DNA from: Halosolutus amylolyticus
GTDB taxonomy: Archaea > Halobacteriota > Halobacteria > Halobacteriales > Natrialbaceae
Assembly (NCBI RefSeq): GCF_023566055.1
Contig: NZ_JALIQP010000001.1
Location: 248,001-312,000, forward strand
DNA length: 64,000 bases
Direction: 5' to 3'
Positions 1 to 64,000 of the stretch are shown here, one piece after another; within the stretch, counting starts at the first letter, position 1, and every line of letters starts with the position of its first letter. The position numbers and the translations under genes were made by a program. The notes under the pieces were generated by a model that was given only the letters and a program-made list of their open reading frames with translations, searched no databases and was not told the origin of the DNA.

Positions 1-1
1 C

Positions 2-1054
2 CGCCTCCGGACGGTCGAGGATCCGGAACTCGGCGACGACATCGTGTCGCTCGGGCTGGTCAACGACGTCACCGTCGACGGCGATCGGGTCGACGTGAAT
101 CTCGCGCTCGGAGCCCCCTACTCCCCGACCGAGACGGGCCTCGCCGGCGAGGTTCGCGAGGTGCTCGCCGAGGAAGGGCTCGAGGTCGACCTCTCCGCGA
201 GCATCCCAGATCGGGACGACCTCGCGAGCGAAGAACAGGTCCTGCCGAACGTCAAGAACGTGATCGCCGTCGCCTCCGGGAAAGGCGGCGTCGGCAAGTC
301 GACCGTCTCGGTGAACCTCGCGGCGGGGCTCTCGCAACTGGGCGCGCGCGTCGGCCTCTTCGACGCCGACGTCTACGGGCCGAACGTCCCGCGGATGGTC
401 GACGCCGACGAACCGCCGATGGCCACCGAGGACGAGACCCTCGTCCCGCCCGAGAAGTACGGCGTGAAGCTGATGAGCATGGCATTCCTCACCGGCGAGG
501 ACGATCCGGTCATCTGGCGCGGCCCGATGGTCCACAAGGTCATCACCCAGTTGACGGAGGACGTCGAGTGGGGGCACCTCGACTACCTCGTGGTCGACCT
601 CCCGCCGGGCACTGGCGACACCCAGCTAACGATGCTCCAGACCATGCCCGTCACCGGCGCGGTGATCGTCACGACACCGCAGGACGTCGCGCTCGACGAC
701 GCCCGGAAGGGCCTGGAGATGTTCGCCAAGCACGACACCGTCGTGCTCGGCATCGCCGAGAACATGTCGACGTTCGCCTGCCCCGACTGCGGCGGCGAGC
801 ACGACATCTTCGGCTCCGGTGGCGGCCGGGAGTTCGCGGACGAACACGAGATGCCGTTCCTCGGTTCGATCCCGCTCGACCCCGCCGTCCGCGAGGGCGG
901 CGACGGCGGAAAGCCGACGGTGCTCGAGGACGAGACGGCCACCGGCGACGCGTTCCGGACGATCACGGAGAACGTCGCCAACAACACCGGGATCGTCCAC
1001 CGACGAAGCGTCTCCCAGACCAGACGCAGCGAAGCCGCCTCGCCCGATCGATGA
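2..1054 (+). CDS. Mrp/NBP35-family P-loop ATPase, Fe-S cluster carrier (5' end cut by window)
   Basis: The reading frame is open to the left edge, so the gene starts outside the window. The N-terminal part resembles the DUF59/MIP18 domain often fused to Mrp. The P-loop reads SGKGGVGKS, the deviant Walker A of the MinD/Mrp family, about 80 residues after codon 44. A CPDC pair lies about residue 245 and suits the bridging Fe-S cluster of NBP35/ApbC proteins. Known members are cytosolic and hand clusters to apoproteins. The stop overlaps the next start as ATGA, so the two genes are probably co-transcribed. Confidence 0.93.
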   Translation, partial: RLRTVEDPELGDDIVSLGLVNDVTVDGDRVDVNLALGAPYSPTETGLAGEVREVLAEEGLEVDLSASIPDRDDLASEEQVLPNVKNVIAVASGKGGVGKSTVSVNLAAGLSQLGARVGLFDADVYGPNVPRMVDADEPPMATEDETLVPPEKYGVKLMSMAFLTGEDDPVIWRGPMVHKVITQLTEDVEWGHLDYLVVDLPPGTGDTQLTMLQTMPVTGAVIVTTPQDVALDDARKGLEMFAKHDTVVLGIAENMSTFACPDCGGEHDIFGSGGGREFADEHEMPFLGSIPLDPAVREGGDGGKPTVLEDETATGDAFRTITENVANNTGIVHRRSVSQTRRSEAASPDR

Positions 1055-1317
1055 CCGCCACGGACGATTCCGATCGGGAGCCTGCGGACGCGAGCGATCG
1101 TGACGCGGCTTTCGATCCGGATCTGGAACGGGTCGAACACCTCCGCGAGATCGCCGACGAGGTCCGCGGGGAGACCAGCGAGAGCAAACAGCTCGCGAAT
1201 ATTCTTTACCGGACGAGCGACCTCTACGATCCCGACGAGGAGACCACGCCGGAGGAGATCGTTCGCAACGTCAAACTCATCCTCGAGGTCAAAGAACGCG
1301 GCGGCCTCGAGCGCTGA
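1051..1317 (+). CDS. Small acidic protein of unknown function (88 aa)
   Basis: The start is the ATG that overlaps the stop codon of the upstream Mrp gene (ATGA), which argues for translational coupling. The N-terminal 25 residues are acidic and probably disordered. The rest is a likely helical domain with regularly spaced charged residues (EHLREIADEVRG, then NILYRTSDLYDP). No catalytic motif, cysteine pair or membrane segment is visible. It looks like a conserved haloarchaeal protein of unknown role. The coupling suggests, but does not show, a link to Fe-S cluster handling. Confidence 0.72.
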   Translation: MTATDDSDREPADASDRDAAFDPDLERVEHLREIADEVRGETSESKQLANILYRTSDLYDPDEETTPEEIVRNVKLILEVKERGGLER

Positions 1318-1329
1318 GCGCTCGTACTG

Positions 1330-1411
1330 ATACGGGTTACTGTACGTCATTTCCGGCGCAACCGCGATCCGGGCGGCGGTTGCGCCGGGAAATCGGTACA
1401 GCAATCCGTAT
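1330..1411. repeat. Dispersed ~82 bp palindromic element, copy A
   Basis: An almost complete palindrome. The outer arms are ATACGGGTTACTGTAC and GTACAGCAATCCGTAT, matching 14 of 16 when folded. The inner stem is CCGGCGCAACCGC with its exact complement and a loop of about 10 bases. Related copies lie at 16109-16189, 32482-32564 and 38071-38152. This copy starts 12 bases after the stop codon of the 88-residue gene. It could serve as a terminator or be a small mobile palindrome; the sequence does not decide. Confidence 0.85.
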
Positions 1412-1767
1412 GACCCGTTTTTCGGCGATCCGTCGACGCCACTCGAAGCGCCAGGCGCGCCGACTCCAGTCCGATCGAACGGAGAGCGAGTCGCGCGGCG
1501 ACTCCGGCACGACGGTCCGACGGTGTGTGAGCGGACCGCGCCGTGTTTTCGCCGACCGGTCGCCGACTCGAACGGCTATCGCGGCGGCCGTTCGCGAACC
1601 TGTGTGGCGAATCGAATCCCGGTTAGGATTGTGCACCTCGAAAAGACATTTGATGGCGTTCAATGTCTTTCAACACCTTGCAAGGGTTTCACTTATCCCT
1701 TCGTGCCCGCTCCGTCCGAACAGGAACGTAGCGAGGTACTCGCCTCGCGCTGTCTCCAACGATATCC
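1412..1767. other. Intergenic stretch without a recognisable gene
   Basis: No reading frame here has convincing composition. Frames that cross it are rich in arginine and serine, as expected for shadows in GC-rich DNA. The last 100 bases are less GC-rich and probably hold the promoter of the gene at 1768; no single TATA box could be chosen with confidence. Confidence 0.5.
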
Positions 1768-2742
1768 ATGACCAACGCAACTACGCCGATCGAAACGACG
1801 TTCGAAATGCAGCGCCAGTCGATCAAACAGAGCCAGCAACTCTTCGAGCAGGGCCTCCAGTTCCAGGAGAACATCGCCGAAACGTTCCTCCAGAACGGGT
1901 TCGCGGCCCAGCGAAGCGCACAGCGCCAGGGGACCGAACTCGCCCGAAAGGTCTTCGACGCGCACCTCGAGGCGGTCGAGTCGGCCCTCGACGAAGATGC
2001 GTACGACGTCCGGTCGACCGTCGACGAACAGTTCGAGGACGGGGCAAAGCAAACCCAGCAACTGATGAACGAGGGGTTCGAGCAGTCCGCCGAACTGTTC
2101 CAGCACCTGCTGCACGCACAGTTCGACGCCCTCGAGTCGGCGCTCGACGGAGACGGGTCCGACGTCCGATCGGCCGTCGACCGGCAGTTCGACGAGTTCG
2201 AACGGGCCCACGAAGAGACCTGGGACGAGTTCGAGACCGGGATGCAGGAAGCGGTCGACGAACTCACCGACCAGCAGAAGGAACTGCTCGCGGAGTCCAC
2301 CGAGTCGCTCCTCGAAGCCCAACAGGAGACCGAACAGCAGACCGTCGACGGCGTCCGGCAGGCCGAGGAGGCCGCCGAAACCGTCCAGCAACAAACCGAA
2401 GAGATGGTCCAGACGACCCAGCAGGGGGCCGAGACGGTCACTGAAACGACCCAGGAAAACGCCCAGGACCTCGTCGGCGAGGCTGCCGAGGCGACCGAAG
2501 ACGTCACAGCCGAGACCACTGACGCGATCGAAACCGCAGCCGAAGGCGGGACCGGAGCCGTCGAAGAAAACCTACAGTCGATCGCGGGCGTCGGCCAGGT
2601 CTACGCGGATCGCCTCGCCGAGGCTGGCATCGAGACGATCGGCGACCTCGCCGACGCGCAGGCGAGCATCGTCGCCGAGGCTGCGGACATCTCGGAAGCG
2701 AACGCCACCCAGTGGATCGACGCGGCGCAGTCTCAGGAGTAA
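1768..2742 (+). CDS. Acidic coiled-coil protein with C-terminal helix-hairpin-helix
   Basis: 324 residues. Residues 1-260 are almost entirely helix-forming and rich in Q, E and A. The C-terminal 55 residues (IAGVGQVYADRLAEAGI, then DLADAQ) form a typical helix-hairpin-helix of the kind that binds DNA non-specifically or mediates contacts. The N-terminal part contains an internal duplication: ESALDEDAYDVRSTVDEQF around residue 72 is echoed as ESALDGDGSDVRSAVDRQF about 50 residues later. The amphipathic helical part is reminiscent of phasin-like granule proteins of haloarchaea, but no phasin signature could be verified. Function unknown. Confidence 0.8.
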   Translation: MTNATTPIETTFEMQRQSIKQSQQLFEQGLQFQENIAETFLQNGFAAQRSAQRQGTELARKVFDAHLEAVESALDEDAYDVRSTVDEQFEDGAKQTQQLMNEGFEQSAELFQHLLHAQFDALESALDGDGSDVRSAVDRQFDEFERAHEETWDEFETGMQEAVDELTDQQKELLAESTESLLEAQQETEQQTVDGVRQAEEAAETVQQQTEEMVQTTQQGAETVTETTQENAQDLVGEAAEATEDVTAETTDAIETAAEGGTGAVEENLQSIAGVGQVYADRLAEAGIETIGDLADAQASIVAEAADISEANATQWIDAAQSQE

Positions 2743-2853
2743 TCGCAGTACGCCGCTGGGATTCTCGAACCCGGTCGTCGGTATTTTTCGTGAGTCGTGA
2801 GAAAATCACCAGTCAGGCGCGTCGCTTTTGAGTCTCTACCTCGAGACTCGACT

Positions 2854-3513
2854 GTGGACGCGAACCAGCAGACGCGGGCGAACCCGTACGGGATGGACGA
2901 GGAGTGCCGAAACTGTCCGGCGCTCTGTGAGACGCGCACGCAGGTGGTTCACGGCTACGGCGACGTCGGCGCGGACTTCCTGTTCGTCGGCGAACGCCCC
3001 ACGGCCCGCGCAGACACGACCGGCGTCCCCTTCCTCCGAGACGCGGACGATGCCGACGGCGGATCCGATCGCGAGGGGACAACGCTCCGCCGGATGCTCG
3101 AACGCCTCGGACTGTGCGACGTCACCTCGCCAGCCGATCGACCCGCCGTCGAGAACGTCTACCTGACGAATCTCACCCGGTGTCGCGATCCCGATCGGCA
3201 CCCGACCGACGAGGAGGTCGCGAACTGCGAGCCGTACCTCAACGCGGAGATCCGCATGATCAACCCGGAGATCCTCGTCCCGGTCGGCGATCGCGCCCTC
3301 GAAGCGATCGGGATCGAGTACACGACGACGCCGGTCGACGACCTCTCCCTGCCGGACGTCCACGCGACGACGATTCGCGGTCGCGGGTTCGAACTCGTTC
3401 CGATGGTCGAACCGCAGGACCAGACCGACACACAGACCCAGGCGTGGCTCGAACACTTCGTCGACCTGATGGCCTCGGATTACCGCCAGACGAAGGGACG
3501 ACGGGAGCGATAG
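2854..3513 (+). CDS. Uracil-DNA glycosylase-like protein, Fe-S family
   Basis: Start chosen at GTG 2854, giving MDANQQTRANPYGMDEEC; an upstream ATG at 2797 would add residues unlike the family. A CxxC pair (C18, C21) and two later cysteines, in TRCRDP and VANCEP, match the four ligands of the [4Fe-4S] cluster of family 4/5 glycosylases. The active-site loop reads GERPTARADTTGVPF, close to the usual GExPG-x-x-E-D-x-x-G-x-PF but without the canonical acidic residue. The family removes uracil from DNA. Because the catalytic loop is altered, activity on uracil is uncertain. Confidence 0.8.
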   Translation: MDANQQTRANPYGMDEECRNCPALCETRTQVVHGYGDVGADFLFVGERPTARADTTGVPFLRDADDADGGSDREGTTLRRMLERLGLCDVTSPADRPAVENVYLTNLTRCRDPDRHPTDEEVANCEPYLNAEIRMINPEILVPVGDRALEAIGIEYTTTPVDDLSLPDVHATTIRGRGFELVPMVEPQDQTDTQTQAWLEHFVDLMASDYRQTKGRRER

Positions 3514-3556
3514 CGCCCGCGGACGATCGGGAAAACGGAGCCGTCGGTCCGATTGC

Positions 3557-3775
3557 CTACCAGTACGGATTCTCGCGCCACCGCTTCGATCGGGCGCCGG
3601 TGGCGGCCAGCGCGCCGACGAAGACGACAGTAACGGCGAGCGTCGCGACCGTCGGCACGAGCCACTCGCCGGGCGAGCCGAGCAGGTAGCTACTGACGAA
3701 TCCGTAGACGCCGACGATCGCGAGGCAGACGACGGTCAGCGTCGCGAGCAGTCCGGAAGTGGTTCGGCGGTCCAT
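3557..3775 (-). CDS. Small two-helix membrane protein
   Basis: 72 residues from the ATG at 3775 (MDRRTTSGLL). Two hydrophobic segments span roughly residues 9-31 and 39-60, separated by a short loop GSPGEW, and a basic tail ARSKRWRENPYW follows. The longer frame upstream to 3895 has a composition unlike a membrane protein and would need an unusual N-terminal extension, so it was not used. No family could be named. The gene converges on the glycosylase gene. Confidence 0.65.
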   Translation of the reverse strand: MDRRTTSGLLATLTVVCLAIVGVYGFVSSYLLGSPGEWLVPTVATLAVTVVFVGALAATGARSKRWRENPYW

Positions 3776-3887
3776 GCCCGCCAGTGGGCACCCCATCATC
3801 ATAATTCGTGCGCTTTCGGCGGGAATCGAACCGGTCGTGCCGTCCGGAAGCGCCGCGTTCAAGGCCTGCGCCGACCGAGAGTGAGGT

Positions 3888-4628
3888 ATGCTCATCGTCG
3901 TCCCGGTCGATCCGCCCCGGGAAGGGCTCGTCCTGTCCGCGCTCGTCGATCGGACGCCGCTTTCGGCGTCGGAGGCAGCCGCCCTCTACGAAGCGGCGGC
4001 GATCGACGTGCTCCGTGCCGCGGCCGCGAGCGGCGGCGAACTGCTGGTCAACTACCGCGACGCTGAGACGCTCCCGGACGAGTACGCCGACGGCGATCCC
4101 GAAGCCGAGAGCCGGGCGCTGGTGGCGTCGGCGCTCGAGGACGCCGACGACGTCCGGTTCGAGCGCCAGGTCGGTTCGACGCGCGCCGCCAGAATCGGGA
4201 ACACGGTCACGCACCTGCTCGACCGCGAGGGGGTAAAGCACGTCGGCATTCTGGAGCCGACCGTCCCGCTCGTCGCCCGCACGGAACTCGACGGGGCGGC
4301 GATGTCGCTCCGTCGCCACGACGTCGTCCTCGGGCCGTCCACCGGCGGGCGGACCTACTTCGCCGGCTTCGCCGAGCCGATCGACTTCACCGACGCCTAC
4401 GATCCGCCCGCGCTGTCGACGCTGTCCGATCGGACCGCCGACGCGGGGCTCGGACTCGGCTTCGCGCCGATGCTGCCGACGATCACGACCGAACCGGGGC
4501 TGGCCGCGACGCTCGCGATGCTCGACGCGCGGGCCCAGGCCGATCGACCGGGCGGCGCGGCCACGGCCGCGGTTCTCGAGGATCTGGGAGTCGTCGTCGA
4601 TAGTGAGGGGGCGATCGATCGGCAGTAG
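3888..4628 (+). CDS. DUF2064/TIGR04282-like nucleotide-sugar transferase-fold protein
   Basis: 246 residues. The N-terminus (MLIVVPVDPPREGL, then ASEAAALYEAAAIDVLRAA) and the block DVVLGPSTGGRTYFAGF resemble the CofC/TIGR04282 branch of GT-A-fold nucleotidyl or glycosyl transferases. In that branch a similar block is DVVLGPAxDGGYYL. The usual N-terminal KTRL substrate loop is not present, so the activity may differ or be lost. A soluble acidic protein is expected. An alternative is a haloarchaeal paralogue of CofC, the 2-phospholactate guanylyltransferase. The exact reaction cannot be assigned. Confidence 0.68.
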   Translation: MLIVVPVDPPREGLVLSALVDRTPLSASEAAALYEAAAIDVLRAAAASGGELLVNYRDAETLPDEYADGDPEAESRALVASALEDADDVRFERQVGSTRAARIGNTVTHLLDREGVKHVGILEPTVPLVARTELDGAAMSLRRHDVVLGPSTGGRTYFAGFAEPIDFTDAYDPPALSTLSDRTADAGLGLGFAPMLPTITTEPGLAATLAMLDARAQADRPGGAATAAVLEDLGVVVDSEGAIDRQ

Positions 4629-4669
4629 ACCGATAACCATTTTGGACCGCGAGCAGAAGGGAGAGTCGA

Positions 4670-4753
4670 GGTGGGGTGGCAGAGCGGCCTAACGCGCCTG
4701 CCTTGAGAGCAGGTGGCTGTCAAGCCTCATGGGTTCGAATCCCATCCCCACCG
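4670..4753 (+). tRNA. tRNA-Ser (anticodon UGA)
   Basis: The acceptor stem GGTGGGG pairs with CCCCACC and the discriminator is G. The anticodon arm is CCTGC-CTTGAGA-GCAGG with TGA at the centre. A long variable arm is present, as expected for class II tRNA-Ser. The T arm is ATGGG-TTCGAAT-CCCAT. CCA is not encoded and there is no intron. Confidence 0.95.
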
Positions 4754-4887
4754 TTTTCCCGCGAACAACTGCGACGAGCGTAGCGAGGAGCACGTGAGCG
4801 GAAAACGACACGTTGGGATTCGAACTAGACCAGTCGCGCGCAGCGGAGCGAGCACGTCTGGGCGTGGTTCGAATCCCATCCCCACCG
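4754..4887 (+). repeat. tRNA-Ser 3'-end echo unit (134 bp)
   Basis: The unit begins right after the tRNA and ends with a second copy of its last 22 bases at 4866-4887. In between are an inverted repeat (TTTTCC near 4754, GGAAAA near 4800), an inverted copy of the T arm (TGGGATTCGAAC at 4814-4825), and a block with CCAG and CTGG arms enclosing CAGCGGAGCGAGCA. The same order of parts follows tRNA-Thr and tRNA-Lys in this window. No gene is present. Confidence 0.85.
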
Positions 4888-5382
4888 TTTTCGTCCAGCG
4901 GATCATCGATGAACTGGGACTCCCCCGATCGAGAACGAAAGGTCCGTATTCTGTCGGGGCACTCTTTCTGTATAGCGGAAAGATTCATATACCAACATAT
5001 CTAATTATTGTGTAGTGGCTGACAGCCAACAGTTGTCGTCAGTCATGGGCCGCCGTCAATCGGCCCCAAAGTCAGGGACCCATGAACGCCGAACAGGACA
5101 GTTCGGCCTAATGTGGAAAATCCACTGACAAGTTCCACGCACACACGCGGAACAGTTGATATCCCATCTCCACCGTTTCTGTCACAACGACTGCGTGAGT
5201 CCCAACGAGGTCGTACGAGACAACAGTCGGTCTCTTGCCGTCGTGAGTTCGCACACTGGACATACCGACGACGCATACCCAGAACTACCAGTATCTACAG
5301 GAGGTGTGAATAGTTCGAGTACTACCATCGGACGGGTAGTTCGTCCGATCGATATGCGACGAAAAAGCGGGTTCGACGATCG
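4888..5382. other. Non-coding region with a degraded third tRNA-Ser echo
   Basis: Bases 5161-5175 read ATCCCATCTCCACCG, followed by TTTCTGTCACAACGACTGCG. This corresponds to the end of tRNA-Ser plus the first part of the downstream unit, with several substitutions. After 4887 the hairpin start TTTTCGT and its partner ACGAAA near 4935 are kept. No reading frame looks like a gene. An A/T-rich patch lies at about 4975-5015. Confidence 0.6.
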
Positions 5383-6426
5383 CTACTCGTAGGACAGTTC
5401 GAGATCGCGAGCGCGCTCGAGCAGGTCCGCGTCGTAGTACTCCTCGGTCTGTTCCGGCCGGGTATCGTCGATCGCCCGGACCTGCTGGACCGTGTTGCGG
5501 AAGACCTTGAAGGTTGCCTCGTCGACCATCTGGCCGTCCAGCGTGACCGCGCCGGTGCCCTCCGCTTTGGCCTCGTTGAAGCGTTCGATCTTGCTCACGT
5601 CGCGTTCGAGTTCCTCCTGGTTCGGCATGTGGATCGTGTTGGCCTGGATCGTCTGCTTGGGGTACAGCGACCACGAGCCGTCGAGTCCGAGGTGGGCCTC
5701 GTGTTCGACCTGGTCCGCGTAGGCGTCGGCGTTGTAGTAGGTCAGGCCGGCGCGTTCCTTGAACAGGTCGTCGAACGGACCGCCGATCGCGAGCAGGTCC
5801 CCGGCGCTGGCCTCGTTCGAGAGTTCCTCGAGGAGGGCGTCCCAGCGCGGGCGACCGTCGCCGAGGTCGCGCGCGCCGAGTTCGGCAGCGTAGTCGACGG
5901 GGCCGAAGACGAGCGCGGTGAGCCGAGACTCCTCGCCGAACTTGGAGATCTCGTGGAGATCCGAGCGCGCACGACCGGTCTCGACGATGATCGAGAGCTT
6001 GATCGAGCCGTCGGCGTACCCGTGTTCGGCCTCGGCCTCGGCGACGGCTTCGGCGGCGCGTTTGACGTCCCCGATACGGCCGACCTTCGGGACGACGACG
6101 CCGTTGATCTCGTCGCCGATCTCGGCGACGAGTCGGTCGATCTGCTCGCGGCCGCGATCGCGGAATGACTCGTCCTCGTAGCTCCACTCGACGCGGGGCC
6201 AGATCTCGCCGGGGAAGTCGTACTCGGGGACGAGTTCGATCGTGTTCTCGAGCCCCTCGGCTTTCATGTTCGGCGCGGTGCCGTCCTCCATGTCGGGGAC
6301 GAGCCAGTCGGGGGCCTGAAAGCCCTCGGCCTCGAGGCCGGAGCGGAGGTACTTCGCCGAGTCGTCTTTCGGAACGGCGGCCGGTGCGGTCTGGAAGGTT
6401 CGGCAGAGTCGGATGTCCTTGGTCAT
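5383..6426 (-). CDS. HpcH/HpaI-family lyase, beta-methylmalyl-CoA / malyl-CoA lyase of the methylaspartate cycle
   Basis: 347 residues. The protein has the HpcH/CitE fold. WLVPDMEDGTAP carries the conserved acidic residue after beta-2, and GVVVPKVGRIGDVKRA and LSIIVETGRARSDL correspond to barrel strands with the metal-binding glutamate. In haloarchaea this CitE-like enzyme cleaves methylmalyl-CoA to glyoxylate and propionyl-CoA. It lies last in a minus-strand run of methylaspartate-cycle genes, 64 bases after the hydratase gene, which supports the assignment over a plain citrate lyase beta subunit. Confidence 0.88.
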   Translation of the reverse strand: MTKDIRLCRTFQTAPAAVPKDDSAKYLRSGLEAEGFQAPDWLVPDMEDGTAPNMKAEGLENTIELVPEYDFPGEIWPRVEWSYEDESFRDRGREQIDRLVAEIGDEINGVVVPKVGRIGDVKRAAEAVAEAEAEHGYADGSIKLSIIVETGRARSDLHEISKFGEESRLTALVFGPVDYAAELGARDLGDGRPRWDALLEELSNEASAGDLLAIGGPFDDLFKERAGLTYYNADAYADQVEHEAHLGLDGSWSLYPKQTIQANTIHMPNQEELERDVSKIERFNEAKAEGTGAVTLDGQMVDEATFKVFRNTVQQVRAIDDTRPEQTEEYYDADLLERARDLELSYE

Positions 6427-6490
6427 GTCTGGATTGTCTGGATTGTCTGGATCTGTAGTTATCGGCAGTCAATTATAACGTTCGATCGTG

Positions 6491-7603
6491 TTAGTTAGAA
6501 CGCTTTCGAATCTCCGCGGTTCGTGTCCCCGAGTAGACGGGTTCGTCGTTCTGGTTGAACGCGATGTGTTCGAAGGTGACGGTGCCCGCCTCGTCGCTCG
6601 AGGCGTCGTTCTCGGACGACGTCCGAGAGCCAGTCGAGGTTTCCTCGACGCTGTCCTCGGTTTCGAGCACGCGGGTGAACGCGTAGACGGTGTCGCCGGC
6701 CGCGACGAACGTGTGGAACCCCTCGTCGTCGAAGCCGACCTCGCGCCACGTCCGCTCGTCCGATCGGGCGTGGCCGAGCGCGGTCGATCGGGTGACGTCG
6801 CCGTAGGTGACGATGTCGCCCGACGGCGAGTCGCTCATGACGTCGACGTTGTGGTGCTGTTTGGCCGTATTGAGCGTCGCAAGCGGCAGGGAGGCGACTG
6901 TCACGTCGTCCTGCGTTCGCCCCCGTTCGTGGCGGTACGCGACGGCGGCGTCGCGCTCCTCGGCTTCGTCGAGCGCGGCCGCAAAGTCCTCGAAGTAGCC
7001 GCCTTCGGGGGTGACGAACTCCTCGGGGAGGTCGGGACCGTCGTCGCCGTCCTCTTCCGCGGCCGCAGCGCCGCCCCCGTCCGTCGCGACCGGTTCGCGT
7101 CGGGGGATCATGTTCGTCCGCTCGTAGGAACAGAGCACCTCGCCGGTTTCGGCGTCCCTGCCGCGGGTGCGCCAGGAGACGATGCCGTACTCGGGCCGGG
7201 AACTCGAGGTGGCCGTGTTCACGACCTCGCTCTCGACGTGGAGTTCGGTGCCCGCGTAGACCGGCGTGCCGGGGAACCGGACGTCGGTGCGGCCGAGGAA
7301 GTAACCGCCCTTCTCGCTCAGGTCCTCGACGGTGATCCCCAGCGTCGCGGCGGTGAGGTAGTCGGGATGGATCGGCGGTTCGTCGAAGCCGCGGTCCTCG
7401 GCGGCGTCGGATCGCCAGTAGGCCGGGTCGTGGTTCAGGGTCTGGCTCATCCAGGACTCGTTGCCCCAGCGGGTGAGCGTGAGGCCGGGGCCGTGCTCGA
7501 TGACGTCCCCCTCCTCGAAGTCCTCGAAGCAGTTGCCCTTCTCCCTCGTCTCGGCCTGTTCGAGCGCCTGTGCGAACGTGTCGGGATCTGTCCAATCAGT
7601 CAT
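6491..7603 (-). CDS. mch: Mesaconyl-CoA hydratase, MaoC-like double hot-dog protein
   Basis: 370 residues, about twice the length of a single MaoC domain, consistent with two fused hot-dog domains. The N-terminal half contains FEEGDVIEHGPGLTLT and the HPDYLTAATLG region; the C-terminal half carries LATLNTAKQHHN and DIVTYGDVTRS. An acidic low-complexity linker sits around residues 170-190. The enzyme hydrates mesaconyl-CoA to methylmalyl-CoA. The start overlaps the end of the ammonia-lyase gene by 8 bases, typical of a tight operon. A serine- and aspartate-rich insert near residue 320 is probably a surface loop. Confidence 0.87.
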   Translation of the reverse strand: MTDWTDPDTFAQALEQAETREKGNCFEDFEEGDVIEHGPGLTLTRWGNESWMSQTLNHDPAYWRSDAAEDRGFDEPPIHPDYLTAATLGITVEDLSEKGGYFLGRTDVRFPGTPVYAGTELHVESEVVNTATSSSRPEYGIVSWRTRGRDAETGEVLCSYERTNMIPRREPVATDGGGAAAAEEDGDDGPDLPEEFVTPEGGYFEDFAAALDEAEERDAAVAYRHERGRTQDDVTVASLPLATLNTAKQHHNVDVMSDSPSGDIVTYGDVTRSTALGHARSDERTWREVGFDDEGFHTFVAAGDTVYAFTRVLETEDSVEETSTGSRTSSENDASSDEAGTVTFEHIAFNQNDEPVYSGTRTAEIRKRSN

Positions 7604-8873
7604 CGGCGGTAATTTCGTCAGTGTCGGTCGGTTGCTGTTCGCGTGCTCGTCGGGCGATCGTCCGTCGCATCTCGTTTTCGACGATCATGTAGCCCTCGTC
7701 GAAGCCCATGCCGGGCTTTGCGAGCACCTGCGCGGCGTCCGTCGCGAGCGCGACGTGGGCGCAGGCGCGCGCGGAGGTTTCCGTTTCGTTGCAGGTGCCG
7801 CCGAGATACGCGCGGGTGTCGGTCCCCTCGCAGTAGCGGACGGCCTGTCCGCTCCGGTGGATGCCGCCCAGGTCGGGCGTCTTGACCTGCACGAGGTCGG
7901 CCGCGCCCGCGTCGACGAACGCCTGCACGTCCTCGAAGGTGTTACACCACTCGTCGGCGACGATGTCGACGCCGACCCCTGCATCCGCGAGTCCCTCGCG
8001 GAGTTCGACCATCGCGTCGATCTGGTCCGCGCGATCGCCGACGTCCATCGGCCCCTCGATCTGGATCGGGTAGGGGGCGGCGGCCGCCTCGAGCGCGGCG
8101 AAGTAATCGACCACCTCGTCGCGATCGTACGGCGCGCCGAAGATCTCGCCGATCATGCCGTAGACGTCGATGTGGAACCGGGGCTCGTACCCCTCCGGGC
8201 CGAGTTCCCGGGAGCGTTCGACGAGCCACTCGACGTACTCCAGCAGGGTCTCGCCGTTCTCGCCGATCTTCTCGACGCTGTTGATCAGCGCGTGGGGGAG
8301 CACGGGGACGCCCTTGACGAACATCTTCTCGGTGTTGGTGTACCGATCGTCGCCGGACTGGCCGAAGACCGGCACCGGTTCGGTCGCGGGGTCGGTGCCG
8401 AGCGCGTCGGCCATCACGTCGGTGCGCGTGGTGTTCCGGGCGTCCGCGGCCGCCGCGAGGAGGGCCTGCGAGACGCCGTACCGGATGGCGGTGTGGAGCC
8501 GATCGCCCTCGACCCGCATCTCCTCGAGCGCTTCGGCGTTGTCGAGGAACGCGGTCGCGTCGCGACCGACGAGCGCCTCGGCGACCGGCCCCTCGACGAC
8601 GGGTTCGTACTCCGCGGCCTGGAACAGCGGGTCGCGCCCGCCGGCACCGGAGTACTGGACCGCGGCACAGTCGCCCCGCACGACGGTGCCGTCGGCGAGT
8701 TCGAGGTCGACGATGAGCGTCTCGCCGGCCTGGCGTATTTCGTCGAAGCCGTCGGTGACGGGCTCGCCCTCGTAGGTGAACCCGTCCTGTTCGGCTCCGC
8801 GCTTGATCGCGCGCTGGTCGTCGAAGAAGAACCCGGAGTAGCCGGGCGTTGCGTGAATTGCCTCGATCTGCAT
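7596..8873 (-). CDS. mal: Methylaspartate ammonia-lyase
   Basis: 425 residues from ATG 8873; a TTG three bases upstream is unlikely. The enolase-superfamily signatures are visible: RFHIDVYGMIG with the catalytic histidine, PIQIEGPMD and VADEWCNTFED supplying metal ligands, and VQVKTPDLGG with the catalytic lysine. The enzyme removes ammonia from (2S,3S)-3-methylaspartate to give mesaconate. The start shares a base with the stop of the mutase E gene (TGATG), so translation is probably coupled. Confidence 0.95.
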   Translation of the reverse strand: MQIEAIHATPGYSGFFFDDQRAIKRGAEQDGFTYEGEPVTDGFDEIRQAGETLIVDLELADGTVVRGDCAAVQYSGAGGRDPLFQAAEYEPVVEGPVAEALVGRDATAFLDNAEALEEMRVEGDRLHTAIRYGVSQALLAAAADARNTTRTDVMADALGTDPATEPVPVFGQSGDDRYTNTEKMFVKGVPVLPHALINSVEKIGENGETLLEYVEWLVERSRELGPEGYEPRFHIDVYGMIGEIFGAPYDRDEVVDYFAALEAAAAPYPIQIEGPMDVGDRADQIDAMVELREGLADAGVGVDIVADEWCNTFEDVQAFVDAGAADLVQVKTPDLGGIHRSGQAVRYCEGTDTRAYLGGTCNETETSARACAHVALATDAAQVLAKPGMGFDEGYMIVENEMRRTIARRAREQQPTDTDEITADD

Positions 8874-10306
8874 CAAACGTCACCCTGTGGTCGACCGATG
8901 AGTTTTCCGTCGCTGATCGCGTCGACGTCGTCTGCAACCATCCGGAACGACTGCTCGCGCCCCTCCGTGTCCGCGCGCCGGGAGAGGCGCGCCTTGTGGA
9001 TCTCCTTGATGTCCTCGTCCATCGCGAGGTCGGCCCACTCGAAGATGCGGACGCGACCGTCGTCGTCGCGGGCCGGCAGGACGGCCCCCCTCGCGCTGTC
9101 GCTGGGGGCGAAGGGGACGTCGAGCGCGCCCGAGTCGAACGCCTCGATCGTTCCCCGGACGACGTCGCCGTCGCCGTGTTCGAAGATGGTGTCCATCAGG
9201 CACCGCGTCTCGCGCTCGATGAGGTCCTGTTCCTCCGCGATGCCGTCGATGTCGATCTCCTGTTCGATCGCCATGTCGATGACCTGTCGCGTCGTGCGCA
9301 GGCCGGAGGCGTTTGCCTCCTTGGTCGGGACCCCCTGGAACTCCTGGGGCGACTTGGTGATGACCTTGTCCGGCTTCGCGATCGCGGCGGTCATCCCGCC
9401 GAGGCTGATGACCCCGTTGGCGCGGGCCTCGTCCGGCGGGAAGCCGCCCATCCACTCGTGGAAGACCGTGGTGACGACGACCTCGTCGGGGAGGTACTCG
9501 TCGCCCAGTTTCTGCAGGGCGTTCAGCGCGGCCACGTCCTGGACGACGTTTCCGACCTGCCCGTAGCCGAGCGTGATCGATCGCACGCCCTGGGTCGCCG
9601 CCAGCTGCCCCTCGACGATCATGATCGCGATCGCGATCGAGGGCGGAACGAGCGTTCCCGTGAGGGGACCGAACGGTTCGCGGTTGATCCGCACGCCGCG
9701 TTCGGTGTACGCGCCCGCGAGCCGATCGACGAACTGCCACTTCTCGATAGTCTCCTCGAGCCCGTGGCGCTTCGTGTAGGGAATGTTGTAGGAGATCGGG
9801 CCGCCCTCGAAGCTCTGGAAGCCGCCGGCGAACGTGATCGCCGCGAGCAGTCGGGCGTCCGGCGTCCCGTGGCGCACCTCGATCGGGGCGTCGATCGCGT
9901 CGATCAGTTCGCGACAGCCGTCGACGCCGTGGTTGACCGCGGGAAAGCCGTTCAGGGTGTCCTCGCCCGTCTCGCGGGCCTTGTCGAGCCCCTCCTGGGC
10001 CTTCCCGTACTCGTTGTCCCGCGTGTAGGAGTCGATCGTGGTCGGCAGGAGATCCGCCTGCCCCTCCCGGTGGAGGTACTCGAGGAGTTCGATCTGGTCG
10101 TCGAGTCGGGGGACGCCAGCCCGGGGCTGGAGGAGGGGTTTGTCGGCCGACTCGAGGACGTCCGCGAACCGCTTGCGGTCGGGCAGCGATTCGTGGTACT
10201 CGATCGCCTCCTCGAAGTCGACGTCGGCTCCCGTCGGCCAGTTCGATCGAATCTCCTCGTCGATACGCCGTAGCTCGTCGGATGGAATCCGTTCGTCTCG
10301 TATCAT
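8873..10306 (-). CDS. glmE: Glutamate mutase (methylaspartate mutase) epsilon subunit
   Basis: 477 residues, the usual size for the catalytic E subunit of B12-dependent glutamate mutase. Recognisable stretches include QPRAGVPRLDDQIELLEYL, the TFAGGFQSFEGGPISYNIPY substrate region and GYGQVGNVVQDVAAL. With the S subunit and adenosylcobalamin it converts L-glutamate to 3-methylaspartate. It starts one base after the S-subunit stop and is followed directly by mal, matching the order of the pathway. Confidence 0.95.
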   Translation of the reverse strand: MIRDERIPSDELRRIDEEIRSNWPTGADVDFEEAIEYHESLPDRKRFADVLESADKPLLQPRAGVPRLDDQIELLEYLHREGQADLLPTTIDSYTRDNEYGKAQEGLDKARETGEDTLNGFPAVNHGVDGCRELIDAIDAPIEVRHGTPDARLLAAITFAGGFQSFEGGPISYNIPYTKRHGLEETIEKWQFVDRLAGAYTERGVRINREPFGPLTGTLVPPSIAIAIMIVEGQLAATQGVRSITLGYGQVGNVVQDVAALNALQKLGDEYLPDEVVVTTVFHEWMGGFPPDEARANGVISLGGMTAAIAKPDKVITKSPQEFQGVPTKEANASGLRTTRQVIDMAIEQEIDIDGIAEEQDLIERETRCLMDTIFEHGDGDVVRGTIEAFDSGALDVPFAPSDSARGAVLPARDDDGRVRIFEWADLAMDEDIKEIHKARLSRRADTEGREQSFRMVADDVDAISDGKLIGRPQGDV

Positions 10307-10747
10307 TTAGGAGTTGATAGTGGCACGTTCCGACTCCGTCGGACTGATCTGGAGGTCCTGCCGGAGCGCCGCGATCGCGTCCTCGGGGTCGGTCTCGGAG
10401 TCGAAGACGCGATCGAACCCGAGTTCCCGGAAGGTTCGACGGGTCTGTTCGAACTCGTCCTGGCCGACGGCGAGGTTGCCGCCGATGAACGTGACCGCGT
10501 CGACCCCGTGATCCTCGAGGACGTCGTGGAATCCCTGACAGTCCTGCTCGGCGTGGCCGTACAGCGACGAGACGAGTACGGCCTCGGCGTCGTGGGCTAC
10601 TGCCGCCTCGGCGAACTCCTCCTGGGAGGTCTGGACGCCGAGGTTGACGACGTCGAAGCCAGCTGCGCTGAAGGCCTGCTCTAAGATCGTGATGCCGACG
10701 ACGTGGGCGTCGGAGCCGATCACGCCGAGGACGACCGTTTGGGACAT
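10307..10747 (-). CDS. glmS: Glutamate mutase sigma (B12-binding) subunit
   Basis: 146 residues with the cobalamin motif DxHxxG as D13-A-H15-V-V-G18, then SLYGHAEQD and FIGGNLAVG, which correspond to the SxL and GG parts of the B12-binding fold. The small subunit carries the cofactor and docks on the E subunit. It is the first gene of the minus-strand methylaspartate cluster; a TATA-like TATAA at 10774-10778 lies about 27 bases before its start, so the transcript is probably leaderless. Confidence 0.96.
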   Translation of the reverse strand: MSQTVVLGVIGSDAHVVGITILEQAFSAAGFDVVNLGVQTSQEEFAEAAVAHDAEAVLVSSLYGHAEQDCQGFHDVLEDHGVDAVTFIGGNLAVGQDEFEQTRRTFRELGFDRVFDSETDPEDAIAALRQDLQISPTESERATINS

Positions 10748-10899
10748 GTATTGAGAACCATGAGGAACCGCCCTATAAACCTAATGATCTTCCATGATAA
10801 TACTCCTTAAACATCCTAACACCCACTCTATGGGACGAGGTCACAAAATACATTATCGATGGTAAAGGTTTAGGGAGCGGTCCGAAAACTGGGTGGTAC
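10748..10899. promoter_or_regulatory. Divergent promoter region of the methylaspartate cluster
   Basis: This 152-base, A/T-rich gap separates glmS (minus) from the CoA-transferase gene (plus). TTTATA on the minus strand, 10774-10779, is correctly placed for glmS. On the plus strand AAATACATTATCG at about 10846-10858 is the best basal element for the transferase gene. One region can therefore set expression of both arms of the pathway. No clear operator palindrome was identified. Confidence 0.65.
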
Positions 10900-12072
10900 A
10901 TGGGAGCACTGTCGAACCTTCGCGTGCTGGACCTGACCCAGGTCCTCGCCGGGCCGTACTGTACGATGTTACTCGCGGACATGGGCGCGGACGTCGTGAA
11001 GATCGAACGGCCGGGCGGCGACCTGATCCGATCGAACCCGCCGTTCGTCGACGACCCCGAGGAGGAGGCCTTCGGCGGCTACTTCCAGAGCGTCAACCGC
11101 GGCAAGCGAAGCATCGAACTGGACTTCGGCGACGAGGCCGATCGCGAGGATTTCCTCTCGCTCGTCGAGGAGGCCGATATCGTCGTCGAGAACTACCGCG
11201 CGGGCACGATGGAGAAGTACGACCTCGGCTACGAGACGCTCACCGAGTACAATCCGCAGCTGATCTACTCCTCGATCCGGGGGTTCGGCGATCCGCGAAC
11301 GGGCGAAACCGATCGGCAGGGCCAGCCATCCTTCGATCTCATCGCGCAGGCGCTCGGCGGCGTGATGGAGATCACCGGACAGGAGGACGGCCCGCCGACG
11401 AAGACCGGGCCCGGCGTCGGCGACCTCTTCACCGCGACGCTGAACTGCATCGGCATCCTCGCGGCGGTCAACCACCGCGAACAGACCGGTGAGGGGCAGT
11501 ACGTCGACACCGGAATGTACGATTCGATGATCAGCTTTACCGAGCGCGCCATCTACCAGCAGTCCTACACCGGCGAAGCGCCGTCCCGGCAGGGCAACTC
11601 CCACCCCACGCTCTTTCCCTACGACGCGTTCGAAACCGCCGACGGCTACGCCGTCATCGCGGCGTTCAACGACAAGCACTGGGCGGACCTCTGCGACGCG
11701 ATGGACCGCGACGACCTCGCCGAGGAGTTCCCCACGATGCCGGAACGCCTCGCGAATCGCGACGGCCTCCGCGAGGAGATCGCCGACTGGTCCGCCGACG
11801 TCGCGACCGACGAACTCGTCGACAGTCTCGAGGGGCGGGTCCCGGCGGCGCCGGTCCAGACCACCGAGGAAATCTTCGCGGACGAGCACATCCACGCGCG
11901 CGACATGCTCGTCCCGGTCGAACAGCCCGGAGCCGACACCGAGGTCGAGATCGCGGGCAACCCGATCAAGATGAGCGAGACGACGCCCCAGCCCCGCGGT
12001 CGCGCACCGTTGCTGGACGAACACCGCGAGGAGATCCTGGGCGAGGAAGCGGAGACGACGGCCGACGACTGA
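10900..12072 (+). CDS. mct: Succinyl-CoA:mesaconate CoA-transferase (CaiB/BaiF family)
   Basis: 390 residues, a full-length family III CoA-transferase. The N-terminus (LRVLDLTQVLAGPYCTMLLADMGA without a break, then VVKIERPGGD) is typical. The catalytic aspartate is expected in SFDLIAQALGGVMEITG, as in formyl-CoA transferase. The C-terminal WSADVATDELVDSLEGRVP and AAPVQTTEEIFADEH are also standard. In haloarchaea the enzyme activates mesaconate with succinyl-CoA. The divergent position opposite the other five cycle genes fixes the substrate; without that context only CoA-transferase could be claimed. Confidence 0.9.
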   Translation: MGALSNLRVLDLTQVLAGPYCTMLLADMGADVVKIERPGGDLIRSNPPFVDDPEEEAFGGYFQSVNRGKRSIELDFGDEADREDFLSLVEEADIVVENYRAGTMEKYDLGYETLTEYNPQLIYSSIRGFGDPRTGETDRQGQPSFDLIAQALGGVMEITGQEDGPPTKTGPGVGDLFTATLNCIGILAAVNHREQTGEGQYVDTGMYDSMISFTERAIYQQSYTGEAPSRQGNSHPTLFPYDAFETADGYAVIAAFNDKHWADLCDAMDRDDLAEEFPTMPERLANRDGLREEIADWSADVATDELVDSLEGRVPAAPVQTTEEIFADEHIHARDMLVPVEQPGADTEVEIAGNPIKMSETTPQPRGRAPLLDEHREEILGEEAETTADD

Positions 12073-12172
12073 GACGGTACCAGCCGTTCAGTGGAGTGTC
12101 GACGCAGCACGTTCGGCGGTGACTCGCCGGCGGAGAGTAACCCTTTTGCGGGACCCCTGCACACGTCCCGGT

Positions 12173-12499
12173 ATGAGCAACGATTGGCCAGTCGACCCCG
12201 ACGGCGAGGAAGGCAGCGAGGGGATGCGCAAGTTCGACATGCGGATCATCGCGGACAAGGTCGACGAGGAGGAGGACTTTCCGATGGACGTCGCCGAGTT
12301 CGTCGACGAGTACGGCGACTACCCGATCCGGATCAATCACGAGCGCGTCGTCGCGATGCGCGAAATCTTCGAGCACGTCGAACCCGAGGAGTTCGAGACG
12401 ATGGTCGACATGCACAAGGCCGTCGGTGACGCCATGCGCGCGGGAGATTTCTGGGAGTATCATCCCCAGGGGAAAGACCCCGAAAAGAAACACGCCTGA
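12173..12499 (+). CDS. DUF5785-like small haloarchaeal protein
   Basis: 108 residues from ATG 12173 (MSNDWPVDPDGEEGSEGMRK); the longer frame from 12119 adds an unlikely basic leader. The protein is acidic and compact, with the blocks DEEEDFPMDVAEFVDEYGD, RINHERVVAMREIFEHV and GDFWEYHPQGKDPEKKHA. From memory this matches a conserved haloarchaeal family of unknown function, DUF5785. No cofactor or membrane signal is visible. Confidence 0.8.
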   Translation: MSNDWPVDPDGEEGSEGMRKFDMRIIADKVDEEEDFPMDVAEFVDEYGDYPIRINHERVVAMREIFEHVEPEEFETMVDMHKAVGDAMRAGDFWEYHPQGKDPEKKHA

Positions 12500-12593
12500 C
12501 GCGACAGGCGGCCTACAGTCGAGTTCCGGGTCAGGAGTCTCGATCGGTTCGGCGATCCGTTCTCGCCGGCCCCATCACGAATCTGGATTACGT

Positions 12594-12605
12594 ATCACTT
12601 ATACG
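12594..12605 (+). promoter_or_regulatory. TATA-like element of the GTP cyclohydrolase III gene
   Basis: CACTTATACGAG lies 26-37 bases before the GTG start at 12631, the spacing expected for a leaderless haloarchaeal transcript. This supports the chosen start codon. Confidence 0.6.
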
Positions 12606-12630
12606 AGGGCGTTCGAAATTTTCCCCTACC

Positions 12631-13392
12631 GTGACTAACACGCAGGTAACGCTGGTCCAGATCGACAACTACGGGCCGTGGACGGTGACGCCGGAACCGC
12701 GCCGCGAGGCGGACCTCCAGACGATGCAGTCCCGGCTCTTCGCCGACATCTCCCAGTTCGTCGGTTCCCGCGACGGCTACGTCTTCTTCACGCGCTTCGA
12801 CAACATGATCGCGGTCACGAACGGGCTCTCGGTGGCCGACCACGAACTCCTCCAGGAGTCGATCGGGAACCGGTATCCGGTGACGCTCAGCCTGGGCGTC
12901 GCGACCGGGACGAATCCCGTGCAGGCCCTCTCCGACGCCACTGCGCGGCTCCAGGAGGCCGGCAGCGCACAGGACAAGCACCGCCGCGAGATCCTCGAGG
13001 GGAGAGTCATCGAAGACGCTCACCGGACCGACGAAGACGTCCAGATCGCCCACTTCGACGTGATCGACGCGACCGGTAACTACACCGACGAACTCAACGC
13101 CTTCGACAGCTTCATCGAGATCGAACAGGGGTACGCGGAACTGATGCGCCACATGCGCTACTCCCACGACAGCCTCTCCTTTTTCGTCGGCGGGGACAAC
13201 GTCATCGTCGTCTGTCCGGCCCTCGAGGAAACCGACTACGAGGACGCGATCTACCACGTCGAGGAGGCCGTCGACGTCGAACTGCAGGTCGGCGTCGGTC
13301 GCGGCGAGAGCGCTCACGACGCGGGGTACGCTGCAAAACACGCGCTCGAAACCTGTCGGGCGGACGGAACAAGGGTCGAACTCGGCTGGTAG
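12631..13392 (+). CDS. GTP cyclohydrolase III
   Basis: 253 residues, GTG start. The protein resembles archaeal GTP cyclohydrolase III, which has two tandem palm-like domains. Domain 1 shows VTLVQIDNYGPWT, FTRFDNMIAVTNG and SLGVATGTNPVQAL; domain 2 shows IAHFDVIDATGNYTD, FFVGGDNVIVVCP and LQVGVGRGESAHDAG. It converts GTP to a formylamino-pyrimidine nucleotide phosphate, the first step toward riboflavin and the F420 chromophore in archaea. It stands alone, with a TATA-like box at -28. Confidence 0.93.
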   Translation: MTNTQVTLVQIDNYGPWTVTPEPRREADLQTMQSRLFADISQFVGSRDGYVFFTRFDNMIAVTNGLSVADHELLQESIGNRYPVTLSLGVATGTNPVQALSDATARLQEAGSAQDKHRREILEGRVIEDAHRTDEDVQIAHFDVIDATGNYTDELNAFDSFIEIEQGYAELMRHMRYSHDSLSFFVGGDNVIVVCPALEETDYEDAIYHVEEAVDVELQVGVGRGESAHDAGYAAKHALETCRADGTRVELGW

Positions 13393-13483
13393 CGGCTCGA
13401 TTCCCGAGACGCGAACCTTCACCACGCACCGGCTTAAGCGTGCCGGGGGTAGCTTTTAGCCCATCTGTCGGTATTGTTCACAC

Positions 13484-14089
13484 ATGGAATCGGAACTGTC
13501 GGTCAAGGACGTCCTGACGACCGAATACGTCGGCGTCAGCGAGTCCGATAGCGTTCTCGGGGCCGTCCGCCTCATGCGCGAGGAGCGGGCGAGTTGCGTG
13601 CTGGTCGTTCGCGGTACCGACCCGGTCGGGATCATGACCGAGTGGGACGTGCTCGGACTCGTCGCCGACGAACGCGAGCCAGGCGACACGACCATCGGCG
13701 AGGTCATGACCACGCCGGTCATCACCGTCACGCCCGATCGATCGCTCTCCGACGTGGCCACGATGATGAGCCGCCAGGACGTGCGCAACATCGTCGTCGA
13801 GGAGGACGACGACCTCCTCGGCGTGGTCACCCAGCGCGACGTCATCGCCGCCGCGGGGTCGTTCCAGGGAACGGTCGCACCGGGTCGATCGACCGGGGCG
13901 ACGCTCGATCGGGACCGGCCGATCGACGACACCGCGTCGCTCGCCGTCGAAAGCGCCGACGAGGAGGTGCTCCCCAACGGCGGCGACGAGTACTCGACCC
14001 AGGGCGTCTGTGAGGCCTGTGGCTCGCTCGCCGACTCGCTCTGGGACGCGAACGGACAGCTCGTCTGTTCTGACTGCCGGTCGATGTGA
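13484..14089 (+). CDS. CBS-pair protein with C-terminal zinc ribbon
   Basis: 201 residues. Two CBS motifs occupy about residues 5-125 (MTEWDVLGLVADE and VTQRDVIAAAG each end a repeat). A disordered acidic linker follows, then a zinc ribbon with C176, C179, C195 and C198 (CEAC and CSDC). CBS pairs usually sense adenine nucleotides; the ribbon suggests contact with nucleic acid or another protein. The domain combination is common in haloarchaea but its role is not known. It lies just upstream of pgk on the same strand. Confidence 0.88.
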   Translation: MESELSVKDVLTTEYVGVSESDSVLGAVRLMREERASCVLVVRGTDPVGIMTEWDVLGLVADEREPGDTTIGEVMTTPVITVTPDRSLSDVATMMSRQDVRNIVVEEDDDLLGVVTQRDVIAAAGSFQGTVAPGRSTGATLDRDRPIDDTASLAVESADEEVLPNGGDEYSTQGVCEACGSLADSLWDANGQLVCSDCRSM

Positions 14090-14187
14090 TCGCCCCGAAC
14101 ACCCCGTTCGTCCCTTCTGGTACCGGTCACCGACACACATCTCTCCGATAGTAAGACCTTTCGGGTGCCGCAATGGACTGATCGGTA

Positions 14188-15399
14188 ATGATCGCGACCC
14201 TCGACGACCTCGACGTCGAAGGGACGACGGTCGGCGTCCGCGTCGACGTCAACAGTCCCATCGACGACGGTGGGCTCGCCGACGACGCCCGACTGCGTGC
14301 CCACGTCGATACCCTCTCGGAACTGCTCGATCGTGGCGGTCGGGTCGCCGTTCTGGCCCACCAGGGCCGACCCGGCAGCGACGACTTCGTTTCCCTCGCG
14401 TCTCACGCCGATCGCCTCTCCGAACTGCTCGATCGACCGGTCGACTACGTCGACGCGACGTTCAGCCACGCCGCCCGCGAGGCCGTTAGGAGGCTCGAAA
14501 ACGGCGACTGCGTCGTGCTCGAGAACACCCGCTTCTACAGCGAGGAGTACATGGAGTTCGAACCGGAACGAGCCGCCCGGACCCACCTCGTCGAGGGGCT
14601 CGAACCGGTGCTCGACGCCTACGTCAACGACGCCTTCGCCGCCGCCCACCGCTCCCAGCCCTCGCTGGTCGGCTTTCCCACGGTGCTTCCCGGCTACGCC
14701 GGCCGGGTCATGGAGACCGAACTCGACGTGCTGGGTTCGATCGAGGAGACCCCGGAACCCCGGGTCTACGTCCTCGGCGGTGCGAAAGTGCCCGACTCGA
14801 TCGACGTCGCCTGGAGCGTCCTGGAGAAGGGGCTGGCCGATCACGTCCTGACCGCCGGCGTGGTCGGCAACGTCTTCCTCATCGCCGACGGGGTCGACCT
14901 CGGCGACGCCAGCTCCGATTTCATCTACGACCAGGGCTACTGGGACGAGATCGATCGCGCGAGCGACCTGCTGGACGCCTACGGCGAGCGGATCGCGATC
15001 CCGCGAGACGTCGCGGTCTCCCGCGACGGCGATCGCCACGAACTCGGCGTCAACGCGCTCCCGCCCGCGGAGGGCGAGGCCGCGATGGACGTCGGGAGTT
15101 CGACGCTCGAGTACTACCGGCGGATCCTCGACGACGCCGGGACGGTCATCCTCAATGGCCCGGCGGGCGTCTTCGAGGAGGCGGCGTTCGAACGCGGCAC
15201 GCGGGACCTGTACGACGCCGCGACGGCGGTCCCGACGAGCATCGTCGGCGGCGGTGATACCGCGTCTGCACTCCGTCAACTCGGGGTCGAGGGCTTCTCC
15301 CACGTCAGTACCGGTGGCGGTGCGGCACTCCGGATGCTCACCGCCGAACCGCTCCCGGCCGTGACCGCGCTCGAACATGACGAGCGAGCCAGCGATTGA
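14188..15399 (+). CDS. pgk: Phosphoglycerate kinase
   Basis: 403 residues, normal for an archaeal enzyme. Family motifs in order: GVRVDVNSPID (substrate-binding RVDxN), VAVLAHQGRPG, VLENTRFYSEE, AYVNDAFAAAHRSQPS, VLGGAKVPDSID, and the nucleotide-binding FEEAAFERGT and SIVGGGDTASAL near the C-terminus. It catalyses reversible phosphate transfer between 1,3-bisphosphoglycerate and ADP in glycolysis and gluconeogenesis. The 3' end overlaps the downstream acetyltransferase gene by 23 bases. Confidence 0.97.
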   Translation: MIATLDDLDVEGTTVGVRVDVNSPIDDGGLADDARLRAHVDTLSELLDRGGRVAVLAHQGRPGSDDFVSLASHADRLSELLDRPVDYVDATFSHAAREAVRRLENGDCVVLENTRFYSEEYMEFEPERAARTHLVEGLEPVLDAYVNDAFAAAHRSQPSLVGFPTVLPGYAGRVMETELDVLGSIEETPEPRVYVLGGAKVPDSIDVAWSVLEKGLADHVLTAGVVGNVFLIADGVDLGDASSDFIYDQGYWDEIDRASDLLDAYGERIAIPRDVAVSRDGDRHELGVNALPPAEGEAAMDVGSSTLEYYRRILDDAGTVILNGPAGVFEEAAFERGTRDLYDAATAVPTSIVGGGDTASALRQLGVEGFSHVSTGGGAALRMLTAEPLPAVTALEHDERASD

Positions 15400-15883
15400 G
15401 CCGGCGACCCGGGACGACCTCGAGACGATCGCAGAGCTGTGGGTCCGCCTGGCCCGCGGCCAGCGCGAGTACGGGTCGGCCGTTCGCGCCGGCCGGAACC
15501 GGGAGACGATGCGGGAGACCCTCGGAGCCCACCTGCACGCCGACGGACTCCTCGTCGCGCGCGTCGAGGGAACCATCGTCGGATTCGCCTCGTTCTCGAT
15601 CGAACGCGGCTCACTGGACCTCGATACGACGCGGGGCGTGCTCTCGAATCTCTACGTCGAACCGGCCCATCGCGGTCGGGGGATCGGGACAGCGCTGCTC
15701 ACCGCCGTCGAGGCGGAACTCGCCGACCAGGGCGCCGAAACGCTCCTGCTCGAGGTGATGGCCGACAACGAGGACGCTCGGGAGTTCTACCGGACACAGG
15801 GGTACGACGAGTTTCGGATCGGCATGTCGCGGTCGATCGGCGATCGGTCGGAAAACGATACACACTCAAAGGAGGACGGCTAA
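15377..15883 (+). CDS. GNAT-family N-acetyltransferase
   Basis: 168 residues. The acetyl-CoA pyrophosphate loop is seen in AHRGRGIGTALL (Q/RxxGxG/A), preceded by strand VLSNLYVEP and followed by LLLEVMADNEDAREFYRTQGY, the classic C-terminal half of the fold. Substrate unknown. The start codon lies inside the 3' end of pgk, so the two are probably co-transcribed. The gene ends 12 bases before tRNA-Thr. Confidence 0.92.
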   Translation: MTSEPAIEPATRDDLETIAELWVRLARGQREYGSAVRAGRNRETMRETLGAHLHADGLLVARVEGTIVGFASFSIERGSLDLDTTRGVLSNLYVEPAHRGRGIGTALLTAVEAELADQGAETLLLEVMADNEDAREFYRTQGYDEFRIGMSRSIGDRSENDTHSKEDG

Positions 15884-15895
15884 CGCACAGCCAGC

Positions 15896-15969
15896 GCCAG
15901 GGGAGCATGGGCGGTTCATGCACTCGACTTGTAATCGAGACTTCGTGGGTTCAAATCCCACCCCTGGCT
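15896..15969 (+). tRNA. tRNA-Thr (anticodon UGU)
   Basis: Acceptor GCCAGGG pairs with CCCTGGC and the discriminator is T. The anticodon arm CTCGA-CTTGTAA-TCGAG places TGT at 34-36. T arm GTGGG-TTCAAAT-CCCAC. CCA is not encoded; no intron is seen. Confidence 0.95.
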
Positions 15970-16080
15970 TGGTGACGCGAGCAACTTCGCGAGCGTCAGC
16001 GATGCCAATTGGGATTTGAAGCAGGGAGTGAAACGAGCGACGCGAGTGGAACGACCGTGGTTCAAATCCCACTTCTGGCC
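15970..16080 (+). repeat. tRNA-Thr 3'-end echo unit (111 bp)
   Basis: A second copy of the T arm and acceptor strand lies at 16059-16080 (GGTTCAAATCCCAC, then TTCTGGCC with two changes from CCCTGGCT). The spacer holds a small hairpin TGACGC/GCGTCA, an inverted T arm TGGGATTTGAA at 16010-16020, and the phrase ACGAGCGACGCGAGTGG. The layout matches the units after tRNA-Ser and tRNA-Lys. Confidence 0.82.
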
Positions 16081-16108
16081 CCGTGGCGCGAACCGATCGT
16101 GACTCCTC

Positions 16109-16189
16109 ATACGGACTACTGTAGTCAATTACCGCCGACCACCAGGACGGGGTCGGCGATCGGCGGTAAATAGTTACAGCAATCCGTAT
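16109..16189. repeat. Dispersed ~82 bp palindromic element, copy B
   Basis: Outer arms ATACGGACTACTGTA and TACAGCAATCCGTAT match the other copies. The inner stem differs completely, TTACCGCCGA against TCGGCGGTAA, yet is perfectly paired. The copy begins 29 bases after the tRNA-Thr echo and lies upstream of the regulator at 16308. Confidence 0.85.
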
Positions 16190-16307
16190 CACTCCTTCCC
16201 TGCAAACCGGACGGTTCCCTGTCACCCGATTAATCAAAACAACGATGCTTTGTGAAAATGTAGCATGGTTAAACGGTAGGGGCACGAATGGCCGATAAGA
16301 TTCACCC

Positions 16308-16610
16308 ATGGTCGACAAAGTATTCGACGCGCTCGCTGCTATCCAACGCCGTCGACTGTTAGTCGCCATGTTGGACCACAATCCGCAAGACGTTTCGGAA
16401 CTGTCCGGCGTCCCGTGGAACATCGAGGAGACTGAGGTGGAGACGCTCCAGAAACGCCACGTGCACCTGCCGAAACTGGAAGATTACGGCTATATCGAGT
16501 GGCGTCCGGACGAAGAGGTCGCGGTGAAAGGGCCGCGGTTCGACGAGATCAGACTGGTGCTAGAACTGCTGGACGATCACCGAGACGAACTCCCCGACGG
16601 CTGGTTGTGA
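16308..16610 (+). CDS. Small winged-helix-like regulator
   Basis: 100 residues. VDKVFDALAAIQRRRLLVAML resembles helix 1 of haloarchaeal ArsR-like winged helices, and HVHLPKLEDYGYIEWRPDEEVAVKG resembles the recognition helix and wing. A degenerate middle part (DVSELSGVPWNIEETEVETLQ) replaces the usual turn. The C-terminal helix may dimerise. Target genes unknown; no partner gene is adjacent. A cytoplasmic DNA-binding role is inferred from the fold pattern only. Confidence 0.75.
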   Translation: MVDKVFDALAAIQRRRLLVAMLDHNPQDVSELSGVPWNIEETEVETLQKRHVHLPKLEDYGYIEWRPDEEVAVKGPRFDEIRLVLELLDDHRDELPDGWL

Positions 16611-16970
16611 CGGCGACCGAGACTGGTTCTGACTTCGAGCGTCCGATCGAGTTGCATCCCGTTCGGCAGTGAGTTCTCCGCGGCCGATCCGTCCGACGAT
16701 GTCGAGCGACTGCGCTCGCTGTAGGGGTAGAAACTAGCGAGCCCCGTCGTGGTTGGGCCGTAACGGGACTCGCCACTTACCCCTACCGACCGTAACGCCA
16801 AGTAGCTTGTGTGATTATCTGAGTGAACTGCGTTCGTTCCGAGATTTGGACGGACGACAGTTCGATCACGATTGTCTGGACGGAATTCTGATAGGACAGG
16901 AATACACGAATCCTTTTCCATCCTCAGAGCCTACTTCGCGTGTTCGGATATCCGAATTCGTGGTTGGGCC
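16611..16970. other. Intergenic stretch without a recognisable gene
   Basis: No frame has coding-like composition. The last 120 bases are lower in GC and probably hold the promoter for the TrmB-type gene. Confidence 0.45.
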
Positions 16971-17786
16971 ATGTCACAGGACGAAACTACAGCAGAGGCG
17001 ATTAGTCTACTACAGGAGCTCGGGCTCCAGGAGTACGAAGCACGCTGCTTTATGGCGTTGAACAAGCTTCCCAGCGGAACGGCCAAGGAGATCCACGAGA
17101 TCTCCGACGTTCCGCGCACCCGGGTGTACGACGCCATCCGCGTCCTCGAGTCACAGGGGCTGGTCGAGGTCCAGCACTCGAGTCCGCAGGTGTACCGTGC
17201 CGTCAGCGTCACCGAGGCGACACAGACGCTTCGTCGGAAGTACACCGATCGGATCGAAACGCTCGAGACGCATCTCGAAAATACGGACGTCCAGGACGGT
17301 TCGGGGGACGACGATCGCGTCCAGGAAGTCTGGTCGTTGATCGGCCACGAGGCCATCGAAGCGCGAACGCTCGATCTCATCGACGAGGCGGACTCCGAAA
17401 TCGCACTCATCGTCGTCGACGAGGAGATCCTCACTGAACCGCTGTTCGACGGCTTGCAAGAGGCGGGGAACCGAAACATCTCGATTCTGCTCGGCGGACA
17501 GACGGAGGCGGTCACCGAGACGCTGGGGAGGCAACTCCCCAATCTCCGCATCTTCGAAACGGGTCTCGACTGGCTCACCAGCGGCCGCGGCGACGACGTC
17601 GCGATCAGCCGGATCCTGCTCGTCGATCGCGAAACGCTCCTCGTCGGGTCGTACTATCCGGACGCCGACGGCGCCGAGGCGAAAGAACAGGCGATCTTCG
17701 CGAGCGGACTCGAGAACGGGTTTGTAGTGCTGCTCCGGCGGTTGGTGACGTCCGGGCTGGCCGCGACGCAAGACCCCGGAAAGTGA
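16971..17786 (+). CDS. TrmB-family transcriptional regulator
   Basis: 271 residues from ATG 16971 (MSQDETTAEAISLLQELGL). Residues 8-90 form the TrmB winged helix: LQEYEARCFMALNKLPSG, then AKEIHEISDVPRTRVYDAIRVLES split by the turn. A short coiled coil TDRIETLETHLENTD links it to a C-terminal phospholipase-D-like effector domain (SEIALIVVDEEIL, ISILLGGQTEAV, ILLVDRETLLVGSYYP). Such domains often sense sugars or other small ligands. Target genes are not evident; the neighbours do not form an operon with it. Confidence 0.88.
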   Translation: MSQDETTAEAISLLQELGLQEYEARCFMALNKLPSGTAKEIHEISDVPRTRVYDAIRVLESQGLVEVQHSSPQVYRAVSVTEATQTLRRKYTDRIETLETHLENTDVQDGSGDDDRVQEVWSLIGHEAIEARTLDLIDEADSEIALIVVDEEILTEPLFDGLQEAGNRNISILLGGQTEAVTETLGRQLPNLRIFETGLDWLTSGRGDDVAISRILLVDRETLLVGSYYPDADGAEAKEQAIFASGLENGFVVLLRRLVTSGLAATQDPGK

Positions 17787-18243
17787 CCCCGTGAGCGGAC
17801 GGGTCTCGAGTTTCGATGCCGCGCTCGCCAGAGAGGGGATGACCAACCGTGCGATCGTCTCGTCGCTTCGTCGGGGTCCATCGCGTCATCAAGGTCTCCT
17901 TTCACGGTGCAGAACGTTCTTTCACGCTGGGATAACGCGCTGGCCAGAGGGAGAGCCGTGTCATCGACCCCGGACGCGATCGACCTGCCAGCGTCCTCGA
18001 CGTGAGCCGCCGGCGTGTCCAGTTTCCGGCACGGCACCCGATCGAGCCCGTACAACCCCTGCCTGCAAGCCGAATATTACCGCTTGAACTGTTCCGTAAG
18101 TAGATATAGTACTTATATCATGGTAGATATAATCTCCAATATATGCATTAGTGGATGGTGGCGATCATTGTTGGGCAAATAAGTACTACAAGCTCGGGTT
18201 GGGGCCAGAGGATTTATATCCAGCGACAGAAAGAGTCCGGTCA
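17787..18243. promoter_or_regulatory. Long upstream region with an A/T-rich palindrome
   Basis: The first 280 bases carry nothing recognisable. Near 18103-18119 lies the inverted repeat GATATA-GTACT-TATATC, overlapping two direct copies of GTAGATATA at 18100 and 18123. This could be an operator. TTTATAT at 18213-18219 is about 28 bases before the HalOD1 gene and is its likely TATA box. Confidence 0.5.
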
Positions 18244-18537
18244 ATGCTACTCTCACTCGACCGTTCGGATGCGAACGAGGCCACGTCGCTCAGTTACGAA
18301 GTTATCGCCGCTGTCGCTGAACGGGAAGGGATCGATCCAGTAGAACTCGAACCGCCGGAGTACGATGCACTCTACGATGTCGTCAATCCCGAAGCTCTCG
18401 ATTCACTGTTTGCCCCCCGTCAGAACGGGTCGGACCGATCTACCGGACGCGTCGAGTTCCCCTTCTGTGGCTACGACGTCGTCGTCACGAGCGATGGCGA
18501 GGTCGAACTCTCGAAACAGACACGCGCACAACAGTAA
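18244..18537 (+). CDS. HalOD1-type output-domain protein
   Basis: 97 residues from ATG 18244, chosen because TTTATAT sits 28 bases upstream; a frame from 18151 would add 31 residues across the promoter. SLSYEVIAAVAEREGIDPVEL, then YDVVNPEALDSLF and FPFCGYDVVVTSDGEVEL match the pattern of the HalOD1 domain that haloarchaea use as a stand-alone or sensor-linked output module. Molecular function is not known. A signalling role is inferred from the family. Confidence 0.87.
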   Translation: MLLSLDRSDANEATSLSYEVIAAVAEREGIDPVELEPPEYDALYDVVNPEALDSLFAPRQNGSDRSTGRVEFPFCGYDVVVTSDGEVELSKQTRAQQ

Positions 18538-18557
18538 GCGGCGATCGGAACTGACGC

Positions 18558-18956
18558 TCAGTTCCGATCGCTCTCGATCCGATCCCGCCACGCAGTCGGG
18601 ATCGGTGCTGATCGGCCCGTGTCCCGATCGACGACGACCTGGACCGTCCGGGCCGTCGCCGCAGTTTCGCCGTCAGTACGGATCTCGTACTCCATCGGGA
18701 GGCTCGAGTCGCCGAGTTCCGGAATCCGCATGGCCACGGTGACGTCCTGCTCGGCCTCGATCGGGCGGACGTAGTCGATTTCGAGGGACGCCAGCACGGT
18801 GTCGGCCTCGACCAGCGAGACGCCGACGACGTCCAGGAAGTACGCCTGTCGGGCCTGTTCGAGGTACGTCGCGTAGACTGCGTTGTTGACGTGACCCATG
18901 AAGTCGACGTCTCGAAGTCGGACGTCGACGGCCGTCTCGTAGGAGTAGTCGGTCAT
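18558..18956 (-). CDS. Acyl-CoA thioesterase, hot-dog fold (4HBT-like)
   Basis: 132 residues from ATG 18956 (MTDYSYETAVDVRLRDVD). The active-site block RDVDFMGHVNNAVYATYLEQ is classic for the YbgC/4-hydroxybenzoyl-CoA thioesterase group, with the catalytic aspartate before the HVNN turn. The remaining strands (VLASLEIDYVRPIEAEQDV and TARTVQVVVD) complete the hot dog. It hydrolyses an acyl-CoA; the acyl group cannot be told. An upstream frame to 19607 was ignored because it runs through the neighbouring gene. Confidence 0.9.
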   Translation of the reverse strand: MTDYSYETAVDVRLRDVDFMGHVNNAVYATYLEQARQAYFLDVVGVSLVEADTVLASLEIDYVRPIEAEQDVTVAMRIPELGDSSLPMEYEIRTDGETAATARTVQVVVDRDTGRSAPIPTAWRDRIESDRN

Positions 18957-19072
18957 GTTCGCGGGGATAGGGAGTCGACCACCGTATATGTGGTGACGAC
19001 CGAACCGCTCGCCGGCCGGACCAGTCCTGGACGCGTCGGACCGGGGACCAACCAGTCGCGATACGACCCCGA

Positions 19073-19825
19073 TCAGGCGTCGAGCCGTGCGGCTTCGAAG
19101 ACGGTTTCGTGAAGTCGATCCGAGACGATCTCCGTCAGCGGCTCCATGTTCACCGTGTCGGCCCGGTTGTACTCGACGAGCGTCTCGAGCGCCCCGTCGT
19201 CGCCCCGTTCGTACTCGTGCCAGAGTCGAACGGCGTCGCGGCCGCTGAGTTCCGGCATGTCCCGATCGATCCCCAGTTCCCGCTCGATCGCTTTGAGGCC
19301 GCCGTCCAGTCCCAGTTTCTTGCACGGGTACATGAGGTCGAGATGCGGTACCGTGACGTCGACGTCGAAACAGGTCTCGAGGAACGGGACGTCGAACCGC
19401 TGGCCGTTGAACGTGACCAGCAAGGAGGCCTCCGCCAGTTCGTTGGCGAGTCGCCGGGCCGTGAGATCCCGGTCCTTCACGAAGGTGGTCGTCTCGCCGT
19501 CGCGGTGGCACGTGACCGTCGTGACGTCCTCGCAACTGGCGTCCAGTCCGGTCGTCTCGATGTCCAGGAAGCAGGTGTCGTCCCTGACGTTCTCGTAGAG
19601 TCGCCACCGGCTCGCGGCCGGCAGTGCCTCCGCGAAGGGGGCGACGTCACCGCGCGCGAGGTGGTCCCGACCCTCGTCGATGAAGGCCTCGATTCGATCG
19701 GCGAGCGTCGGTCCGACGACACTGCCGTCGAACTCGTCCCAGTGTGTAACCCCGTGTTCCCACAGTCGACGTTCGGTAACCTCGCCGACGCCCTGGACGG
19801 GAATGAAACTGTTCTCGATTCGCAC
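19073..19825 (-). CDS. RNase H-like exonuclease (DEDD, YprB-type) with N-terminal HhH
   Basis: 250 residues from GTG 19825 (MRIENSFIPVQGVGEVTE). The first 45 residues form a helix-hairpin-helix-like unit (IPVQGVGEVTERRLWEHGV). The nuclease domain begins at CFLDIETTGLDAS, the DxE motif, continues with LLVTFNGQRFDVPFLE and ends with VEYNRADTVNMEPL, carrying the last acidic residue. It probably degrades or trims nucleic acid in the cytoplasm. A TATA-like TTTTTATCGG lies about 27 bases upstream, which supports the GTG. The longer frame upstream runs through tandem repeats and was rejected. Confidence 0.85.
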   Translation of the reverse strand: MRIENSFIPVQGVGEVTERRLWEHGVTHWDEFDGSVVGPTLADRIEAFIDEGRDHLARGDVAPFAEALPAASRWRLYENVRDDTCFLDIETTGLDASCEDVTTVTCHRDGETTTFVKDRDLTARRLANELAEASLLVTFNGQRFDVPFLETCFDVDVTVPHLDLMYPCKKLGLDGGLKAIERELGIDRDMPELSGRDAVRLWHEYERGDDGALETLVEYNRADTVNMEPLTEIVSDRLHETVFEAARLDA

Positions 19826-19865
19826 ACCTGAATCGGCGTCCGGAACCGATAAAAACGCCTCGATC

Positions 19866-19993
19866 GCGCGGTTCGGAGCGTGCGCGGTTCGGGGCGTACG
19901 CGGTTCGGAGCGTACGCGGTTCGGAGCGTACGCGGTTCGGAGCGTACGCGGTTCGGAGCGTACGCGGTTCGGAGCGTACGCGGTTCGGAGCGA
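19866..19993. repeat. Tandem array of eight 16-bp units
   Basis: Eight consecutive copies of RCGCGGTTCGGRGCGT, with phase markers GGTTCGG at 19870, 19886, 19902 and every 16 bases to 19982. The middle five are identical. 16 bp is not a multiple of 3, so frames across it cycle and do not form a real protein. It lies 40 bases upstream of the nuclease start. Confidence 0.93.
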
Positions 19994-19998
19994 ACGAA

Positions 19999-20106
19999 GT
20001 GAGCGAGAACCGCGGATGCGAACGGGGAGCACTGCGACCCGTGAGCCGCGACGTGAGCGAGAACCGCGGATGCGAACGGGGAGCACTGCGACCCGTGAGC
20101 CGCAAC
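19999..20106. repeat. Direct duplication of a 54-bp unit
   Basis: Two adjacent copies (19999-20052 and 20053-20106) identical at 53 of 54 positions, each beginning GTGAGCGAGAACCGCGGATG and ending near GTGAGCCGC. The near identity points to a recent duplication. It follows the 16-bp array directly and ends 8 bases before the stop of the next gene. Confidence 0.93.
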
Positions 20107-20113
20107 CGATCGA

Positions 20114-21823
20114 CTACTCCTCGCCGCTGTTGTCCGAGAGGTACAGCGTCCGATCGATGATGCTGACGGCGGCTTCCCCCCACTGCTGGACCGCGGTGCC
20201 GTCCGACGCCGGAATCTCGATCACGATCCGCCGCTGCCCGATCGTCACGTCGCCGTCCGGCGTCGAGTCCTGGTCCGCGTAACTCCGCATCTGGTAGGTG
20301 AGGAGGCGCTCGGTCGAGCCGCTGATGTCGACGGTGTCGGCGTCGAACTCGAACGTCAGGATCGCCCCGTCGCCGTCGGTCTCGGCCGTCACGTCGAACC
20401 GGTGGCTCGACAGCTCCGGCGTCGGGGCGTCCTCGTTCATCGTGTCGACGGCTTCCTCGACCGGAACGTCCGCTCGCTCCTCGTCGAACTCGGACACGTC
20501 CTCGAAGTCGAACCCGGATGCATCGGTATCCAGCGGCCGGGACGAGGACTCCCGGTCGGGATCGGTGTCCCCCTCGCTCGCGTCGGTCGGTTCGTCCGTC
20601 CCAGGGTCGGCGACTGGTGTGTCGTCCGATCGGTCTTCCGATACCTGTTCGTTCGATTCGTCCGACTCGCGTCCGTCCATCGCGTCGTCCCCGGCATCGT
20701 CGTCGGTCTCGTCGTACGACAGGACCGCGCCGTCGGCCGGGCCACCATCGTCCGTCCGCGTGGTCGACTCGTCGGCGGTTTCGTCGGTTATCGCCTCGAC
20801 TTCCTCCGTTATCGCTCCTCGCTCACCGGTTGCGTCGCTCGATTCGTCGGTCGATGTCGCCGCTGTGGCGCCGTCCCCGGCGTCGTTCGATCCAGCAGTC
20901 GACGCGTCGCTCCCGTCGTCCTCGGCGTCGGCGTCGTCCCCGGACCGACCGGTCCGTGAGGTCGTCGCCGCGTCGCCGTCCGACGACGAGTCGTCGCGAC
21001 CCTCTTCCAACTCGGTCGTCGAGTCCGAGGGCGCCGACTCCGGCGGGCCTGCCGCGATGATCTCCGACTCGTCGATCGTCCGTTCCGAGCCGTCCGTGAG
21101 TTCGCCCGCGATTTCTGGCTGGACCTCGCCGACCGCCGCCCAGTCGATCGGCGTCGCGTACCAGGGAGTCCGATCGGCGGGCGTGGCGAATCGATCGCGA
21201 TTGCGTTCGACGAGCGGATCCGTCGGCGTCTCCTCGGTCGGTTCCGACTCGTCCTCGACGTCCGGACCGGTCTCCTCGGGCGTGGATGCGTCGTCCTGTA
21301 CTCCGTCCGACGCCGCCGCCTCGTGGACGGCTTCCGTCTCCTCCATCGCGTCGTCTTCGGCGGCGTCTCCGTCCGGTTCCGTCGCCTCGTCCGATCCGTT
21401 CTCCGCCGACGGGGGGTGCTGTGGTGGTTGCTCGCCACTTTGCTGGGCGTGCGGTGCCTGCGGGCGTCCGGCCGCCCGGGACCCCTGTGGCTGTGCCTGG
21501 CCCCGGGCTGGCCCGGACTGGGGCTGTGCCTGGCCCTGGGACTGCTGGGGTGCCTGTGCTTGCGTCGCTCCAGGTGCGGAACTGATCGTCCCGCCGCCGC
21601 TCAGGTGCAGTTGCGTCCCACCACCGCCGGTCGAGACGCCATCCAGCGAGTGGCCGATATCCGTCAGGTTGTCGTCGATACTGTCTTCCAGTTTGTCGAC
21701 CTTGTCACCCACGCTCCGGAGTGCGAGGGCGACGTCCCAGAGAACGACGACGCCGAAGAACATGAGCGCGAGAAATACAGTCACCGCCGTCCCCACGAGC
21801 AGCTGAACGTCAACCTCGACCAT
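20114..21823 (-). CDS. Membrane-anchored protein with long acidic disordered linker
   Basis: 569 residues. Residues 8-33 form one membrane helix (VGTAVTVFLALMFFGVVVLW), followed by a short coiled coil LRSVGDKVDKLEDSIDDNL. Residues about 65-120 are rich in Q, P, A and G; residues 120-440 are dominated by D, E, S and T and are certainly disordered. The last 100 residues look folded (HRFDVTAETDGDGAILTFEF, RLLTYQMRSYAD). The C-terminal domain is the part most likely to be conserved. Function unknown; the layout suggests a membrane tether presenting a domain on a long arm. Confidence 0.8.
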   Translation of the reverse strand: MVEVDVQLLVGTAVTVFLALMFFGVVVLWDVALALRSVGDKVDKLEDSIDDNLTDIGHSLDGVSTGGGGTQLHLSGGGTISSAPGATQAQAPQQSQGQAQPQSGPARGQAQPQGSRAAGRPQAPHAQQSGEQPPQHPPSAENGSDEATEPDGDAAEDDAMEETEAVHEAAASDGVQDDASTPEETGPDVEDESEPTEETPTDPLVERNRDRFATPADRTPWYATPIDWAAVGEVQPEIAGELTDGSERTIDESEIIAAGPPESAPSDSTTELEEGRDDSSSDGDAATTSRTGRSGDDADAEDDGSDASTAGSNDAGDGATAATSTDESSDATGERGAITEEVEAITDETADESTTRTDDGGPADGAVLSYDETDDDAGDDAMDGRESDESNEQVSEDRSDDTPVADPGTDEPTDASEGDTDPDRESSSRPLDTDASGFDFEDVSEFDEERADVPVEEAVDTMNEDAPTPELSSHRFDVTAETDGDGAILTFEFDADTVDISGSTERLLTYQMRSYADQDSTPDGDVTIGQRRIVIEIPASDGTAVQQWGEAAVSIIDRTLYLSDNSGEE

Positions 21824-22083
21824 GTGTTACTCTCTAATCGGATAGGTCGTTCGATAATAATGCTTGTGCCACAACACCAATACTGCTGGAGCGACACCGT
21901 CAGGAGACGGTGGGAGACACGCCTTCTGTACCGATCTCTTGTCGTTCGATTGATCCGAACGCTGACGCTCGTCGCCGCCGATCGACGGCGGACGAGATTC
22001 GATCTCGAAGAACCGATCGGCTATCGTAGCCACTACAAGTCAGGGCACGCCCGATCGCCCAGTCGTCCTGTGATCGGTGTATT

Positions 22084-22803
22084 TCAGTGGCGACGATCGA
22101 GGGAGATCCAGTCCGTCGACGTCTCCTGATCGCGGAGGTACCATCGCTGTTCGTATCGGTCGTCCCGTGCTCGAACCTCGACGATCGCGTCGAACAGCGG
22201 TTCCAGGAGGTTGACGGCATCGTGATCACGATCGAGGGGCAGATGGTAGTGGCCCATCCCGTCGACGTGATCGACGCGCGACGTCGCCAGGTGGAGCAAC
22301 CGGAACACGTGTTCGGCGGCGTATTCCTGCAAGAGTGGGACGAGAGAATCTACACAGACGCGCAGTTCTGACGGGGCGAGTCCGTCGGCAGTGTCGTCCA
22401 GTTCGTCGATCGTTTCGACGATTTCGATGCCGAGCGTGCCGAGGTTCGAGGCTGCCGGAACCGTCGGGTCGTCCGCCGACGGATTCAACTCGGAGCAATC
22501 GATCGTCCAGGCCGACTCGACGGTCCCGCCGCTCCCGTGGGACGTGCTGCGTGTATCGCTGTTCGTGACGAACAACCGGTAGCGCGGACCGGGGTCAGTA
22601 TCGCCCAGTAGTCGGTGACAGACGGCATCGTGAGCGTCCGCAGTGTCGGCCCCGACGACAAGTATGTTACTCCCCTCCCGTTTGAGCGTGGCCAGTTCGT
22701 TCGCAAACGTCGCGCTCTCCGGTGCGACTCCCCCTGGATCGCGTTCCATCCGTTTTTGACGGACAAACTGAACTGCAATAAATATTGCGGCCAACGCTAC
22801 CAC
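22084..22803 (-). CDS. Haloarchaeal P-loop-like protein with N-terminal membrane helix (DUF7504-like)
   Basis: 239 residues from GTG 22803. The first 15 residues are hydrophobic (VALAAIFIAVQFV), followed by basic RQKR. The body begins NILVVGADTADAHDAVCHRLLG, the place of a Walker-type loop but without GKT, and continues with WTIDCSELNPS and LGIEIVETIDELDD; these resemble the KaiC/RecA-like DUF7504 group from memory. LRVCVDSLVPLLQEYAAEHVF would be the Walker B strand. Nucleotide binding is doubtful because the loop lacks the lysine. Same strand as the tethered acidic protein downstream, 260 bases apart. Confidence 0.65.
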   Translation of the reverse strand: MVALAAIFIAVQFVRQKRMERDPGGVAPESATFANELATLKREGSNILVVGADTADAHDAVCHRLLGDTDPGPRYRLFVTNSDTRSTSHGSGGTVESAWTIDCSELNPSADDPTVPAASNLGTLGIEIVETIDELDDTADGLAPSELRVCVDSLVPLLQEYAAEHVFRLLHLATSRVDHVDGMGHYHLPLDRDHDAVNLLEPLFDAIVEVRARDDRYEQRWYLRDQETSTDWISLDRRH

Positions 22804-22886
22804 GGAAATACGCCAGTACTATCGAGTATCGATCGACCGCCCGTCCCGATCGGCCGGCTTTTGGGACCGGGGTCCGTACGTGGGAT

Positions 22887-23690
22887 ATGGTCGACCAGGA
22901 CGAGGACGAACTCGCCGAGGCGATGCGCGAGCTCACGCGGACGATCGACGACCTCCGATCGGAACTCGACGACTCGCGTCGACGCTCGCCGTTTCGGCCG
23001 CCGACTCCCCGGCCCCCGACGCCGGGAGACCTCCTGCGGCTGACGGACGAAGTCGCGGTGCCGGCCCTGCTCGCCGCGCTCGAGGCCAGCGTTCGCACGC
23101 TCGAGGCGTTCCAGCGCGGGCTCAAGATCGTCCGCACGGAACGGGAGGTCCGCGGTCGGGTCCGGGACCACTCCGGGGTCGATACCACGAGCGATCGCGC
23201 GGGCGAACTCCGCCGGACCACGCTCTCGCAGCTCGATACCGTGCTGGGGGAACTCCAGCGTGCGGTTTCGGAGGGGACGCTCCCCGCCGACGAGGAGGCC
23301 CGCGACCTCCTCTCGGAGGCCCGCGAGTTGCGTGACGACGTCGACAGGCGACTGCGGGGGACCGCCGCCGATCGCGGCAGTGAGAACGAGACGATCGAGA
23401 TCGACATCGATTCGAGCGAGGACGAGGCGGACGACGTCACAGTCACGGACGACGACGCGAACGCGGCGGTGGACGTCGACGCCGAACTCGAGACGCTGAA
23501 AGACCAGTACTCGCCGTCCGCGCCGGACGGTGAGGCGACCCCGGACGACGGACCCGACGCAACTTCGGACGACGGTCCCGACGGTGACGAGCACGACGTC
23601 ACCGACGGATCGGACGATGAGGCCGACTCGGACGACGATGAATCGCCCGTCGACGGCGACGATCGCGAAAACGACGGCGAAAGCCCCTAG
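22887..23690 (+). CDS. Helical protein with acidic disordered tail
   Basis: 267 residues from ATG 22887 (MVDQDEDELAEAMRELT). Residues 5-35 form a coiled coil, then a proline-rich turn (RPPTPRPPTPGD), then a helical region 50-165 (VPALLAALEASVRTLEAFQ, LSQLDTVLGELQRAV). The last 90 residues are mostly D, E, G and S. It looks like a haloarchaeal family of unknown function. It diverges from the DUF7504-like gene, and its stop codon shares a CTAG with the stop of the gene on the other strand. Confidence 0.78.
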   Translation: MVDQDEDELAEAMRELTRTIDDLRSELDDSRRRSPFRPPTPRPPTPGDLLRLTDEVAVPALLAALEASVRTLEAFQRGLKIVRTEREVRGRVRDHSGVDTTSDRAGELRRTTLSQLDTVLGELQRAVSEGTLPADEEARDLLSEARELRDDVDRRLRGTAADRGSENETIEIDIDSSEDEADDVTVTDDDANAAVDVDAELETLKDQYSPSAPDGEATPDDGPDATSDDGPDGDEHDVTDGSDDEADSDDDESPVDGDDRENDGESP

Positions 23691-24046
23691 ATCGGCTCGA
23701 ACCGGTAGCCGTCCCAGTCCTGGCTCTCGGGCTCCCTGATGCCCGCGCCGGGCTCGCGGAGCTCCTCCTCGTAGACCGGCCGCACCTCGTCGCCCGTCTC
23801 GACGTCACCCGTCGTGAGCTGGACGATCGCGCGGACCGATTCACCTTCGATATCGAACTCGACGATCGCGAGATGGTTCGGCTCGCGCACGCCGGGCGGC
23901 GTCGCGGTCGAGGTCGTCCAGGTGACGACCTCGGCGGTGTACTCGCTCAGATCGATCGTCTCTACCGGTTCCGCGCCGTCGGGGCCGCGCGGGTGGCCGG
24001 GGTAGCTGATCGAGCCGTTGTCGTACCGCGTCGCTTCCATCGTCAT
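23687..24046 (-). CDS. DUF35 OB-fold partner of thiolase
   Basis: 119 residues. The start overlaps the thiolase stop as ATGA. HLAIVEFDIEGESVRAIVQLTTGDVETGDEVRPVYEE in two blocks is the acyl-CoA-associated OB fold of DUF35 proteins. The usual N-terminal zinc ribbon (four cysteines) is absent. In archaea such proteins bind thiolase and, in some species, HMG-CoA synthase, channelling acetoacetyl-CoA. Its coupling to a thiolase fits. The stop codon overlaps that of the convergent gene within a single CTAG. Confidence 0.82.
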   Translation of the reverse strand: MTMEATRYDNGSISYPGHPRGPDGAEPVETIDLSEYTAEVVTWTTSTATPPGVREPNHLAIVEFDIEGESVRAIVQLTTGDVETGDEVRPVYEEELREPGAGIREPESQDWDGYRFEPI

Positions 24047-25203
24047 GCTGCCGCCTCCATGATTGTGGTGATCACGCAGTTCCCGAAGCCGCCGACGTTA
24101 CAGCAGAGACCGACGTCCGCGTCGACCTGGCGCGGCCCGGCTTCGCCGACGAGCTGTTCGTAGATTTCGACGCCCTGTGCGACGCCGCTCGCGCCGAGCG
24201 GGTGGCCCTTGGACTTGAGCCCGCCGGAGGTGTTGATCGGCAGTTCGCCGGTGTCGCGCTCGGTGTAGCCCTCCTCGACGAGTTTCCAGGCCTCGCCCTG
24301 CTCGGCGAAGCCGAGCCCCTCCATCTGGAGGAACTCGAGGATGGTGAACATGTCGTGGAGTTCGGCCACGTCGATGTCGTCGGGCCCGTAGCCGCTCATC
24401 TCGTAGGCACCTCGACCGCTCTCGACGACGCCACCCATGACCGTCGGGTCCTCGCGCTCGTGGACGACGTGGGTGTCGGTCGCGCCGTCGATCCCCGAAA
24501 TCACGACGTAGTCGTCGGTGTACTTCCGGGCGACGTCCTCGGGACAGAGCATCAGCGCCGCCGAGCCGTCCGTGATCGGGCAGAAGTCGTACAGTCGGAG
24601 CGGGTCGGCGACGATCGGTGACTCCAGGACCGTCTCGAGGTCGACCTCCTTCCGGAACTGGGCCTTCGGATTGTCGACGCCGTTCTTGTGGTTCTTGACA
24701 GCCACCTTCCCGAGACTCTCCCGGGGTGCGTCGAACCGCTCGAGGTAGTGGCGCGCGGTCAGGCCCGCAAACGACGGGAGCGTGACGCCGGTCGTGTACT
24801 CCACGGGATGGGTCAGCGACGCGATCACGTCCGTCGCCTCGCCGGTCGTCCGGTGGGTCATCTTCTCGCCGCCGACGAGCATCGTCATGTCGCTGGCCCC
24901 GCTGGCGACCGACTGCCAGGCGGCGTAGATCCCCGCCCCGCCGCTGGAACTTGTCTGGTCGATCCGCTGGGTGTACGCCGGTATCGCGTCCAGGTCGTGT
25001 GCCAGCGCGTTCATCACCCCGGTCTGTCCCTCGAACTCGCCGCTCGCCATGTTCGAGACGTACAGGTGCTCGACGTCCGCGGCGTCGACATCCGCGTCCG
25101 CGAGACAGTCGAGTCCGGCCTCCGCGAGGAGGTCCGTGATCCACTCGTCCTCGCGTTGCCCGAACTGGGTCATCGAGGCTCCGATGATTGCAACCCGTTC
25201 CAT
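24043..25203 (-). CDS. Thiolase-family protein (acetyl-CoA acetyltransferase type)
   Basis: 386 residues from ATG 25203 (MERVAIIGASMTQFGQRED). The architecture is the SCP-x/archaeal thiolase type: QTSSSGGAGIYAAWQSV in the position of the active-site Cys loop, then AALMLCPEDVARKY, AELHDMFTILEFLQ, INTSGGLKSKGHPLGASG with the HPLGASG histidine, and LCCNVGGFGNCVI at the C-terminus. The first loop carries serine where the nucleophilic cysteine usually stands (QTSSSGG), so the role may be structural or use another residue. Likely works with the adjacent DUF35 protein. Confidence 0.88.
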   Translation of the reverse strand: MERVAIIGASMTQFGQREDEWITDLLAEAGLDCLADADVDAADVEHLYVSNMASGEFEGQTGVMNALAHDLDAIPAYTQRIDQTSSSGGAGIYAAWQSVASGASDMTMLVGGEKMTHRTTGEATDVIASLTHPVEYTTGVTLPSFAGLTARHYLERFDAPRESLGKVAVKNHKNGVDNPKAQFRKEVDLETVLESPIVADPLRLYDFCPITDGSAALMLCPEDVARKYTDDYVVISGIDGATDTHVVHEREDPTVMGGVVESGRGAYEMSGYGPDDIDVAELHDMFTILEFLQMEGLGFAEQGEAWKLVEEGYTERDTGELPINTSGGLKSKGHPLGASGVAQGVEIYEQLVGEAGPRQVDADVGLCCNVGGFGNCVITTIMEAAA

Positions 25204-25307
25204 AGCTGACCAGACTTCGGTCAGTAGGTTAAAAGGCGGGGATCGAGGCAGTGGTAGCGGGATCCCGTACTGGGATCGGGCCGGAATCGTCAGCGTCCAG
25301 ACCCGAC

Positions 25308-26609
25308 TCAGGCGGATTCCGCGGCCGCCGTCTGCAACTCGCTCGCTCGCGATCGAGCCTGCGAGATCACCGCCGGACGGGCCTCGAAGGCGACGAGAAC
25401 GTCTTCGTCCCCGTAGGTGACGTCCTCGACGTTCGCGTTGTCGTGGATCCACGAGACGAGGCTCATGGTGTCGTCGGTCATCGGCAACACGAGTCGCTCT
25501 TGCTCCCAATCGGGCAGTTCTCGGTCGATCCGATCGAGGAGGGCGTCGACGTTCGTTCCCTCGCGAGCGCTGACGGCGACGGGGTTCGGGGCGAGCGCCG
25601 AGAGCGCCTCGCGCTTCTCGGCGAGTTCCTCGTCGTCGATCCTGTCGATCTTGTTCAGCACCGTCACGATCGGGGCCTCGTTGCGCTCGTAGAGGGTGTC
25701 GTGGCTGGTGACGAGTTTCTCGTGGATCTCGTCGATCGGTTCGCTGACGTCGACGACGAGCAAGACCAGATCGGCCCGGTAAACCGAATCGAGCGTCGAC
25801 TTGAACGACTCGACGAGCCAGTGGGGCAGGTCGCTGATGAAGCCGACGGTGTCGGTCACGAGTACGTCGCGTGGTTCGATGTCGGCGCGGCGCGTCGTCG
25901 TTCCCAGCGTCGTGAACAGGTCGTCCTCCGACTCGGCCGTCGGGTCGAGGTCGGGGTGGAGGTCCTCGTTCTCCTCGACCGCGAGGTCGTCGGCAAGCTG
26001 GCGAAGCAGGGTCGACTTCCCAGCGTTCGTGTAGCCGGCCAGCGCGACGAGGTCGAACCCGGAATCGCGACGGCGCTCCCGGCGCTGTTCTTCCGTCTGT
26101 TCGATGCGCTCGAGTTCGTCCCGGATCCGGCTGATCTGGTTCTTGATGTCCTGCTCGCGGCTCTCGTCGTACTCGCCCAGCCCCATGAACCCCGGGTGCT
26201 CCTCGCGCTTGGCCAGGCTCGTCTTGGCCTCCGCCCGCGGGAGTTCGTACCGGAGTTCGGCGAGTTCGACCTGCAACTGGGCCTTCCGGGTCTGGGCGCG
26301 CTGGCCGAAGATTTCGAGGATCAGGGTGAACCGATCGATCACCTCGACGCCCTCGGGGAGCAGTTGCCCGAGGTTGTACGTCTGGTAGGGTCCGAGCCGG
26401 TTGTCGAAGATAACGGTGGTCGCCCCCGTCGCCGCGACTCGATCGGCGAGTTCCTCGGCTTTCCCCTCACCCAGCTGGAGCGCGGGATCGGCTTTCCGGG
26501 ACTGGGTTACCTCGCCCACGACGGTGTAGCCCGCCGCTTCGGCGAGGTCGTGGATCTCGCTCGTGTCCGGGTGGCCCGAATCGACGCGCTTCGCGACGAT
26601 CGCCTTCAC
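25308..26609 (-). CDS. hflX: GTPase HflX
   Basis: 433 residues, GTG start at 26609. The N-terminal HflX domain carries GATTVIFDNRLGPYQTYNL and RFTLILEIFGQRAQTRKAQL, followed by the GFMGLGEYDESREQD linker. The G domain begins with GYTNAGKST at residues 192-200, then DTVGFISDLPHWLV (G3) and TVLNKID (G4). HflX binds the large ribosomal subunit and can split stalled ribosomes in bacteria; archaeal homologues bind 50S in vitro. The gene stands alone here. Confidence 0.96.
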   Translation of the reverse strand: MKAIVAKRVDSGHPDTSEIHDLAEAAGYTVVGEVTQSRKADPALQLGEGKAEELADRVAATGATTVIFDNRLGPYQTYNLGQLLPEGVEVIDRFTLILEIFGQRAQTRKAQLQVELAELRYELPRAEAKTSLAKREEHPGFMGLGEYDESREQDIKNQISRIRDELERIEQTEEQRRERRRDSGFDLVALAGYTNAGKSTLLRQLADDLAVEENEDLHPDLDPTAESEDDLFTTLGTTTRRADIEPRDVLVTDTVGFISDLPHWLVESFKSTLDSVYRADLVLLVVDVSEPIDEIHEKLVTSHDTLYERNEAPIVTVLNKIDRIDDEELAEKREALSALAPNPVAVSAREGTNVDALLDRIDRELPDWEQERLVLPMTDDTMSLVSWIHDNANVEDVTYGDEDVLVAFEARPAVISQARSRASELQTAAAESA

Positions 26610-26993
26610 GCGCGCTCACCGGCGGGCGACCGGGGTCGGAGTGCGACGCGTCGCTGGTCGATTCGATCTGTACTCGTCGTCGGCACTGGATACACGGTGG
26701 CTGACACGCTAACGATGCCTGTCAGTCACCTCCGTTATACTGACCGTGGACATGACTAGCGGTACGCGTCCGATCGTCTTGAATCCAGTGCACGGCCCAC
26801 GCTGGGAGCGGCGACGCGAGGGAACGGCCGGTGCGATCGATCGCGATCCCCGAGCCTCTCTTACGGTCTGTCCCTTCCCCGCGCCCGATTTCCCGATGTC
26901 TATCCCGCCGTACGATTACACGGGATAGTCACGAGTTCGAGATAGTCAGATGATCGAAACAGTCATTACTGCCGTCGATAATCCAGCGTCGTG
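26610..26993. other. Intergenic stretch without a recognisable gene
   Basis: A 60-codon plus-strand frame at 26746 has no recognisable composition and is not called. No repeat related to others in the window was found. Confidence 0.45.
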
Positions 26994-27314
26994 ATGGTAG
27001 AGGTCGATCCGACGGCGCTTGGCGTCGAGTTTCTCGCCAGCGCGGTGATCGGTGGCTGTATCGGGTTCGCGACGAAGAAGGTCGCCAAACTGCTCGCGAT
27101 CGTCGTCGGCGTCGAGTTGATGGCCGTCCGGTATCTCGAGTCACAGGGAATCGTGACGATCGACTGGCACCGCCTCTCGGCGGGGCTCGTCGGAACGAGC
27201 GCGACCGATCCGACGGCGAGCGTGGACACCCACTGGATCGAATCCGTGCTCTCGACGCTCACGATCGGGGCCGGGTTCGCCGGCGGCTTCCTGATCGGCT
27301 ACCACCGGGGATGA
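26994..27314 (+). CDS. FUN14-family small membrane protein
   Basis: 106 residues from ATG 26994, directly after a GTG; ATG is preferred. The pattern VEFLASAVIGGCIGFATKKVAKLLAIV, split by the glycine-rich turn, then a hydrophilic middle and a last hydrophobic segment LSTLTIGAGFAGGFLIGYHRG, is typical of prokaryotic FUN14-domain proteins with two to three membrane segments. Function unknown in archaea. Converges on the SBDS gene. Confidence 0.8.
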   Translation: MVEVDPTALGVEFLASAVIGGCIGFATKKVAKLLAIVVGVELMAVRYLESQGIVTIDWHRLSAGLVGTSATDPTASVDTHWIESVLSTLTIGAGFAGGFLIGYHRG

Positions 27315-27341
27315 GAGGGGCACTCGAACCGCCGTCGCCGA

Positions 27342-28067
27342 TTACCGCGTCTTCAGGTCGTCCTTGTCCTTGATGATCTCCGTTTCGGCCGCGCCGCTCG
27401 TGTGCTCGTTCACGGTGTCGTAGAAGTCGTTTTGCATCCCCGCAGGGAAGGTCAGGACGCCGATCCACGACCCGTCGGGCTGCCACTCTTCGCGCTCGAG
27501 GTCGCCGAACCCGCGGATCTGTGCCTGCGCGCTTCCGGCGTGTTCGGCCGGAATCTGGACCGCGATCGTCACCTCCTCGAATCGGATCGGGATCACCGGT
27601 CGCAGGGCGTCGAGCGCGTCGTCGACCTGCTGTTCGACGGGTTCCATCGGATCGACCGTGAATCCGGCCTCCTCGAGGGCGTTCTCGATCCGCTCGGGCG
27701 GATGCGGGGCGTCGTCCATCTGCGGGTTGATCGCGTTGCGCGCGATCGTATCGATCAACTGTTTGCGCTTCTGTTCTTGCATCTCGCGGCGCTGATCCGC
27801 TGTGATCTGGATCTCCCCCCGTTTGATCACCTCGGGGATGATCTCGAGCGGGTCCGTCGTGTCGAAGACTTTCTCGAGGTCGGACTCCGCGGGCCGATCG
27901 CCGCGCGAGGCGTCCTCGAAGACGTCTTCGGCGGCGATCACGTCCTCCAGGTCGCCCTCGAACTCGTCGCGTTTGATCGCCAGGGCTGCATCCGGATCGA
28001 CCAGCACTTCGAAGCGCGCCCCGTGTGACTCGAGCCGCGCCGTCACCGCCTCGTCGAGCGATATCAT
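27342..28067 (-). CDS. SBDS-family ribosome maturation protein
   Basis: 241 residues from ATG 28067 ([19 protein letters not shown]). The FYSH domain comprises the first 95 residues, with [18 protein letters not shown] and [19 protein letters not shown]. The three-helix middle follows ([19 protein letters not shown]), then a ferredoxin-like domain ([19 protein letters not shown]). In eukaryotes SBDS helps release the anti-association factor from the 60S subunit; archaeal copies bind the ribosome. It lies downstream of psmA, a conserved archaeal neighbourhood. Confidence 0.95.
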
Positions 28068-28279
28068 GACTGATGGTTTCGCCGCCAGTGAAAAGAGTGT
28101 TTCCCGAACATCGAGGGCTGTGCGCCGCTCGTGATCCACCCCCGGACGCGAATCGCGAGTCGATCGACTACCGGGCCCGCACGAACTGTTCCCTCGATCG
28201 AGAAGTTGCGTCCGATCGAGGGTCGATTTCGGCTCGCGATCGCCAGGTCGAGAGACGCGGTGGCGATCGATCGCGAGGA

Positions 28280-29035
28280 TTACTCCTCGGGTTCGTCTTC
28301 GCCCGTGTCGAGGAGATCGTTCTCCTCGAGGTGGCTCTCGATGCGGTCGTGATCGAACTGTTCGAAGGACTCGGACTCGACGTCGACGGTCGCGAGACCG
28401 ACCTCGTTGGGCAGGAGCGAGCCCTCGTTGACCGACGCGAGCGCGTCCAGCGCCAGCGCGATGCCGCCGTCGAGGTCGGCGGCGTCGTCGTAGTTCTCCT
28501 CGAGGTAGTCCTGGAGGTCGCCCCGGTCCGCACCGACAGCGAGTGCCTTCCACTCGTAGGGCGTCCCCGAGGGGTCGGTCTCGAACAGGCGCGGTTCGCC
28601 GTTGTCGATCCCGCCGACGATCAGCGCGACGCCGAACGGCCGCGCGCCGCCGACCTGGGTGTACTGCTGGATGTGGTCGGTGACTTCCTTCGTCAGCGTC
28701 TCGACCCCGATCGGTTCGCCGTAGCGGAGGTGGTTGACCTGCGCCTGACGGCGGGCGAAGTCGATCAGCTGGCGGGCGTCGGCCACGTGGCCGGCGCTCG
28801 CGATGCCGATGTGGTCGTCGGCCTTGTGAATCTTCTCGACGCTCGAGTCCTCGAGCAGCGGGGAGGGGACTCGCTTGTCGACCGCGAGAACGACCCCATC
28901 ACTCGTTCGGACGCCGATACTTGCTGTTCCTCGCTTGACCGCCTCGCGGGCGTACTCGACCTGGTAGAGTCGGCCGTCGGGCGAGAAGATCGTGATGCCA
29001 CGGTCGTACGCCTGCTGTTGTTGTTGTCCCTGCAT
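28280..29035 (-). CDS. psmA: 20S proteasome alpha subunit
   Basis: 251 residues. The signature [21 protein letters not shown] begins after a glutamine-rich N-terminus and is followed by [20 protein letters not shown]. Alpha subunits form the outer, gating rings of the proteasome; the tyrosine in the YDRG motif belongs to the gate. The C-terminal 40 residues are acidic, as usual in haloarchaea. The start is 4 bases after the Pop5 stop, and SBDS follows after about 210 bases. Confidence 0.97.
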
Positions 29036-29039
29036 AGTA

Positions 29040-29525
29040 TCACGCTAAATCGTAATCGAGGTCTGTCGCGCCCGCGAACGCCTCATCGAGTCGCACGTCT
29101 GCAGATCCATCGCGCGTGACTGCGACTCGCTCCTCGTTCCGGAACACGACGTTTCTCTCGTCGTAATCTTGCCGGCGGCGTCCTAAATACTTTTCATTAG
29201 CGGCACGGATCGTCCCACTGATACCGCGGACCCGCAGCCCGACCGTAGCGCCGTCGATCGCGTCGATACAGGCGAGTGCCGCTCGCGCCGGCTCGGTCTC
29301 GCCGTGGCGCACCCTGACGATCGCTTCGCCGTCGCCGTCCCCGAACTCGAACTGGACGACGGTCAGGTCGGCGGCCGCGCTGCCCGGATCGCCCAGCAGG
29401 TTCTGGCCGGCGTACCACAGTTCGCGCTGGAACGCCCGGCGATCGATCGCGGCGTCGGGCCAGCTTTCGATCCCGACGGCGAGGTAGCGCCAGCGCGGCC
29501 GGAGGTGCTTCGGGAGGTGTTTCAC
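29040..29525 (-). CDS. rnp2: RNase P protein component 2 (Pop5/Rpp14 family)
   Basis: 161 residues, GTG start that overlaps the methyltransferase stop as GTGA. HLRPRWRYLAVGIE is the characteristic N-terminal strand, with LWYAGQNLLGDPGSAAADLTV and AIVRVRHGETEPARAALACI continuing the RRM-like fold. VRGISGTIRAANEKYLGR is the basic C-terminal part. Pop5 pairs with Rpp30 in archaeal RNase P to stimulate the catalytic RNA; the gene for the partner lies two genes upstream. Confidence 0.93.
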   Translation of the reverse strand: MKHLPKHLRPRWRYLAVGIESWPDAAIDRRAFQRELWYAGQNLLGDPGSAAADLTVVQFEFGDGDGEAIVRVRHGETEPARAALACIDAIDGATVGLRVRGISGTIRAANEKYLGRRRQDYDERNVVFRNEERVAVTRDGSADVRLDEAFAGATDLDYDLA

Positions 29526-30151
29526 TGTGACTCGCCCTCGACCGATGCCGGGCCGCGCTCGGCGACCAGCACGCCGACCTGGTCGTGGACGCGCTCGACC
29601 GCGGTCAGCGAGAAGCCCGCGTCGGTGAACGCGTCCGCGAGCACGCCGACGGTCGCCGGATCGTCGACCTCGGGGGAGTAGAACGGGTCTGACGGATCGG
29701 GCTCGCCGAAGAACATCACGTCACCGAGGACGAACCGCCGGGGCTCGAGGTCGGCGATCACCGCGATCGCCTCCCGCTTTTCCTCGTCCGAGAGGTGGTG
29801 CATGGCGAAGTTCGACGTCACCACGTCGACCGGTCCGTCGTAGTCGGGATCGCGGAACATCCCTTCACCGAATTCGACGTTTTCGAGCCCCTGCTCGTCG
29901 GCTTTCGCTCGCGCCTCGTCCATCATGCCCTCGCTGATGTCCCGGCCGACGACCCGTCCCGCGTCGGGCGCGAGTGCGAGCGCGATCGCGCCGGTTCCGG
30001 TCCCGATGTCGAGGACTATGTCGTCGGCGTCGGGAGCCGCGTGTTCGATGACGAGATTCGCGCACGCGCGATACTCCTCGGAGTTCGACTCGTCGTACTC
30101 GCTGGCGATCTCGTCGAACCGGGCGGCGTGTTCCTCAGGAGTCTTCTTCAT
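29522..30151 (-). CDS. Class I SAM-dependent methyltransferase
   Basis: 209 residues from ATG 30151 (MKKTPEEHAARFDEIASEY). Motif I VLDIGTGTGAIALAL binds SAM; GRDISEGMMDEARAKADEQ, VEFGEGMF and VTSNFAMHHLSDEEK are the later class I motifs. The first 17 bases overlap the end of rnp3, and its stop overlaps the rnp2 start, so it is embedded between the two RNase P protein genes. The substrate is unknown; the position suggests RNA or a ribonucleoprotein, but that is inference only. Confidence 0.9.
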   Translation of the reverse strand: MKKTPEEHAARFDEIASEYDESNSEEYRACANLVIEHAAPDADDIVLDIGTGTGAIALALAPDAGRVVGRDISEGMMDEARAKADEQGLENVEFGEGMFRDPDYDGPVDVVTSNFAMHHLSDEEKREAIAVIADLEPRRFVLGDVMFFGEPDPSDPFYSPEVDDPATVGVLADAFTDAGFSLTAVERVHDQVGVLVAERGPASVEGESQ

Positions 30152-30839
30152 ACCGACCCCGTTCGACCCCCGGCTCAATGAAGGACTCGGACCTGACGTG
30201 GCGATTCCGCTCGGCCAGTCGCCCCCACTCCGCCAGTCCGTCCGCGACGAAGTCGGCGGAGAGACCGATTTGCTCGCCTAGCGCCCGCAGTTCCCGGGGC
30301 GCGCGAAGTTCGAGGTGCGAGGTCGGGGCCCCGCTGACGACGTACGGCACGTCGTAGTACTCGACGATCTCGTGGAGTTTCCGGAGCGACTGGATCGTTC
30401 GGACGCGGCGGCCGCCGCTCGTCCGGAGCACGCCCGACAGATCGAACTCGAATCGGACGCCGTTCTCGGCGGCCGCCTTCGCGAGGACGTGATTGACGTC
30501 CCCCTCGCGGGCCATCGGGCCGGCGAGCACGTCGACCTTCTCGTTCTCGACGGCGAATCGGTTCAGGGCGTTCGTCCCGCCCTCGACAGCCACGATCGTC
30601 TCGTCGGTCCGGTGGTTCCCGACCGCGCCGCTTGCCTCCTGCACGTCGTCGGCCCTGATCTCGATCCCCCTGACGACGTCGATCCCGTACTCCGCTGCGA
30701 TCCGATCGGCATCGTACTCCGCCCGCGCGTCGGAGTGGTTTCGCACGACCACGCCCTCGAACCCGTAGTCGGCCGCCGTCGTCGCGAGCCTGGCGACCGT
30801 ACTCGCTCCGTCGGGATAGGCGTGGACGGCCTCGTACAT
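30135..30839 (-). CDS. rnp3: RNase P protein component 3 (Rpp30 family)
   Basis: 234 residues from ATG 30839 (MYEAVHAYPDGASTVARLA). The TIM-barrel pattern of Rpp30 is evident: FEGVVVRNHSD, IDVVRGIEIRADD, ETIVAVEGGTNALNRFA, VDVLAGPM, and NGVRFEFDLSGVLRTSG before a final PYVVSGAPTSHLELRAPREL. Rpp30 forms a heterotetramer with Pop5 in archaeal RNase P. First gene of the cluster rnp3-methyltransferase-rnp2-psmA-SBDS. Confidence 0.93.
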   Translation of the reverse strand: MYEAVHAYPDGASTVARLATTAADYGFEGVVVRNHSDARAEYDADRIAAEYGIDVVRGIEIRADDVQEASGAVGNHRTDETIVAVEGGTNALNRFAVENEKVDVLAGPMAREGDVNHVLAKAAAENGVRFEFDLSGVLRTSGGRRVRTIQSLRKLHEIVEYYDVPYVVSGAPTSHLELRAPRELRALGEQIGLSADFVADGLAEWGRLAERNRHVRSESFIEPGVERGRYEEDS

Positions 30840-31126
30840 ACCCGAATCCTCTCGCGGGGGCAACTTGGGGTTTGCGTCATGCGACGGCACTGAATCGGTG
30901 GTCTCGACTTTGCGCGGCCGGGAGTGCGTCTCGAGCACTGCGAGAGACGCACGACCCAGCGGAGGGAAGGCGGTCGCACCGTTCCCGACCGCGAGCGAGT
31001 GAACGAGCGAGCGGGCCGACGACTGATGTGGAGTGCGCGGCGCTACGCGCCGCGAATAGGTGAACGGCGAAGCCGTGAACCGAGTGACGCGAAGCGTCAC
31101 GGAACGGAAGGAGGAGTGCTTTTGAT
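30840..31126. other. Intergenic region rich in GAGCG-type words and hairpins
   Basis: No gene. The stretch from about 30990 shows GCGAGCGAGTGAACGAGCGA and two hairpins, CGCGGCG-CTACG-CGCCGCG at 31036-31054 and TGACGC-GAA-GCGTCA at 31085-31099. These words recur after the tRNA genes of this window. Confidence 0.6.
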
Positions 31127-31264
31127 CAACCTTTTACCGAGTGACGGCAGGCTGGAGACAGCATAGCTGTCGCACAGCCTGCCAGAACGTCGTTCGAGAC
31201 GGCGAAGCCGTCTCGTGATCACGAAAGACGCTCCGCGTCTTTCGGACGACAGAGTAAAAGGTTG
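31127..31264. repeat. 138-bp multi-hairpin element with 11-bp terminal inverted repeats
   Basis: The ends are CAACCTTTTAC and GTAAAAGGTTG, exact complements. Inside are GGCAGGCTG/CAGCCTGCC enclosing GACAGC/GCTGTC (31146-31183), GAGACGGC-GAA-GCCGTCTC (31196-31214) and GAAAGACGC/GCGTCTTTC (31223-31243). The right end touches the tbsP stop codon. No protein is encoded. It may be a non-autonomous mobile element or a structured 3' untranslated region. Confidence 0.8.
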
Positions 31265-32083
31265 TTAGTTGAGAATCGACTGTGCGACCGTCGCGAGCTG
31301 GCCGTTATTGGCCTCGCGGAGCCGATCGTCCCCGATCTTGAGTCGGAGTCGCGGGCGGCCGACGTCGATCGGGACCTTCTCGGTGTCGATCAGGCCCATG
31401 TCCTCGAGTTTGGTCTTGGTGCGGCTGAACGTCGCCTTGGAGGCGATCCCGACGTCTTCGCCCCACTTGCTGATGTCGTACAGCAGGGCCTCGTTCTTGG
31501 CGGCCACGAGCAGGGAGATGGTCACTTCGTCGAGGCCGTCGCCGTCGCCGCGTGCGGTCTCGAGCGAGTCGAGGATCGCGGTGAAGTCGGCCTCGGCGTC
31601 GGGGCTGATCTCCTCGGAGAGGGTGTCGCGAACGTCCGTGATCGGCGGCGTCCGGAGGTTGAACGCCTCGGCGTCCTCCCAGTGGGCTTCGTACGTCTCG
31701 TAGGTGTCGTCGACGAACCCGTCGTCGTCGGTGACGAGACCCCCGACGCGATCGCCCGCGTGGACGATGGCGACGACGCGATCGTCGGTGACGAGCAGGG
31801 AGTTCTCGGGTGCTTCGTCGAGGGTACGGAGTGCAAGCGATTCCGCCGAGATGAGGTCGGCGGCGTTCGACGCGACGATAAAGTCGTCCATGACGTCTTT
31901 GAGCGTGCGTTCGTCGGCGAGCATGTGAACCGATGGGAGGTCGCCGTCGAAGTCCGTGGCTACCGAGACGAACTCTTCGATCGCGTCCCGTGACGGGTTG
32001 ACCATGTACACGTCTCCGGTCGCGTCCTCGAGAACCGACCCGAGGATATCGTCAATCTGGTGGTTGAGTAAATTCGAAGTCAT
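31265..32083 (-). CDS. tbsP: Transcriptional regulator of the TbsP/DUF5821 type
   Basis: 272 residues. The N-terminus NLLNHQIDDILGSVLEDA is followed by an alpha/beta effector-like domain (DVYMVNPSRDAIEEF, FIVASNAADLI, NSLLVTDDRVVAIVHAGD). The C-terminal winged helix spans about residues 180-265: VTISLLVAAKNEALLYDISKW, ASKATFSRTKTKLEDMGLI, then the wing VGRPRLRLKIGD. In Haloferax, TbsP was reported to act with TrmB in sugar-dependent regulation (from memory). A TATA-like AAAATAAGTAAG lies about 30-40 bases upstream. The 3' end adjoins the multi-hairpin element. Confidence 0.85.
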   Translation of the reverse strand: MTSNLLNHQIDDILGSVLEDATGDVYMVNPSRDAIEEFVSVATDFDGDLPSVHMLADERTLKDVMDDFIVASNAADLISAESLALRTLDEAPENSLLVTDDRVVAIVHAGDRVGGLVTDDDGFVDDTYETYEAHWEDAEAFNLRTPPITDVRDTLSEEISPDAEADFTAILDSLETARGDGDGLDEVTISLLVAAKNEALLYDISKWGEDVGIASKATFSRTKTKLEDMGLIDTEKVPIDVGRPRLRLKIGDDRLREANNGQLATVAQSILN

Positions 32084-32481
32084 GCCTATACAGAAGTAAA
32101 CGCGACCGTCTTACTTATTTTTGGTGGCCGTTTGCACACGACAACTTCTCGTCTCGCCCTCAAAGCGGTAATTTTTGTCCCAAAAACAATCAGAGATCCA
32201 ACCGTAGGGACGGGTACACGTGGACAGTCGTCACGCCAATAGCGGTGCGAATCGGTACAGGTGACACGCCAACGATAGTTAATTTCACCCGGATAATGAT
32301 ATTCGAGATGATGCCAATAGCTAAATACAGTCGATTTGTTAGTACAGGATCGTATGGGTGCTAGACACAATCGACTGTGGTGGGTACTGCGCGATGCCGT
32401 CGACCGGTTTGGAACGGATCGAATACGATCGTGTTCGGTGCAGGCAAAGCGTGTCAGTACGTACGGCGGACCGTAGGTCTC
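32084..32481. other. Upstream region of tbsP, no gene seen
   Basis: Low-GC patches lie at 32095-32130 and 32270-32350; the first holds the tbsP basal promoter. A minus-strand frame at 32086-32370 starts at the regulator promoter and has an unlikely composition rich in C, W and H, so it is not called. Confidence 0.5.
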
Positions 32482-32564
32482 AGACGGTCTGCTGGAACGA
32501 CGTACCGGCGCGACCGAAGGACGGCTTCGCGGTCGCGGCGAAACTGAGTTACAGCAGTCCGTAT
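32482..32564. repeat. Dispersed ~82 bp palindromic element, copy C
   Basis: Right arm TTACAGCAGTCCGTAT matches the other copies; the left arm is degraded (AGACGGTCTGCTGGAA). The inner stem CGGCGCGACCG faces CGGTCGCGGCG, one mismatch. The last T of the element is the first base of the TCA that encodes the stop of the CHAT-domain gene (minus strand). Confidence 0.8.
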
Positions 32565-34651
32565 CAGCGTCCGAACGAGCGAGCGAGCTGTTTGGACCAG
32601 TAGACGTCGCCGTTGTAGATCACTGACGATTCCGATTCTTTGAGCAAGGTCGCGAGTTCCGGTTCCGTGAGCCGGAAGTTCGACTCGGTCCCACAGAGAT
32701 AGGCGTACTCGTTGTCCTCGGTGTGTGGGAAGTAGTACGAACCGGTGACGCGCGTCGAGTAACAGTCGAACGTGACGAGATACTCCTCGTCGGCCGTCTC
32801 GATCGGGTCGATCCGGACGGTGGTCGGCGTCCGGAGTTCACCCTGCGTGAGCGAGTGGGTCCCGTCACCGACGACCGCGTAATCTTTCCCCATCATGATG
32901 CGCCTGCGCGCGAGCCGCATCGCGCGTTCGATACTGAACCCGTGGACGAGGAGTTTGGCGAACGTCGACCCGACCTTGATGGCGTGATCGTTGAGCACTT
33001 TCCTGAACGTCACCGCGCCCGCGACACTGCCCTTCTCGATCAGGTTCATCCCCTCGTAGAACGAACCACAGGCGTTCAGGAAGAACGTCTGGACGTTACA
33101 CGTCGAGAGACTCGACGCCGAGAGGTAGCCGTCGGGACAGCGCAGCCCTCCGGTTTCGCAGTGGCCGATGTAGTGGACGAAGTCGTGCTCGTCCTCGAAG
33201 ACACGGGCGAGTTCGGCCGTCTCGAGCGACTCCGCGACGGTCACGTCCATCGTCAACTCCTCGGAGCGCCGCCGATAGATCTCGGCGACGTGATCGTGCT
33301 CGCCGGCCATCTCCGGATCGTTCAGCACGACGCAGATCGAGGTCGAGTCGCTCGATCGCTCCAGGTAGTCGAGCCGGTTCCGGTAGGCCTCGGGTGCGGA
33401 CTTGAAGACGTCGATCGGAACGCCGTCCGCGAGCCAGCCGTGGACGCGGCCGTGGCGGAGTTCGGGTTTGACGATGTCGACCGAGGCGACCTGGCCCGCG
33501 CTGGCACGGTCCCCGGTGGTCGATTCGGCACCCCGATAGAAGTCCTCGAGCGATCGTTCGACCAGTTCCTTGCCCTCCAGTTCGGACGTCCGCGGGAGGT
33601 AGATCAGGCTCATCCGATCGAGCAGGAACGGGAGCGTCTCGACGCTGTCGGCGGTCGGCCTGACGTACGTCGAGCAGTGCCACTCCGGCATCCGGTGGTC
33701 GATCGCCGCGAAGGGTACCTCGAGGTACGTCGCGAGTCGTTCCTGCGGAGACGCCTCGTATAGCGCCGTCGCGTCGAGGTCGAGGGCCTCGAGCAGGCCC
33801 AGTTCCGACAGGGAGGTCCCGTACGGGCCCGCGTTCCGGATCAGGCAGTCGAGGAAGAACGTCTTCCGGAGCAGCCGTTCGACGTCGCGCTCGAGATCCG
33901 GCATCGGGGCCAGTTCCGTCTCGACCGCGACGTCGGGGAGGCGGAGTCGCGCCCTTTCGCAGTCGTCGGCGACCCGCACCGCGGCCTGGAGGTAGTACGC
34001 AACCGGCGCGGTGACGAACATCGACTCGTATTCGGGCGGGACGACGAGTTCGATCCCGGTGTCGGGCGTGTCCGAGCGGATGCAGTCGCTGATCTCGAGG
34101 TCCGTCCCCCGTTCGATCAGCGGCGGATGGCCGCGGAGCGTCGGATAGGTGCGGTCCGGGCCGTCGGTCTTGTGCGAGGAGGCGAGGTGCGTGATGGCGG
34201 CGGCCACGCCCGCGGGGGAGTCCGGGACCGTCATCGTCCCGGCCGGGAACTCGTGGCGACTGCGAAAGCCGAGGATCGTTCGGCTTCGATCGGGAAACGA
34301 GACGACGGTCGACTCGAAGTCGTCGGTCTTCTCGATCGTCGCCGCACCGGAAAAGCGGAGGTACGTCTTGATCTCGGTGTCGACGTCGACCACGTACTGG
34401 CCGGGTGGGAGCGAGAGCGGTTCGCCGCCCGGATCGAGTTCGTACCGTTCCGACGATCCGAGGGCGAAGGCGTAGACGACGGCGTGTGGAAAGCGGAGTT
34501 CGTCCGTCGTGACGACCACCGTTTCGTCGACGGGACGAGGCATATCCGGGCTCTGCCCGGCGGCGACGTGGTCGGCACCGCGAACCGACAGTTCTGCGTT
34601 GTCTGCGTCCGTCACGCGGAGGACATCGTCGCCGACCTCCCACTCTATCAT
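32564..34651 (-). CDS. CHAT-domain (caspase-fold) protein
   Basis: 695 residues from ATG 34651 (MIEWEVGDDVLRVTDADNA). The C-terminal third carries the CHAT hallmark: DFVHYIGHCETGGL with candidate catalytic H497, then TFFLNACGSFYEGMN with candidate nucleophile C528, and GSVAGAVTFRKVLNDHA as the usual strand after it. Residues 1-430 have no TPRs or other known repeats; they contain predicted beta-rich and helical parts. No signal peptide or membrane segment. CHAT proteases cut protein partners in conflict or death systems, but no partner gene is adjacent. Much longer upstream frames lie opposite glyA and were rejected. Confidence 0.85.
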   Translation of the reverse strand: MIEWEVGDDVLRVTDADNAELSVRGADHVAAGQSPDMPRPVDETVVVTTDELRFPHAVVYAFALGSSERYELDPGGEPLSLPPGQYVVDVDTEIKTYLRFSGAATIEKTDDFESTVVSFPDRSRTILGFRSRHEFPAGTMTVPDSPAGVAAAITHLASSHKTDGPDRTYPTLRGHPPLIERGTDLEISDCIRSDTPDTGIELVVPPEYESMFVTAPVAYYLQAAVRVADDCERARLRLPDVAVETELAPMPDLERDVERLLRKTFFLDCLIRNAGPYGTSLSELGLLEALDLDATALYEASPQERLATYLEVPFAAIDHRMPEWHCSTYVRPTADSVETLPFLLDRMSLIYLPRTSELEGKELVERSLEDFYRGAESTTGDRASAGQVASVDIVKPELRHGRVHGWLADGVPIDVFKSAPEAYRNRLDYLERSSDSTSICVVLNDPEMAGEHDHVAEIYRRRSEELTMDVTVAESLETAELARVFEDEHDFVHYIGHCETGGLRCPDGYLSASSLSTCNVQTFFLNACGSFYEGMNLIEKGSVAGAVTFRKVLNDHAIKVGSTFAKLLVHGFSIERAMRLARRRIMMGKDYAVVGDGTHSLTQGELRTPTTVRIDPIETADEEYLVTFDCYSTRVTGSYYFPHTEDNEYAYLCGTESNFRLTEPELATLLKESESSVIYNGDVYWSKQLARSFGR

Positions 34652-34786
34652 TCGGTACGCTGAATGTAACTCCGACCAGTTAGATGTATCGGGTAGTGGT
34701 AAAAAACAGCTTTCAACCCACTGAACGTGGCACCAGCGGCGTCTCCTCGGACGGGCGAGTTGTGGCTCGACTTGCCGAAGACAAGT

Positions 34787-34798
34787 ACACTTATACAG
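34787..34798 (+). promoter_or_regulatory. TATA-like element of glyA
   Basis: TACACTTATACA lies 22-33 bases before the ATG at 34820, fitting a leaderless or nearly leaderless transcript, and it supports that start over one 93 bases upstream. Confidence 0.6.
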
Positions 34799-34819
34799 TC
34801 GCCAGCCGCCACATCGGAC

Positions 34820-36067
34820 ATGGAACACGAGCACGTCCGGGACGTCGATCCCGCCGTCGCAGACGCTCTCGAGGGAGAGGTAGATCGCCAGCGAAACTCC
34901 TTGCAGATGATCGCCAGCGAGAACCACGCCAGCCGCGCCGTCATCGACGCCCAGGGAAGCGCGCTGACGAACAAGTACGCCGAGGGGTATCCCGGTTCGC
35001 GCTACTACGGCGGCTGCGAGTACGCCGACGAGGTCGAACAACTCGCGATCGATCGCGCGAAAGAACTGTTCGGTGCCGAGCACGTCAACGTCCAGCCCCA
35101 CTCGGGCACCCAGGCCAACCAGGCCGTCTACTTCGCGATGCTCGAACCGGGCGACAAGATCCTCTCGCTGGACCTGACCCACGGCGGCCACCTCAGTCAC
35201 GGCCACCCCGCGAACTTCGTGGGGCAGCTCTACGACGTCGAGCAGTACGAGGTCGACCCCGAGACGGGCTACCTCGACTACGAGGGACTGGCCGAGCACG
35301 CCGAGGAGTTCGAACCCGACGTCATCGTCTCGGGCTACTCCGCGTACCCGCGCGAAATCGAGTGGGAGCGCATCCAGGACGCCGCCGACAGCGTCGGTGC
35401 GCTCCACCTCGCGGACATCGCCCACATCACGGGCCTGGTCGCCGCCGGCGTTCACCCCTCGCCCGTGGGCATCGCCGACTTCGTCACCGGTTCGACCCAC
35501 AAGACGATTCGGGCCGGTCGCGGCGGCATCGTGATGACCAGCGAGGAGTACGCCGACGATATCGACTCGGCGGTCTTCCCCGGCGGGCAGGGCGGTCCGC
35601 TCATGCACAACGTCGCCGGCAAGGCCGTCGGCTTCAAGGAGGCCCTCGAACCCGAATTCGAGGACTACGCCGAACAGACCGTCGCGAACGCGACGGCGCT
35701 GGGCGAACGGCTCTCGGAAAACGGCTTCTCGCTCGTCTCTGAGGGAACGGACAACCACCTCGTGCTCGTCGACCTGCGCGAGAGCCACCCCGACACCTCT
35801 GGCGGCGACGCCGAGGAAGCGCTCGAGGACGCCGGCATCGTTCTCAACGGGAACACGGTCCCCGGCGAGACCCGATCGGCCTTCGACCCCAGCGGCATCC
35901 GGGCCGGCACGCCCGCGCTCACGACCCGCGGCTTCGACGAGGACGACTGCCGGGAGGTCGCCGACCTCATCACGCGCGTCGTCGACGCCCCCGAGGACGA
36001 GTCCGTCGTCGAGGCAGTCCGCGAGGACGTCCAGGCGCTGTGTGACGAGAACCCGCTGTACGAGTAG
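34820..36067 (+). CDS. glyA: Serine/glycine hydroxymethyltransferase
   Basis: 415 residues from ATG 34820 (MEHEHVRDVDPAVADALEG). PLP-enzyme signatures are clear: LQMIASENHASRAV, NKYAEGYPGSRYYGG, VNVQPHSGTQANQAVYFAM, LHLADIAHITGLVAAGVHPS and VTGSTHKTIRAGRGGIVM, where the lysine of THKT binds PLP. It interconverts serine and glycine, charging tetrahydrofolate with a C1 unit, and folD follows within 1.1 kb. The C-terminal part FDEDDCREVADLITRVV is standard. Confidence 0.97.
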   Translation: MEHEHVRDVDPAVADALEGEVDRQRNSLQMIASENHASRAVIDAQGSALTNKYAEGYPGSRYYGGCEYADEVEQLAIDRAKELFGAEHVNVQPHSGTQANQAVYFAMLEPGDKILSLDLTHGGHLSHGHPANFVGQLYDVEQYEVDPETGYLDYEGLAEHAEEFEPDVIVSGYSAYPREIEWERIQDAADSVGALHLADIAHITGLVAAGVHPSPVGIADFVTGSTHKTIRAGRGGIVMTSEEYADDIDSAVFPGGQGGPLMHNVAGKAVGFKEALEPEFEDYAEQTVANATALGERLSENGFSLVSEGTDNHLVLVDLRESHPDTSGGDAEEALEDAGIVLNGNTVPGETRSAFDPSGIRAGTPALTTRGFDEDDCREVADLITRVVDAPEDESVVEAVREDVQALCDENPLYE

Positions 36068-36186
36068 CCCAGCGGACGTGTTTCCCTCCCCCTGTCAATC
36101 GCTGGCCGGGCTTCTCCGCCGTCGCAACCGCAACCCGACGTTCAGGATCGCGTACCTTTTTGTGCCGATTCGTGGTATCGTTTGAC

Positions 36187-36999
36187 ATGGCTGGTGAGAC
36201 AGCGACGGCGATGTACCGGCACAGGACCGACGCGGTTTCGACGACCGTCGGCGAGGGGCCGCCGATCGTCTTCGCACACGGCACGCTGATGGATCGGACG
36301 ATGTTCGATCCGCAACTCGACGCGCTCTCCGACGGCTATCGCGCGACGGCGTACGATCTTCGGGCCCGGACCGATCGGTACGCGCCGGGGTACGACCTCT
36401 GGGATCTCGCGGACGACTGCGCCGCAGTACTGGACGGACTCGGACACGATAGCGCCGTCCTCGCCGGGATGTCGATGGGCGGGTTCATGGGCCTGCGGTT
36501 CGCGCTCGCCTACCCCGATCGGGTCGACGGCCTCGTACTCATCGACTCGATGGCGGCGCCGCACGAACCGCAGGAACGGGAGACCTACGGCGCGCTGGTC
36601 GACCCGCTCGAGGGCTCCCGGACGGGCGTCTCCGAGGCGCTGGCCGAGGGCGTGACCCAGTACCTCTTCGGCGAGACGACGCGTGAAGAAACCCCCGAAC
36701 TCGTCGCGGAGTGGGTTCGACGCTGGCAGACGTATCCGGGCGATGCGGTCTACCACGAACTCCACTCCTGGCTCTCGCGGCCCGATCTCAGCGATCGACT
36801 CGCCGAGATCGACGTCCCGGTTCTGATCGTCCACGGCGAGGAGGACCCGTCGATCGATCCCTCGCGCGCCGAACCGATGCTGGAGGAACTGCCGGACGCC
36901 CGGATGGAACTGATCCCCGGGGCGGGACACACTTCGAACCTCGAACGGCCGGAACCCGTCAACGAGGCGATCCGATCGTTCCTCGACGAACACCACTGA
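36187..36999 (+). CDS. Alpha/beta-hydrolase
   Basis: 270 residues from ATG 36187 (MAGETATAMYRHRTDAVST). The oxyanion strand IVFAHGTLMDRTMFD, the nucleophile elbow GMSMGG with S96, the acid region LIVHGEEDPSID and the histidine loop GAGHTSNLERP form a complete catalytic triad. It is likely an esterase, lactonase or haloperoxidase-like enzyme of the cytoplasm; the substrate cannot be told. It stands between glyA and folD on the same strand but with gaps of about 100 bases, so co-transcription is uncertain. Confidence 0.9.
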   Translation: MAGETATAMYRHRTDAVSTTVGEGPPIVFAHGTLMDRTMFDPQLDALSDGYRATAYDLRARTDRYAPGYDLWDLADDCAAVLDGLGHDSAVLAGMSMGGFMGLRFALAYPDRVDGLVLIDSMAAPHEPQERETYGALVDPLEGSRTGVSEALAEGVTQYLFGETTREETPELVAEWVRRWQTYPGDAVYHELHSWLSRPDLSDRLAEIDVPVLIVHGEEDPSIDPSRAEPMLEELPDARMELIPGAGHTSNLERPEPVNEAIRSFLDEHH

Positions 37000-37101
37000 C
37001 CCCCCGACTATAACCCACGATCGTGCATATTATCCGGCGTTCGTCGTCGGAAGTGAGCACGAATCCGAGAGTTAATTAGTCTCGCGGCCGCCGTCTCGAG
37101 T

Positions 37102-37995
37102 ATGACCGAGATCATCGACGGCAACGCCGTCGCGAGCGAGATCCGTGACGACCTGACAGGCGCGATCGAGACCCTCGCGGACGCTGGCGCACGGCCGGGC
37201 CTGGCGACGGTGCTGATGGGCGACGATCCCGCCAGCCAGACCTACGTGAACATGAAACAGCGCGACTGCGAGGAGGTCGGGATCGAGAGCCACCACGTCG
37301 ACGTCGACGGCGACGCGCCGCCCGAGGACCTGTACGACGCGATCGCGGCCCTCAACGACGATCCCGCGGTCCACGGCTACATCGTCCAGGCCCCCGTCCC
37401 TGACCACGTCGACTACCGCGACGTGATCCGGCGCGTGGACCCGATCAAGGACGTCGACGGCTTCCATCCCGAGAACGTCGGCCGCCTCGTCACCGGCGAC
37501 GCCCGCTTTCGCCCCTGTACGCCCCACGGCGTCCAGAAACTGTTCGAGGCCTACGACGTCGATACCGAGGGGAAAGACGTGACGATCGTCGGCCGATCGG
37601 ACATCGTCGGCAAGCCGCTCGCGAACCTGCTGATCCAGAAGGCCGAGGACGGGAACGCGACCGTGACGGTCTGTCACTCCCGGACGGTGGACCTCGCGGC
37701 GAAGACGCGCGCGGCGGACGTCGTCGTCGCCGCCGCTGGCGTCCCGGAACTGATCGACGGGTCGATGATCTCGGAGGGAACTGTCGTGATCGACGTCGGC
37801 GTCAACCGCGTCGAGGCCGACACCGAGAAGGGGTACGAACTCGTCGGCGACGTCGAGTTCGAGAGCGCGAAGGGGAAGGCGAGTGCGATCACCCCCGTCC
37901 CCGGCGGCGTCGGCCCGATGACTCGTGCGATGTTGCTCTACAACACGGTCAAGGCCGCGAGCCTGCAGGAGGACGTCGCCGTCGACCTGCCCTGA
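37102..37995 (+). CDS. folD: Bifunctional methylene-tetrahydrofolate dehydrogenase/cyclohydrolase
   Basis: 297 residues. Signatures: GLATVLMGDDPASQTYVNMK with the catalytic tyrosine and lysine, HGYIVQAPVPDHVD, PIKDVDGFHPENVGRL, FRPCTPHGVQKL, VTIVGRSDIVGKPLANLL of the Rossmann domain, and ITPVPGGVGPMTRAML at the end. It oxidises methylene-THF and hydrolyses methenyl-THF. With glyA nearby it forms a short C1-folate pathway. The gene ends about 75 bases before a palindromic element. Confidence 0.97.
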   Translation: MTEIIDGNAVASEIRDDLTGAIETLADAGARPGLATVLMGDDPASQTYVNMKQRDCEEVGIESHHVDVDGDAPPEDLYDAIAALNDDPAVHGYIVQAPVPDHVDYRDVIRRVDPIKDVDGFHPENVGRLVTGDARFRPCTPHGVQKLFEAYDVDTEGKDVTIVGRSDIVGKPLANLLIQKAEDGNATVTVCHSRTVDLAAKTRAADVVVAAAGVPELIDGSMISEGTVVIDVGVNRVEADTEKGYELVGDVEFESAKGKASAITPVPGGVGPMTRAMLLYNTVKAASLQEDVAVDLP

Positions 37996-38070
37996 GTACT
38001 CGCCCCATCCGCATCTCGTTGCTCCACTCTCGGTTCGATCGCCGTTCCCGTTCGCTTCTGCCGTCGGTTC

Positions 38071-38152
38071 ATACGGTTTACTGTACGTCAGTTTCGGCGC
38101 AACCGCGATCCGGGCGGCGGTTGCGCCGGTACATCGTTACAGCAATCCGTAT
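38071..38152. repeat. Dispersed ~82 bp palindromic element, copy D
   Basis: Outer arms ATACGGTTTACTGTA and TACAGCAATCCGTAT; inner stem CGGCGCAACCGC with its exact complement. It lies between convergent genes, and its last T is the first base of the TCA that encodes the stop of the zinc-ribbon gene on the minus strand. It could act as a shared terminator. Confidence 0.86.
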
Positions 38153-38877
38153 CACTCGAGAGTCCCGAATTCGAGGCCGTCCAGCCGATCCTGGGCCTGC
38201 GCGAACGCGAGTTCGTCCCCGCGGAGGCCGTTCGCAAGGTCCCGCGTCGCCTCGATCAGTCGCTCGGCCAGCCGGGGATCGACGTCGCCGTCGAGCATCC
38301 GGATGCGCTTTGCGTGCTCGCCGAGCGTCTCGAGAGCCCCTCGTTCGGCGGTCGTGAGCGATCGGTCCTCGGCCCACGTTCGCACGTCACCGCGATACTC
38401 CTGTACCGCGGTCGCGTACGCGAGCCCGCGCGGTGCACGAATCGTGGCCGGGACCTCCTGGTGTGGTGGCCGCTCGCCGTCGTCAGCGTCGCGCAACAGC
38501 GAGAGGAAGTACAGTTCCTCGCGTTCCTCGAGACGGATGTCCCGTTCCAGCACGTCGGCGACGTGAAGCAGTTCGGACGCGGCGAGGTAGGTGTCGTCGA
38601 GGTCGCGAAGGTCCCCGGCGTTGACGAAGCCGCGACGGCGGACGTAGTCGCGACACGCCTCGCGGGCGCGCTCCGCGAGGTCGTCGGTGGGGACGTCGTC
38701 GATGGCGTTCCGGACCGACGTGAGGTCGAACTCGACCTGCAGGTCGGTGTGTTCGGTCCGCTCGTCGATGCCGACGCTCCGGAGGCTGCCACAGGCCGGA
38801 CAGCCGACGCTCCCGGTCTCGTAGTAGGACCATCGCGTGCCACACTCCTTGCACTCGCGCTCCCCCCGAATCTTCAT
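38152..38877 (-). CDS. Zinc-ribbon protein of unknown function
   Basis: 241 residues. The N-terminal zinc ribbon has C9 and C12 (CKEC) and C26 and C29 (CPAC) around WSYYETGSVG. The remaining 200 residues are helical and charged (LAERAREACRDYVRRRGFVN, YLAASELLHVADVLERDIR), resembling a haloarchaeal DUF of TFIIB-ribbon-like proteins. No further motif is visible. The stop codon overlaps the edge of palindromic copy D, so the element would be the 3' end of its transcript. Confidence 0.8.
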   Translation of the reverse strand: MKIRGERECKECGTRWSYYETGSVGCPACGSLRSVGIDERTEHTDLQVEFDLTSVRNAIDDVPTDDLAERAREACRDYVRRRGFVNAGDLRDLDDTYLAASELLHVADVLERDIRLEEREELYFLSLLRDADDGERPPHQEVPATIRAPRGLAYATAVQEYRGDVRTWAEDRSLTTAERGALETLGEHAKRIRMLDGDVDPRLAERLIEATRDLANGLRGDELAFAQAQDRLDGLEFGTLE

Positions 38878-39087
38878 GCGCGGGGCTACGTGCGGGACGG
38901 CAAAAGTCCCACCGGAGTTGCGCGACCGACTCCCGCTATCGGGGTCGATCGTGGCTCGTACCTTCGAGTTCGAGGGACGGATCGCGACCGATGACGGTCA
39001 CGGTCGTTCGAACGAATCGCAATAGGTGATTAACGGGTAGCAGTTGCAGGCCACAGTCCAACCAGCGAGACCGTACACACATCGAAT

Positions 39088-39711
39088 ATGTCCCATCGAA
39101 GACTCGATCGACGGACGTTCGTCACTGCAGCAGGTACCGCGAGCGCGCTCGTACTCGCCGGTTGTGCGGACGATACGGAAGGAAACGGCGGTCCCGGAGA
39201 AGATGAAAACGGCGAGGAACCGGGCGCAGACAACGAGACGGGAGACGAGAACGAAACGGAGGACGGGGAGGACGAGACGTACACGTTGACGGTGACGGTC
39301 GAGGACAGCGAGGAAGAACCCGTCGAAGGAGCGACCGTCCGACTCGAGGAGAGCGGCATGATGGCGGATGACGAGGAGACGGACGGCAACGAGACCGAGA
39401 ACGGGAACGAATCCGACGACGGCGGCATGGACGACAACGAGTCGGACGACGGCGGCATGGACGACAACGAGACGGACGACGGAGAAGACGACGAGATGGC
39501 CGCCGGCGAGATGGAGGACGAAACCGACGAAAACGGCGAAGTCGAGTTCGAGGAACTCGAAGACGGCGAGTACACCGTTACCGCCGAAAACGAGGGCGAG
39601 GAGGCCGAGGACGACGTCGAGATCGACGGCGACGACGAGGAGGTCACGTTGACGCTCGGCGAAGCGGCCGACGGCGAGAACGGCAACGAGACGAACGACA
39701 GCGATAGCTGA
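39088..39711 (+). CDS. Tat-exported acidic lipoprotein
   Basis: 207 residues. The signal is twin-arginine (RRTFVTAAGTASALVLAGC, R8-R9) with lipobox cysteine C26, so the product is exported folded and anchored by a lipid. The mature part has a small beta domain (YTLTVTVEDSEEEPVEGATV, EVEFEELEDGEYTVTAENE) of the carboxypeptidase-regulatory or PEGA type, interrupted by a low-complexity insert with the repeat ESDDGGMDDNESDDGGMDD. Extremely acidic. Role unknown; no operon partner. Confidence 0.85.
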   Translation: MSHRRLDRRTFVTAAGTASALVLAGCADDTEGNGGPGEDENGEEPGADNETGDENETEDGEDETYTLTVTVEDSEEEPVEGATVRLEESGMMADDEETDGNETENGNESDDGGMDDNESDDGGMDDNETDDGEDDEMAAGEMEDETDENGEVEFEELEDGEYTVTAENEGEEAEDDVEIDGDDEEVTLTLGEAADGENGNETNDSDS

Positions 39712-40023
39712 GCACGGCAGCGCCGATCGAGACCGGGGCGGCACCGTCACGATCGGAATCCGTTGGACGCCGGGTCGGTTCCGGTTTCGATACGGGGTCG
39801 TCTCGATACGGAGAGCCGTGCCCGTTCGGCACCAGGACCACCCGCTGACGGCGTAGGTAGAGCGCGATGTTCACGGTCGGCGAACCGTTGTCGCTGGGAA
39901 AACCTCGACTTACGAGTGAAACGGACGCCGACGGTCGCCGCGGCCTCACCGCAGGCCCACCAATGAGCGACTACCGGGTCGTTCCGGCAACCGTTTTTTG
40001 CCCCGCGAGCGATACGATCGAGT
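39712..40023. other. Intergenic stretch without a recognisable gene
   Basis: Nothing recognised except the region just before 40024, which probably holds the promoter of the 48-residue gene. Confidence 0.45.
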
Positions 40024-40170
40024 ATGCGCGACGAAGACGAAATCCGCGAGCAGTACGAGTTCCTCAAGGAACACCTCGAGAGCGACGAGATGCGCCACGA
40101 CGGCGTCGAACAGATGTTTACCTACTACAAGCGGGCGATCGGCTGGGTGCTCGAAGAGGAACACATCTGA
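40024..40170 (+). CDS. Small conserved-looking protein (48 aa)
   Basis: A short frame beginning ATGCGCGACGAAGACGAAAT gives MRDEDEIREQYEFLKEHLE followed by a helical C-terminal half ending in IGWVLEEEHI. Composition and third-position GC fit the haloarchaeal coding style, and the helix pattern is amphipathic. Similar small proteins with the phrase EQYEFLKEHL occur in haloarchaea, from memory. Function unknown; it may be a short coiled-coil partner of a larger protein. Confidence 0.7.
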   Translation: MRDEDEIREQYEFLKEHLESDEMRHDGVEQMFTYYKRAIGWVLEEEHI

Positions 40171-40215
40171 CGGCCGACGACCCCGTCGCCCGGGCCGATC
40201 GAGCCACGTGTCGAT

Positions 40216-40227
40216 ACATTTAAGTAC
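40216..40227 (+). promoter_or_regulatory. TATA-like element before a structured RNA candidate
   Basis: ACATTTAAGTAC in a locally A/T-rich patch lies about 20-30 bases upstream of two strong hairpins. It resembles a haloarchaeal basal promoter, but no gene starts at the right distance, so a non-coding transcript is possible. Confidence 0.4.
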
Positions 40228-40247
40228 TGCCAGCAAAATCTATCACG

Positions 40248-40333
40248 TGACGCTTCGCTTGGAGGGCCGAAGCGTCAGCGGGGACCAATTCAGGGCGGCA
40301 AGCGATCGCGTGACACTTTTCCGTCACGCGATC
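40248..40333 (+). ncRNA. Candidate small RNA with two stable hairpins
   Basis: TGACGCTTCG pairs with CGAAGCGTCA (40248-40277) and GATCGCGTGAC pairs with GTCACGCGATC (40304-40333, 8-base loop). A TATA-like element lies about 25 bases upstream and a pyrimidine-rich tail with CTTTCCTGTTT follows. No reading frame is present. The alternatives are a terminator pair of the 48-residue gene or a palindromic insertion. No known RNA family was recognised. Confidence 0.4.
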
Positions 40334-40627
40334 TGCTTTCCTGTTTACTGCGCTGTTGACGTCCGAGCGATTGCACCGTCTTCGTGAGGTTCACGACCCG
40401 ACGAGGCCACCGCATACGCGCGCTAATAGATAAACATACCGATATGAAATCAACGTACTGTAAACATGACCACGGTGTTATGTGTATATGCAAGGGTGAT
40501 CCGTCACGGCTGTTATCATTTGCACTCGGCCGAAACGGCCCTTGTCGATAGTAATAACACAGTTTCGATCGAAACAACCCGATAGCCTTATTAAAATTCG
40601 ACAGTAAGTACGATTGGTACTTTCCCA

Positions 40628-40903
40628 ATGTACGACCTGACAGGATTCCAGCGGGACTTGCTCTACGTCATCGCTGGCGAGGAGGAACCCCACGGACTGG
40701 CGATCAAGGAGGAACTCGAACAGTACTACGAGAAGGAGATCCACCACGGGCGACTCTACCCCAACCTCGACACGCTCGTCGACAAGGGACTCGTCGAGAA
40801 GGGCCGACGCGATCGTCGAACGAACTTCTACACGCTCACCCGCCGCGGACGACGCGAACTCGAGGCGCGTCGCGAGTGGGAGTCACAGTACGTAGACCTG
40901 TAA
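40628..40903 (+). CDS. PadR-family transcriptional regulator
   Basis: 91 residues. The winged helix covers almost the whole protein: LTGFQRDLLYVIAGEEEPHG, EELEQYYEKEIHHGRLYPNL, DTLVDKGLVEKGRRD, then the wing NFYTLTRRGRRELE. These are the hallmarks of short PadR-like regulators. TTATTAAAATT at about 40594-40604 is the likely TATA box, 25-30 bases upstream, and gives a leaderless transcript. Targets unknown; a membrane protein gene lies 200 bases downstream. Confidence 0.92.
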   Translation: MYDLTGFQRDLLYVIAGEEEPHGLAIKEELEQYYEKEIHHGRLYPNLDTLVDKGLVEKGRRDRRTNFYTLTRRGRRELEARREWESQYVDL

Positions 40904-41113
40904 GGCGTGATCGCGTCACGAACGCGGATCGTCCTCGTGGATCGGGCCGTCGAGGCGTCGTGAGCGGTGCGGACGGGGTGTGCTCCGAGACGTAACTGCT
41001 GTAACTGCTGGTTCTGTGCACGCGGTGTGGCGGGGATGGGCCGAATCGACTGCCGGTCTGCAGTGGAATCTGCAAGCCAGTCCGCTATCGGTCCACCAGT
41101 CCTTCAACGTGAC

Positions 41114-42247
41114 ATGACGCCCGCGATTCGCGGCGCCGTACCGTTCGTCCGAGGGGTCGTGGCCGGGATCCAGGAGAAGAACGTCCCGTTCATGGCCGCC
41201 AGCATCGCTTACCAGGCGTTCATATCGCTGATCCCGTTGCTCGTGCTCGTGTTCTTTCTCGTCTCGATCGTCGGCGACGAGCAACTCGCGACCGAAGTCG
41301 GGGCCGCGACGGAGGGCTTTCTCCCCGAGAGCGGGCAACTCCTGCTCGAGAACGCGATCGAGGACTCGCCCGCGACCGCTGGCTCGTCGATCATCGGGCT
41401 GGTCGTCGTCCTGTGGGGGTCGCTGAAAATTTTTCGGGGCCTCGACACCGCGTTCTCGGAGATCTACGGCTCGACGGCGGAGAACTCGTTCGTCGATCAA
41501 CTCAGGGATGCGCTGATCGCGTTCGGCGCGATCGGGATCGCACTGCTGGCCGCCGGCGGGGCGAGCGTCGTGTTCGCGTTCTTCCCCGACAGTCTCTTCG
41601 TGGGATTCCTGAACCCGATCCTGCTCGTCGTCGGCCTCACGCTCGCGTTCCTGCCGATGTACTACCGCTTCCCCGACGTCGACCTCTCGGTCCGAGAGGT
41701 GCTCCCCGGCGTCGTCGTCGCGGCCGTCGGCTGGGCGATCCTCCAGTCGCTGTTCCAGGTGTACGTCTCGTTCGCCAGCGACTCGGAGTCGGCCGGTCCG
41801 GTCGGCGCGATCCTGCTGGTGCTGACGTGGCTGTACTTCGGGGGCCTGATCCTGCTCTCAGGGGCGGTCGTCAACGCGACGTACGCCGGCCGGATAGACC
41901 TCGACGACGCCGATACCGGGACCGGCACCATCGACTCCGCCGATCGGGAGCCGTCGGCCGCGTCGATCGACCGGGAACGCGATCGACTCGCCGAGCGGGC
42001 CACGGACCTCACGCGGGAACGGAACAAACTGCGCCAGGACCTGGCGGCCCAGCGCGACCGGCGGTACGAACTCGAGGACCGCGTCGATCGACTCGAACGG
42101 ACGACGCGCGAACTCGAACAGGAGAACGAGGCCCTTCGGCAGCGGCTCGAAACCCGTCGCGATCCACCGTGGAAGCGATCGGTCCGCGCGGTACTGGGCC
42201 GAATCGGGGTCCTTCGCGTCGGGACGATCGAAACGCGGTCCGAGTAG
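41114..42247 (+). CDS. YihY/BrkB-family membrane protein with coiled-coil tail
   Basis: 377 residues from ATG 41114 (MTPAIRGAVPFVRGVVAGI). Six hydrophobic segments of the YihY/BrkB family cover residues 25-260, with the conserved FMAASIAYQAFISLIPLLVL and LLVLTWLYFGGLILLSGAV. The C-terminal 115 residues form an Arg/Glu-rich coiled coil (RDLAERATDLTRERNKLRQ-type) that is longer than in bacterial homologues. The family was once named ribonuclease BN in error; its real role is unknown. It sits in the cytoplasmic membrane with the tail probably inside. Confidence 0.88.
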   Translation: MTPAIRGAVPFVRGVVAGIQEKNVPFMAASIAYQAFISLIPLLVLVFFLVSIVGDEQLATEVGAATEGFLPESGQLLLENAIEDSPATAGSSIIGLVVVLWGSLKIFRGLDTAFSEIYGSTAENSFVDQLRDALIAFGAIGIALLAAGGASVVFAFFPDSLFVGFLNPILLVVGLTLAFLPMYYRFPDVDLSVREVLPGVVVAAVGWAILQSLFQVYVSFASDSESAGPVGAILLVLTWLYFGGLILLSGAVVNATYAGRIDLDDADTGTGTIDSADREPSAASIDRERDRLAERATDLTRERNKLRQDLAAQRDRRYELEDRVDRLERTTRELEQENEALRQRLETRRDPPWKRSVRAVLGRIGVLRVGTIETRSE

Positions 42248-42354
42248 CGCGAAGCGTCGCTCCCGAGGAGCGATCGACGTGCGGGCGGAGGCGCTGCGAC
42301 CCGGCGGGATCGGGAGTCGGGACACCTTAGTAACTCGCCGTCACAGCCTGTATC

Positions 42355-42765
42355 GTGTCGTATCCGGTACGGGCCGCTCGCCAGCGGATCGAAGACGAGC
42401 ACGCGGCGGTCGTCGCGGGGATCGACCACTGTGCGGACCAGGTCGCCGCCCCGTGGGATACTGCTCGAACGACCGATCCCAGCCGGGTCGCCGACTCGCT
42501 CGGCAGCGCCCTCGAGACGACCGGACTGCTCGAGCGACTCACGGTCGTGCTCGCCGACGCGGTCGACGCGACCGGCCACGACCTCCAGGCACGGCCCGTC
42601 CCGGGACCGCCGTACGTCGTCGTAACGAGTCGCGGACCCGTGCTCCGGGCCACGATCGAACCCGGCAGGCTGGTGATCCGGTTCGACGTCTTCGAGGTCG
42701 TGCGCGACCCGGGGCCGGCCTATCACCGTCTCGACGGGATTGCCGTGGACGTAGCCCTCGAGTGA
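42355..42765 (+). CDS. Small haloarchaeal protein of unknown function
   Basis: 136 residues, GTG start. The N-terminal half is helical (VRAARQRIEDEHAAVVAGI), the second half has strands (PPYVVVTSRGPVLRATIEP, RLVIRFDVFEVVRDPG). No cysteine pairs or membrane segments; the mix of helix then beta suggests a compact cytoplasmic fold. It is not recognised. It lies 108 bases after the YihY-type gene and 96 bases before the YbaK gene, all on the same strand, but without overlap. Confidence 0.65.
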   Translation: MSYPVRAARQRIEDEHAAVVAGIDHCADQVAAPWDTARTTDPSRVADSLGSALETTGLLERLTVVLADAVDATGHDLQARPVPGPPYVVVTSRGPVLRATIEPGRLVIRFDVFEVVRDPGPAYHRLDGIAVDVALE

Positions 42766-42861
42766 CGTTTAGTTCGAGCGGCGTGCGGCGACGGATTCAC
42801 GTGTCGGGACCGTGTGACCGATCGGCATGGTTTTTTGTCGCGGGGCAACCACTGTGAGCCG

Positions 42862-43338
42862 ATGCATCCACGCGCAGCCAGTTTCGCCGAGCAGGCACGC
42901 GAGGCGCACGGGTTCGATCCGGCGGTCGAGGAGTTCACAGAGGGGACCAAAACGGCGGCGGACGCGGCCGACGCGATCGGTTGCGACGTCGGCCAGATCG
43001 CCAGTTCGCTCGCGTTCGACGTCGACGGCTCGCTCGTCGTCGCGGTGACCAGCGGCGCGAACCGGGTCAGCGAGGGCGCGCTCGGCGAGCACTTCGGGAC
43101 GACGGCGGATGCCGTCTCGATGGCCGATCCCGATCGAATCAGCCAGACGCTTGGCTGGTCGATCGGCGGCGTCCCGCCCTTCTGCCACGAGGAATCGGTG
43201 CCGGTGATCATGGACGAGACGCTACTCGGCTACGATACCGTCTGGGCAGCCGCCGGGACGCCGGAGGCCGTGTTCCCGATCGATCCCGAGACGCTACGCG
43301 AGTACGCCGGCGCGACGCCTATTTCAGTGACAGCCTGA
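42862..43338 (+). CDS. YbaK/EbsC-type aminoacyl-tRNA deacylase-like protein
   Basis: 158 residues from ATG 42862 (MHPRAASFAEQAREAHGFD). The YbaK fold shows in KTAADAADAIGCDVGQIASS, LVVAVTSGANRVSEGALGE, IGGVPPFCHE with the conserved GGVPP turn, and VIMDETLLGYDTVWAAAGTP. Family members hydrolyse Cys-tRNA(Pro) and related mischarged tRNAs. The conserved lysine of family members probably corresponds to K in TKTAADAAD. The substrate in this organism is not shown. Confidence 0.92.
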   Translation: MHPRAASFAEQAREAHGFDPAVEEFTEGTKTAADAADAIGCDVGQIASSLAFDVDGSLVVAVTSGANRVSEGALGEHFGTTADAVSMADPDRISQTLGWSIGGVPPFCHEESVPVIMDETLLGYDTVWAAAGTPEAVFPIDPETLREYAGATPISVTA

Positions 43339-43515
43339 CGTCCTCCCAGGGCTAACGCCGTAGATTTTCGCCCCGCTGTAAGACCGACGCTTCGGCGTGT
43401 TGCTAACGGCTCGTGCGCACTCGCCCAGATACTATTATCTCTAACTCTATCGTTGGCCAGATTTAATAATATCGTTAGTTCTATTAGTAACTGATCGCAA
43501 GAGGCTGTCGTACCC

Positions 43516-44112
43516 ATGACCGAAGACACGCACTCCGCATCCCGTCGAAAGTTGCTCGCAACGTCCGGATCGATCGCGCTGCTCGGCGTCGCCGGCTGTC
43601 TCGGCGACGACGAGGACAGTGCCAACGACGACGACGATCACGACGACGACCACGGACACGACGACCACGACGAAGACCACGATCACCTCGAGATCGAAAC
43701 GTTCGACGTCGTCGATCGGAACACCGGTGAGGTCGTCGTCGACGTCCACGGCGATCACTGGCACGGCGATCCGCTACTCGTTCCGCTCGGCGACCACCGC
43801 TCGTTCGAGGCGCACGTCGAGGACGATCACGGCGACGAAATCGTGTTCGGCGACGACGAAGAGTACACGCTCGACGTGCGACTGGTCGACGGTGCCCAGG
43901 AGATCGTCGAACTGGAATCCCACGGCAACCATCTCGACATCACTGGCGCGGAAGCGGGCCGGACGGAGATCGTCTTCCAGCTCCGGCACGGCGATCACGC
44001 CGACTGGGAGTCGCCGATGCTCGAAACGGAAGTGGTCGAAGATATCGACGATCACGACCACGACGAGGACCACGATCACGACCACGACGAGGACCACGAT
44101 CACGACCACTGA
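43516..44112 (+). CDS. Histidine-rich Tat lipoprotein, probably zinc-binding
   Basis: 198 residues. Tat signal with R10-R11-K12, then a hydrophobic stretch and lipobox VAGC (C28). The mature part begins with about 30 residues of D and H, has a folded middle (FDVVDRNTGEVVVDVHGDHW, EIVELESHGNHLDITGAEA) and ends in DHDHDEDHDHDHDEDHDHDH. Together these can bind several zinc ions outside the cell. It lies just upstream of a zinc ABC transporter on the same strand, so a zinc-trapping role for the transporter is likely. It could alternatively deal with copper or nickel. Confidence 0.87.
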   Translation: MTEDTHSASRRKLLATSGSIALLGVAGCLGDDEDSANDDDDHDDDHGHDDHDEDHDHLEIETFDVVDRNTGEVVVDVHGDHWHGDPLLVPLGDHRSFEAHVEDDHGDEIVFGDDEEYTLDVRLVDGAQEIVELESHGNHLDITGAEAGRTEIVFQLRHGDHADWESPMLETEVVEDIDDHDHDEDHDHDHDEDHDHDH

Positions 44113-44469
44113 TCTGGCGACGACACTGGCGACGTAGACGGCAGGCCTCCGGTGCTGACACCGTCGAGTGACCGTCAGTGAGGGCGAGGGCGTACCGCAC
44201 GGATCGTCGCCCGCGATTTCCGGTGAGTCGCGCACCGGCACGGCGGGCTTCCGGACGTGCCGCTGGACGGCACGCTCGAAATCGAGGGCGTGTTCGAAGC
44301 CGACGCGGACCCGATCGGGCATCTCGTCCCGACCGTTCCCGAGGGACTAGTAACTGCCCGCCGTTATTCGGCCACTTATTGTTAACCTGGACAACCCCTA
44401 CGGTCATGAGTTAATAAAATTGGTGGGGAGGATAATAGCACTTTTAGTCGGTCGGCCGTAGATACGGGT
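44113..44469. other. Gap with a possible gene remnant and znuA promoter
   Basis: About 44245-44385 reads, in one plus-strand frame, GLPDVPLDGTLEIEGVFEA and on to a TAA stop, with ordinary haloarchaeal composition but no start. A stop codon upstream in the same frame makes it a likely fragment. The segment 44385-44450 is A/T-rich (GAGTTAATAAAATTGG) and probably holds the promoter of the zinc-binding gene. Confidence 0.4.
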
Positions 44470-45627
44470 ATGAAGCTAACACGGCGATCGGTGCTCCAGG
44501 GGAGTGCCGGCGCGCTCGCTGCGGGTGGATTCGCTGGCTGTCTCGACGACGTCGCGCAGGGAGCCGACGGCGTCGAATCGGGGTACGCGGCCTTCTTCAC
44601 GCTCTGGGACTGGACGCAGCAGGTAAGCGGAGACGCGGCCGACTTCGAGAACCCGGTTCCGACGGGGAACATGGGTCACGGCTGGGAGCCGGAGGGGGAC
44701 CTCGTCACGGACATCGCCGCGACTGACGCGTTCGTCTATCCCGACACGCCGGAGTTCTCGTGGACCCAGGACGTGGCAGCGACGCTGGAAGCCGATTACG
44801 ACACCGTCGCGGTGATCGACGTGCTCGACGGACTCGAGGGCGAGATGCTCGAGTGGGATCACGATCCGGCCCACGACGACCACGAGGACGGCGGGCACGA
44901 TGAACACGACGACCACGACCACGAGGAGGAAGACCACCACGAGGACGACGGCCACGACCACGAGGAGGAAGACCACCACGAGGAGGAAGACCACCACGAG
45001 GACGACGGCCACGACCACGAGGAGGAAGACAACCACGAGGACGACGGCCACGACGACCACGACCACGGCGGCAACTACGACCCGCACGTCTGGGTCGACC
45101 CGGTCCTCGCCCAGGACCTCGTGGCGAACATCGCGGACGGACTGGCCGAAGCAGATCCCGACAACGCAGACACGTTCGAGGACAATGCGGCCACCTACAC
45201 CGATCGGCTCGCGGACCTCGACCAGCAGTTCCAGACCCTCGTCGACGACGCCGAACGGGACGTCGCGGTCCTCGCGGGTCACGACTCCTACACGTATCTC
45301 GAGGACCGGTACGGGTTCGAACTGCACTCGCCGAAAGGCGTCTCGCCGCAGGACGAACCGACGCCCGCCGAAATCTCCGAGACGATCGACCTCATCGACG
45401 AGGAGGGGATCGACACGATCCTCTACGACCCCTTCGAGTCGTCCGGCGCGGACGACCTTCCGACCCTCGCGGCGACGATCCTCGAGGACAGCGATGCGAC
45501 CGATGCGATGCCGGTCTCGCCTGCCGCGGGGACCCTCGCGGAGTGGGCCGACGACGACTGGGGGTACGTCGAACAAATGCAAGAGATAAACGTCCCGGCG
45601 TTCAGAGAAGCACTTGGAGCACAGTGA
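44470..45627 (+). CDS. znuA: Zinc-type ABC transporter substrate-binding protein, histidine-rich
   Basis: 385 residues. Tat signal (R5-R6) and lipobox FAGC at C24. The cluster A-1 metal-binding fold shows VDVLDGLEG-type strands, a long insert of repeated HEEEDHHEDDGHDH units around residues 137-200, then GGNYDPHVWVDPVL with a ligand histidine, DVAVLAGHDSYTYLEDRYG with another, and FDPF-like LYDPFESSGADD near the end. It collects Zn(II), possibly Mn(II), and delivers it to the permease. The stop overlaps the ATPase start (GTGA). Confidence 0.93.
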   Translation: MKLTRRSVLQGSAGALAAGGFAGCLDDVAQGADGVESGYAAFFTLWDWTQQVSGDAADFENPVPTGNMGHGWEPEGDLVTDIAATDAFVYPDTPEFSWTQDVAATLEADYDTVAVIDVLDGLEGEMLEWDHDPAHDDHEDGGHDEHDDHDHEEEDHHEDDGHDHEEEDHHEEEDHHEDDGHDHEEEDNHEDDGHDDHDHGGNYDPHVWVDPVLAQDLVANIADGLAEADPDNADTFEDNAATYTDRLADLDQQFQTLVDDAERDVAVLAGHDSYTYLEDRYGFELHSPKGVSPQDEPTPAEISETIDLIDEEGIDTILYDPFESSGADDLPTLAATILEDSDATDAMPVSPAAGTLAEWADDDWGYVEQMQEINVPAFREALGAQ

Positions 45628-46364
45628 CCGCAGTCGTTACCATCGATGACGTAACGTTCGCCTACGGCGAGCAGCCTGCAGTCCGGGACGTCTCGCTGAT
45701 CGTCGAGGAAGGCGACTTCCTCGGGCTGATCGGCCCCAACGGGTCGGGCAAGACGACCCTCCTGCACCTCATGCTCGGCCTGCAACGCCCCGACAGCGGC
45801 TCGATCGAACTGTTCGGCGAGCCGGTCACCGAGTTCGACGAGGGCGAGCGAATCGGTTACGTCTCACAGCAGGCGACCAGCCGCGGCGGGACGATGCCGG
45901 TGACCGTCCGCGAGGTCGTCACCATGGGCCGGTTCGCCCACGCGGGCCACGGGCGACTGACCGACGAGGACCGCGCGATCGTCGACGACGCGCTCGAAAC
46001 CGTCGGCATTACCGAGCTGGCCGATCGCCGGGTCAACCAGCTCTCGGGCGGTCAGCGCCAGCGGGCGTACATCGCCCGTGCGCTCGCCTCCGAGGCGGAC
46101 CTGCTCGCGCTCGACGAACCGACCGTCGGCGTCGACGCCGAGTCGCGGGACGCCTTCTACCAGTTGCTGGAGTCGCTCAACGAGTCCGGGATCACGATCA
46201 TCCTGATCGAACACGACATCGGCGTCGTCACCGACCGGGCGAACCGGATCGCCTGTATCAACACCGAACTGTACCACCACGGCGACACCGAATCGTTCGT
46301 CGAGAGCGACGCGCTGGCCGAGGCCTACGGCTCGACCGGACAGGTCGTCCACCACCACCACTGA
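45624..46364 (+). CDS. znuC: Zinc ABC transporter ATP-binding protein
   Basis: 246 residues from GTG 45624, overlapping the stop of the binding protein. Walker A GPNGSGKT at residues 37-44, Q-loop ERIGYVSQQATSRGG, signature LSGGQRQRAYIARALA, Walker B DLLALDEPTVGVD and the switch histidine in LIEHDIGVV. It couples ATP hydrolysis to metal import. The protein ends in a natural VVHHHH tail, which is unusual and could bind metal. Confidence 0.95.
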   Translation: MTAVVTIDDVTFAYGEQPAVRDVSLIVEEGDFLGLIGPNGSGKTTLLHLMLGLQRPDSGSIELFGEPVTEFDEGERIGYVSQQATSRGGTMPVTVREVVTMGRFAHAGHGRLTDEDRAIVDDALETVGITELADRRVNQLSGGQRQRAYIARALASEADLLALDEPTVGVDAESRDAFYQLLESLNESGITIILIEHDIGVVTDRANRIACINTELYHHGDTESFVESDALAEAYGSTGQVVHHHH

Positions 46365-46365
46365 C

Positions 46366-47379
46366 ATGCGCCGGAACACGAAACGCCGGATCGAACTCGT
46401 CGGAATCGGCCTCACCGGGCTGCTTGCGGCCCTGATGCTCGCCTTCCTCGTCCTCGACTACCTGCGAGCGTATCCGTACGCGTCCGCGCTGTACGAGCAG
46501 TTTCGCCTCGCCGGCCTGATGCTGGATTCGGCCCTCGGGACGAACGTCTTCTACCATCCGTTCATGTGGCGATCGCTCGCGACCGGCGTGTTAGTCGGTA
46601 TCGTCGCGCCGCTCGTCGGAACCTACCTCGTCCACCGCGAGATGGCGCTCATCGGCGAGACGCTCGCCCACACGGCCTTCGCCGGCGTCGCGATCGGTCT
46701 CCTGTTCAGTTCGACGACCGGCTGGGGCGGCTCCCTGCTGCTCTCCGCGCTCGTGGTCGGGATCCTCGGCGCGCTCGGCGTCCAGTGGCTCGCCGAACGG
46801 ACCGACACCTACGGCGACGTGCCGATCGCGATCATGCTCACCGGGAGCTTCGCCGTCGGAACGCTCATCATCAGCTACGGCCGCGGGCTGACGGGGATCA
46901 ACATCAGGGGCTTCCTCTTCGGGAACCTCTCCGTCGTCACGCCGGCCGGCGCGCGGATGATGGCCGTTCTCAGCGTCCTGGTCGTCGCCGTCGTCCTCGC
47001 GACTTACAAGCAACTCCTGTTCATTACGTTCGACGAGCAGGCGGCCCGCGTCGCCCGCCTCGACGTCACCTGGTACAACACGCTACTGATCGTGATGACG
47101 GCCGTCGTCGTCGTCGGCGCGATGCAGATCCTCGGCGTCATCCTCGTCGCCGCGATGCTCGTCGTCCCCGTCGCCGCCGCGACCCAGATCGCCGGGAGCT
47201 TCCGCGAGACGCTGTTGCTCTCGATCCTGTTCGGCCAGCTCTCGATCGTCGGCGGCTTCGCCATCGCGATCTCCCAGAGTCTTCCCGCCGGCGGCTCGAT
47301 CGTCGTCGTCGCGATCGGGTTCTACCTGCTCGCGATCCTGGCATCCGGTCGCTCGGCGGCGGCGATCTCGACGCACTAG
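46366..47379 (+). CDS. znuB: Zinc ABC transporter permease (ABC-3 family)
   Basis: 337 residues, start one base after the ATPase stop. The ABC-3 permease pattern is complete: an N-terminal helix, ATGVLVGIVAPLVGTYLVHR, MALIGETLAHTAFAGVAIGL near the coupling helix, and further segments to residue 330 such as LIVMTAVVVVGAMQILGVIL. It forms the membrane channel for the zinc system with the two upstream genes. The first 45 residues are longer than in bacterial homologues. Confidence 0.95.
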   Translation: MRRNTKRRIELVGIGLTGLLAALMLAFLVLDYLRAYPYASALYEQFRLAGLMLDSALGTNVFYHPFMWRSLATGVLVGIVAPLVGTYLVHREMALIGETLAHTAFAGVAIGLLFSSTTGWGGSLLLSALVVGILGALGVQWLAERTDTYGDVPIAIMLTGSFAVGTLIISYGRGLTGINIRGFLFGNLSVVTPAGARMMAVLSVLVVAVVLATYKQLLFITFDEQAARVARLDVTWYNTLLIVMTAVVVVGAMQILGVILVAAMLVVPVAAATQIAGSFRETLLLSILFGQLSIVGGFAIAISQSLPAGGSIVVVAIGFYLLAILASGRSAAAISTH

Positions 47380-47451
47380 CCCGGGTCGATCGTCCCCAGT
47401 CGGTAGGAACAGGGCGCACGTTTAACACCTTTCTCGGCCAATTTCCACCCG

Positions 47452-49548
47452 ATGGGACGGTTATCCGAACTCTTTGCACCCGAGACCGTCGCCGTAGTCG
47501 GGGCGACAGATCGCGAGGGCGCCGTCGGCCGGGCGATCCTGGAGAACCTGCAGGACGACTTCGGCGGCGAGGTCGTCCCGGTCAACCCCGCCCGCGACGA
47601 GGTGCTCGGTCTCGAGTGTTATTCGGACGTGACGAGTGCACCGCCGATCGACCTCGCGGTGGTCGTGGTACCACCCGACGTCGTGATCGAGACACTGCGC
47701 GAACTCGGCGAGACCGGCACCGAGAACGCCGTCGTGATCACCGCCGGCTTCTCCGAGACGGGCGGCGAGGGGGCCGAACGCGAGCGACGGCTCCGTGAGG
47801 TCGCCGCCGAGTACGACCTCAACGTGGTCGGTCCCAACAGCCTGGGGATCATGTCGACCCCCGCCGACATGAACGCGACCTTCGGCCCCGAGAACGCCCT
47901 GGACGGGTCGATCTCCTTTATGAGCCAGTCGGGCGCGTTCATCACGGCCGTCCTCGACTGGGCCAACGAGCAGGGGATCGGCTTCCAGGACGTCGTCTCG
48001 CTGGGCAACAAGACGGTTCTGGACGAGACCGATTTCGTCCGCGAGTGGGGCGACGACCCCGAGACCGACGTCATCATCGGCTATCTCGAGGGGATCGACG
48101 ACGGCCACGAGTTCGTTCGTGCCGCCCGCGAGGTCACCGACGACACGCCGATCGTCCTCGTCAAGTCCGGCCGGACGGACGCGGGCGCGCAGGCGGCCTC
48201 CTCGCACACCGGTGCGATCGCCGGGAGCGAGCGCGCCTACGAGACCGGCCTCGAACAGGCCGGCGTGATCCGGGCCCGATCGGTCCAGGAACTGTTCGAC
48301 TACGCGCGGGCGCTCTCGGGGCTCCCACAACCGGATTCGAACGGCGTCGCCGTCGTCACCAACGCGGGCGGACCGGGGGTCCTGACCACCGACGCGATCG
48401 GCGACTCCTCGCTCTCGATGGCCGACTTCGCCGACGAGACGGTCGACGCGCTCGCGGAGGCGATGCCCGACGAGGCCAACGTCTACAACCCGATCGACGC
48501 GATCGGCGACGCCGACGTCGAGCGGTTCGGCGAGGCGCTGGACGTCGCGCTCGCCGATCCCAACGTCGGCAGCGCGGTCGTCGTCAGCGCGCCGACAGCG
48601 GTGCTCGAGTACGACGACCTCGCCGAAACCGTCATCGAGAAGCGCGAGGCCCACGGGAAACCCGTCGTCACCTGCCTCATGGGCGGCCAGCGCGCCCGCG
48701 CCGCCGAGGAGGTGCTTCGGGACGGCGGCATCCCGAACTACTTCGATCCCGCGCGTGCGGTAGCCGGACTGGACGCGCTGGCCCGGTATCGCGACGTGCG
48801 CGAGCGGACGATCGACGACCCCACCGAGTTCGACGTCGATCGGGAGCGGGCCCGCGAAATCCTCGGCCGGGCGGCCGAGCGCGACACGAACCGCCTCGGC
48901 GTGGAGTCGATGGATCTCCTCGACGCCTACGGCATCCCGACGCCGGCCGGCGAGATCGTCGACGATCCCGATCGCGCCCGCGAGGTGGCCGCGGGAATCG
49001 ACGGCGACGTCGTCATGAAGATCGTCAGCCCGGACATCTCCCACAAGTCCGACATCGGCGGCGTGAAAGTCGGCGTCTCGGAAGCGGACGTGTACGACGC
49101 CTACGAGGACCTCGTCGCGCGGGCGCGCAATTACCAGCCCGACGCGACGATCCTCGGCGTCCAGGTCCAGGAGATGCTCGACCTCGAGGCGTCGACCGAG
49201 ACGATCGTCGGCATGAACCGCGACCCGCAGTTCGGGCCGCTACTGCTGTTCGGACTCGGCGGCATCTTCGTCGAAATCCTGGAGGACACCTCGGTCCGCG
49301 TCGCACCGATCGGCGAGGACGAGGCCCGGGCGATGGTCGACGAGATCCAGTCGGCTCCGCTGTTGCGCGGCGCCCGGGGCCGTGAACCGGCCGACGTCGA
49401 TGCGATCGTCGAGACGGTCCAGCGGCTCTCGCAGCTGGTGACCGACTTCCCCGCGATCCTCGAGATGGACATCAACCCGCTCGTCGCGGGGCCGGACGGC
49501 GTACAGGCGATCGACCTCAGACTCACTGTCGACACGGAGGAACTATGA
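47452..49548 (+). CDS. acd: ADP-forming acetate/acyl-CoA synthetase, fused alpha-beta
   Basis: 698 residues. The N-terminal CoA-binding domain begins ELFAPETVAVVGATDREGAV; the succinyl-CoA-ligase-like part contains ISFMSQSGAFITAVLDWANE and ASSHTGAIAGSERAYE, whose histidine is expected to be the phosphorylated residue. The ATP-grasp beta part covers about 470-698 (DVVMKIVSPDISHKSDIGGV, FGLGGIFVEILEDTSVRVAP, LEMDINPLVAGPDG). It makes ATP from acyl-CoA, ADP and Pi, or the reverse. Alpha and beta domains are on one chain, as usual in haloarchaea. The stop overlaps the next start (ATGA). Confidence 0.95.
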   Translation: MGRLSELFAPETVAVVGATDREGAVGRAILENLQDDFGGEVVPVNPARDEVLGLECYSDVTSAPPIDLAVVVVPPDVVIETLRELGETGTENAVVITAGFSETGGEGAERERRLREVAAEYDLNVVGPNSLGIMSTPADMNATFGPENALDGSISFMSQSGAFITAVLDWANEQGIGFQDVVSLGNKTVLDETDFVREWGDDPETDVIIGYLEGIDDGHEFVRAAREVTDDTPIVLVKSGRTDAGAQAASSHTGAIAGSERAYETGLEQAGVIRARSVQELFDYARALSGLPQPDSNGVAVVTNAGGPGVLTTDAIGDSSLSMADFADETVDALAEAMPDEANVYNPIDAIGDADVERFGEALDVALADPNVGSAVVVSAPTAVLEYDDLAETVIEKREAHGKPVVTCLMGGQRARAAEEVLRDGGIPNYFDPARAVAGLDALARYRDVRERTIDDPTEFDVDRERAREILGRAAERDTNRLGVESMDLLDAYGIPTPAGEIVDDPDRAREVAAGIDGDVVMKIVSPDISHKSDIGGVKVGVSEADVYDAYEDLVARARNYQPDATILGVQVQEMLDLEASTETIVGMNRDPQFGPLLLFGLGGIFVEILEDTSVRVAPIGEDEARAMVDEIQSAPLLRGARGREPADVDAIVETVQRLSQLVTDFPAILEMDINPLVAGPDGVQAIDLRLTVDTEEL

Positions 49549-50681
49549 CCGACCCAGACACCACCGACGACGCCCAGACCGACGGACAGCACGACGACAG
49601 CGCGACCGACGACCCCGACGCCGTCATGATCAGTTCGCTCGAGGAGAGCACCGGCAAGACCGCGATCACGCTGGCCCTGGCTCGCCTCGCGGCGGCCGAC
49701 GGCGACAGCGTCGGCTACATGAAGCCGAAGGGGACGCGACTGGAGAGCAACGTCGGCAAGACGCTGGACGAGGACCCCCTGCTCGCCCGCGACCTCCTCG
49801 ACCTCGACGCCGAGATGCACGACCTCGAGCCCGTCGTCTACTCGCCGACGTTCGTCGAACAGGCGATCCGCGGCCGCGAGGATCCCGACGACCTGCGGGA
49901 TCGAGTGAAAGAGGCCTTCGAGACCGTCGCCGCGGGCCACGATCGACTCTTCGTCGAGGGGGGCGGCCGGTACGACATCGGCGGCATCGTCGACCTCACC
50001 GACGCAGACATCGCGGACGCGCTCGACGCCCGCGTCCTGCTCGTCGCTCCCTTCGAGGTTCCCGGCGACGTCGACGACCTCCTCGCCGCCGTGCGGACGT
50101 TCGGCGATCGACTCGACGGCGTGATCTTCAACGACGTCCCCGACGCGGCCTACGATCAACTCGAGACCGACGTCGTCCCGTTCCTCGAGGGGCGCGGCGT
50201 CTCGGTGTACGGCGTGCTCCCGAACGAGCGGGCGCTGTCGGGCGTCACGGTCGCCGAACTCGCGGACGAACTCGGTGCCAGACGGCTCGTCGAGGCCGGC
50301 GACGACGCCTACGTCGAGCGGTTCTCCGTCGGTGCGATGGGCGCGGACAGCGCCCTGCGTCACTTCCGCCGGACGAAGGACGCGGCGGTCATCACCGGCG
50401 GCGATCGCGCGGAGATTCACGCGGCCGCACTCGAAGCGCCCGGCGTTCGCTGTCTCATCCTGACCGGTGGGCACCGACCGTCCGGCGCGATCGTCGGCCA
50501 GGCGACCGAGAAGGGCGTCCCGATCCTGTCCGTCCAGACGGACACGCTCACGACCGTCGAACGGGCCGAAGACGTCGTCCGCAGCGGCCGTACCCGGGAC
50601 GAAGAGACGGTCGATCGGATGGAACAGTTGCTGACCGATCACGCCGCAGTGGACTCGATCCTCGAGCGCGATCGCTCGTAG
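49545..50681 (+). CDS. Phosphotransacetylase-like protein (P-loop plus DRTGG-type domain)
   Basis: 378 residues. After a disordered acidic leader, ISSLEESTGKTAITLALARL is the P-loop of the dethiobiotin-synthetase-like domain; FVEGGGRYDIGGIVDLTDAD and LDGVIFNDVP follow. The C-terminal part from about residue 235 (ERFSVGAMGADSALRHFRRT, CLILTGGHRPSGAIVGQA) resembles the DRTGG domain, found between P-loop and catalytic parts of long Pta enzymes. The catalytic PTA domain is absent, so a regulatory or scaffolding role is more likely than acetyl transfer. Overlaps acd by ATGA, so the two probably act together. Confidence 0.88.
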   Translation: MTDPDTTDDAQTDGQHDDSATDDPDAVMISSLEESTGKTAITLALARLAAADGDSVGYMKPKGTRLESNVGKTLDEDPLLARDLLDLDAEMHDLEPVVYSPTFVEQAIRGREDPDDLRDRVKEAFETVAAGHDRLFVEGGGRYDIGGIVDLTDADIADALDARVLLVAPFEVPGDVDDLLAAVRTFGDRLDGVIFNDVPDAAYDQLETDVVPFLEGRGVSVYGVLPNERALSGVTVAELADELGARRLVEAGDDAYVERFSVGAMGADSALRHFRRTKDAAVITGGDRAEIHAAALEAPGVRCLILTGGHRPSGAIVGQATEKGVPILSVQTDTLTTVERAEDVVRSGRTRDEETVDRMEQLLTDHAAVDSILERDRS

Positions 50682-51204
50682 CCGCTGTACCGCGGTCCAG
50701 ACCGGACCAATGCGTCGGCCGATGCTGTCCGGGAGGGCTGGAGGGTCGCCTCGGCGGCGGATCGACGCAGTGGCCGCTCGACGCGGCGATCGACGGTCGA
50801 GGACGATCGACCGGTGGTCGTATCGATGCGACTGGCGTAGCGGTACTGGATCTCGAACGGCACCAAATAGCTCCCCCGGAACGTCCGATCCGGGCAAATC
50901 GGCCGTCCGGGGTCGCGCCGGTTGTCAGAGGCACCCCGGCACTCGATCCGTTCACCCCCCAGTCCTATACCCTCATTCGTCGAAACGATTTCTACCGGAT
51001 GAGTAATCATATATAATTCTTTCCTACATTTAAGTATTCTACCGCCGAACGGGGACGGACGCCGATGCCCGCTCCGCCCCGCGATCTCCGGTTAGACGGT
51101 CGGTTCGGGACGGCGAATAGTGCGCTCGCACGATCGGCCGGTCACGGGTCGGGACGACATTCTGGCCAAGAATTATTTACATCATCGTTACATGAGTGCC
51201 GACA
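50682..51204. other. Long gap without a recognisable gene
   Basis: Frames here have composition typical of non-coding GC-rich DNA. A/T-rich spots lie at 51005-51035 (TATATAATTCTTTCC) and 51168-51180; the second (AATTATTTAC) is the likely TATA box of the regulator at 51205. Confidence 0.5.
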
Positions 51205-52077
51205 ATGGGTACCGAGGGGGATGAGCGGGCAGTACTCGAGACGCTTCATCGGCGGCACGCGCTGTTGCAGCGACTCGCTTCCGAACCGGCGCGCCCGCCC
51301 GGTCTCGCCGACGACCTCGGGTCGGCACGATCGACGATCGAGCGAGGGCTGGCGGAACTCGAGGCAGTCGACCTGATCGAGCGCGTCGACGGGCAGTACC
51401 GGACGACGCTGGCTGGCGAACTCGCGCTCGCGGAGTTCGACCGCCTCGTCGATCGGGTCGGGGACGTCGCCGGAGCGCGGTCGCTCCTCGGTTCGCTGCC
51501 GGCCGACGCGACGATCGACCCACAGTTCATCGACGGTGCGATCCTCGCCCTGGCGGATCGAGACGGCAGGGGACCGATCGGCGTCGAGACGGGACGGGTC
51601 GACACCCTCCAGGTCCACCCGGCAACGGCGCTCGATCGGGTTCTTGGGGCCGGGGCCCACCACCGCGTCTACGTGCCGTCGCTCGACACCGCGCTCGTAC
51701 AGACCTGCGCCGAGTCGATCCGTTCGGGGTCGACGGCCACGGCGATGCTGTCGAGCGACGCCGTCGAGGGCCTGCTCGCCGACGCACGGGACGCGACCGC
51801 CGACGCGATCGCGACCGGGCGACTGCGACTCTTCGAGACGACGATCGAACTGCCCTACGCCCTCGTCGTCGTCGAGTTCGAGGACGGCGGCGCGGCTCAG
51901 CTCCCGTTCGACCACGATCGCGATACCGACGCCATCGCGATGCTCGTCGTCTGCGAGAACGGGTCGCTCTGTGGGTTCGTCACGAACGACGACGCGGCCG
52001 CGCTCGAGTGGGCCACCAGGAAACTCGCGTCCATCAGAGCGACCGCGAACGAACTGGCACTCACGGATCGTACCTGA
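51205..52077 (+). CDS. Haloarchaeal helix-turn-helix regulator with FilR1-like effector domain
   Basis: 290 residues from ATG 51205, placed 27 bases after a TATA-like TTATTTAC; a GTG nine bases upstream is possible. The winged helix covers about residues 5-75: ETLHRRHALLQRLASEPARP, LADDLGSARSTIERGLAELE, LIERVDGQYRTTLAGELAL. The rest is an alpha/beta domain (VHPATALDRVLGAGAHHRVY, ELPYALVVVEFEDGGAAQLP) resembling FilR1-type middle domains. It probably senses a small ligand. No clear operon; the PRC-barrel gene starts 80 bases downstream. Confidence 0.83.
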   Translation: MGTEGDERAVLETLHRRHALLQRLASEPARPPGLADDLGSARSTIERGLAELEAVDLIERVDGQYRTTLAGELALAEFDRLVDRVGDVAGARSLLGSLPADATIDPQFIDGAILALADRDGRGPIGVETGRVDTLQVHPATALDRVLGAGAHHRVYVPSLDTALVQTCAESIRSGSTATAMLSSDAVEGLLADARDATADAIATGRLRLFETTIELPYALVVVEFEDGGAAQLPFDHDRDTDAIAMLVVCENGSLCGFVTNDDAAALEWATRKLASIRATANELALTDRT

Positions 52078-52160
52078 CGGCCGCCGGGACGGTACCGTTC
52101 GAACGGCGTGACTGTCACGTCTGACCAAGAACTAAGAGTCAGGCGCGCGTGGGCCCTGAT

Positions 52161-52454
52161 ATGGACGACACACCCCAGGAAATCACCTCCCTCGTCGGTC
52201 GTGAGGTCTACTCGAACAACGGCGTCTTCGTCGGCGAAGTCGAGGATCTTCGCCTGAACGTCGACGGTCGAACGGTCACGGGGCTCGCACTCGGCAGCCT
52301 CAACACGGAACTGTTCTCGGACGAAGCACGGAGTGGACAGGGCGTCATCGTGCCCTACCGCTGGGTCCGATCGGTCGGCGACGTCATCCTGATCAACGAC
52401 GTCGTCGAACGCGTCCGCGAACCGGACGAGGAAGAGAGCGAACTCGTCGCCTAA
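52161..52454 (+). CDS. PRC-barrel domain protein
   Basis: 97 residues from ATG 52161 (MDDTPQEITSLVGREVYSN). The single beta-barrel fits the PRC pattern: GREVYSNNGVFVGEVEDLRL, GRTVTGLALGSLN, GVIVPYRWVRSVGDVILI. Stand-alone PRC barrels of archaea are often linked to RNA metabolism or to cell-division proteins such as CdpB; which applies here cannot be told from sequence alone. The stop codon overlaps that of the convergent DHH gene by 3 bases. Confidence 0.9.
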   Translation: MDDTPQEITSLVGREVYSNNGVFVGEVEDLRLNVDGRTVTGLALGSLNTELFSDEARSGQGVIVPYRWVRSVGDVILINDVVERVREPDEEESELVA

Positions 52455-53899
52455 CTGCCGTTCGATCCTTCCGTCCCCTCGACGCCCATCGCGTCGAACA
52501 GCGTCCGCTTGACGGCTTCTTCGGTCAGTTCCAGGAGCGTATCCCGCGTGTCCTCCGAGATCTCGATCCCGGTGAAAATGCCCAGCGGGATCTCCGCGCT
52601 GGCCTGGGTCGAGTGGCCCGCGGTCTCGCCGATCTCGCCGTAAGCGTCGTCGAGCACCTTCCCAATGTTGATGCGGATGTCCTTCGATCGCCCGGCGAGG
52701 AAGATCGTCTCGTCGGCGATACCGAACACCGCCGTCGTCGTGACGCCCTCGAGATTGAGCAGGTGGCTCGCGGCCTGGGTCAGCGCCTCGCGATCGCGGA
52801 CGAAGCCCGCGTTGGAGACGAGGTGGCTCCCCTGGACGTCCCGGTTGGCGATCGCTTCGGCGAGCACGTCCAGCGTCTCGGGGGACATCGACGGCGACTC
52901 GACCTGCTCTAGCGTGTCGTGGTTCGCGAACGGGTAGAGATACGCCGCGGCGGTGAGGTCGGCGGGTGTCGTGTCGCGTTTGAAATCCAGCGTCTCCGCG
53001 CGGATGCCATAGAGGAGGGCCGTCGCGACCTCCTCGGAGACGTTCATGTCGAACTCCTGGATGTACTTCGTCATGATCGTCGACGTCGAGGACATGTTCG
53101 GCCGGATGTCGACGAACTCGGACTCGTACTCCTCGTCCGGTTCGTGGTGGTCGATGACGATGTCGATCGGGAGATCCATCTCGGTCGACGTCGCGTGATC
53201 GACGAGCGCGACGGTGTCGTAGATCGATCGATCCTCGACCTCGTCCCACTGGACCAGGTCGATTCCCAGGAGGTTGACGAACGCGCGATTCTCCTGGTGG
53301 CCGACGTCACCGAGGTAGATGATGTCCGACTCGATCCCGAGGTGGTCGGCGACCGCCTGCAACGCCGCGGCGCTGGCGATCGAGTCCGGATCCGGACTGT
53401 CCTGGGTGACGATCGCCAGTCGCGTTCCCGTCTCCTCTAGCAACTGGGCGAGTTTCCCCGCGTTGTACTCGAGTTCCCCCGACTCGAGCGCCCGCAGGGC
53501 CGACTCGGCGATGACCGACGACGGGTTGATGACGATGTCCGCGCCCAGTTCCTCGAGTTCGTCCCCCGAGACGGGATCGCTCGCGCGCGCGACGACGAAC
53601 TGGGTCCCGTTCTGCGTCCGGATGTTCTCGACGGCGTGTTTGTTGGCCTCCACGTCGGACGCGAGAATCAGGACGACGTCGCGATCGGCGACGAGGTCGG
53701 CGGCCTCGGGTTCCTGGATGTCCGCCGTCCGCGCGTCCAGATCCTGGTCCCGGAGCGATTCCACGCGACTCTCGTCCCGATCGACGATCAGGACGTCTTT
53801 CCCCTGTTCGACGAGTTCCTCCGCGACGGCGTAGCCGACGCTCCCACAGCCCAGAATAGCGTAGTCAGAGATCGACGAGATCGTAACCCCCGTACTCAT
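52451..53899 (-). CDS. TrkA-N / DHH-DHHA1 fusion protein
   Basis: 482 residues from ATG 53899 (MSTGVTISSISDYAILGCG). The first 130 residues are a RCK/TrkA-N Rossmann domain (AILGCGSVGYAVAEELVEQG, VLIVDRDESRV). The DHH phosphoesterase domain follows with SPDPDSIASAAALQAV, a VDHATST motif and IVIDHHEPDE, holding the metal ligands. DHHA1 ends with IFLAGRSKDIRINIGKVLDD and GHSTQASAEI. The family probably degrades nano-RNA or cyclic dinucleotides, with the RCK part sensing a nucleotide. This fusion is known from haloarchaea and methanogens. The longer upstream frame lacks a promoter. Confidence 0.92.
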   Translation of the reverse strand: MSTGVTISSISDYAILGCGSVGYAVAEELVEQGKDVLIVDRDESRVESLRDQDLDARTADIQEPEAADLVADRDVVLILASDVEANKHAVENIRTQNGTQFVVARASDPVSGDELEELGADIVINPSSVIAESALRALESGELEYNAGKLAQLLEETGTRLAIVTQDSPDPDSIASAAALQAVADHLGIESDIIYLGDVGHQENRAFVNLLGIDLVQWDEVEDRSIYDTVALVDHATSTEMDLPIDIVIDHHEPDEEYESEFVDIRPNMSSTSTIMTKYIQEFDMNVSEEVATALLYGIRAETLDFKRDTTPADLTAAAYLYPFANHDTLEQVESPSMSPETLDVLAEAIANRDVQGSHLVSNAGFVRDREALTQAASHLLNLEGVTTTAVFGIADETIFLAGRSKDIRINIGKVLDDAYGEIGETAGHSTQASAEIPLGIFTGIEISEDTRDTLLELTEEAVKRTLFDAMGVEGTEGSNGS

Positions 53900-54048
53900 T
53901 GACAGAGTGGTCGGACCGGCCGCACTTAACGCTCCCGAAGATTGGTACGTTTCGAGACCGATCGCCGATCGTGGGGGTTTGTCCCGCCCTGTCACGCCGT
54001 CTGCCAAGGGAAACGTATTTCAATCCACATCCGAAAGTCGGTAGTACA

Positions 54049-54122
54049 GGGCCGGTAGCTCAGTCCGGCAGAGCGTCTGACTCTTAATCAGACGGTCGCG
54101 TGTTCAAATCGCGCCCGGCCCG
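54049..54122 (+). tRNA. tRNA-Lys (anticodon CUU)
   Basis: Acceptor GGGCCGG pairs with CCGGCCC, discriminator G. Anticodon arm TCTGA-CTCTTAA-TCAGA with CTT at the centre. T arm GCGTG-TTCAAAT-CGCGC. CCA is not encoded; no intron. Confidence 0.95.
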
Positions 54123-54236
54123 CTTTTGCCACGAGCAAATCCGCGAGTGGCAAAACGGCCCCGCGATTTGAAGTAGACCAGAAAGGCGCAGCGGAGCGAG
54201 CATTTCTGGGCGTAGTTCATAATCGCGCCCGGCCCG
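54123..54236 (+). repeat. tRNA-Lys 3'-end echo unit 1 (114 bp)
   Basis: Order of parts: perfect 9-bp hairpin TTTTGCCAC/GTGGCAAAA (54124-54155), inverted T arm CGCGATTTGAA (54162-54172), hairpin CCAGAAA/TTTCTGG enclosing GCAGCGGAGCGAGCA (54178-54209), and then the echo of the tRNA end (54212-54236, AATCGCGCCCGGCCCG preserved). The echo is followed again by CTTTTGC, so the next unit starts the same way. Confidence 0.88.
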
Positions 54237-54369
54237 CTTTTGCACCGAGCAATCACGTGAGGAGCAAAGCGGCTAGCGTGATTTGAGCTAGCTGAGTCGC
54301 AGCCCGCACAGCCGAACGGAGTGAGGCGAGCAGGAACGTCTTCCCGTAGTCACAATCACTCCCGGCCTG
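54237..54369 (+). repeat. tRNA-Lys 3'-end echo unit 2 (133 bp, degraded)
   Basis: Begins CTTTTGCACCGAGC with partner GAGCAAAG, contains GCGTGATTTGAG in place of the inverted T arm, the words GAACGGAGTGAGGCGAGCAG, and ends in ATCACTCCCGGCCTG, a worn copy of the tRNA end, followed by a T run. The decay with distance from the tRNA suggests that the unit next to the tRNA is youngest. Confidence 0.75.
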
Positions 54370-54799
54370 TTTTTTCCGCGCAAGCTCGCGAGTAGCATAC
54401 CGGTCACGAGCGTCGTGATTCGTCTGTGCGCCTGGGCGGAAACGAGTGCACGCGTGACAGTGCACGGGGCAGAGACGGCACGTGATACGCGGGTGTGTGT
54501 TACGAGGATACACGCTCGGACGCGACCTGCACGTCACGTCGAACGGGAACATCGTTCGAGTGAACTGAATCGACTCGCACACCGGTTCGAGAAGTGGTGA
54601 TGCCGGGGCGTTCCTTTACAGATCGGTATCCGCAGAGTGGCTCTTCCATCCAGTAATCCTCCAGATTCGTTCACCACCCTCGCGGATGTAAACGTCCCCA
54701 TTTCCCACCCTGCGTCGGGTAAGACCACGATGCGATACTCACCGTTCAGCTGCTCAACATCCGACTGGATTTTAGGAATCGCATAGTGAATCAACGGAT
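54370..54799. other. Decayed region between the tRNA-Lys array and the macrodomain gene
   Basis: The first 100 bases continue the echo pattern weakly (CGCGCAAGCTCGCGAGTAGC, GTCGTGATTCGTC). From 54420 to 54600 the words GTGCACGCGTGACAGTGCAC and similar appear. A minus-strand frame from 54794 with codon use unlike the neighbours might be a fragment of a foreign gene, but no family is recognised. Confidence 0.45.
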
Positions 54800-55321
54800 A
54801 TGGACTTCACCACCGTTCAGGGCGATATTGCGAACCAGGAGGCCGACGCCCTCGTGAACGCAGCGGGTACCAGTCTCCGAATGGGAAGCGGCGTTGCCGG
54901 TTCGTTGCGTCGAAACGCAAACGGGCCGATCAACCAGGAAGCGATGGAGAAGGGACCGGTCGAACTCGGCGACGTCGCCGTGACCGACGCCTACGATCTC
55001 GATGCCGACTACGTCATTCACGCAGCCGCAATGCCACACTACGGTGATGGCCGTGCGACCGACGAGAGCATCCGAACCGCGACGCGACAGTCGCTCCAGA
55101 AAGCCGACGAATTGAGCTGTGAATCGATCGTGATGCCGGTCCTCGGCACCGGTGCCGCCGGATTCGACTTCCGCGACGGAGCCCAACTCGTCTGTGAAGC
55201 GGTCTGGAACTACGAACCGTCGTCGGTAACCGACGCTCGCGTGATCGCGTATTCCCAGCGAGAACACGACGAACTCGAATCGATCGCTGACGAGATTCGA
55301 TCGACGTCGAAAGAGTCATAG
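54800..55321 (+). CDS. Macrodomain (ADP-ribose-binding) protein
   Basis: 173 residues. The macrodomain pattern is clear: VQGDIANQEADALVNAAGTSL, the phosphate-binding GSGVAGSLRRNA, VIHAAAMPHY, and IVMPVLGTGAAGFDFRDGAQL. The variant is typical of prokaryotic O-acetyl-ADP-ribose or ADP-ribosyl-aspartate hydrolases. The catalytic details cannot be fixed. It sits between the tRNA-Lys echo array and a patch of gene remnants, a setting typical of exchangeable DNA, so horizontal gain is possible. Confidence 0.93.
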   Translation: MDFTTVQGDIANQEADALVNAAGTSLRMGSGVAGSLRRNANGPINQEAMEKGPVELGDVAVTDAYDLDADYVIHAAAMPHYGDGRATDESIRTATRQSLQKADELSCESIVMPVLGTGAAGFDFRDGAQLVCEAVWNYEPSSVTDARVIAYSQREHDELESIADEIRSTSKES

Positions 55322-55936
55322 AATCGTCCAGGCATCCCGTGCGGCCGCTCCACTTCGTCCCGTCCCGGGAACGGTCACGACTGTGAGACGACCCAGCACG
55401 ATCGCGATCAGGGAGACACCGAACGGTGCCTGCCACGAGAGAGTCCCCAACGCACTGTCGACCAGCGGTCAGGCCGCCGACGGTATTAACACTGCTTCGC
55501 GTTCCGAGCGCGCGATCCATCCGCTGGCACTCGTAGAGGTAGTAGATGAGCGCCGTGATGGCGGTGTGAAGGCCACACCGCCACCCAGGACCGCCCACGT
55601 GGCAAAGCGCCTCTAGAAGACGGATCCGAGAACCGCCCACGAGACGAGCAACGAACGAATCGATACACAGCCCGGCCCCGCGTCACCAGTCGCGTACAGG
55701 GACAACCGACGGCGAAGACGGGCGGCGAGGACCGATCTCGTCGAGGAGTGCGCCCGCTTAGGCTGACGAGAACGATGAGTGCGCCGTGGTCGTGATGATG
55801 CGGCCGGCACGCGACTTCGAGACTCGACTGGATCGCCGACACGATCGGTCCGAGGATGGCCCCGGCCAATCACCGTCGGCGTCGCCGAAGTCAGGATGGC
55901 CCACAGTGTTGCACGCGTCTCCGACGACTCCGTCAT
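55316..55936 (-). pseudogene. Frameshifted remnants of small membrane-protein gene(s)
   Basis: On the minus strand several frames share the coding signal. MTESSETRATLWAILTSATP starts at 55936; GAILGPIVSAIQSSLE continues one frame over; SIRSLLVSWAVLGSVF, then GLHTAITALIYYLYE follow with stops between, resembling a DUF2061-like pair of membrane helices. APFGVSLIAIVLGRLTVVTV ends with a TGA at 55318-55316. No intact frame spans the region. At least three frame changes are needed, so decay rather than a sequencing error is likely. Convergent with the macrodomain gene. Confidence 0.55.
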
Positions 55937-56012
55937 CTGGCCGCACTCACGAGGGAACCGACGACACGGTTGTGGTTCTCACCAGTCGCTGTGGTGCATC
56001 TGAATATGAATA

Positions 56013-56133
56013 GGAGCGGCGAATCGAATTTCCCAGAGGATCTCTCACTCCAGTACTGATCGACACGCAGGCGAGCTTATCTGCCGTGTTCGGAATGGGT
56101 ACGGGAGGGACCTCGCCGCTGTGGCCGCTGTAA
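56013..56133 (-). rRNA. 5S rRNA, second (distal) copy
   Basis: About 121 bases, aligned along the entire length with the 5S next to the 23S gene but differing at more than ten positions. Some differences are paired: the terminal stem is AGCGGC/GCCGCT here and GGCGGC/GCCGCC there, and GGCGAGG/GCTCGCC replaces GGCGGGG/GCCCGCC. The core CTCCCGTACCCAT and AACACGG are kept. It is probably functional or recently so. Ends approximate. Confidence 0.85.
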
Positions 56134-56141
56134 TGCCGATC

Positions 56142-56158
56142 GGCGGAATCGAACCGCC
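56142..56158 (-). promoter_or_regulatory. T-arm-like hairpin 5' of the distal 5S gene
   Basis: GGCGG-TTCGATT-CCGCC on the minus strand has the form of a tRNA T arm and lies 8 bases before the 5S start. In Haloferax a tRNA-like element before 5S is reported to be cut by tRNase Z (from memory); this hairpin fits such a site. Confidence 0.65.
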
Positions 56159-56204
56159 GTCAGACCACGATCGGTTGCGTTCGGCTGCTGAATGAAGTAT
56201 GAGT

Positions 56205-56326
56205 GGTGGCGGCGAATCGAGTTTCCCAGAGGGTCTCCCACTCCAGTACTCACCGAAACGCAGGCGGGCTTATCTTCCGTGTTCGGGATGGGTACGGGAG
56301 GAACCCCGCCGCTGTGGCCGCCTTAA
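56205..56326 (-). rRNA. 5S rRNA, first copy (next to 23S)
   Basis: 122 bases from TTAAGGCGGCC to CGCCGCCACC, close to the Haloarcula 5S as remembered. The terminal stem GGCGGC/GCCGCC, loop A CTCCCGTACCCATCCCGAAC and helix parts CTCTGGGAAACTCG are intact. Ends approximate by a few bases. Confidence 0.93.
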
Positions 56327-56334
56327 CGCCGATT

Positions 56335-56351
56335 CACGGAATCGAACCGTG
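56335..56351 (-). promoter_or_regulatory. T-arm-like hairpin 5' of the first 5S gene
   Basis: CACGG-TTCGATT-CCGTG on the minus strand, 8 bases before the 5S start. It shares loop and distance with the hairpin before the distal 5S, but its stem differs in a fully compensated way. Likely a tRNase Z recognition element. Confidence 0.68.
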
Positions 56352-56374
56352 ATCATGCCAATATCGGTGGCGTA

Positions 56375-56447
56375 AGACCGTTATGTACGTGTAGTCCAGT
56401 TAGCGCCCGGACCCGTTCTCGAATCACGGATCCAATGCGATGTAGTA
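56375..56447 (-). other. 3' arm of the 23S rRNA processing stem
   Basis: GTACGTGTAGTCCA and GGACCCGTTC on the plus strand repeat in inverted form as TGGACTACACGTAC and GAACGGGTCC at about 59410-59446. The two flanks can close a long stem around the 23S sequence, the normal archaeal substrate for splicing-endonuclease cleavage. Confidence 0.75.
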
Positions 56448-59364
<2,917 letters not shown>

Positions 59365-59458
59365 GTTCATCGGATCGGCGATTGCGCAATGCAATCACGT
59401 AGTGACCCGGGAACGGGTCCAGTGGACGCCTGGACTACACGTACACACGGTCTCATCT
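59365..59458 (-). other. 5' arm of the 23S rRNA processing stem
   Basis: Contains GAACGGGTCC and TGGACTACACGTAC, complementary to 56375-56447 on the other side of the gene. Short bulges interrupt the pairing, as expected for bulge-helix-bulge processing. Confidence 0.72.
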
Positions 59459-59592
59459 GCAGGCCTGTAGACAGCAGGCCTGCATTAACCCTTCCCACCC
59501 ACGCTTGCGCGGGATGGTGCATCGGTTATGTTCGGATTAGATCGAAATCGTCTGCCCCACTTAAGGGGCACGATTCGATCCGCTCCGAGACA

Positions 59593-59664
59593 TGGACCCA
59601 CAGGGATTCGAACCCTGGGCATCCTCCTTGCAAAGGAGGCACTCTACCACTGAGCTATGGGCCC
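59593..59664 (-). tRNA. tRNA-Ala (anticodon UGC) in the 16S-23S spacer
   Basis: Acceptor GGGCCCA pairs with TGGGTCC allowing a G-T pair; discriminator A. Anticodon arm CCTCC-TTTGCAA-GGAGG with TGC at the centre. T arm CAGGG-TTCGAAT-CCCTG. Spacer tRNA-Ala is normal for Halobacteria. Confidence 0.96.
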
Positions 59665-59701
59665 ACCCCTGCTGGAGTGACCAGCAGGGAGCAAACGTTA
59701 G

Positions 59702-59758
59702 CCTCGACAGTTCAAAGGTGCCCGATCGGCCGTGCGTGGTCGATCGAACGTGTGGGCC
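59702..59758 (-). other. 3' arm of the 16S rRNA processing stem
   Basis: CTCGACAGTTC, GCCCGATCGG and ATCGAACGTGTGG are complementary to GAACTGTCGAG, CCGATCGGGC and CCACACGTTCGAT at 61363-61422. The stem of more than 45 pairs with internal bulges flanks 16S and is the usual archaeal processing structure. Confidence 0.82.
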
Positions 59759-59818
59759 ACTCGCTGTGACCGCAAATCGCGAAGGTGGGTCAGGCGCGTC
59801 GGCCTGATCCCGGTCTGT

Positions 59819-61292
<1,474 letters not shown>

Positions 61293-61301
61293 GCTATATT
61301 A

Positions 61302-61322
61302 CTCCCAGTCCAAGACTGGGAG
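61302..61322 (-). other. Leader hairpin 5' of 16S rRNA
   Basis: CTCCCAGTC-CAA-GACTGGGAG forms a perfect 9-bp stem 10 bases upstream of the 16S start. It may help define the mature 5' end. Confidence 0.6.
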
Positions 61323-61362
61323 GGTCTGTTGGCGGTGAATGTTCGTACACACTCACACAGTT

Positions 61363-61422
61363 GGGTCCACACGTTCGATGACACAGATCGCGGACCGATC
61401 GGGCGTCACCGAACTGTCGAGG
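61363..61422 (-). other. 5' arm of the 16S rRNA processing stem
   Basis: Pairs with 59702-59758 over most of its length: CCACACGTTCGAT, CCGATCGGGC and GAACTGTCGAG all find exact complements there. Confidence 0.82.
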
Positions 61423-61588
61423 CTAACATCAGATCCCATCTGTACGGCGGACCGCAGGGGTAGGATCCTCATTTCCTTCGGATCTAAACGTAGGCCGTCT
61501 GGGGTACATAACCCCTTCGAACCTCGTTCGATCCGAGCGACGGAACGCGTCGAGCGTCCCGCCGTTCACATCACATCCGAATCCCCTC

Positions 61589-61611
61589 GTATACTTAAGG
61601 GCAACGGATCG
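61589..61611 (-). promoter_or_regulatory. rRNA promoter 1 (closest to 16S)
   Basis: Minus strand: GATCCGTTGCCCTTAAGTAT. The GATCCGTTGCCC part recurs in promoter 2 in the same position before the TATA-like word. Located about 300 bases before 16S. Confidence 0.7.
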
Positions 61612-61670
61612 TTTCCGCGCCGGAAATCGCATCCGGCGAGGACGTTCGCGATCCAGTCTGAGTGCCCAGG

Positions 61671-61695
61671 CACGTATAAGGGCAACGGATCGTCG
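61671..61695 (-). promoter_or_regulatory. rRNA promoter 2
   Basis: Minus strand: GATCCGTTGCCCTTATACGT, nearly the same word as promoter 1 and 80 bases upstream of it. TTATAC is the TATA part. Confidence 0.72.
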
Positions 61696-61740
61696 TAACC
61701 GGCTGCGCCGGCCACGAGCACGATCCGAATCGAACGCCCG

Positions 61741-61768
61741 TACACGAATAAGACCGTCGGATCGAACC
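61741..61768 (-). promoter_or_regulatory. rRNA promoter 3
   Basis: Minus strand: GATCCGACGGTCTTATTCGT followed by GTACGGGCGTTCGA. The BRE-like CGACGG and TATA-like CTTATTCG match the haloarchaeal rRNA promoter style. Confidence 0.68.
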
Positions 61769-61878
61769 GACGATCGGAACGAGGGTGGATGCAGTGCCTG
61801 CCTCCGCGCTGGGACACAGCCGGAGGGAACGTGGCGGCGTGCGCCACGTCGTTCGCATTAGTTTCGAACGCCCGGTTC

Positions 61879-61897
61879 GCATATAAGGCCGTCGAAC
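61879..61897 (-). promoter_or_regulatory. rRNA promoter 4
   Basis: Minus strand: TTCGACGGCCTTATATGCG, the clearest match to remembered haloarchaeal rRNA promoters (TTCGACG then TTATGTA-like). About 590 bases before 16S. Confidence 0.75.
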
Positions 61898-61955
61898 GAG
61901 AGCCGCATCGGAATCCGGTACCATGAGACGGTTTTGCACTGGACAGTCACCCGAG

Positions 61956-61975
61956 TGATACTTATAAAGAAACCA
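61956..61975. promoter_or_regulatory. Possible fifth rRNA promoter or unrelated TATA box
   Basis: GTGATACTTATAAAGAAACC holds a strong TATA-like word on either strand. It lacks the CGACGG-type word of the other four, so its membership in the rRNA promoter set is unsure. 61976-62277 holds no recognisable gene. Confidence 0.4.
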
Positions 61976-62277
61976 GTAACTCGACGAATCAGTACGATGG
62001 AAGTCGACGCAGGCACGGAGTATCACGCGGGCGGAGGTCGGCCGGTCATTCCGCCCTCGCAGACACGGTCGGGCCGAATGATACCCGCGCGGTTCGCACT
62101 CGGGCGTGCACGCGCAAGAAGGCTTCGTGTCGACTGGGCCCAGAGGGGCTCGGGTTCGACCGATAGCGTGTCACGGGCGACGATCGGCCCGAACTGGTTC
62201 GGGGACGGGTCGAGACACCGGCAATCGGCACTTCGCATCGATGCCGATAAACCGTGTGCGTCACAAGGGGCAGATGA

Positions 62278-62655
62278 ATGGTCCGGGACCCGATCGGTGC
62301 GGAGTCGATGCCGCCAGCGGAAGAGATCTGCGCTGCGCTCGACGATCCCGATTGCCGTGAGATTATCCGGAATCTCGAGGAACCAATGACGGCTTCAGAG
62401 CTCACTTCCCGGTGTGAGATCCCACAGTCGACGCTGTATCGAAAGCTCGAGTTGCTGACCGACGCGACGTTGCTCGAGGAGTCGACCGAGATCAGGCGCG
62501 ACGGTCATCACGCGAGCAAGTACTCGGTCGCGTTCGACGAGATCACGCTGGTACTCGACGAGGACCGATCGCTCGCGGTAGAGATCGAACGGCCCGCCCG
62601 GACGGCCGACGAGCGCCTCGCCGAGCTGTGGTCGGAGGTGCGCAAGGAGACATGA
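62278..62655 (+). CDS. Winged-helix regulator (DUF7342-like)
   Basis: 125 residues from ATG 62278; GATAAACC at about 62246-62253 is the likely TATA-like box 25-30 bases upstream. EICAALDDPDCREIIRNLEE, PMTASELTSRCEIPQSTLYR and KLELLTDATLLEESTEIRRD give a complete winged helix; GHHASKYSVAFDEITLVLDE forms the wing and C-terminal part. It is coupled by ATGA to a small membrane protein, a pair found repeatedly in haloarchaea, where the regulator may control its own partner. Confidence 0.85.
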   Translation: MVRDPIGAESMPPAEEICAALDDPDCREIIRNLEEPMTASELTSRCEIPQSTLYRKLELLTDATLLEESTEIRRDGHHASKYSVAFDEITLVLDEDRSLAVEIERPARTADERLAELWSEVRKET

Positions 62656-62948
62656 GCCCGCACCCGAGCGGGACGGCCGAAACGGCGCTCGCGCTGGCAA
62701 TCGTCAAGACGCTCGTGCTCGTGGTCGGCAGCGTCATCACCTTCTTCGCGTTCAAGGCCTACCGCCGCACGCGACAGCGTGCGCTCGGATATCTCGCGGC
62801 CGGGTTCGGAATCGTAACCCTCGGGCTCGTTCTGGCGGGGATGCTCTACGAAGTGCTCGGCGTTCCCCTCCCGATGGGCGTCCTGCTGGAGAGTCTCCTC
62901 GTCCTGATCGGCTTCCTGGTGATCGCCTATTCGCTGTACGTCCAGTAG
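62652..62948 (+). CDS. Small membrane protein (DUF7521-like)
   Basis: 98 residues from ATG 62652, overlapping the regulator stop. Three hydrophobic segments: ALALAIVKTLVLVVGSVITF, GYLAAGFGIVTLGLVLAGML and LLESLLVLIGFLVIAYSLYV, with the basic stretch KAYRRTRQR on the inside between the first two. Such proteins accompany winged-helix regulators in many haloarchaea; a membrane sensor or anti-regulator role is inferred. Confidence 0.82.
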   Translation: MSPHPSGTAETALALAIVKTLVLVVGSVITFFAFKAYRRTRQRALGYLAAGFGIVTLGLVLAGMLYEVLGVPLPMGVLLESLLVLIGFLVIAYSLYVQ

Positions 62949-63108
62949 CCCTCGCAGTCAGCGTCGTCCGTGACCGCAGCGAACTCGTTCTATCGCTCTT
63001 CGGAGACGGAACGAGATCCCCCCGAGGGGTGGGCGTACCGTACTGCCAGAAAAGCGAGACGGGCTATCGATCGGCCGTCCAGGGTCGGCGATCGATCGGG
63101 AACGGAGG
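62949..63108. other. Convergent intergenic gap
   Basis: 160 bases between convergent genes. No terminator-like hairpin with a T run is evident. Confidence 0.4.
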
Positions 63109-64000
63109 TCAGCGGTTCAGCGTGTGGATCGCGTGTCCGAGCGCGTTCTCGGCGGCCTCCATTACCGACTCCGACAGCGTCGGGTGGGTGTGGACGGTCG
63201 CCGCGACGTCCTCGACGGTCGCGCCGAGTTCGATCGCCAGTCCGAGTTCGGCGATCAGTTCCGATGCCTCGGGCCCGACGATCTGGGCACCGAGGACGTA
63301 CCCCTCGGACTCGTCGGCGACGATCTTGACGAAGCCGTCTGCGTCGCCGGTCGTCAGCGCACGACCGCTGGCCCGGAAGGGGAACTTCCCGACGATCGTC
63401 TCGAAGCCGGCATCCGCGGCCTCGGACTCGGTCATCCCGGCGGTAGCGATCTCGGGATCGGTGAAGATCGCGGCGGGCATCGCCTGGTAGTCGATCGCCG
63501 CGGGTTCGCCGGCGATCACTTCAGCGGCGACCTGTCCCTCCATGCTCCCCTTGTGGGCGAGCATCGGTTCGCCCGCGACGTCGCCGACCGCGAAGACGTG
63601 GTCCACGTTCGTGCGCGCGCGCGAATCGGTTTCGATGAAGCCCCGATCGTCGGTTTCGACGCCGACCGCCTCGAGATCGAGCGTGTCCGAGACCGGTTCG
63701 CGGCCGACGGCGACGAGGACGTGCTCGGCGTCGAGTTCGAGCGGTTCCGCTTCGACGGCTTCAGCCTGCCCACCGTCTGCCGCGGCCTGCTCGGCGGGCT
63801 CTGCTTCGACGCGGATCCCGTCGCCGTGGTCGTACCACTCCGAGGCGGTGTAGCCGAAGTGGAACTCGATCCCGAGGTCAGTCGCTCGCTGCTTGACGGG
63901 CCGTTTGAGATCGTCGTCGTAGCCCGGGAGGATGCCGTCGAGCATCTCGATGACGGTCACGTCGGTCCCGAGTTTGGCGAAGACGCTCGCCAGTTCCATC
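63109..64000 (-). CDS. lpdA: Dihydrolipoamide dehydrogenase, C-terminal two thirds (cut by window)
   Basis: The frame is open to the right edge; about 297 residues are seen. It starts inside the NAD-binding domain (MELASVFAKLGTDVTVIEML), continues with HVLVAVGREPVSDTLDLEAV and the FAD-contact block VDHVFAVGDVAGEPMLAHKG, and ends in the dimerisation domain with HTHPTLSESVMEAAENALGH, where the His-Glu pair of the HPTxSE motif serves the partner subunit. It reoxidises lipoamide in 2-oxoacid dehydrogenase complexes. An acidic insert AEQAAADGGQAEAVEAEPLE near residue 75 is halophile-specific. Confidence 0.95.
   Translation of the reverse strand, partial: MELASVFAKLGTDVTVIEMLDGILPGYDDDLKRPVKQRATDLGIEFHFGYTASEWYDHGDGIRVEAEPAEQAAADGGQAEAVEAEPLELDAEHVLVAVGREPVSDTLDLEAVGVETDDRGFIETDSRARTNVDHVFAVGDVAGEPMLAHKGSMEGQVAAEVIAGEPAAIDYQAMPAAIFTDPEIATAGMTESEAADAGFETIVGKFPFRASGRALTTGDADGFVKIVADESEGYVLGAQIVGPEASELIAELGLAIELGATVEDVAATVHTHPTLSESVMEAAENALGHAIHTLNR

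Follow-up and report, generated by a model that had tools for sequence, protein, structure and literature searches.

The best-known CHAT proteases are separase and those of CRISPR and gasdermin defence systems. Among the described proteins that come closest to the one studied here, SAVED-CHAT (structure 8tl0) is the effector protease of type III CRISPR/CBASS, and Csx29, the TPR-CHAT protease of Craspase, is gated allosterically and released by target RNA, according to the available part of PMC10028731. HetF of cyanobacteria, as described in excerpts of PMC8406250, is a resident CHAT protein outside defence, which regulates development and division. In addition, extracts of Haloferax volcanii hold a strong activity that cleaves LEVD, VEID and IETD and is inhibited by zVAD-FMK; in the accessible text of that report, the authors assign no gene and call for the protein behind the activity to be identified (PMC3615174).

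The CHAT gene examined here lies in a 64,000-nucleotide stretch of haloarchaeal DNA (the window), and its product, P0001, resembles each of these systems in part. P0001 shares the CHAT fold of SAVED-CHAT over residues 434-602, and the HYIGH and LNAC motifs of P0001 correspond to HFIGH and LNAC in that protein; however, P0001 is encoded by a chromosomal core gene, a scan of ten neighbours showed no CRISPR gene, and residues 1-321 have no SAVED match in the Foldseek fold list, absence from which is no exclusion. With Csx29, it has two caspase-like halves and an H-C pair in common, but it contains no TPR (Pfam, E ≤ 1), starts with a beta-rich domain in the model, and is encoded among housekeeping genes with no Cas7-11/gRAMP or CRISPR genes adjoining. 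The clan CD peptidases separase and gingipain are its best VIA matches, gingipain over both halves (323-603), yet identity is 9-16%, the N-terminal parts are different, and the cellular roles are unrelated as far as known. HetF differs in having membrane and TPR domains (PMC8406250, in the part available), and, in contrast to gasdermin-protease pairs, no gasdermin gene was found among the ten neighbours of P0001 at E ≤ 1e-5. The H. volcanii activity comes from the same organism group and is of the same expected enzyme class as the CHAT family but, unlike the family, is without a gene. We put at roughly 0.6 the probability that P0001 belongs to a resident family of signal-gated CHAT cysteine endopeptidases, each latent until its N-terminal domain is signalled.

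Gene structure and predicted fold

An earlier note on this DNA had described a lone CHAT-type protein with a catalytic H497 and C528, and both residues lie exactly there, in HYIGH and LNAC, within a 695-aa reading frame on the minus strand (Table 1). The frame stays open 5' of the ATG as far as position 35788. Since nearly all of the 29 nearest orthologues begin alike, with MIEW/MLRW-like first residues, and a conserved promoter-like element lies 26 bp upstream, the ATG at 34651 is supported as the start. This element is conserved across most of the Natrialbaceae loci compared and has one copy in the whole genome when ≤1 mismatch is allowed; being a single genomic site, it yielded no regulon. 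Against Pfam at E ≤ 1, P0001 matched no TPR, gasdermin or CRISPR family and neither PF12770 nor PF00656, the latter setting it apart from metacaspases and caspases, and NCBIfam produced nothing useful. A match to PF10065 was dismissed as chance level (E 0.12).

Table 1. Coordinates of the CHAT gene, its predicted parts and its neighbours in the window.
Feature	Position	Strand	Basis or remark
CHAT-family protein, 695 aa (P0001)	32564..34651	-	ATG at 34651, stop at 32564
Promoter-like element CCGATACATCTAACT (CCGATACAACTAACT)	34678..34692	-	ends 26 bp before ATG
N-terminal domain, residues 1-321	33689..34651	-	predicted alone, pLDDT 92.1
First, non-catalytic caspase-like half, residues ~322-433	33353..33688	-	gingipain/separase/Csx29 alignment starts
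Catalytic CHAT half, residues ~434-602	32846..33352	-	8tl0 alignment, Z 16.6
H497 codon, predicted catalytic His, motif HYIGH	33161..33163	-	fold/profile alignment and conservation
C505 codon, invariant in 136/136 including the active-site-dead clade	33137..33139	-	family alignment
C528 codon, predicted catalytic Cys, motif LNAC	33068..33070	-	fold/profile alignment and conservation
tbsP, transcriptional regulator, downstream neighbour	31265..32083	-	NF047393, 6e-126; conserved
glyA, serine hydroxymethyltransferase, divergent neighbour, 75 bp gap	34727..36067	+	PF00464; conserved

An AlphaFold model built from an alignment of P0001 with 64 relatives from named genomes (pLDDT 84.8, pTM 0.87) was compared with known structures. 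Foldseek with the full model returned SAVED-CHAT at the top (5.1e-8), followed by separase (8e-6) and gingipain (2.1e-5), and VIA aligned separase (Z 18.2, rmsd 5.0, 220 residues aligned), gingipain RgpB (Z 18.1, rmsd 2.6, 241 aligned, model residues 323-603), SAVED-CHAT 8tl0 (Z 16.6, rmsd 2.6, 168 aligned, model residues 434-602) and Craspase TPR-CHAT (Z 14.4, rmsd 3.1, 203 aligned). Because the separase, gingipain and Csx29 alignments mostly begin at model residues 322-334, the caspase-like region divides into two halves, leaving an N-terminal domain of 321 residues. In the model, residues 322-602 are thus a separase/gingipain/CHAT fold of the two-half caspase-like type. The earlier claim of a CHAT-type caspase fold, for which structure prediction had been proposed as a check, is borne out by this model and its Foldseek and VIA matches. 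The 430-residue N-terminal part of that note indeed gave no TPR match; it is not a single unit, since a domain of ~321 residues is followed in it by residues 322-433, the first of the two caspase-like halves.

Model strands 489-495 and 520-526 end directly before H497 and C528, and a profile alignment with 8tl0, itself a weak match (E 0.13), sets HYIGH on HFIGH and LNAC on LNAC. When the PF12770 profile was run across 41 related genomes, all six matches fell at positions of CHAT family members, one of them exceeding the Pfam cut-off (E 3.4e-9). The features by which CHAT and clan CD proteins are recognized, namely a caspase-like fold, a conserved His and Cys after adjacent core strands, and homology to PF12770 at the level of the family, are therefore all present.

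In its own model the N-terminal domain, which is conserved, has a beta-rich portion (~1-142) followed by an alpha/beta and helical portion. Residues 1-321 gave a best Foldseek E of 6.6e-3 against the PDB, with nothing at E ≤ 0.001 and no SAVED match, and the best VIA result was a mutarotase-like sandwich over residues 1-136 at noise level (Z 8.4); no known sensor was matched.

A resident gene between glyA and tbsP

As the earlier note had it, the gene lies between a regulator gene, here assigned as tbsP, and glyA, and no TPR, gasdermin or CRISPR family was detected in P0001 (E ≤ 1) or in the ten neighbours scanned (E ≤ 1e-5). The surroundings are housekeeping in character and include genes for proteasome alpha, SBDS, RNase P subunits, a methyltransferase and folD. 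Of 80 named haloarchaeal loci, 68 show divergent glyA, CHAT and tbsP in this order. Among the other 12, four end at a contig end (L117, L120, L130, L145), four have glyA but lack tbsP in the flanking DNA, in two no glyA was detected, and glyA is on the opposite strand in one and 1.7 kb away in another; loci without tbsP nearby are L090, L100, L102 and L104. Of 14 tbsP loci in genomes selected for having no clear orthologue, 12 have glyA directly next to tbsP. This indicates that these two genes formed a pair first and that the CHAT gene either entered it or was repeatedly lost from it; gene order, which may reflect shared ancestry, is by itself no proof of a functional link.

Elsewhere, on a Halobaculum salinum plasmid (L232, 6487-9588), a CHAT gene and a TbsP-like (DUF5821) gene stand side by side in divergent orientation, with no glyA and with a histidine-catabolism operon adjoining the pair; this adjacency hints at a link between CHAT and TbsP. 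Within the window, a DUF7504 gene lies at 22084-22749 on the minus strand, ~10 kb from the CHAT gene, and such a gene is found 8-14 kb from the orthologue in 16 of 61 genomes, an instance of long-range synteny and not of an operon. Positions 56001-62000 have low GC (0.575-0.581) and a tRNA-Ala at 59592-59665, and are probably an rRNA operon with a spacer tRNA.

The family to which P0001 belongs is mainly haloarchaeal and runs through most haloarchaea, P0001 being a core member. At 1e-5, a family member was present in 54 of 61 related genomes, and 125 of 148 Haloferacaceae genomes also have one. A scan of genome contigs found 364 relatives, the best 80 of which are all from Halobacteria. Across the phylum, 50 of 294 genomes gave a match: 46 belong to the same order as the source and four to one other family. 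In these four relatives from outside the order (L269-L272) the H and C are kept in three, the exception being L269, in which C528 is lost and the position of H497 is changed; by sequence resemblance, their adjoining genes look like dnaG and a RimI-type acetyltransferase gene. A small number of relatives are labelled as CHAT or caspase family proteins in public annotation, and a literature search, judged by titles, abstract starts and term counts, found no account of a haloarchaeal CHAT family. The composition of the gene is native (GC3 0.859, against 0.864-0.916 in four neighbours), which together with the conserved locus and the wide spread in related genomes upholds the earlier view of a resident archaeal gene.

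Conservation of the catalytic pair and a clade that lost it

A FastTree tree of 136 sequences (39 orthologues and 97 paralogues), rooted at the midpoint, grouped the 39 orthologues together with a support of 0.935. All 39 orthologues and 83 of 84 active-type paralogues retain both H and C (122/123 together). The sister group of the orthologues is a clade of 13 members in which the pair is intact in none (0/13). A histidine kinase is encoded upstream of eight of these 13, and the other 84 paralogues have a kinase upstream in one case (L056) and a divergent kinase in one (L069). Since the 13 dead sequences form one clade, the kinase link counts as one event. At L041 (5104-12040), three tandem copies in one genome all lack the catalytic pair.

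Two further positions may be recorded here. R173 of the RGHPP motif (residues 173-177) is present in all 78 rows of one family alignment. At position 551, 70 of 84 active-type paralogues have an acidic residue (D in 62, E in 8), which would make Asp an unfavourable P1 residue should this position line the P1 pocket.

Many paralogues are encoded behind signalling genes

The 110 family matches were reduced to 97 paralogues by removing nine orthologues, L217 (the same place as L062), L218 and L219 (both cut off) and a short fragment at L040. Of the 97, 32 are preceded at a distance of 3-198 nt by a DUF7504 (PF24336) gene in the same orientation, and one more has a divergent DUF7504 gene; the 65 without a same-strand DUF7504 directly upstream include that one. 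These partner counts depend on ORF picking that scores low-GC genes poorly, and partners were checked by Pfam in representatives only, others being assigned by similarity. For paralogues 9949 of L034 and 2848 of L178, at which another ORF was picked, the DUF7504 assignment comes from the neighbour data of the family matches. Because the source genome has six DUF7504 genes in all, we estimate that ~0.1% would be expected for a random gene. In addition, all 11 single-copy Haloferacaceae genomes fetched, a selection from the larger group with a single match, carry the DUF7504-CHAT pair.

Other paralogues are encoded behind an Orc1/Cdc6-like ATPase with AAA_16, Cdc6_lid and winged-helix domains (13/97) or behind a PAS/GAF histidine kinase (9/97). 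In a reverse check, a close relative of the Orc1/Cdc6-like protein on a Natribaculum plasmid (L252) had no CHAT gene within 13 kb, so this ATPase also occurs alone. Two HalOD1-DUF7504 fusions occur among the partners scanned. HalOD1 is described in part of PMC5847659 as fused to a divergent KaiC-like ATPase domain, and DUF7504 may be that domain; one DUF7504 protein had no match among PDB sequences, and nothing on DUF7504 was found in the literature search. The core copy itself has no signalling gene beside it. The earlier description of the protein as lone and without known partners consequently holds for the core copy and fails for the family, in which the comparison of neighbours across many genomes, suggested at that time, finds signalling genes recurring beside the paralogues.

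The source genome also carries two tandem paralogues (L034, 6926-12012; C1:956425-961511) with ribosomal-protein-type genes on one side and an EF-2-like gene on the other, flanking genes that are common to nine fetched loci. Their GC3 is 0.54-0.56, compared with 0.86-0.92 for the orthologue and its neighbours, and the two are separated by a gene that weakly matches response regulators and HalX.

Proposed function and alternatives

The pattern fits a protease that, by analogy with gated CHAT enzymes, would be restrained by its N-terminal domain and freed by a signalling partner. The putative enzyme would be made constitutively or from its own promoter and would remain latent until a signal reached residues 1-321, which may serve as a regulatory part, probably binding a ligand or a partner. 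Once activated, it would be expected to cut a single intracellular protein or a small number of them, a regulator being the likeliest target, and not to carry out bulk digestion. For the paralogues, the signal might come from the co-encoded DUF7504, HalOD1-DUF7504 or Orc1/Cdc6-like protein; for the core copy, it would have to come from a partner acting in trans or from a small ligand. The dead clade would have kept the same scaffold behind a histidine kinase without catalysis.

CRISPR and gasdermin effectors are among the known CHAT proteases, and the gene might instead be a resident defence gene whose product kills or arrests the infected cell. SAVED-CHAT is such a CHAT effector in the available part of PMC11229360, paralogues occur on 25 plasmid records, every one haloarchaeal, and paralogue number differs from genome to genome. 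However, the housekeeping position among proteasome, SBDS, RNase P, glyA and folD genes is conserved in most named loci, and no PADLOC model matched P0001 at E ≤ 1, or four relatives and one DUF7504 at E ≤ 0.01; three of the ten neighbours do have PADLOC matches, by way of general GTPase, methyltransferase and hydrolase domains. Moreover, no relative was found among 50,697 phage records at 1e-5 and none was confirmed in IMG/VR, and we regard an antiviral or suicide effector as quite unlikely. Since its chromosomal place is conserved and its relatives lie behind signalling genes, the core copy is probably a resident, signal-controlled protease and not an antiviral weapon. A purely non-catalytic role, in which the fold is kept for partner binding with catalysis secondary or lost, would account for the 13-member sister clade, retained without its catalytic pair, and for C505, which is as conserved as that pair; the near-universal retention of H and C in the orthologues and the 84 other paralogues argues against it, and we consider it very unlikely.

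The H. volcanii extracts raise the possibility of an abundant, constitutive caspase-like housekeeping peptidase that needs no gating signal. The zVAD-FMK-sensitive cleavage, the protein for which was still being sought in the text available (PMC3615174), would suit such an enzyme, as would a caspase-fold family in most Haloferacaceae genomes, including one probable Haloferax. A 2.1-kb stretch shared at 96% with the H. gibbonsii plasmid pHGLR3 marks that genome (G164) as a probable Haloferax, and the genome encodes a DUF7504-CHAT pair (L233) with H and C intact; H. volcanii has DUF7504, which was used as a control. The member is thus placed in a probable Haloferax and not in H. volcanii by name, however, and the acidic residue at position 551 of most paralogues would, if it does line the P1 pocket, disfavour Asp. 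Furthermore, the proteasome is raised as an alternative source in the same excerpts (PMC3615174), and CHAT enzymes such as Csx29 are gated (PMC10028731, available part), so that a constitutive peptidase appears unlikely. The CHAT family is a candidate source of the activity. A bolder version, that the family is the archaeal caspase behind the extract activity and also forms a signal-gated proteolytic relay of normal physiology, not of defence, is in our opinion doubtful; in such a relay DUF7504/HalOD1, an Orc1/Cdc6-like ATPase or a kinase would feed the CHAT protease or its dead twin.

We therefore return to the resident, signal-gated protease as the preferred reading of P0001 and its relatives. 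If it is true, a chromosomal CHAT family with ties to signalling genes and a separate dead clade would bring regulated proteolysis into archaeal signal transduction. The family also makes the caspase-like activity of Haloferax, so far without a gene, testable through a short list of candidate genes in a tractable model.

Follow-up and report, generated by a model that had tools for sequence, protein, structure and literature searches.

Hairpin repeats fitted to the local tRNA 3' end follow many haloarchaeal tRNA genes and may enter them at the T-loop boundary

The stretch of Halosolutus amylolyticus DNA analyzed here (64,000 nucleotides; hereafter, the window) contains a tRNA-Lys(CTT) gene followed by two repeat units, a well-kept one at 54124-54236 and a worn one at 54238-54369. 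The features of this array are as follows.

54049-54122 (end at 54122/3), + strand: tRNA-Lys(CTT), from ARAGORN, Rfam (RF00005), and the sequence
54103-54122, + strand: nucleotides 54-73 of tRNA-Lys, the segment that is echoed, from the sequence
54124-54155, + strand: unit 1, hairpin h1, TTTTGCCAC GAGCAAATCCGCGA GTGGCAAAA, from sequence and fold
54162-54172, - strand: unit 1, inverted copy of tRNA-Lys nucleotides 54-64, CGCGATTTGAA, from the sequence
54173-54215, + strand: unit 1, hairpin h2 region, from the sequence and stem covariation across haloarchaea
54216-54236, + strand: unit 1, direct copy of tRNA-Lys nucleotides 54-73 with one extra base in the loop, from the sequence
54238-54269, + strand: unit 2 (worn), hairpin h1, TTTTGCACC..GGAGCAAAG, from the sequence
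54276-54287, - strand: unit 2 (worn), inverted T-arm copy, GCGTGATTTGAG, from the sequence
54288-54349, + strand: unit 2 (worn), h2 region of another type, GAGTCGCAGCCC..GGAACGTCTTCCCGTAG, from the sequence
54350-54369, + strand: unit 2 (worn), degenerate direct copy, TCACAATCACTCCCGGCCTG, from the sequence

Each unit follows the same plan: h1, which starts with TTTTGC; the T loop and the 3' half of the T stem in inverted orientation (nucleotides 54 to about 63); h2; GCGTAG or a similar sequence; and finally a direct copy of tRNA nucleotides 54-73, which we call an echo. In unit 1, the h2 region consists of the linker GTAGA and the stem CCAGAAA/TTTCTGG (54178-54209) around GGCGCAGCGGAGCGAGCA, followed by GCGTAG. 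A sequence-only reading of the window had described this order, once kept and once worn, and we confirmed it as a real repeat: 54107-54159 recurs directly at 54221-54273 with a spacing of 114 nt. The same reading held that the units carry no gene, which was borne out, as they have no coding capacity. A one-base loop insertion of the kind seen in the first echo (54216-54236 in the window; TTCAcAATC or TTCAtAATC) recurs at five other loci (L024, L232, L234, L344, and L345), in echoes that belong to different tRNAs. Directly 3' of the array lies a gene for a macro-domain protein (Pfam PF01661; 54800-55321).

Two further units, missed by the sequence-only reading, lie 3' of tRNA-Ser and tRNA-Thr genes in the window. 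Both have the plan of the tRNA-Lys units, with the inverted and direct copies taken from their own tRNA; no unit was found after tRNA-Ala(TGC) (59592-59665) within the window.

4670-4753, + strand: tRNA-Ser(TGA)
4754-4805, + strand: Ser unit, hairpin h1
4813-4824, - strand: Ser unit, inverted copy of tRNA-Ser nucleotides 54-64, TTGGGATTCGAA
4825-4867, + strand: Ser unit, hairpin h2, CTAGACCAG..CTGGGCGTGG, an exact match in the Halobacteria motif search
4868-4887, + strand: Ser unit, direct copy of tRNA-Ser nucleotides 54-73, 19/19 identical at 54-72
15896-15969, + strand: tRNA-Thr(TGT)
15970-15998, + strand: Thr unit, hairpin h1
16009-16020, - strand: Thr unit, inverted copy of tRNA-Thr nucleotides 54-64, TTGGGATTTGAA
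16061-16080, + strand: Thr unit, direct copy of tRNA-Thr nucleotides 54-73, 2/19 mismatches

We examined echo frequency in three genomes by searching within 400 bp of each tRNA gene for its own nucleotides 54-72 with at most 3 mismatches over 19, using the 3' ends of tRNAs of other isotypes in the same flanks as the control. In the H. amylolyticus genome, 21 of the 46 tRNAs had an own-end echo, compared with 0.76% for other-isotype ends (all 46 loci read), and an alignment-score version of the search gave 19/46 against 0.3%. Genomes of a second and a third haloarchaeal family displayed own-end echoes at 13/31 tRNAs (control 1.4%) and 12/31 tRNAs (control 0.9%), respectively. Thus, in each of the three genomes, 39-46% of the sampled tRNA genes are accompanied by repeats made of the gene's own 3' end, and about half of the tRNAs have no unit. 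The upstream flanks contained no echoes except for a tandem tRNA-Asp duplicate. These results indicate that the echo arrays occur far beyond chance.

The units were also searched for with the motif GATTYGAAYNAGAN{28,58}GCGTRGTTCRAATC, with the pattern read backwards as the control. The motif was present in 79 of 292 Halobacteria genomes, representing 38 of 78 genera, and the backwards control gave 0; the strict motif had no match in the third-family genome described above. Enrichment in relatives had been set beforehand as the test of the sequence-only reading, and the units passed it in both respects, with echoes enriched in three families and the motif spread over these genera. A same-strand tRNA lay at most 1.2 kb upstream of 107 of 116 motif matches, and echo nucleotides 62-72, which are outside the motif, differed from the adjacent tRNA at 0.95 of 11 positions as against 6.3 for other isotypes. 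The inverted copy was likewise specific to the local tRNA over nucleotides 54-65 (mean percentile 0.13, where 0.5 means no specificity), with a mismatch rate that was low up to nucleotide 61 and reached 0.65 at nucleotide 65 (n = 137 units with a perfect echo). It was not specific over the acceptor (0.46), and the idea that it serves as a primer-binding site was rejected on this ground. Short motifs such as GCGAAGCGAGC occur in both hairpins and look repetitive, so that we had to consider whether the units are a coincidence or belong to the low-complexity repeats common in halophiles and merely lie near tRNAs; this explanation is refuted by the own-versus-other tRNA controls and by a core search that used no tRNA letters (see below), and we give it practically no weight.

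Next to the wide distribution within Halobacteria, occurrence outside the class was sparse. A search covering 84,980 species found the motif in 96 stretches, and of the 80 listed, 79 were haloarchaeal and one came from a Methanomassiliicoccales metagenome-assembled genome (MAG). No echo was found at 27 tRNA loci that represent other classes of the phylum (seven genomes), and the single echo among 30 tRNA loci sampled across the phylum was in a haloarchaeon. Neither IMG/VR nor phage records contained a motif match, which excludes a viral or phage origin as far as these collections go, and plasmids yielded nothing beyond one 71-base partial match. Within a genus, the units come and go. The tRNA-Lys(CTT) genes of three species of the genus are followed by two units, one truncated unit, and none, and their tRNA-Lys(TTT) genes by one truncated unit, one that is complete but of another type, and one that is worn. 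At tRNA-Ser(CGA) in 29 species of a related genus, the number of intact units ranged from 0 to about 2, and broken units were numerous.

We then determined the limits of the duplicated block by comparing tRNAs with their echoes. At the 5' edge, identity was 0.98 at position 53 (G in nearly all), 0.64 at 52, and 0.14 at 51, and at the 3' edge it was 0.93 at 73 and 0.58 at 74. These sharp drops show that the block consists of nucleotides 54-73 and stops where the mature tRNA ends in the genome. At two loci, one at tRNA-Leu(GAG) in the H. amylolyticus genome (L061) and one at a tRNA-Tyr of another genome (L274, G281), a partial copy of the 3' half of a tRNA is split at 53/54 by a hairpin insert that has no additional 54-73 copy; these splits mark the 53/54 insertion point independently.

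Among 272 distinct loci, 181 had an echo and 64 had at least two, although the set is enriched for motif matches and its echo fraction is not a frequency. Units were about 90-130 bp long, and echoes were spaced by about 110-145 bp. The nearest echo had 0.44 mismatches to its tRNA and the farthest 1.58 (31 arrays versus 5, p = 1.3e-5), and this distal decay was also seen at loci that were not motif-selected (8 arrays versus 0, p = 0.008). Spacers between two perfect echoes had a median identity of about 0.65, with 76% of pairs below 0.7, which is near the 61% identity of unrelated spacers of the same plan. Since spacers differ so strongly between identical echoes, most arrays did not grow by whole-unit copying, and plain tandem duplication is excluded as their main origin. 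For the same reason, the suggestion in the sequence-only reading that a tRNA-derived repeat copies itself beside its parent fails as plain tandem copying. Higher-order duplications do exist (L073, L077, and L149, at 0.96-0.99), including two-unit blocks in L073 and L077. The arrays of five at these last two loci have perfect echoes far from the tRNA; instead of reflecting recent insertion, these could owe their identity to gene conversion or to selection.

To follow the hairpins independently of the tRNA ends, we searched for one h2 core, AGACCGAGGTTCTGCG..AGGTTCTCGG, without including any tRNA letters. Reading the matched sequences showed, after each of its 78 occurrences in 50 genomes, GCGTRG or something close to it and then, at a fixed distance, nucleotides 54-73 of some tRNA, with a one-base change in TTC in 3 of the 78. 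In the 48 cores with flanks, the distance to nucleotide 54 was constant (48/48) while 34 different T62-72 sequences followed, and the inverted copy beside the core tracked the local tRNA (mean rank 0.20). The occurrence of one core at many tRNA ends is the strongest sign that cores pass from one tRNA gene to another and adopt the end found there.

The h2 stem itself is conserved as a structure. Its four outer pairs form in 94-97% of 96 distinct hairpins, compared with 42-78% expected if the two sides were independent, and C-G, G-C, and A-T are all common among them. An RC-GNA-GY tip was present in 69 of the 96 hairpins; such tips are exceptionally stable in DNA, which we take only as a hint here. 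Cores were flipped in 3 of 120 cases; at L064, L147, and L148 the flipped core lies between the two T-arm copies. The h1 and h2 modules were swapped between units at L110 and L117. The inversion at L115, 3' of a tRNA-Ser(CGA), takes in a larger part of the unit and apparently occurred between the h1 arms. A kink-turn/L7Ae motif in h1 was considered and dropped, since on a reading of the sequence a tandem G-A is present and no 3-nt bulge is. The inverted and direct copies, in contrast, do not co-vary or maintain each other: among 62 units with a changed direct copy, the better match to the tRNA was the inverted copy in 41 cases and the direct copy in 13.

The explanation that suits these properties best, at about even chances, is a family of non-coding hairpin repeats of about 90-130 bp that would enter tRNA genes at 53/54, duplicate nucleotides 54-73, and have its cores exchanged by insertion or gene conversion. 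In this scheme, a unit would enter the tRNA gene at 53/54 with duplication of nucleotides 54-73, leaving the tRNA intact and turning its old end into the echo. Later units would enter beside the tRNA and displace older ones outward, where they would decay. Cores would be traded between tRNA loci, with insertion as one route and short-tract gene conversion across the TTCRAATC flanks that the loci share as the other. The inverted copy may align an incoming unit with its target, or fold-back synthesis may have left it behind. Candidates for the enzyme are a tyrosine recombinase and a Cas1-like integrase, either of them acting in trans. Repeated entry at 53/54 accounts for the sharp edges, the perfect tRNA-adjacent echoes, the outward decay, the unrelated spacers, and the presence of one core at many tRNAs. 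What counts against insertion alone is that plain target duplication leaves the customized inverted copy unexplained; it would be explained if this stretch paired with the target and was then corrected, or if gene conversion acted in short tracts across the TTCRAATC flanks. The units also lack terminal inverted repeats that belong to the element, since the only inverted repeat at their edge is the tRNA's own sequence. Since we found neither a precisely dated insertion (one strain with and without a unit) nor an enzyme, circle, or autonomous relative, our confidence in the insertion reading is only moderate.

The more specific proposal that this is a new site-specific system, in which a hairpin-borne repeat pairs its inverted T-arm with T54-63, enters at 53/54, duplicates 54-73, and is then corrected to the host tRNA, appears rather improbable. 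If it were true, one mobile core would suit any tRNA and leave it working, and the likeness in Methanomassiliicoccales would make it a wider archaeal mechanism.

Several known systems resemble the units in part. The SMR-A small mobile repeats of Haloquadratum walsbyi are likewise about 110 bp, gene-less, haloarchaeal, of unknown mobilization, and inclined to palindromic targets, but they possess terminal inverted repeats, do not duplicate their target, insert into IS605-type elements and PATEs, and commonly show >95% identity among copies of one type (PMC3119063); the tRNA units, in contrast, duplicate tRNA nucleotides 54-73, have diverse spacers, and lack the element-owned terminal inverted repeats that define both SMR-A and MITEs. 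Casposons also use tRNA ends: the Cas1 casposase of A. boonei recognizes TCAAATC in the 3' end of a tRNA, the neighboring target is duplicated over 14-15 bp beginning 8 bp downstream of TCAAATC, and the element has genes and terminal inverted repeats (PMC6614799). The duplication in the tRNA units differs, covering nucleotides 54-73 (about 20 bp) and including TTCRAATC itself, and their spacers share one plan with neither terminal inverted repeats nor a solo cas1. Islands of tyrosine recombinases of the T-loop/3'-end class also have an intact tRNA whose 3' end is repeated in direct orientation further on (PMC8371274), and the sharp-edged copy of the units (53/54 and 73) has this form. Unlike such islands, the units form arrays at about 100-bp spacing with an added inverted copy, no integrase or cargo lies in their 90-130-bp spacers, and no integrase is among the six neighboring genes tested at tRNA-Lys. 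Mitochondrial repetitive hairpin-forming elements are similarly short, mobile-looking intergenic hairpins, and the abstract describing them does not mention copying of a neighboring tRNA end (PMC2800124).

CRISPR arrays share with the tRNA-unit arrays identical repeats and differing spacers, and their addition at the leader end has a parallel in the distal decay seen here. The spacers of the units are not captured foreign segments of even length; they share h1, the inverted copy, h2, and GCGTRG. Integron attC arrays grow beside a fixed site, and their sites are imperfect hairpins with a variable tip. The units have hairpins of this sort and may grow in the same way, but they follow the local tRNA, have no conserved arm pairing, carry no cassette genes, and are linked to no integrase; a selected attC-like hairpin was rejected because the arms do not co-vary. 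In the open full-text literature, we found no description of such repeats.

The fixed edges also bear on the possibility that no transposition enzyme is involved. Fold-back (template-switch) synthesis at the palindromic T arm could have made the inverted and direct copies, with gene conversion spreading and shuffling the hairpins and keeping the echoes identical. Haloarchaea are polyploid and have very efficient gene conversion (PMC4056108, PMC8223754), making conversion among many chromosome copies plausible, and the alternation of inverted and direct copies, the flipped cores, the larger inversion at L115, and the h1/h2 swaps would all fit; a similar but sequence-unrelated layout in the Methanomassiliicoccales genome would point to a general process. 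We nevertheless consider this explanation unlikely, though it is the main rival of the insertion reading, as the fixed boundaries at 53/54 and 73 and the constant core-to-nucleotide-54 distance look enzymatic and the layout was not seen after the 27 tRNAs of other classes of the phylum. A function as RNA ranks next. Here the pre-tRNA trailer would fold into both hairpins plus a mimic of the T arm and acceptor, which would take part in tRNA 3' processing or compete with the tRNA fold, and selection would keep the copies. This would be consistent with the placement of units on the tRNA's strand (97% in one orientation), the covarying h2 stems, a predicted Lys-precursor fold that pairs the 5' acceptor strand with the echo instead of its own end, and the small RNAs adjoining tRNA genes listed for Haloferax mediterranei (PMC5852579). 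The independence of inverted and direct copies (41 versus 13, n = 62), the variation of unit presence, number, and type among congeneric species with many broken units, the absence of units from about half of the tRNAs, and the detection of the tRNA alone by Rfam 15 (other matches at E about 0.6) argue against it. An RNA role tied to the tRNA is thus unlikely, and less likely than the insertion reading; the tRNase Z mimic or foldback RNA offered in the sequence-only reading is disfavored by the same lack of co-variation and by the turnover of units within the genus.

That reading, which is partly supported overall, had also proposed repeated insertion at a tRNA attachment-type site. The sharp 53/54-73 duplication, the distal decay, and the unrelated spacers fit this, but we found no integrase among the neighbors tested, no larger element, and no virus carrier. 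It is very unlikely that the units are remnants of integrated plasmids or viruses, with echoes as attR halves and spacers left over from internal deletion. In favor of such remnants, textbook attachment sites show just this kind of duplication, running from the T loop to the end of the tRNA, and the 3' ends of tRNAs are the preferred targets of archaeal integrases (PMC8371274). Against this, one fixed spacer plan (h1, inverted copy, and h2 ending in GCGTRG) recurs at dozens of tRNAs and across genera, and independent deletions would not leave such a plan of about 90-130 bp; in addition, none of the six neighboring genes tested at tRNA-Lys encodes an integrase, and no virus carries the motif. 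Retro-copying of mature tRNA was excluded, since no CCA follows the echoes and T-rich h1 starts come instead.

If mobile, these would be among the smallest repeats re-tailored to each target while sparing it, and they would adjoin sites that are also used for integration by plasmids, viruses, and casposons. If they are not mobile, they would reveal a DNA process that copies tRNA ends in both orientations. In both cases they make annotation harder, because the echoes mimic attachment sites and tRNA fragments.

The Methanomassiliicoccales MAG (L123/G307, CP070739.1) has the haloarchaeal plan with a perfect echo 3' of its tRNA-Ser(TGA), and echoes with at most 3 mismatches follow 6 of its 28 tRNAs (control 1.6%); as a single MAG, this occurrence beyond Halobacteria is a lead. 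Many tRNAs of this MAG are followed by a different element, in which inverted and direct copies of the acceptor end surround CGTGTTCGAGTTAT..TTAAGCTCGAACAC, forming a minihelix-like copy of the tRNA acceptor stem whose sequence is unrelated to the haloarchaeal units. Four other loci (L260, L263, and L265 of G281, and L187), 3' of certain tRNA-Ala, -Gly, and -Arg genes, have hairpins of the opposite strand sense (CTCACTTCGTTCG) that are bordered by echoes of the acceptor part, and these perhaps constitute a second family.
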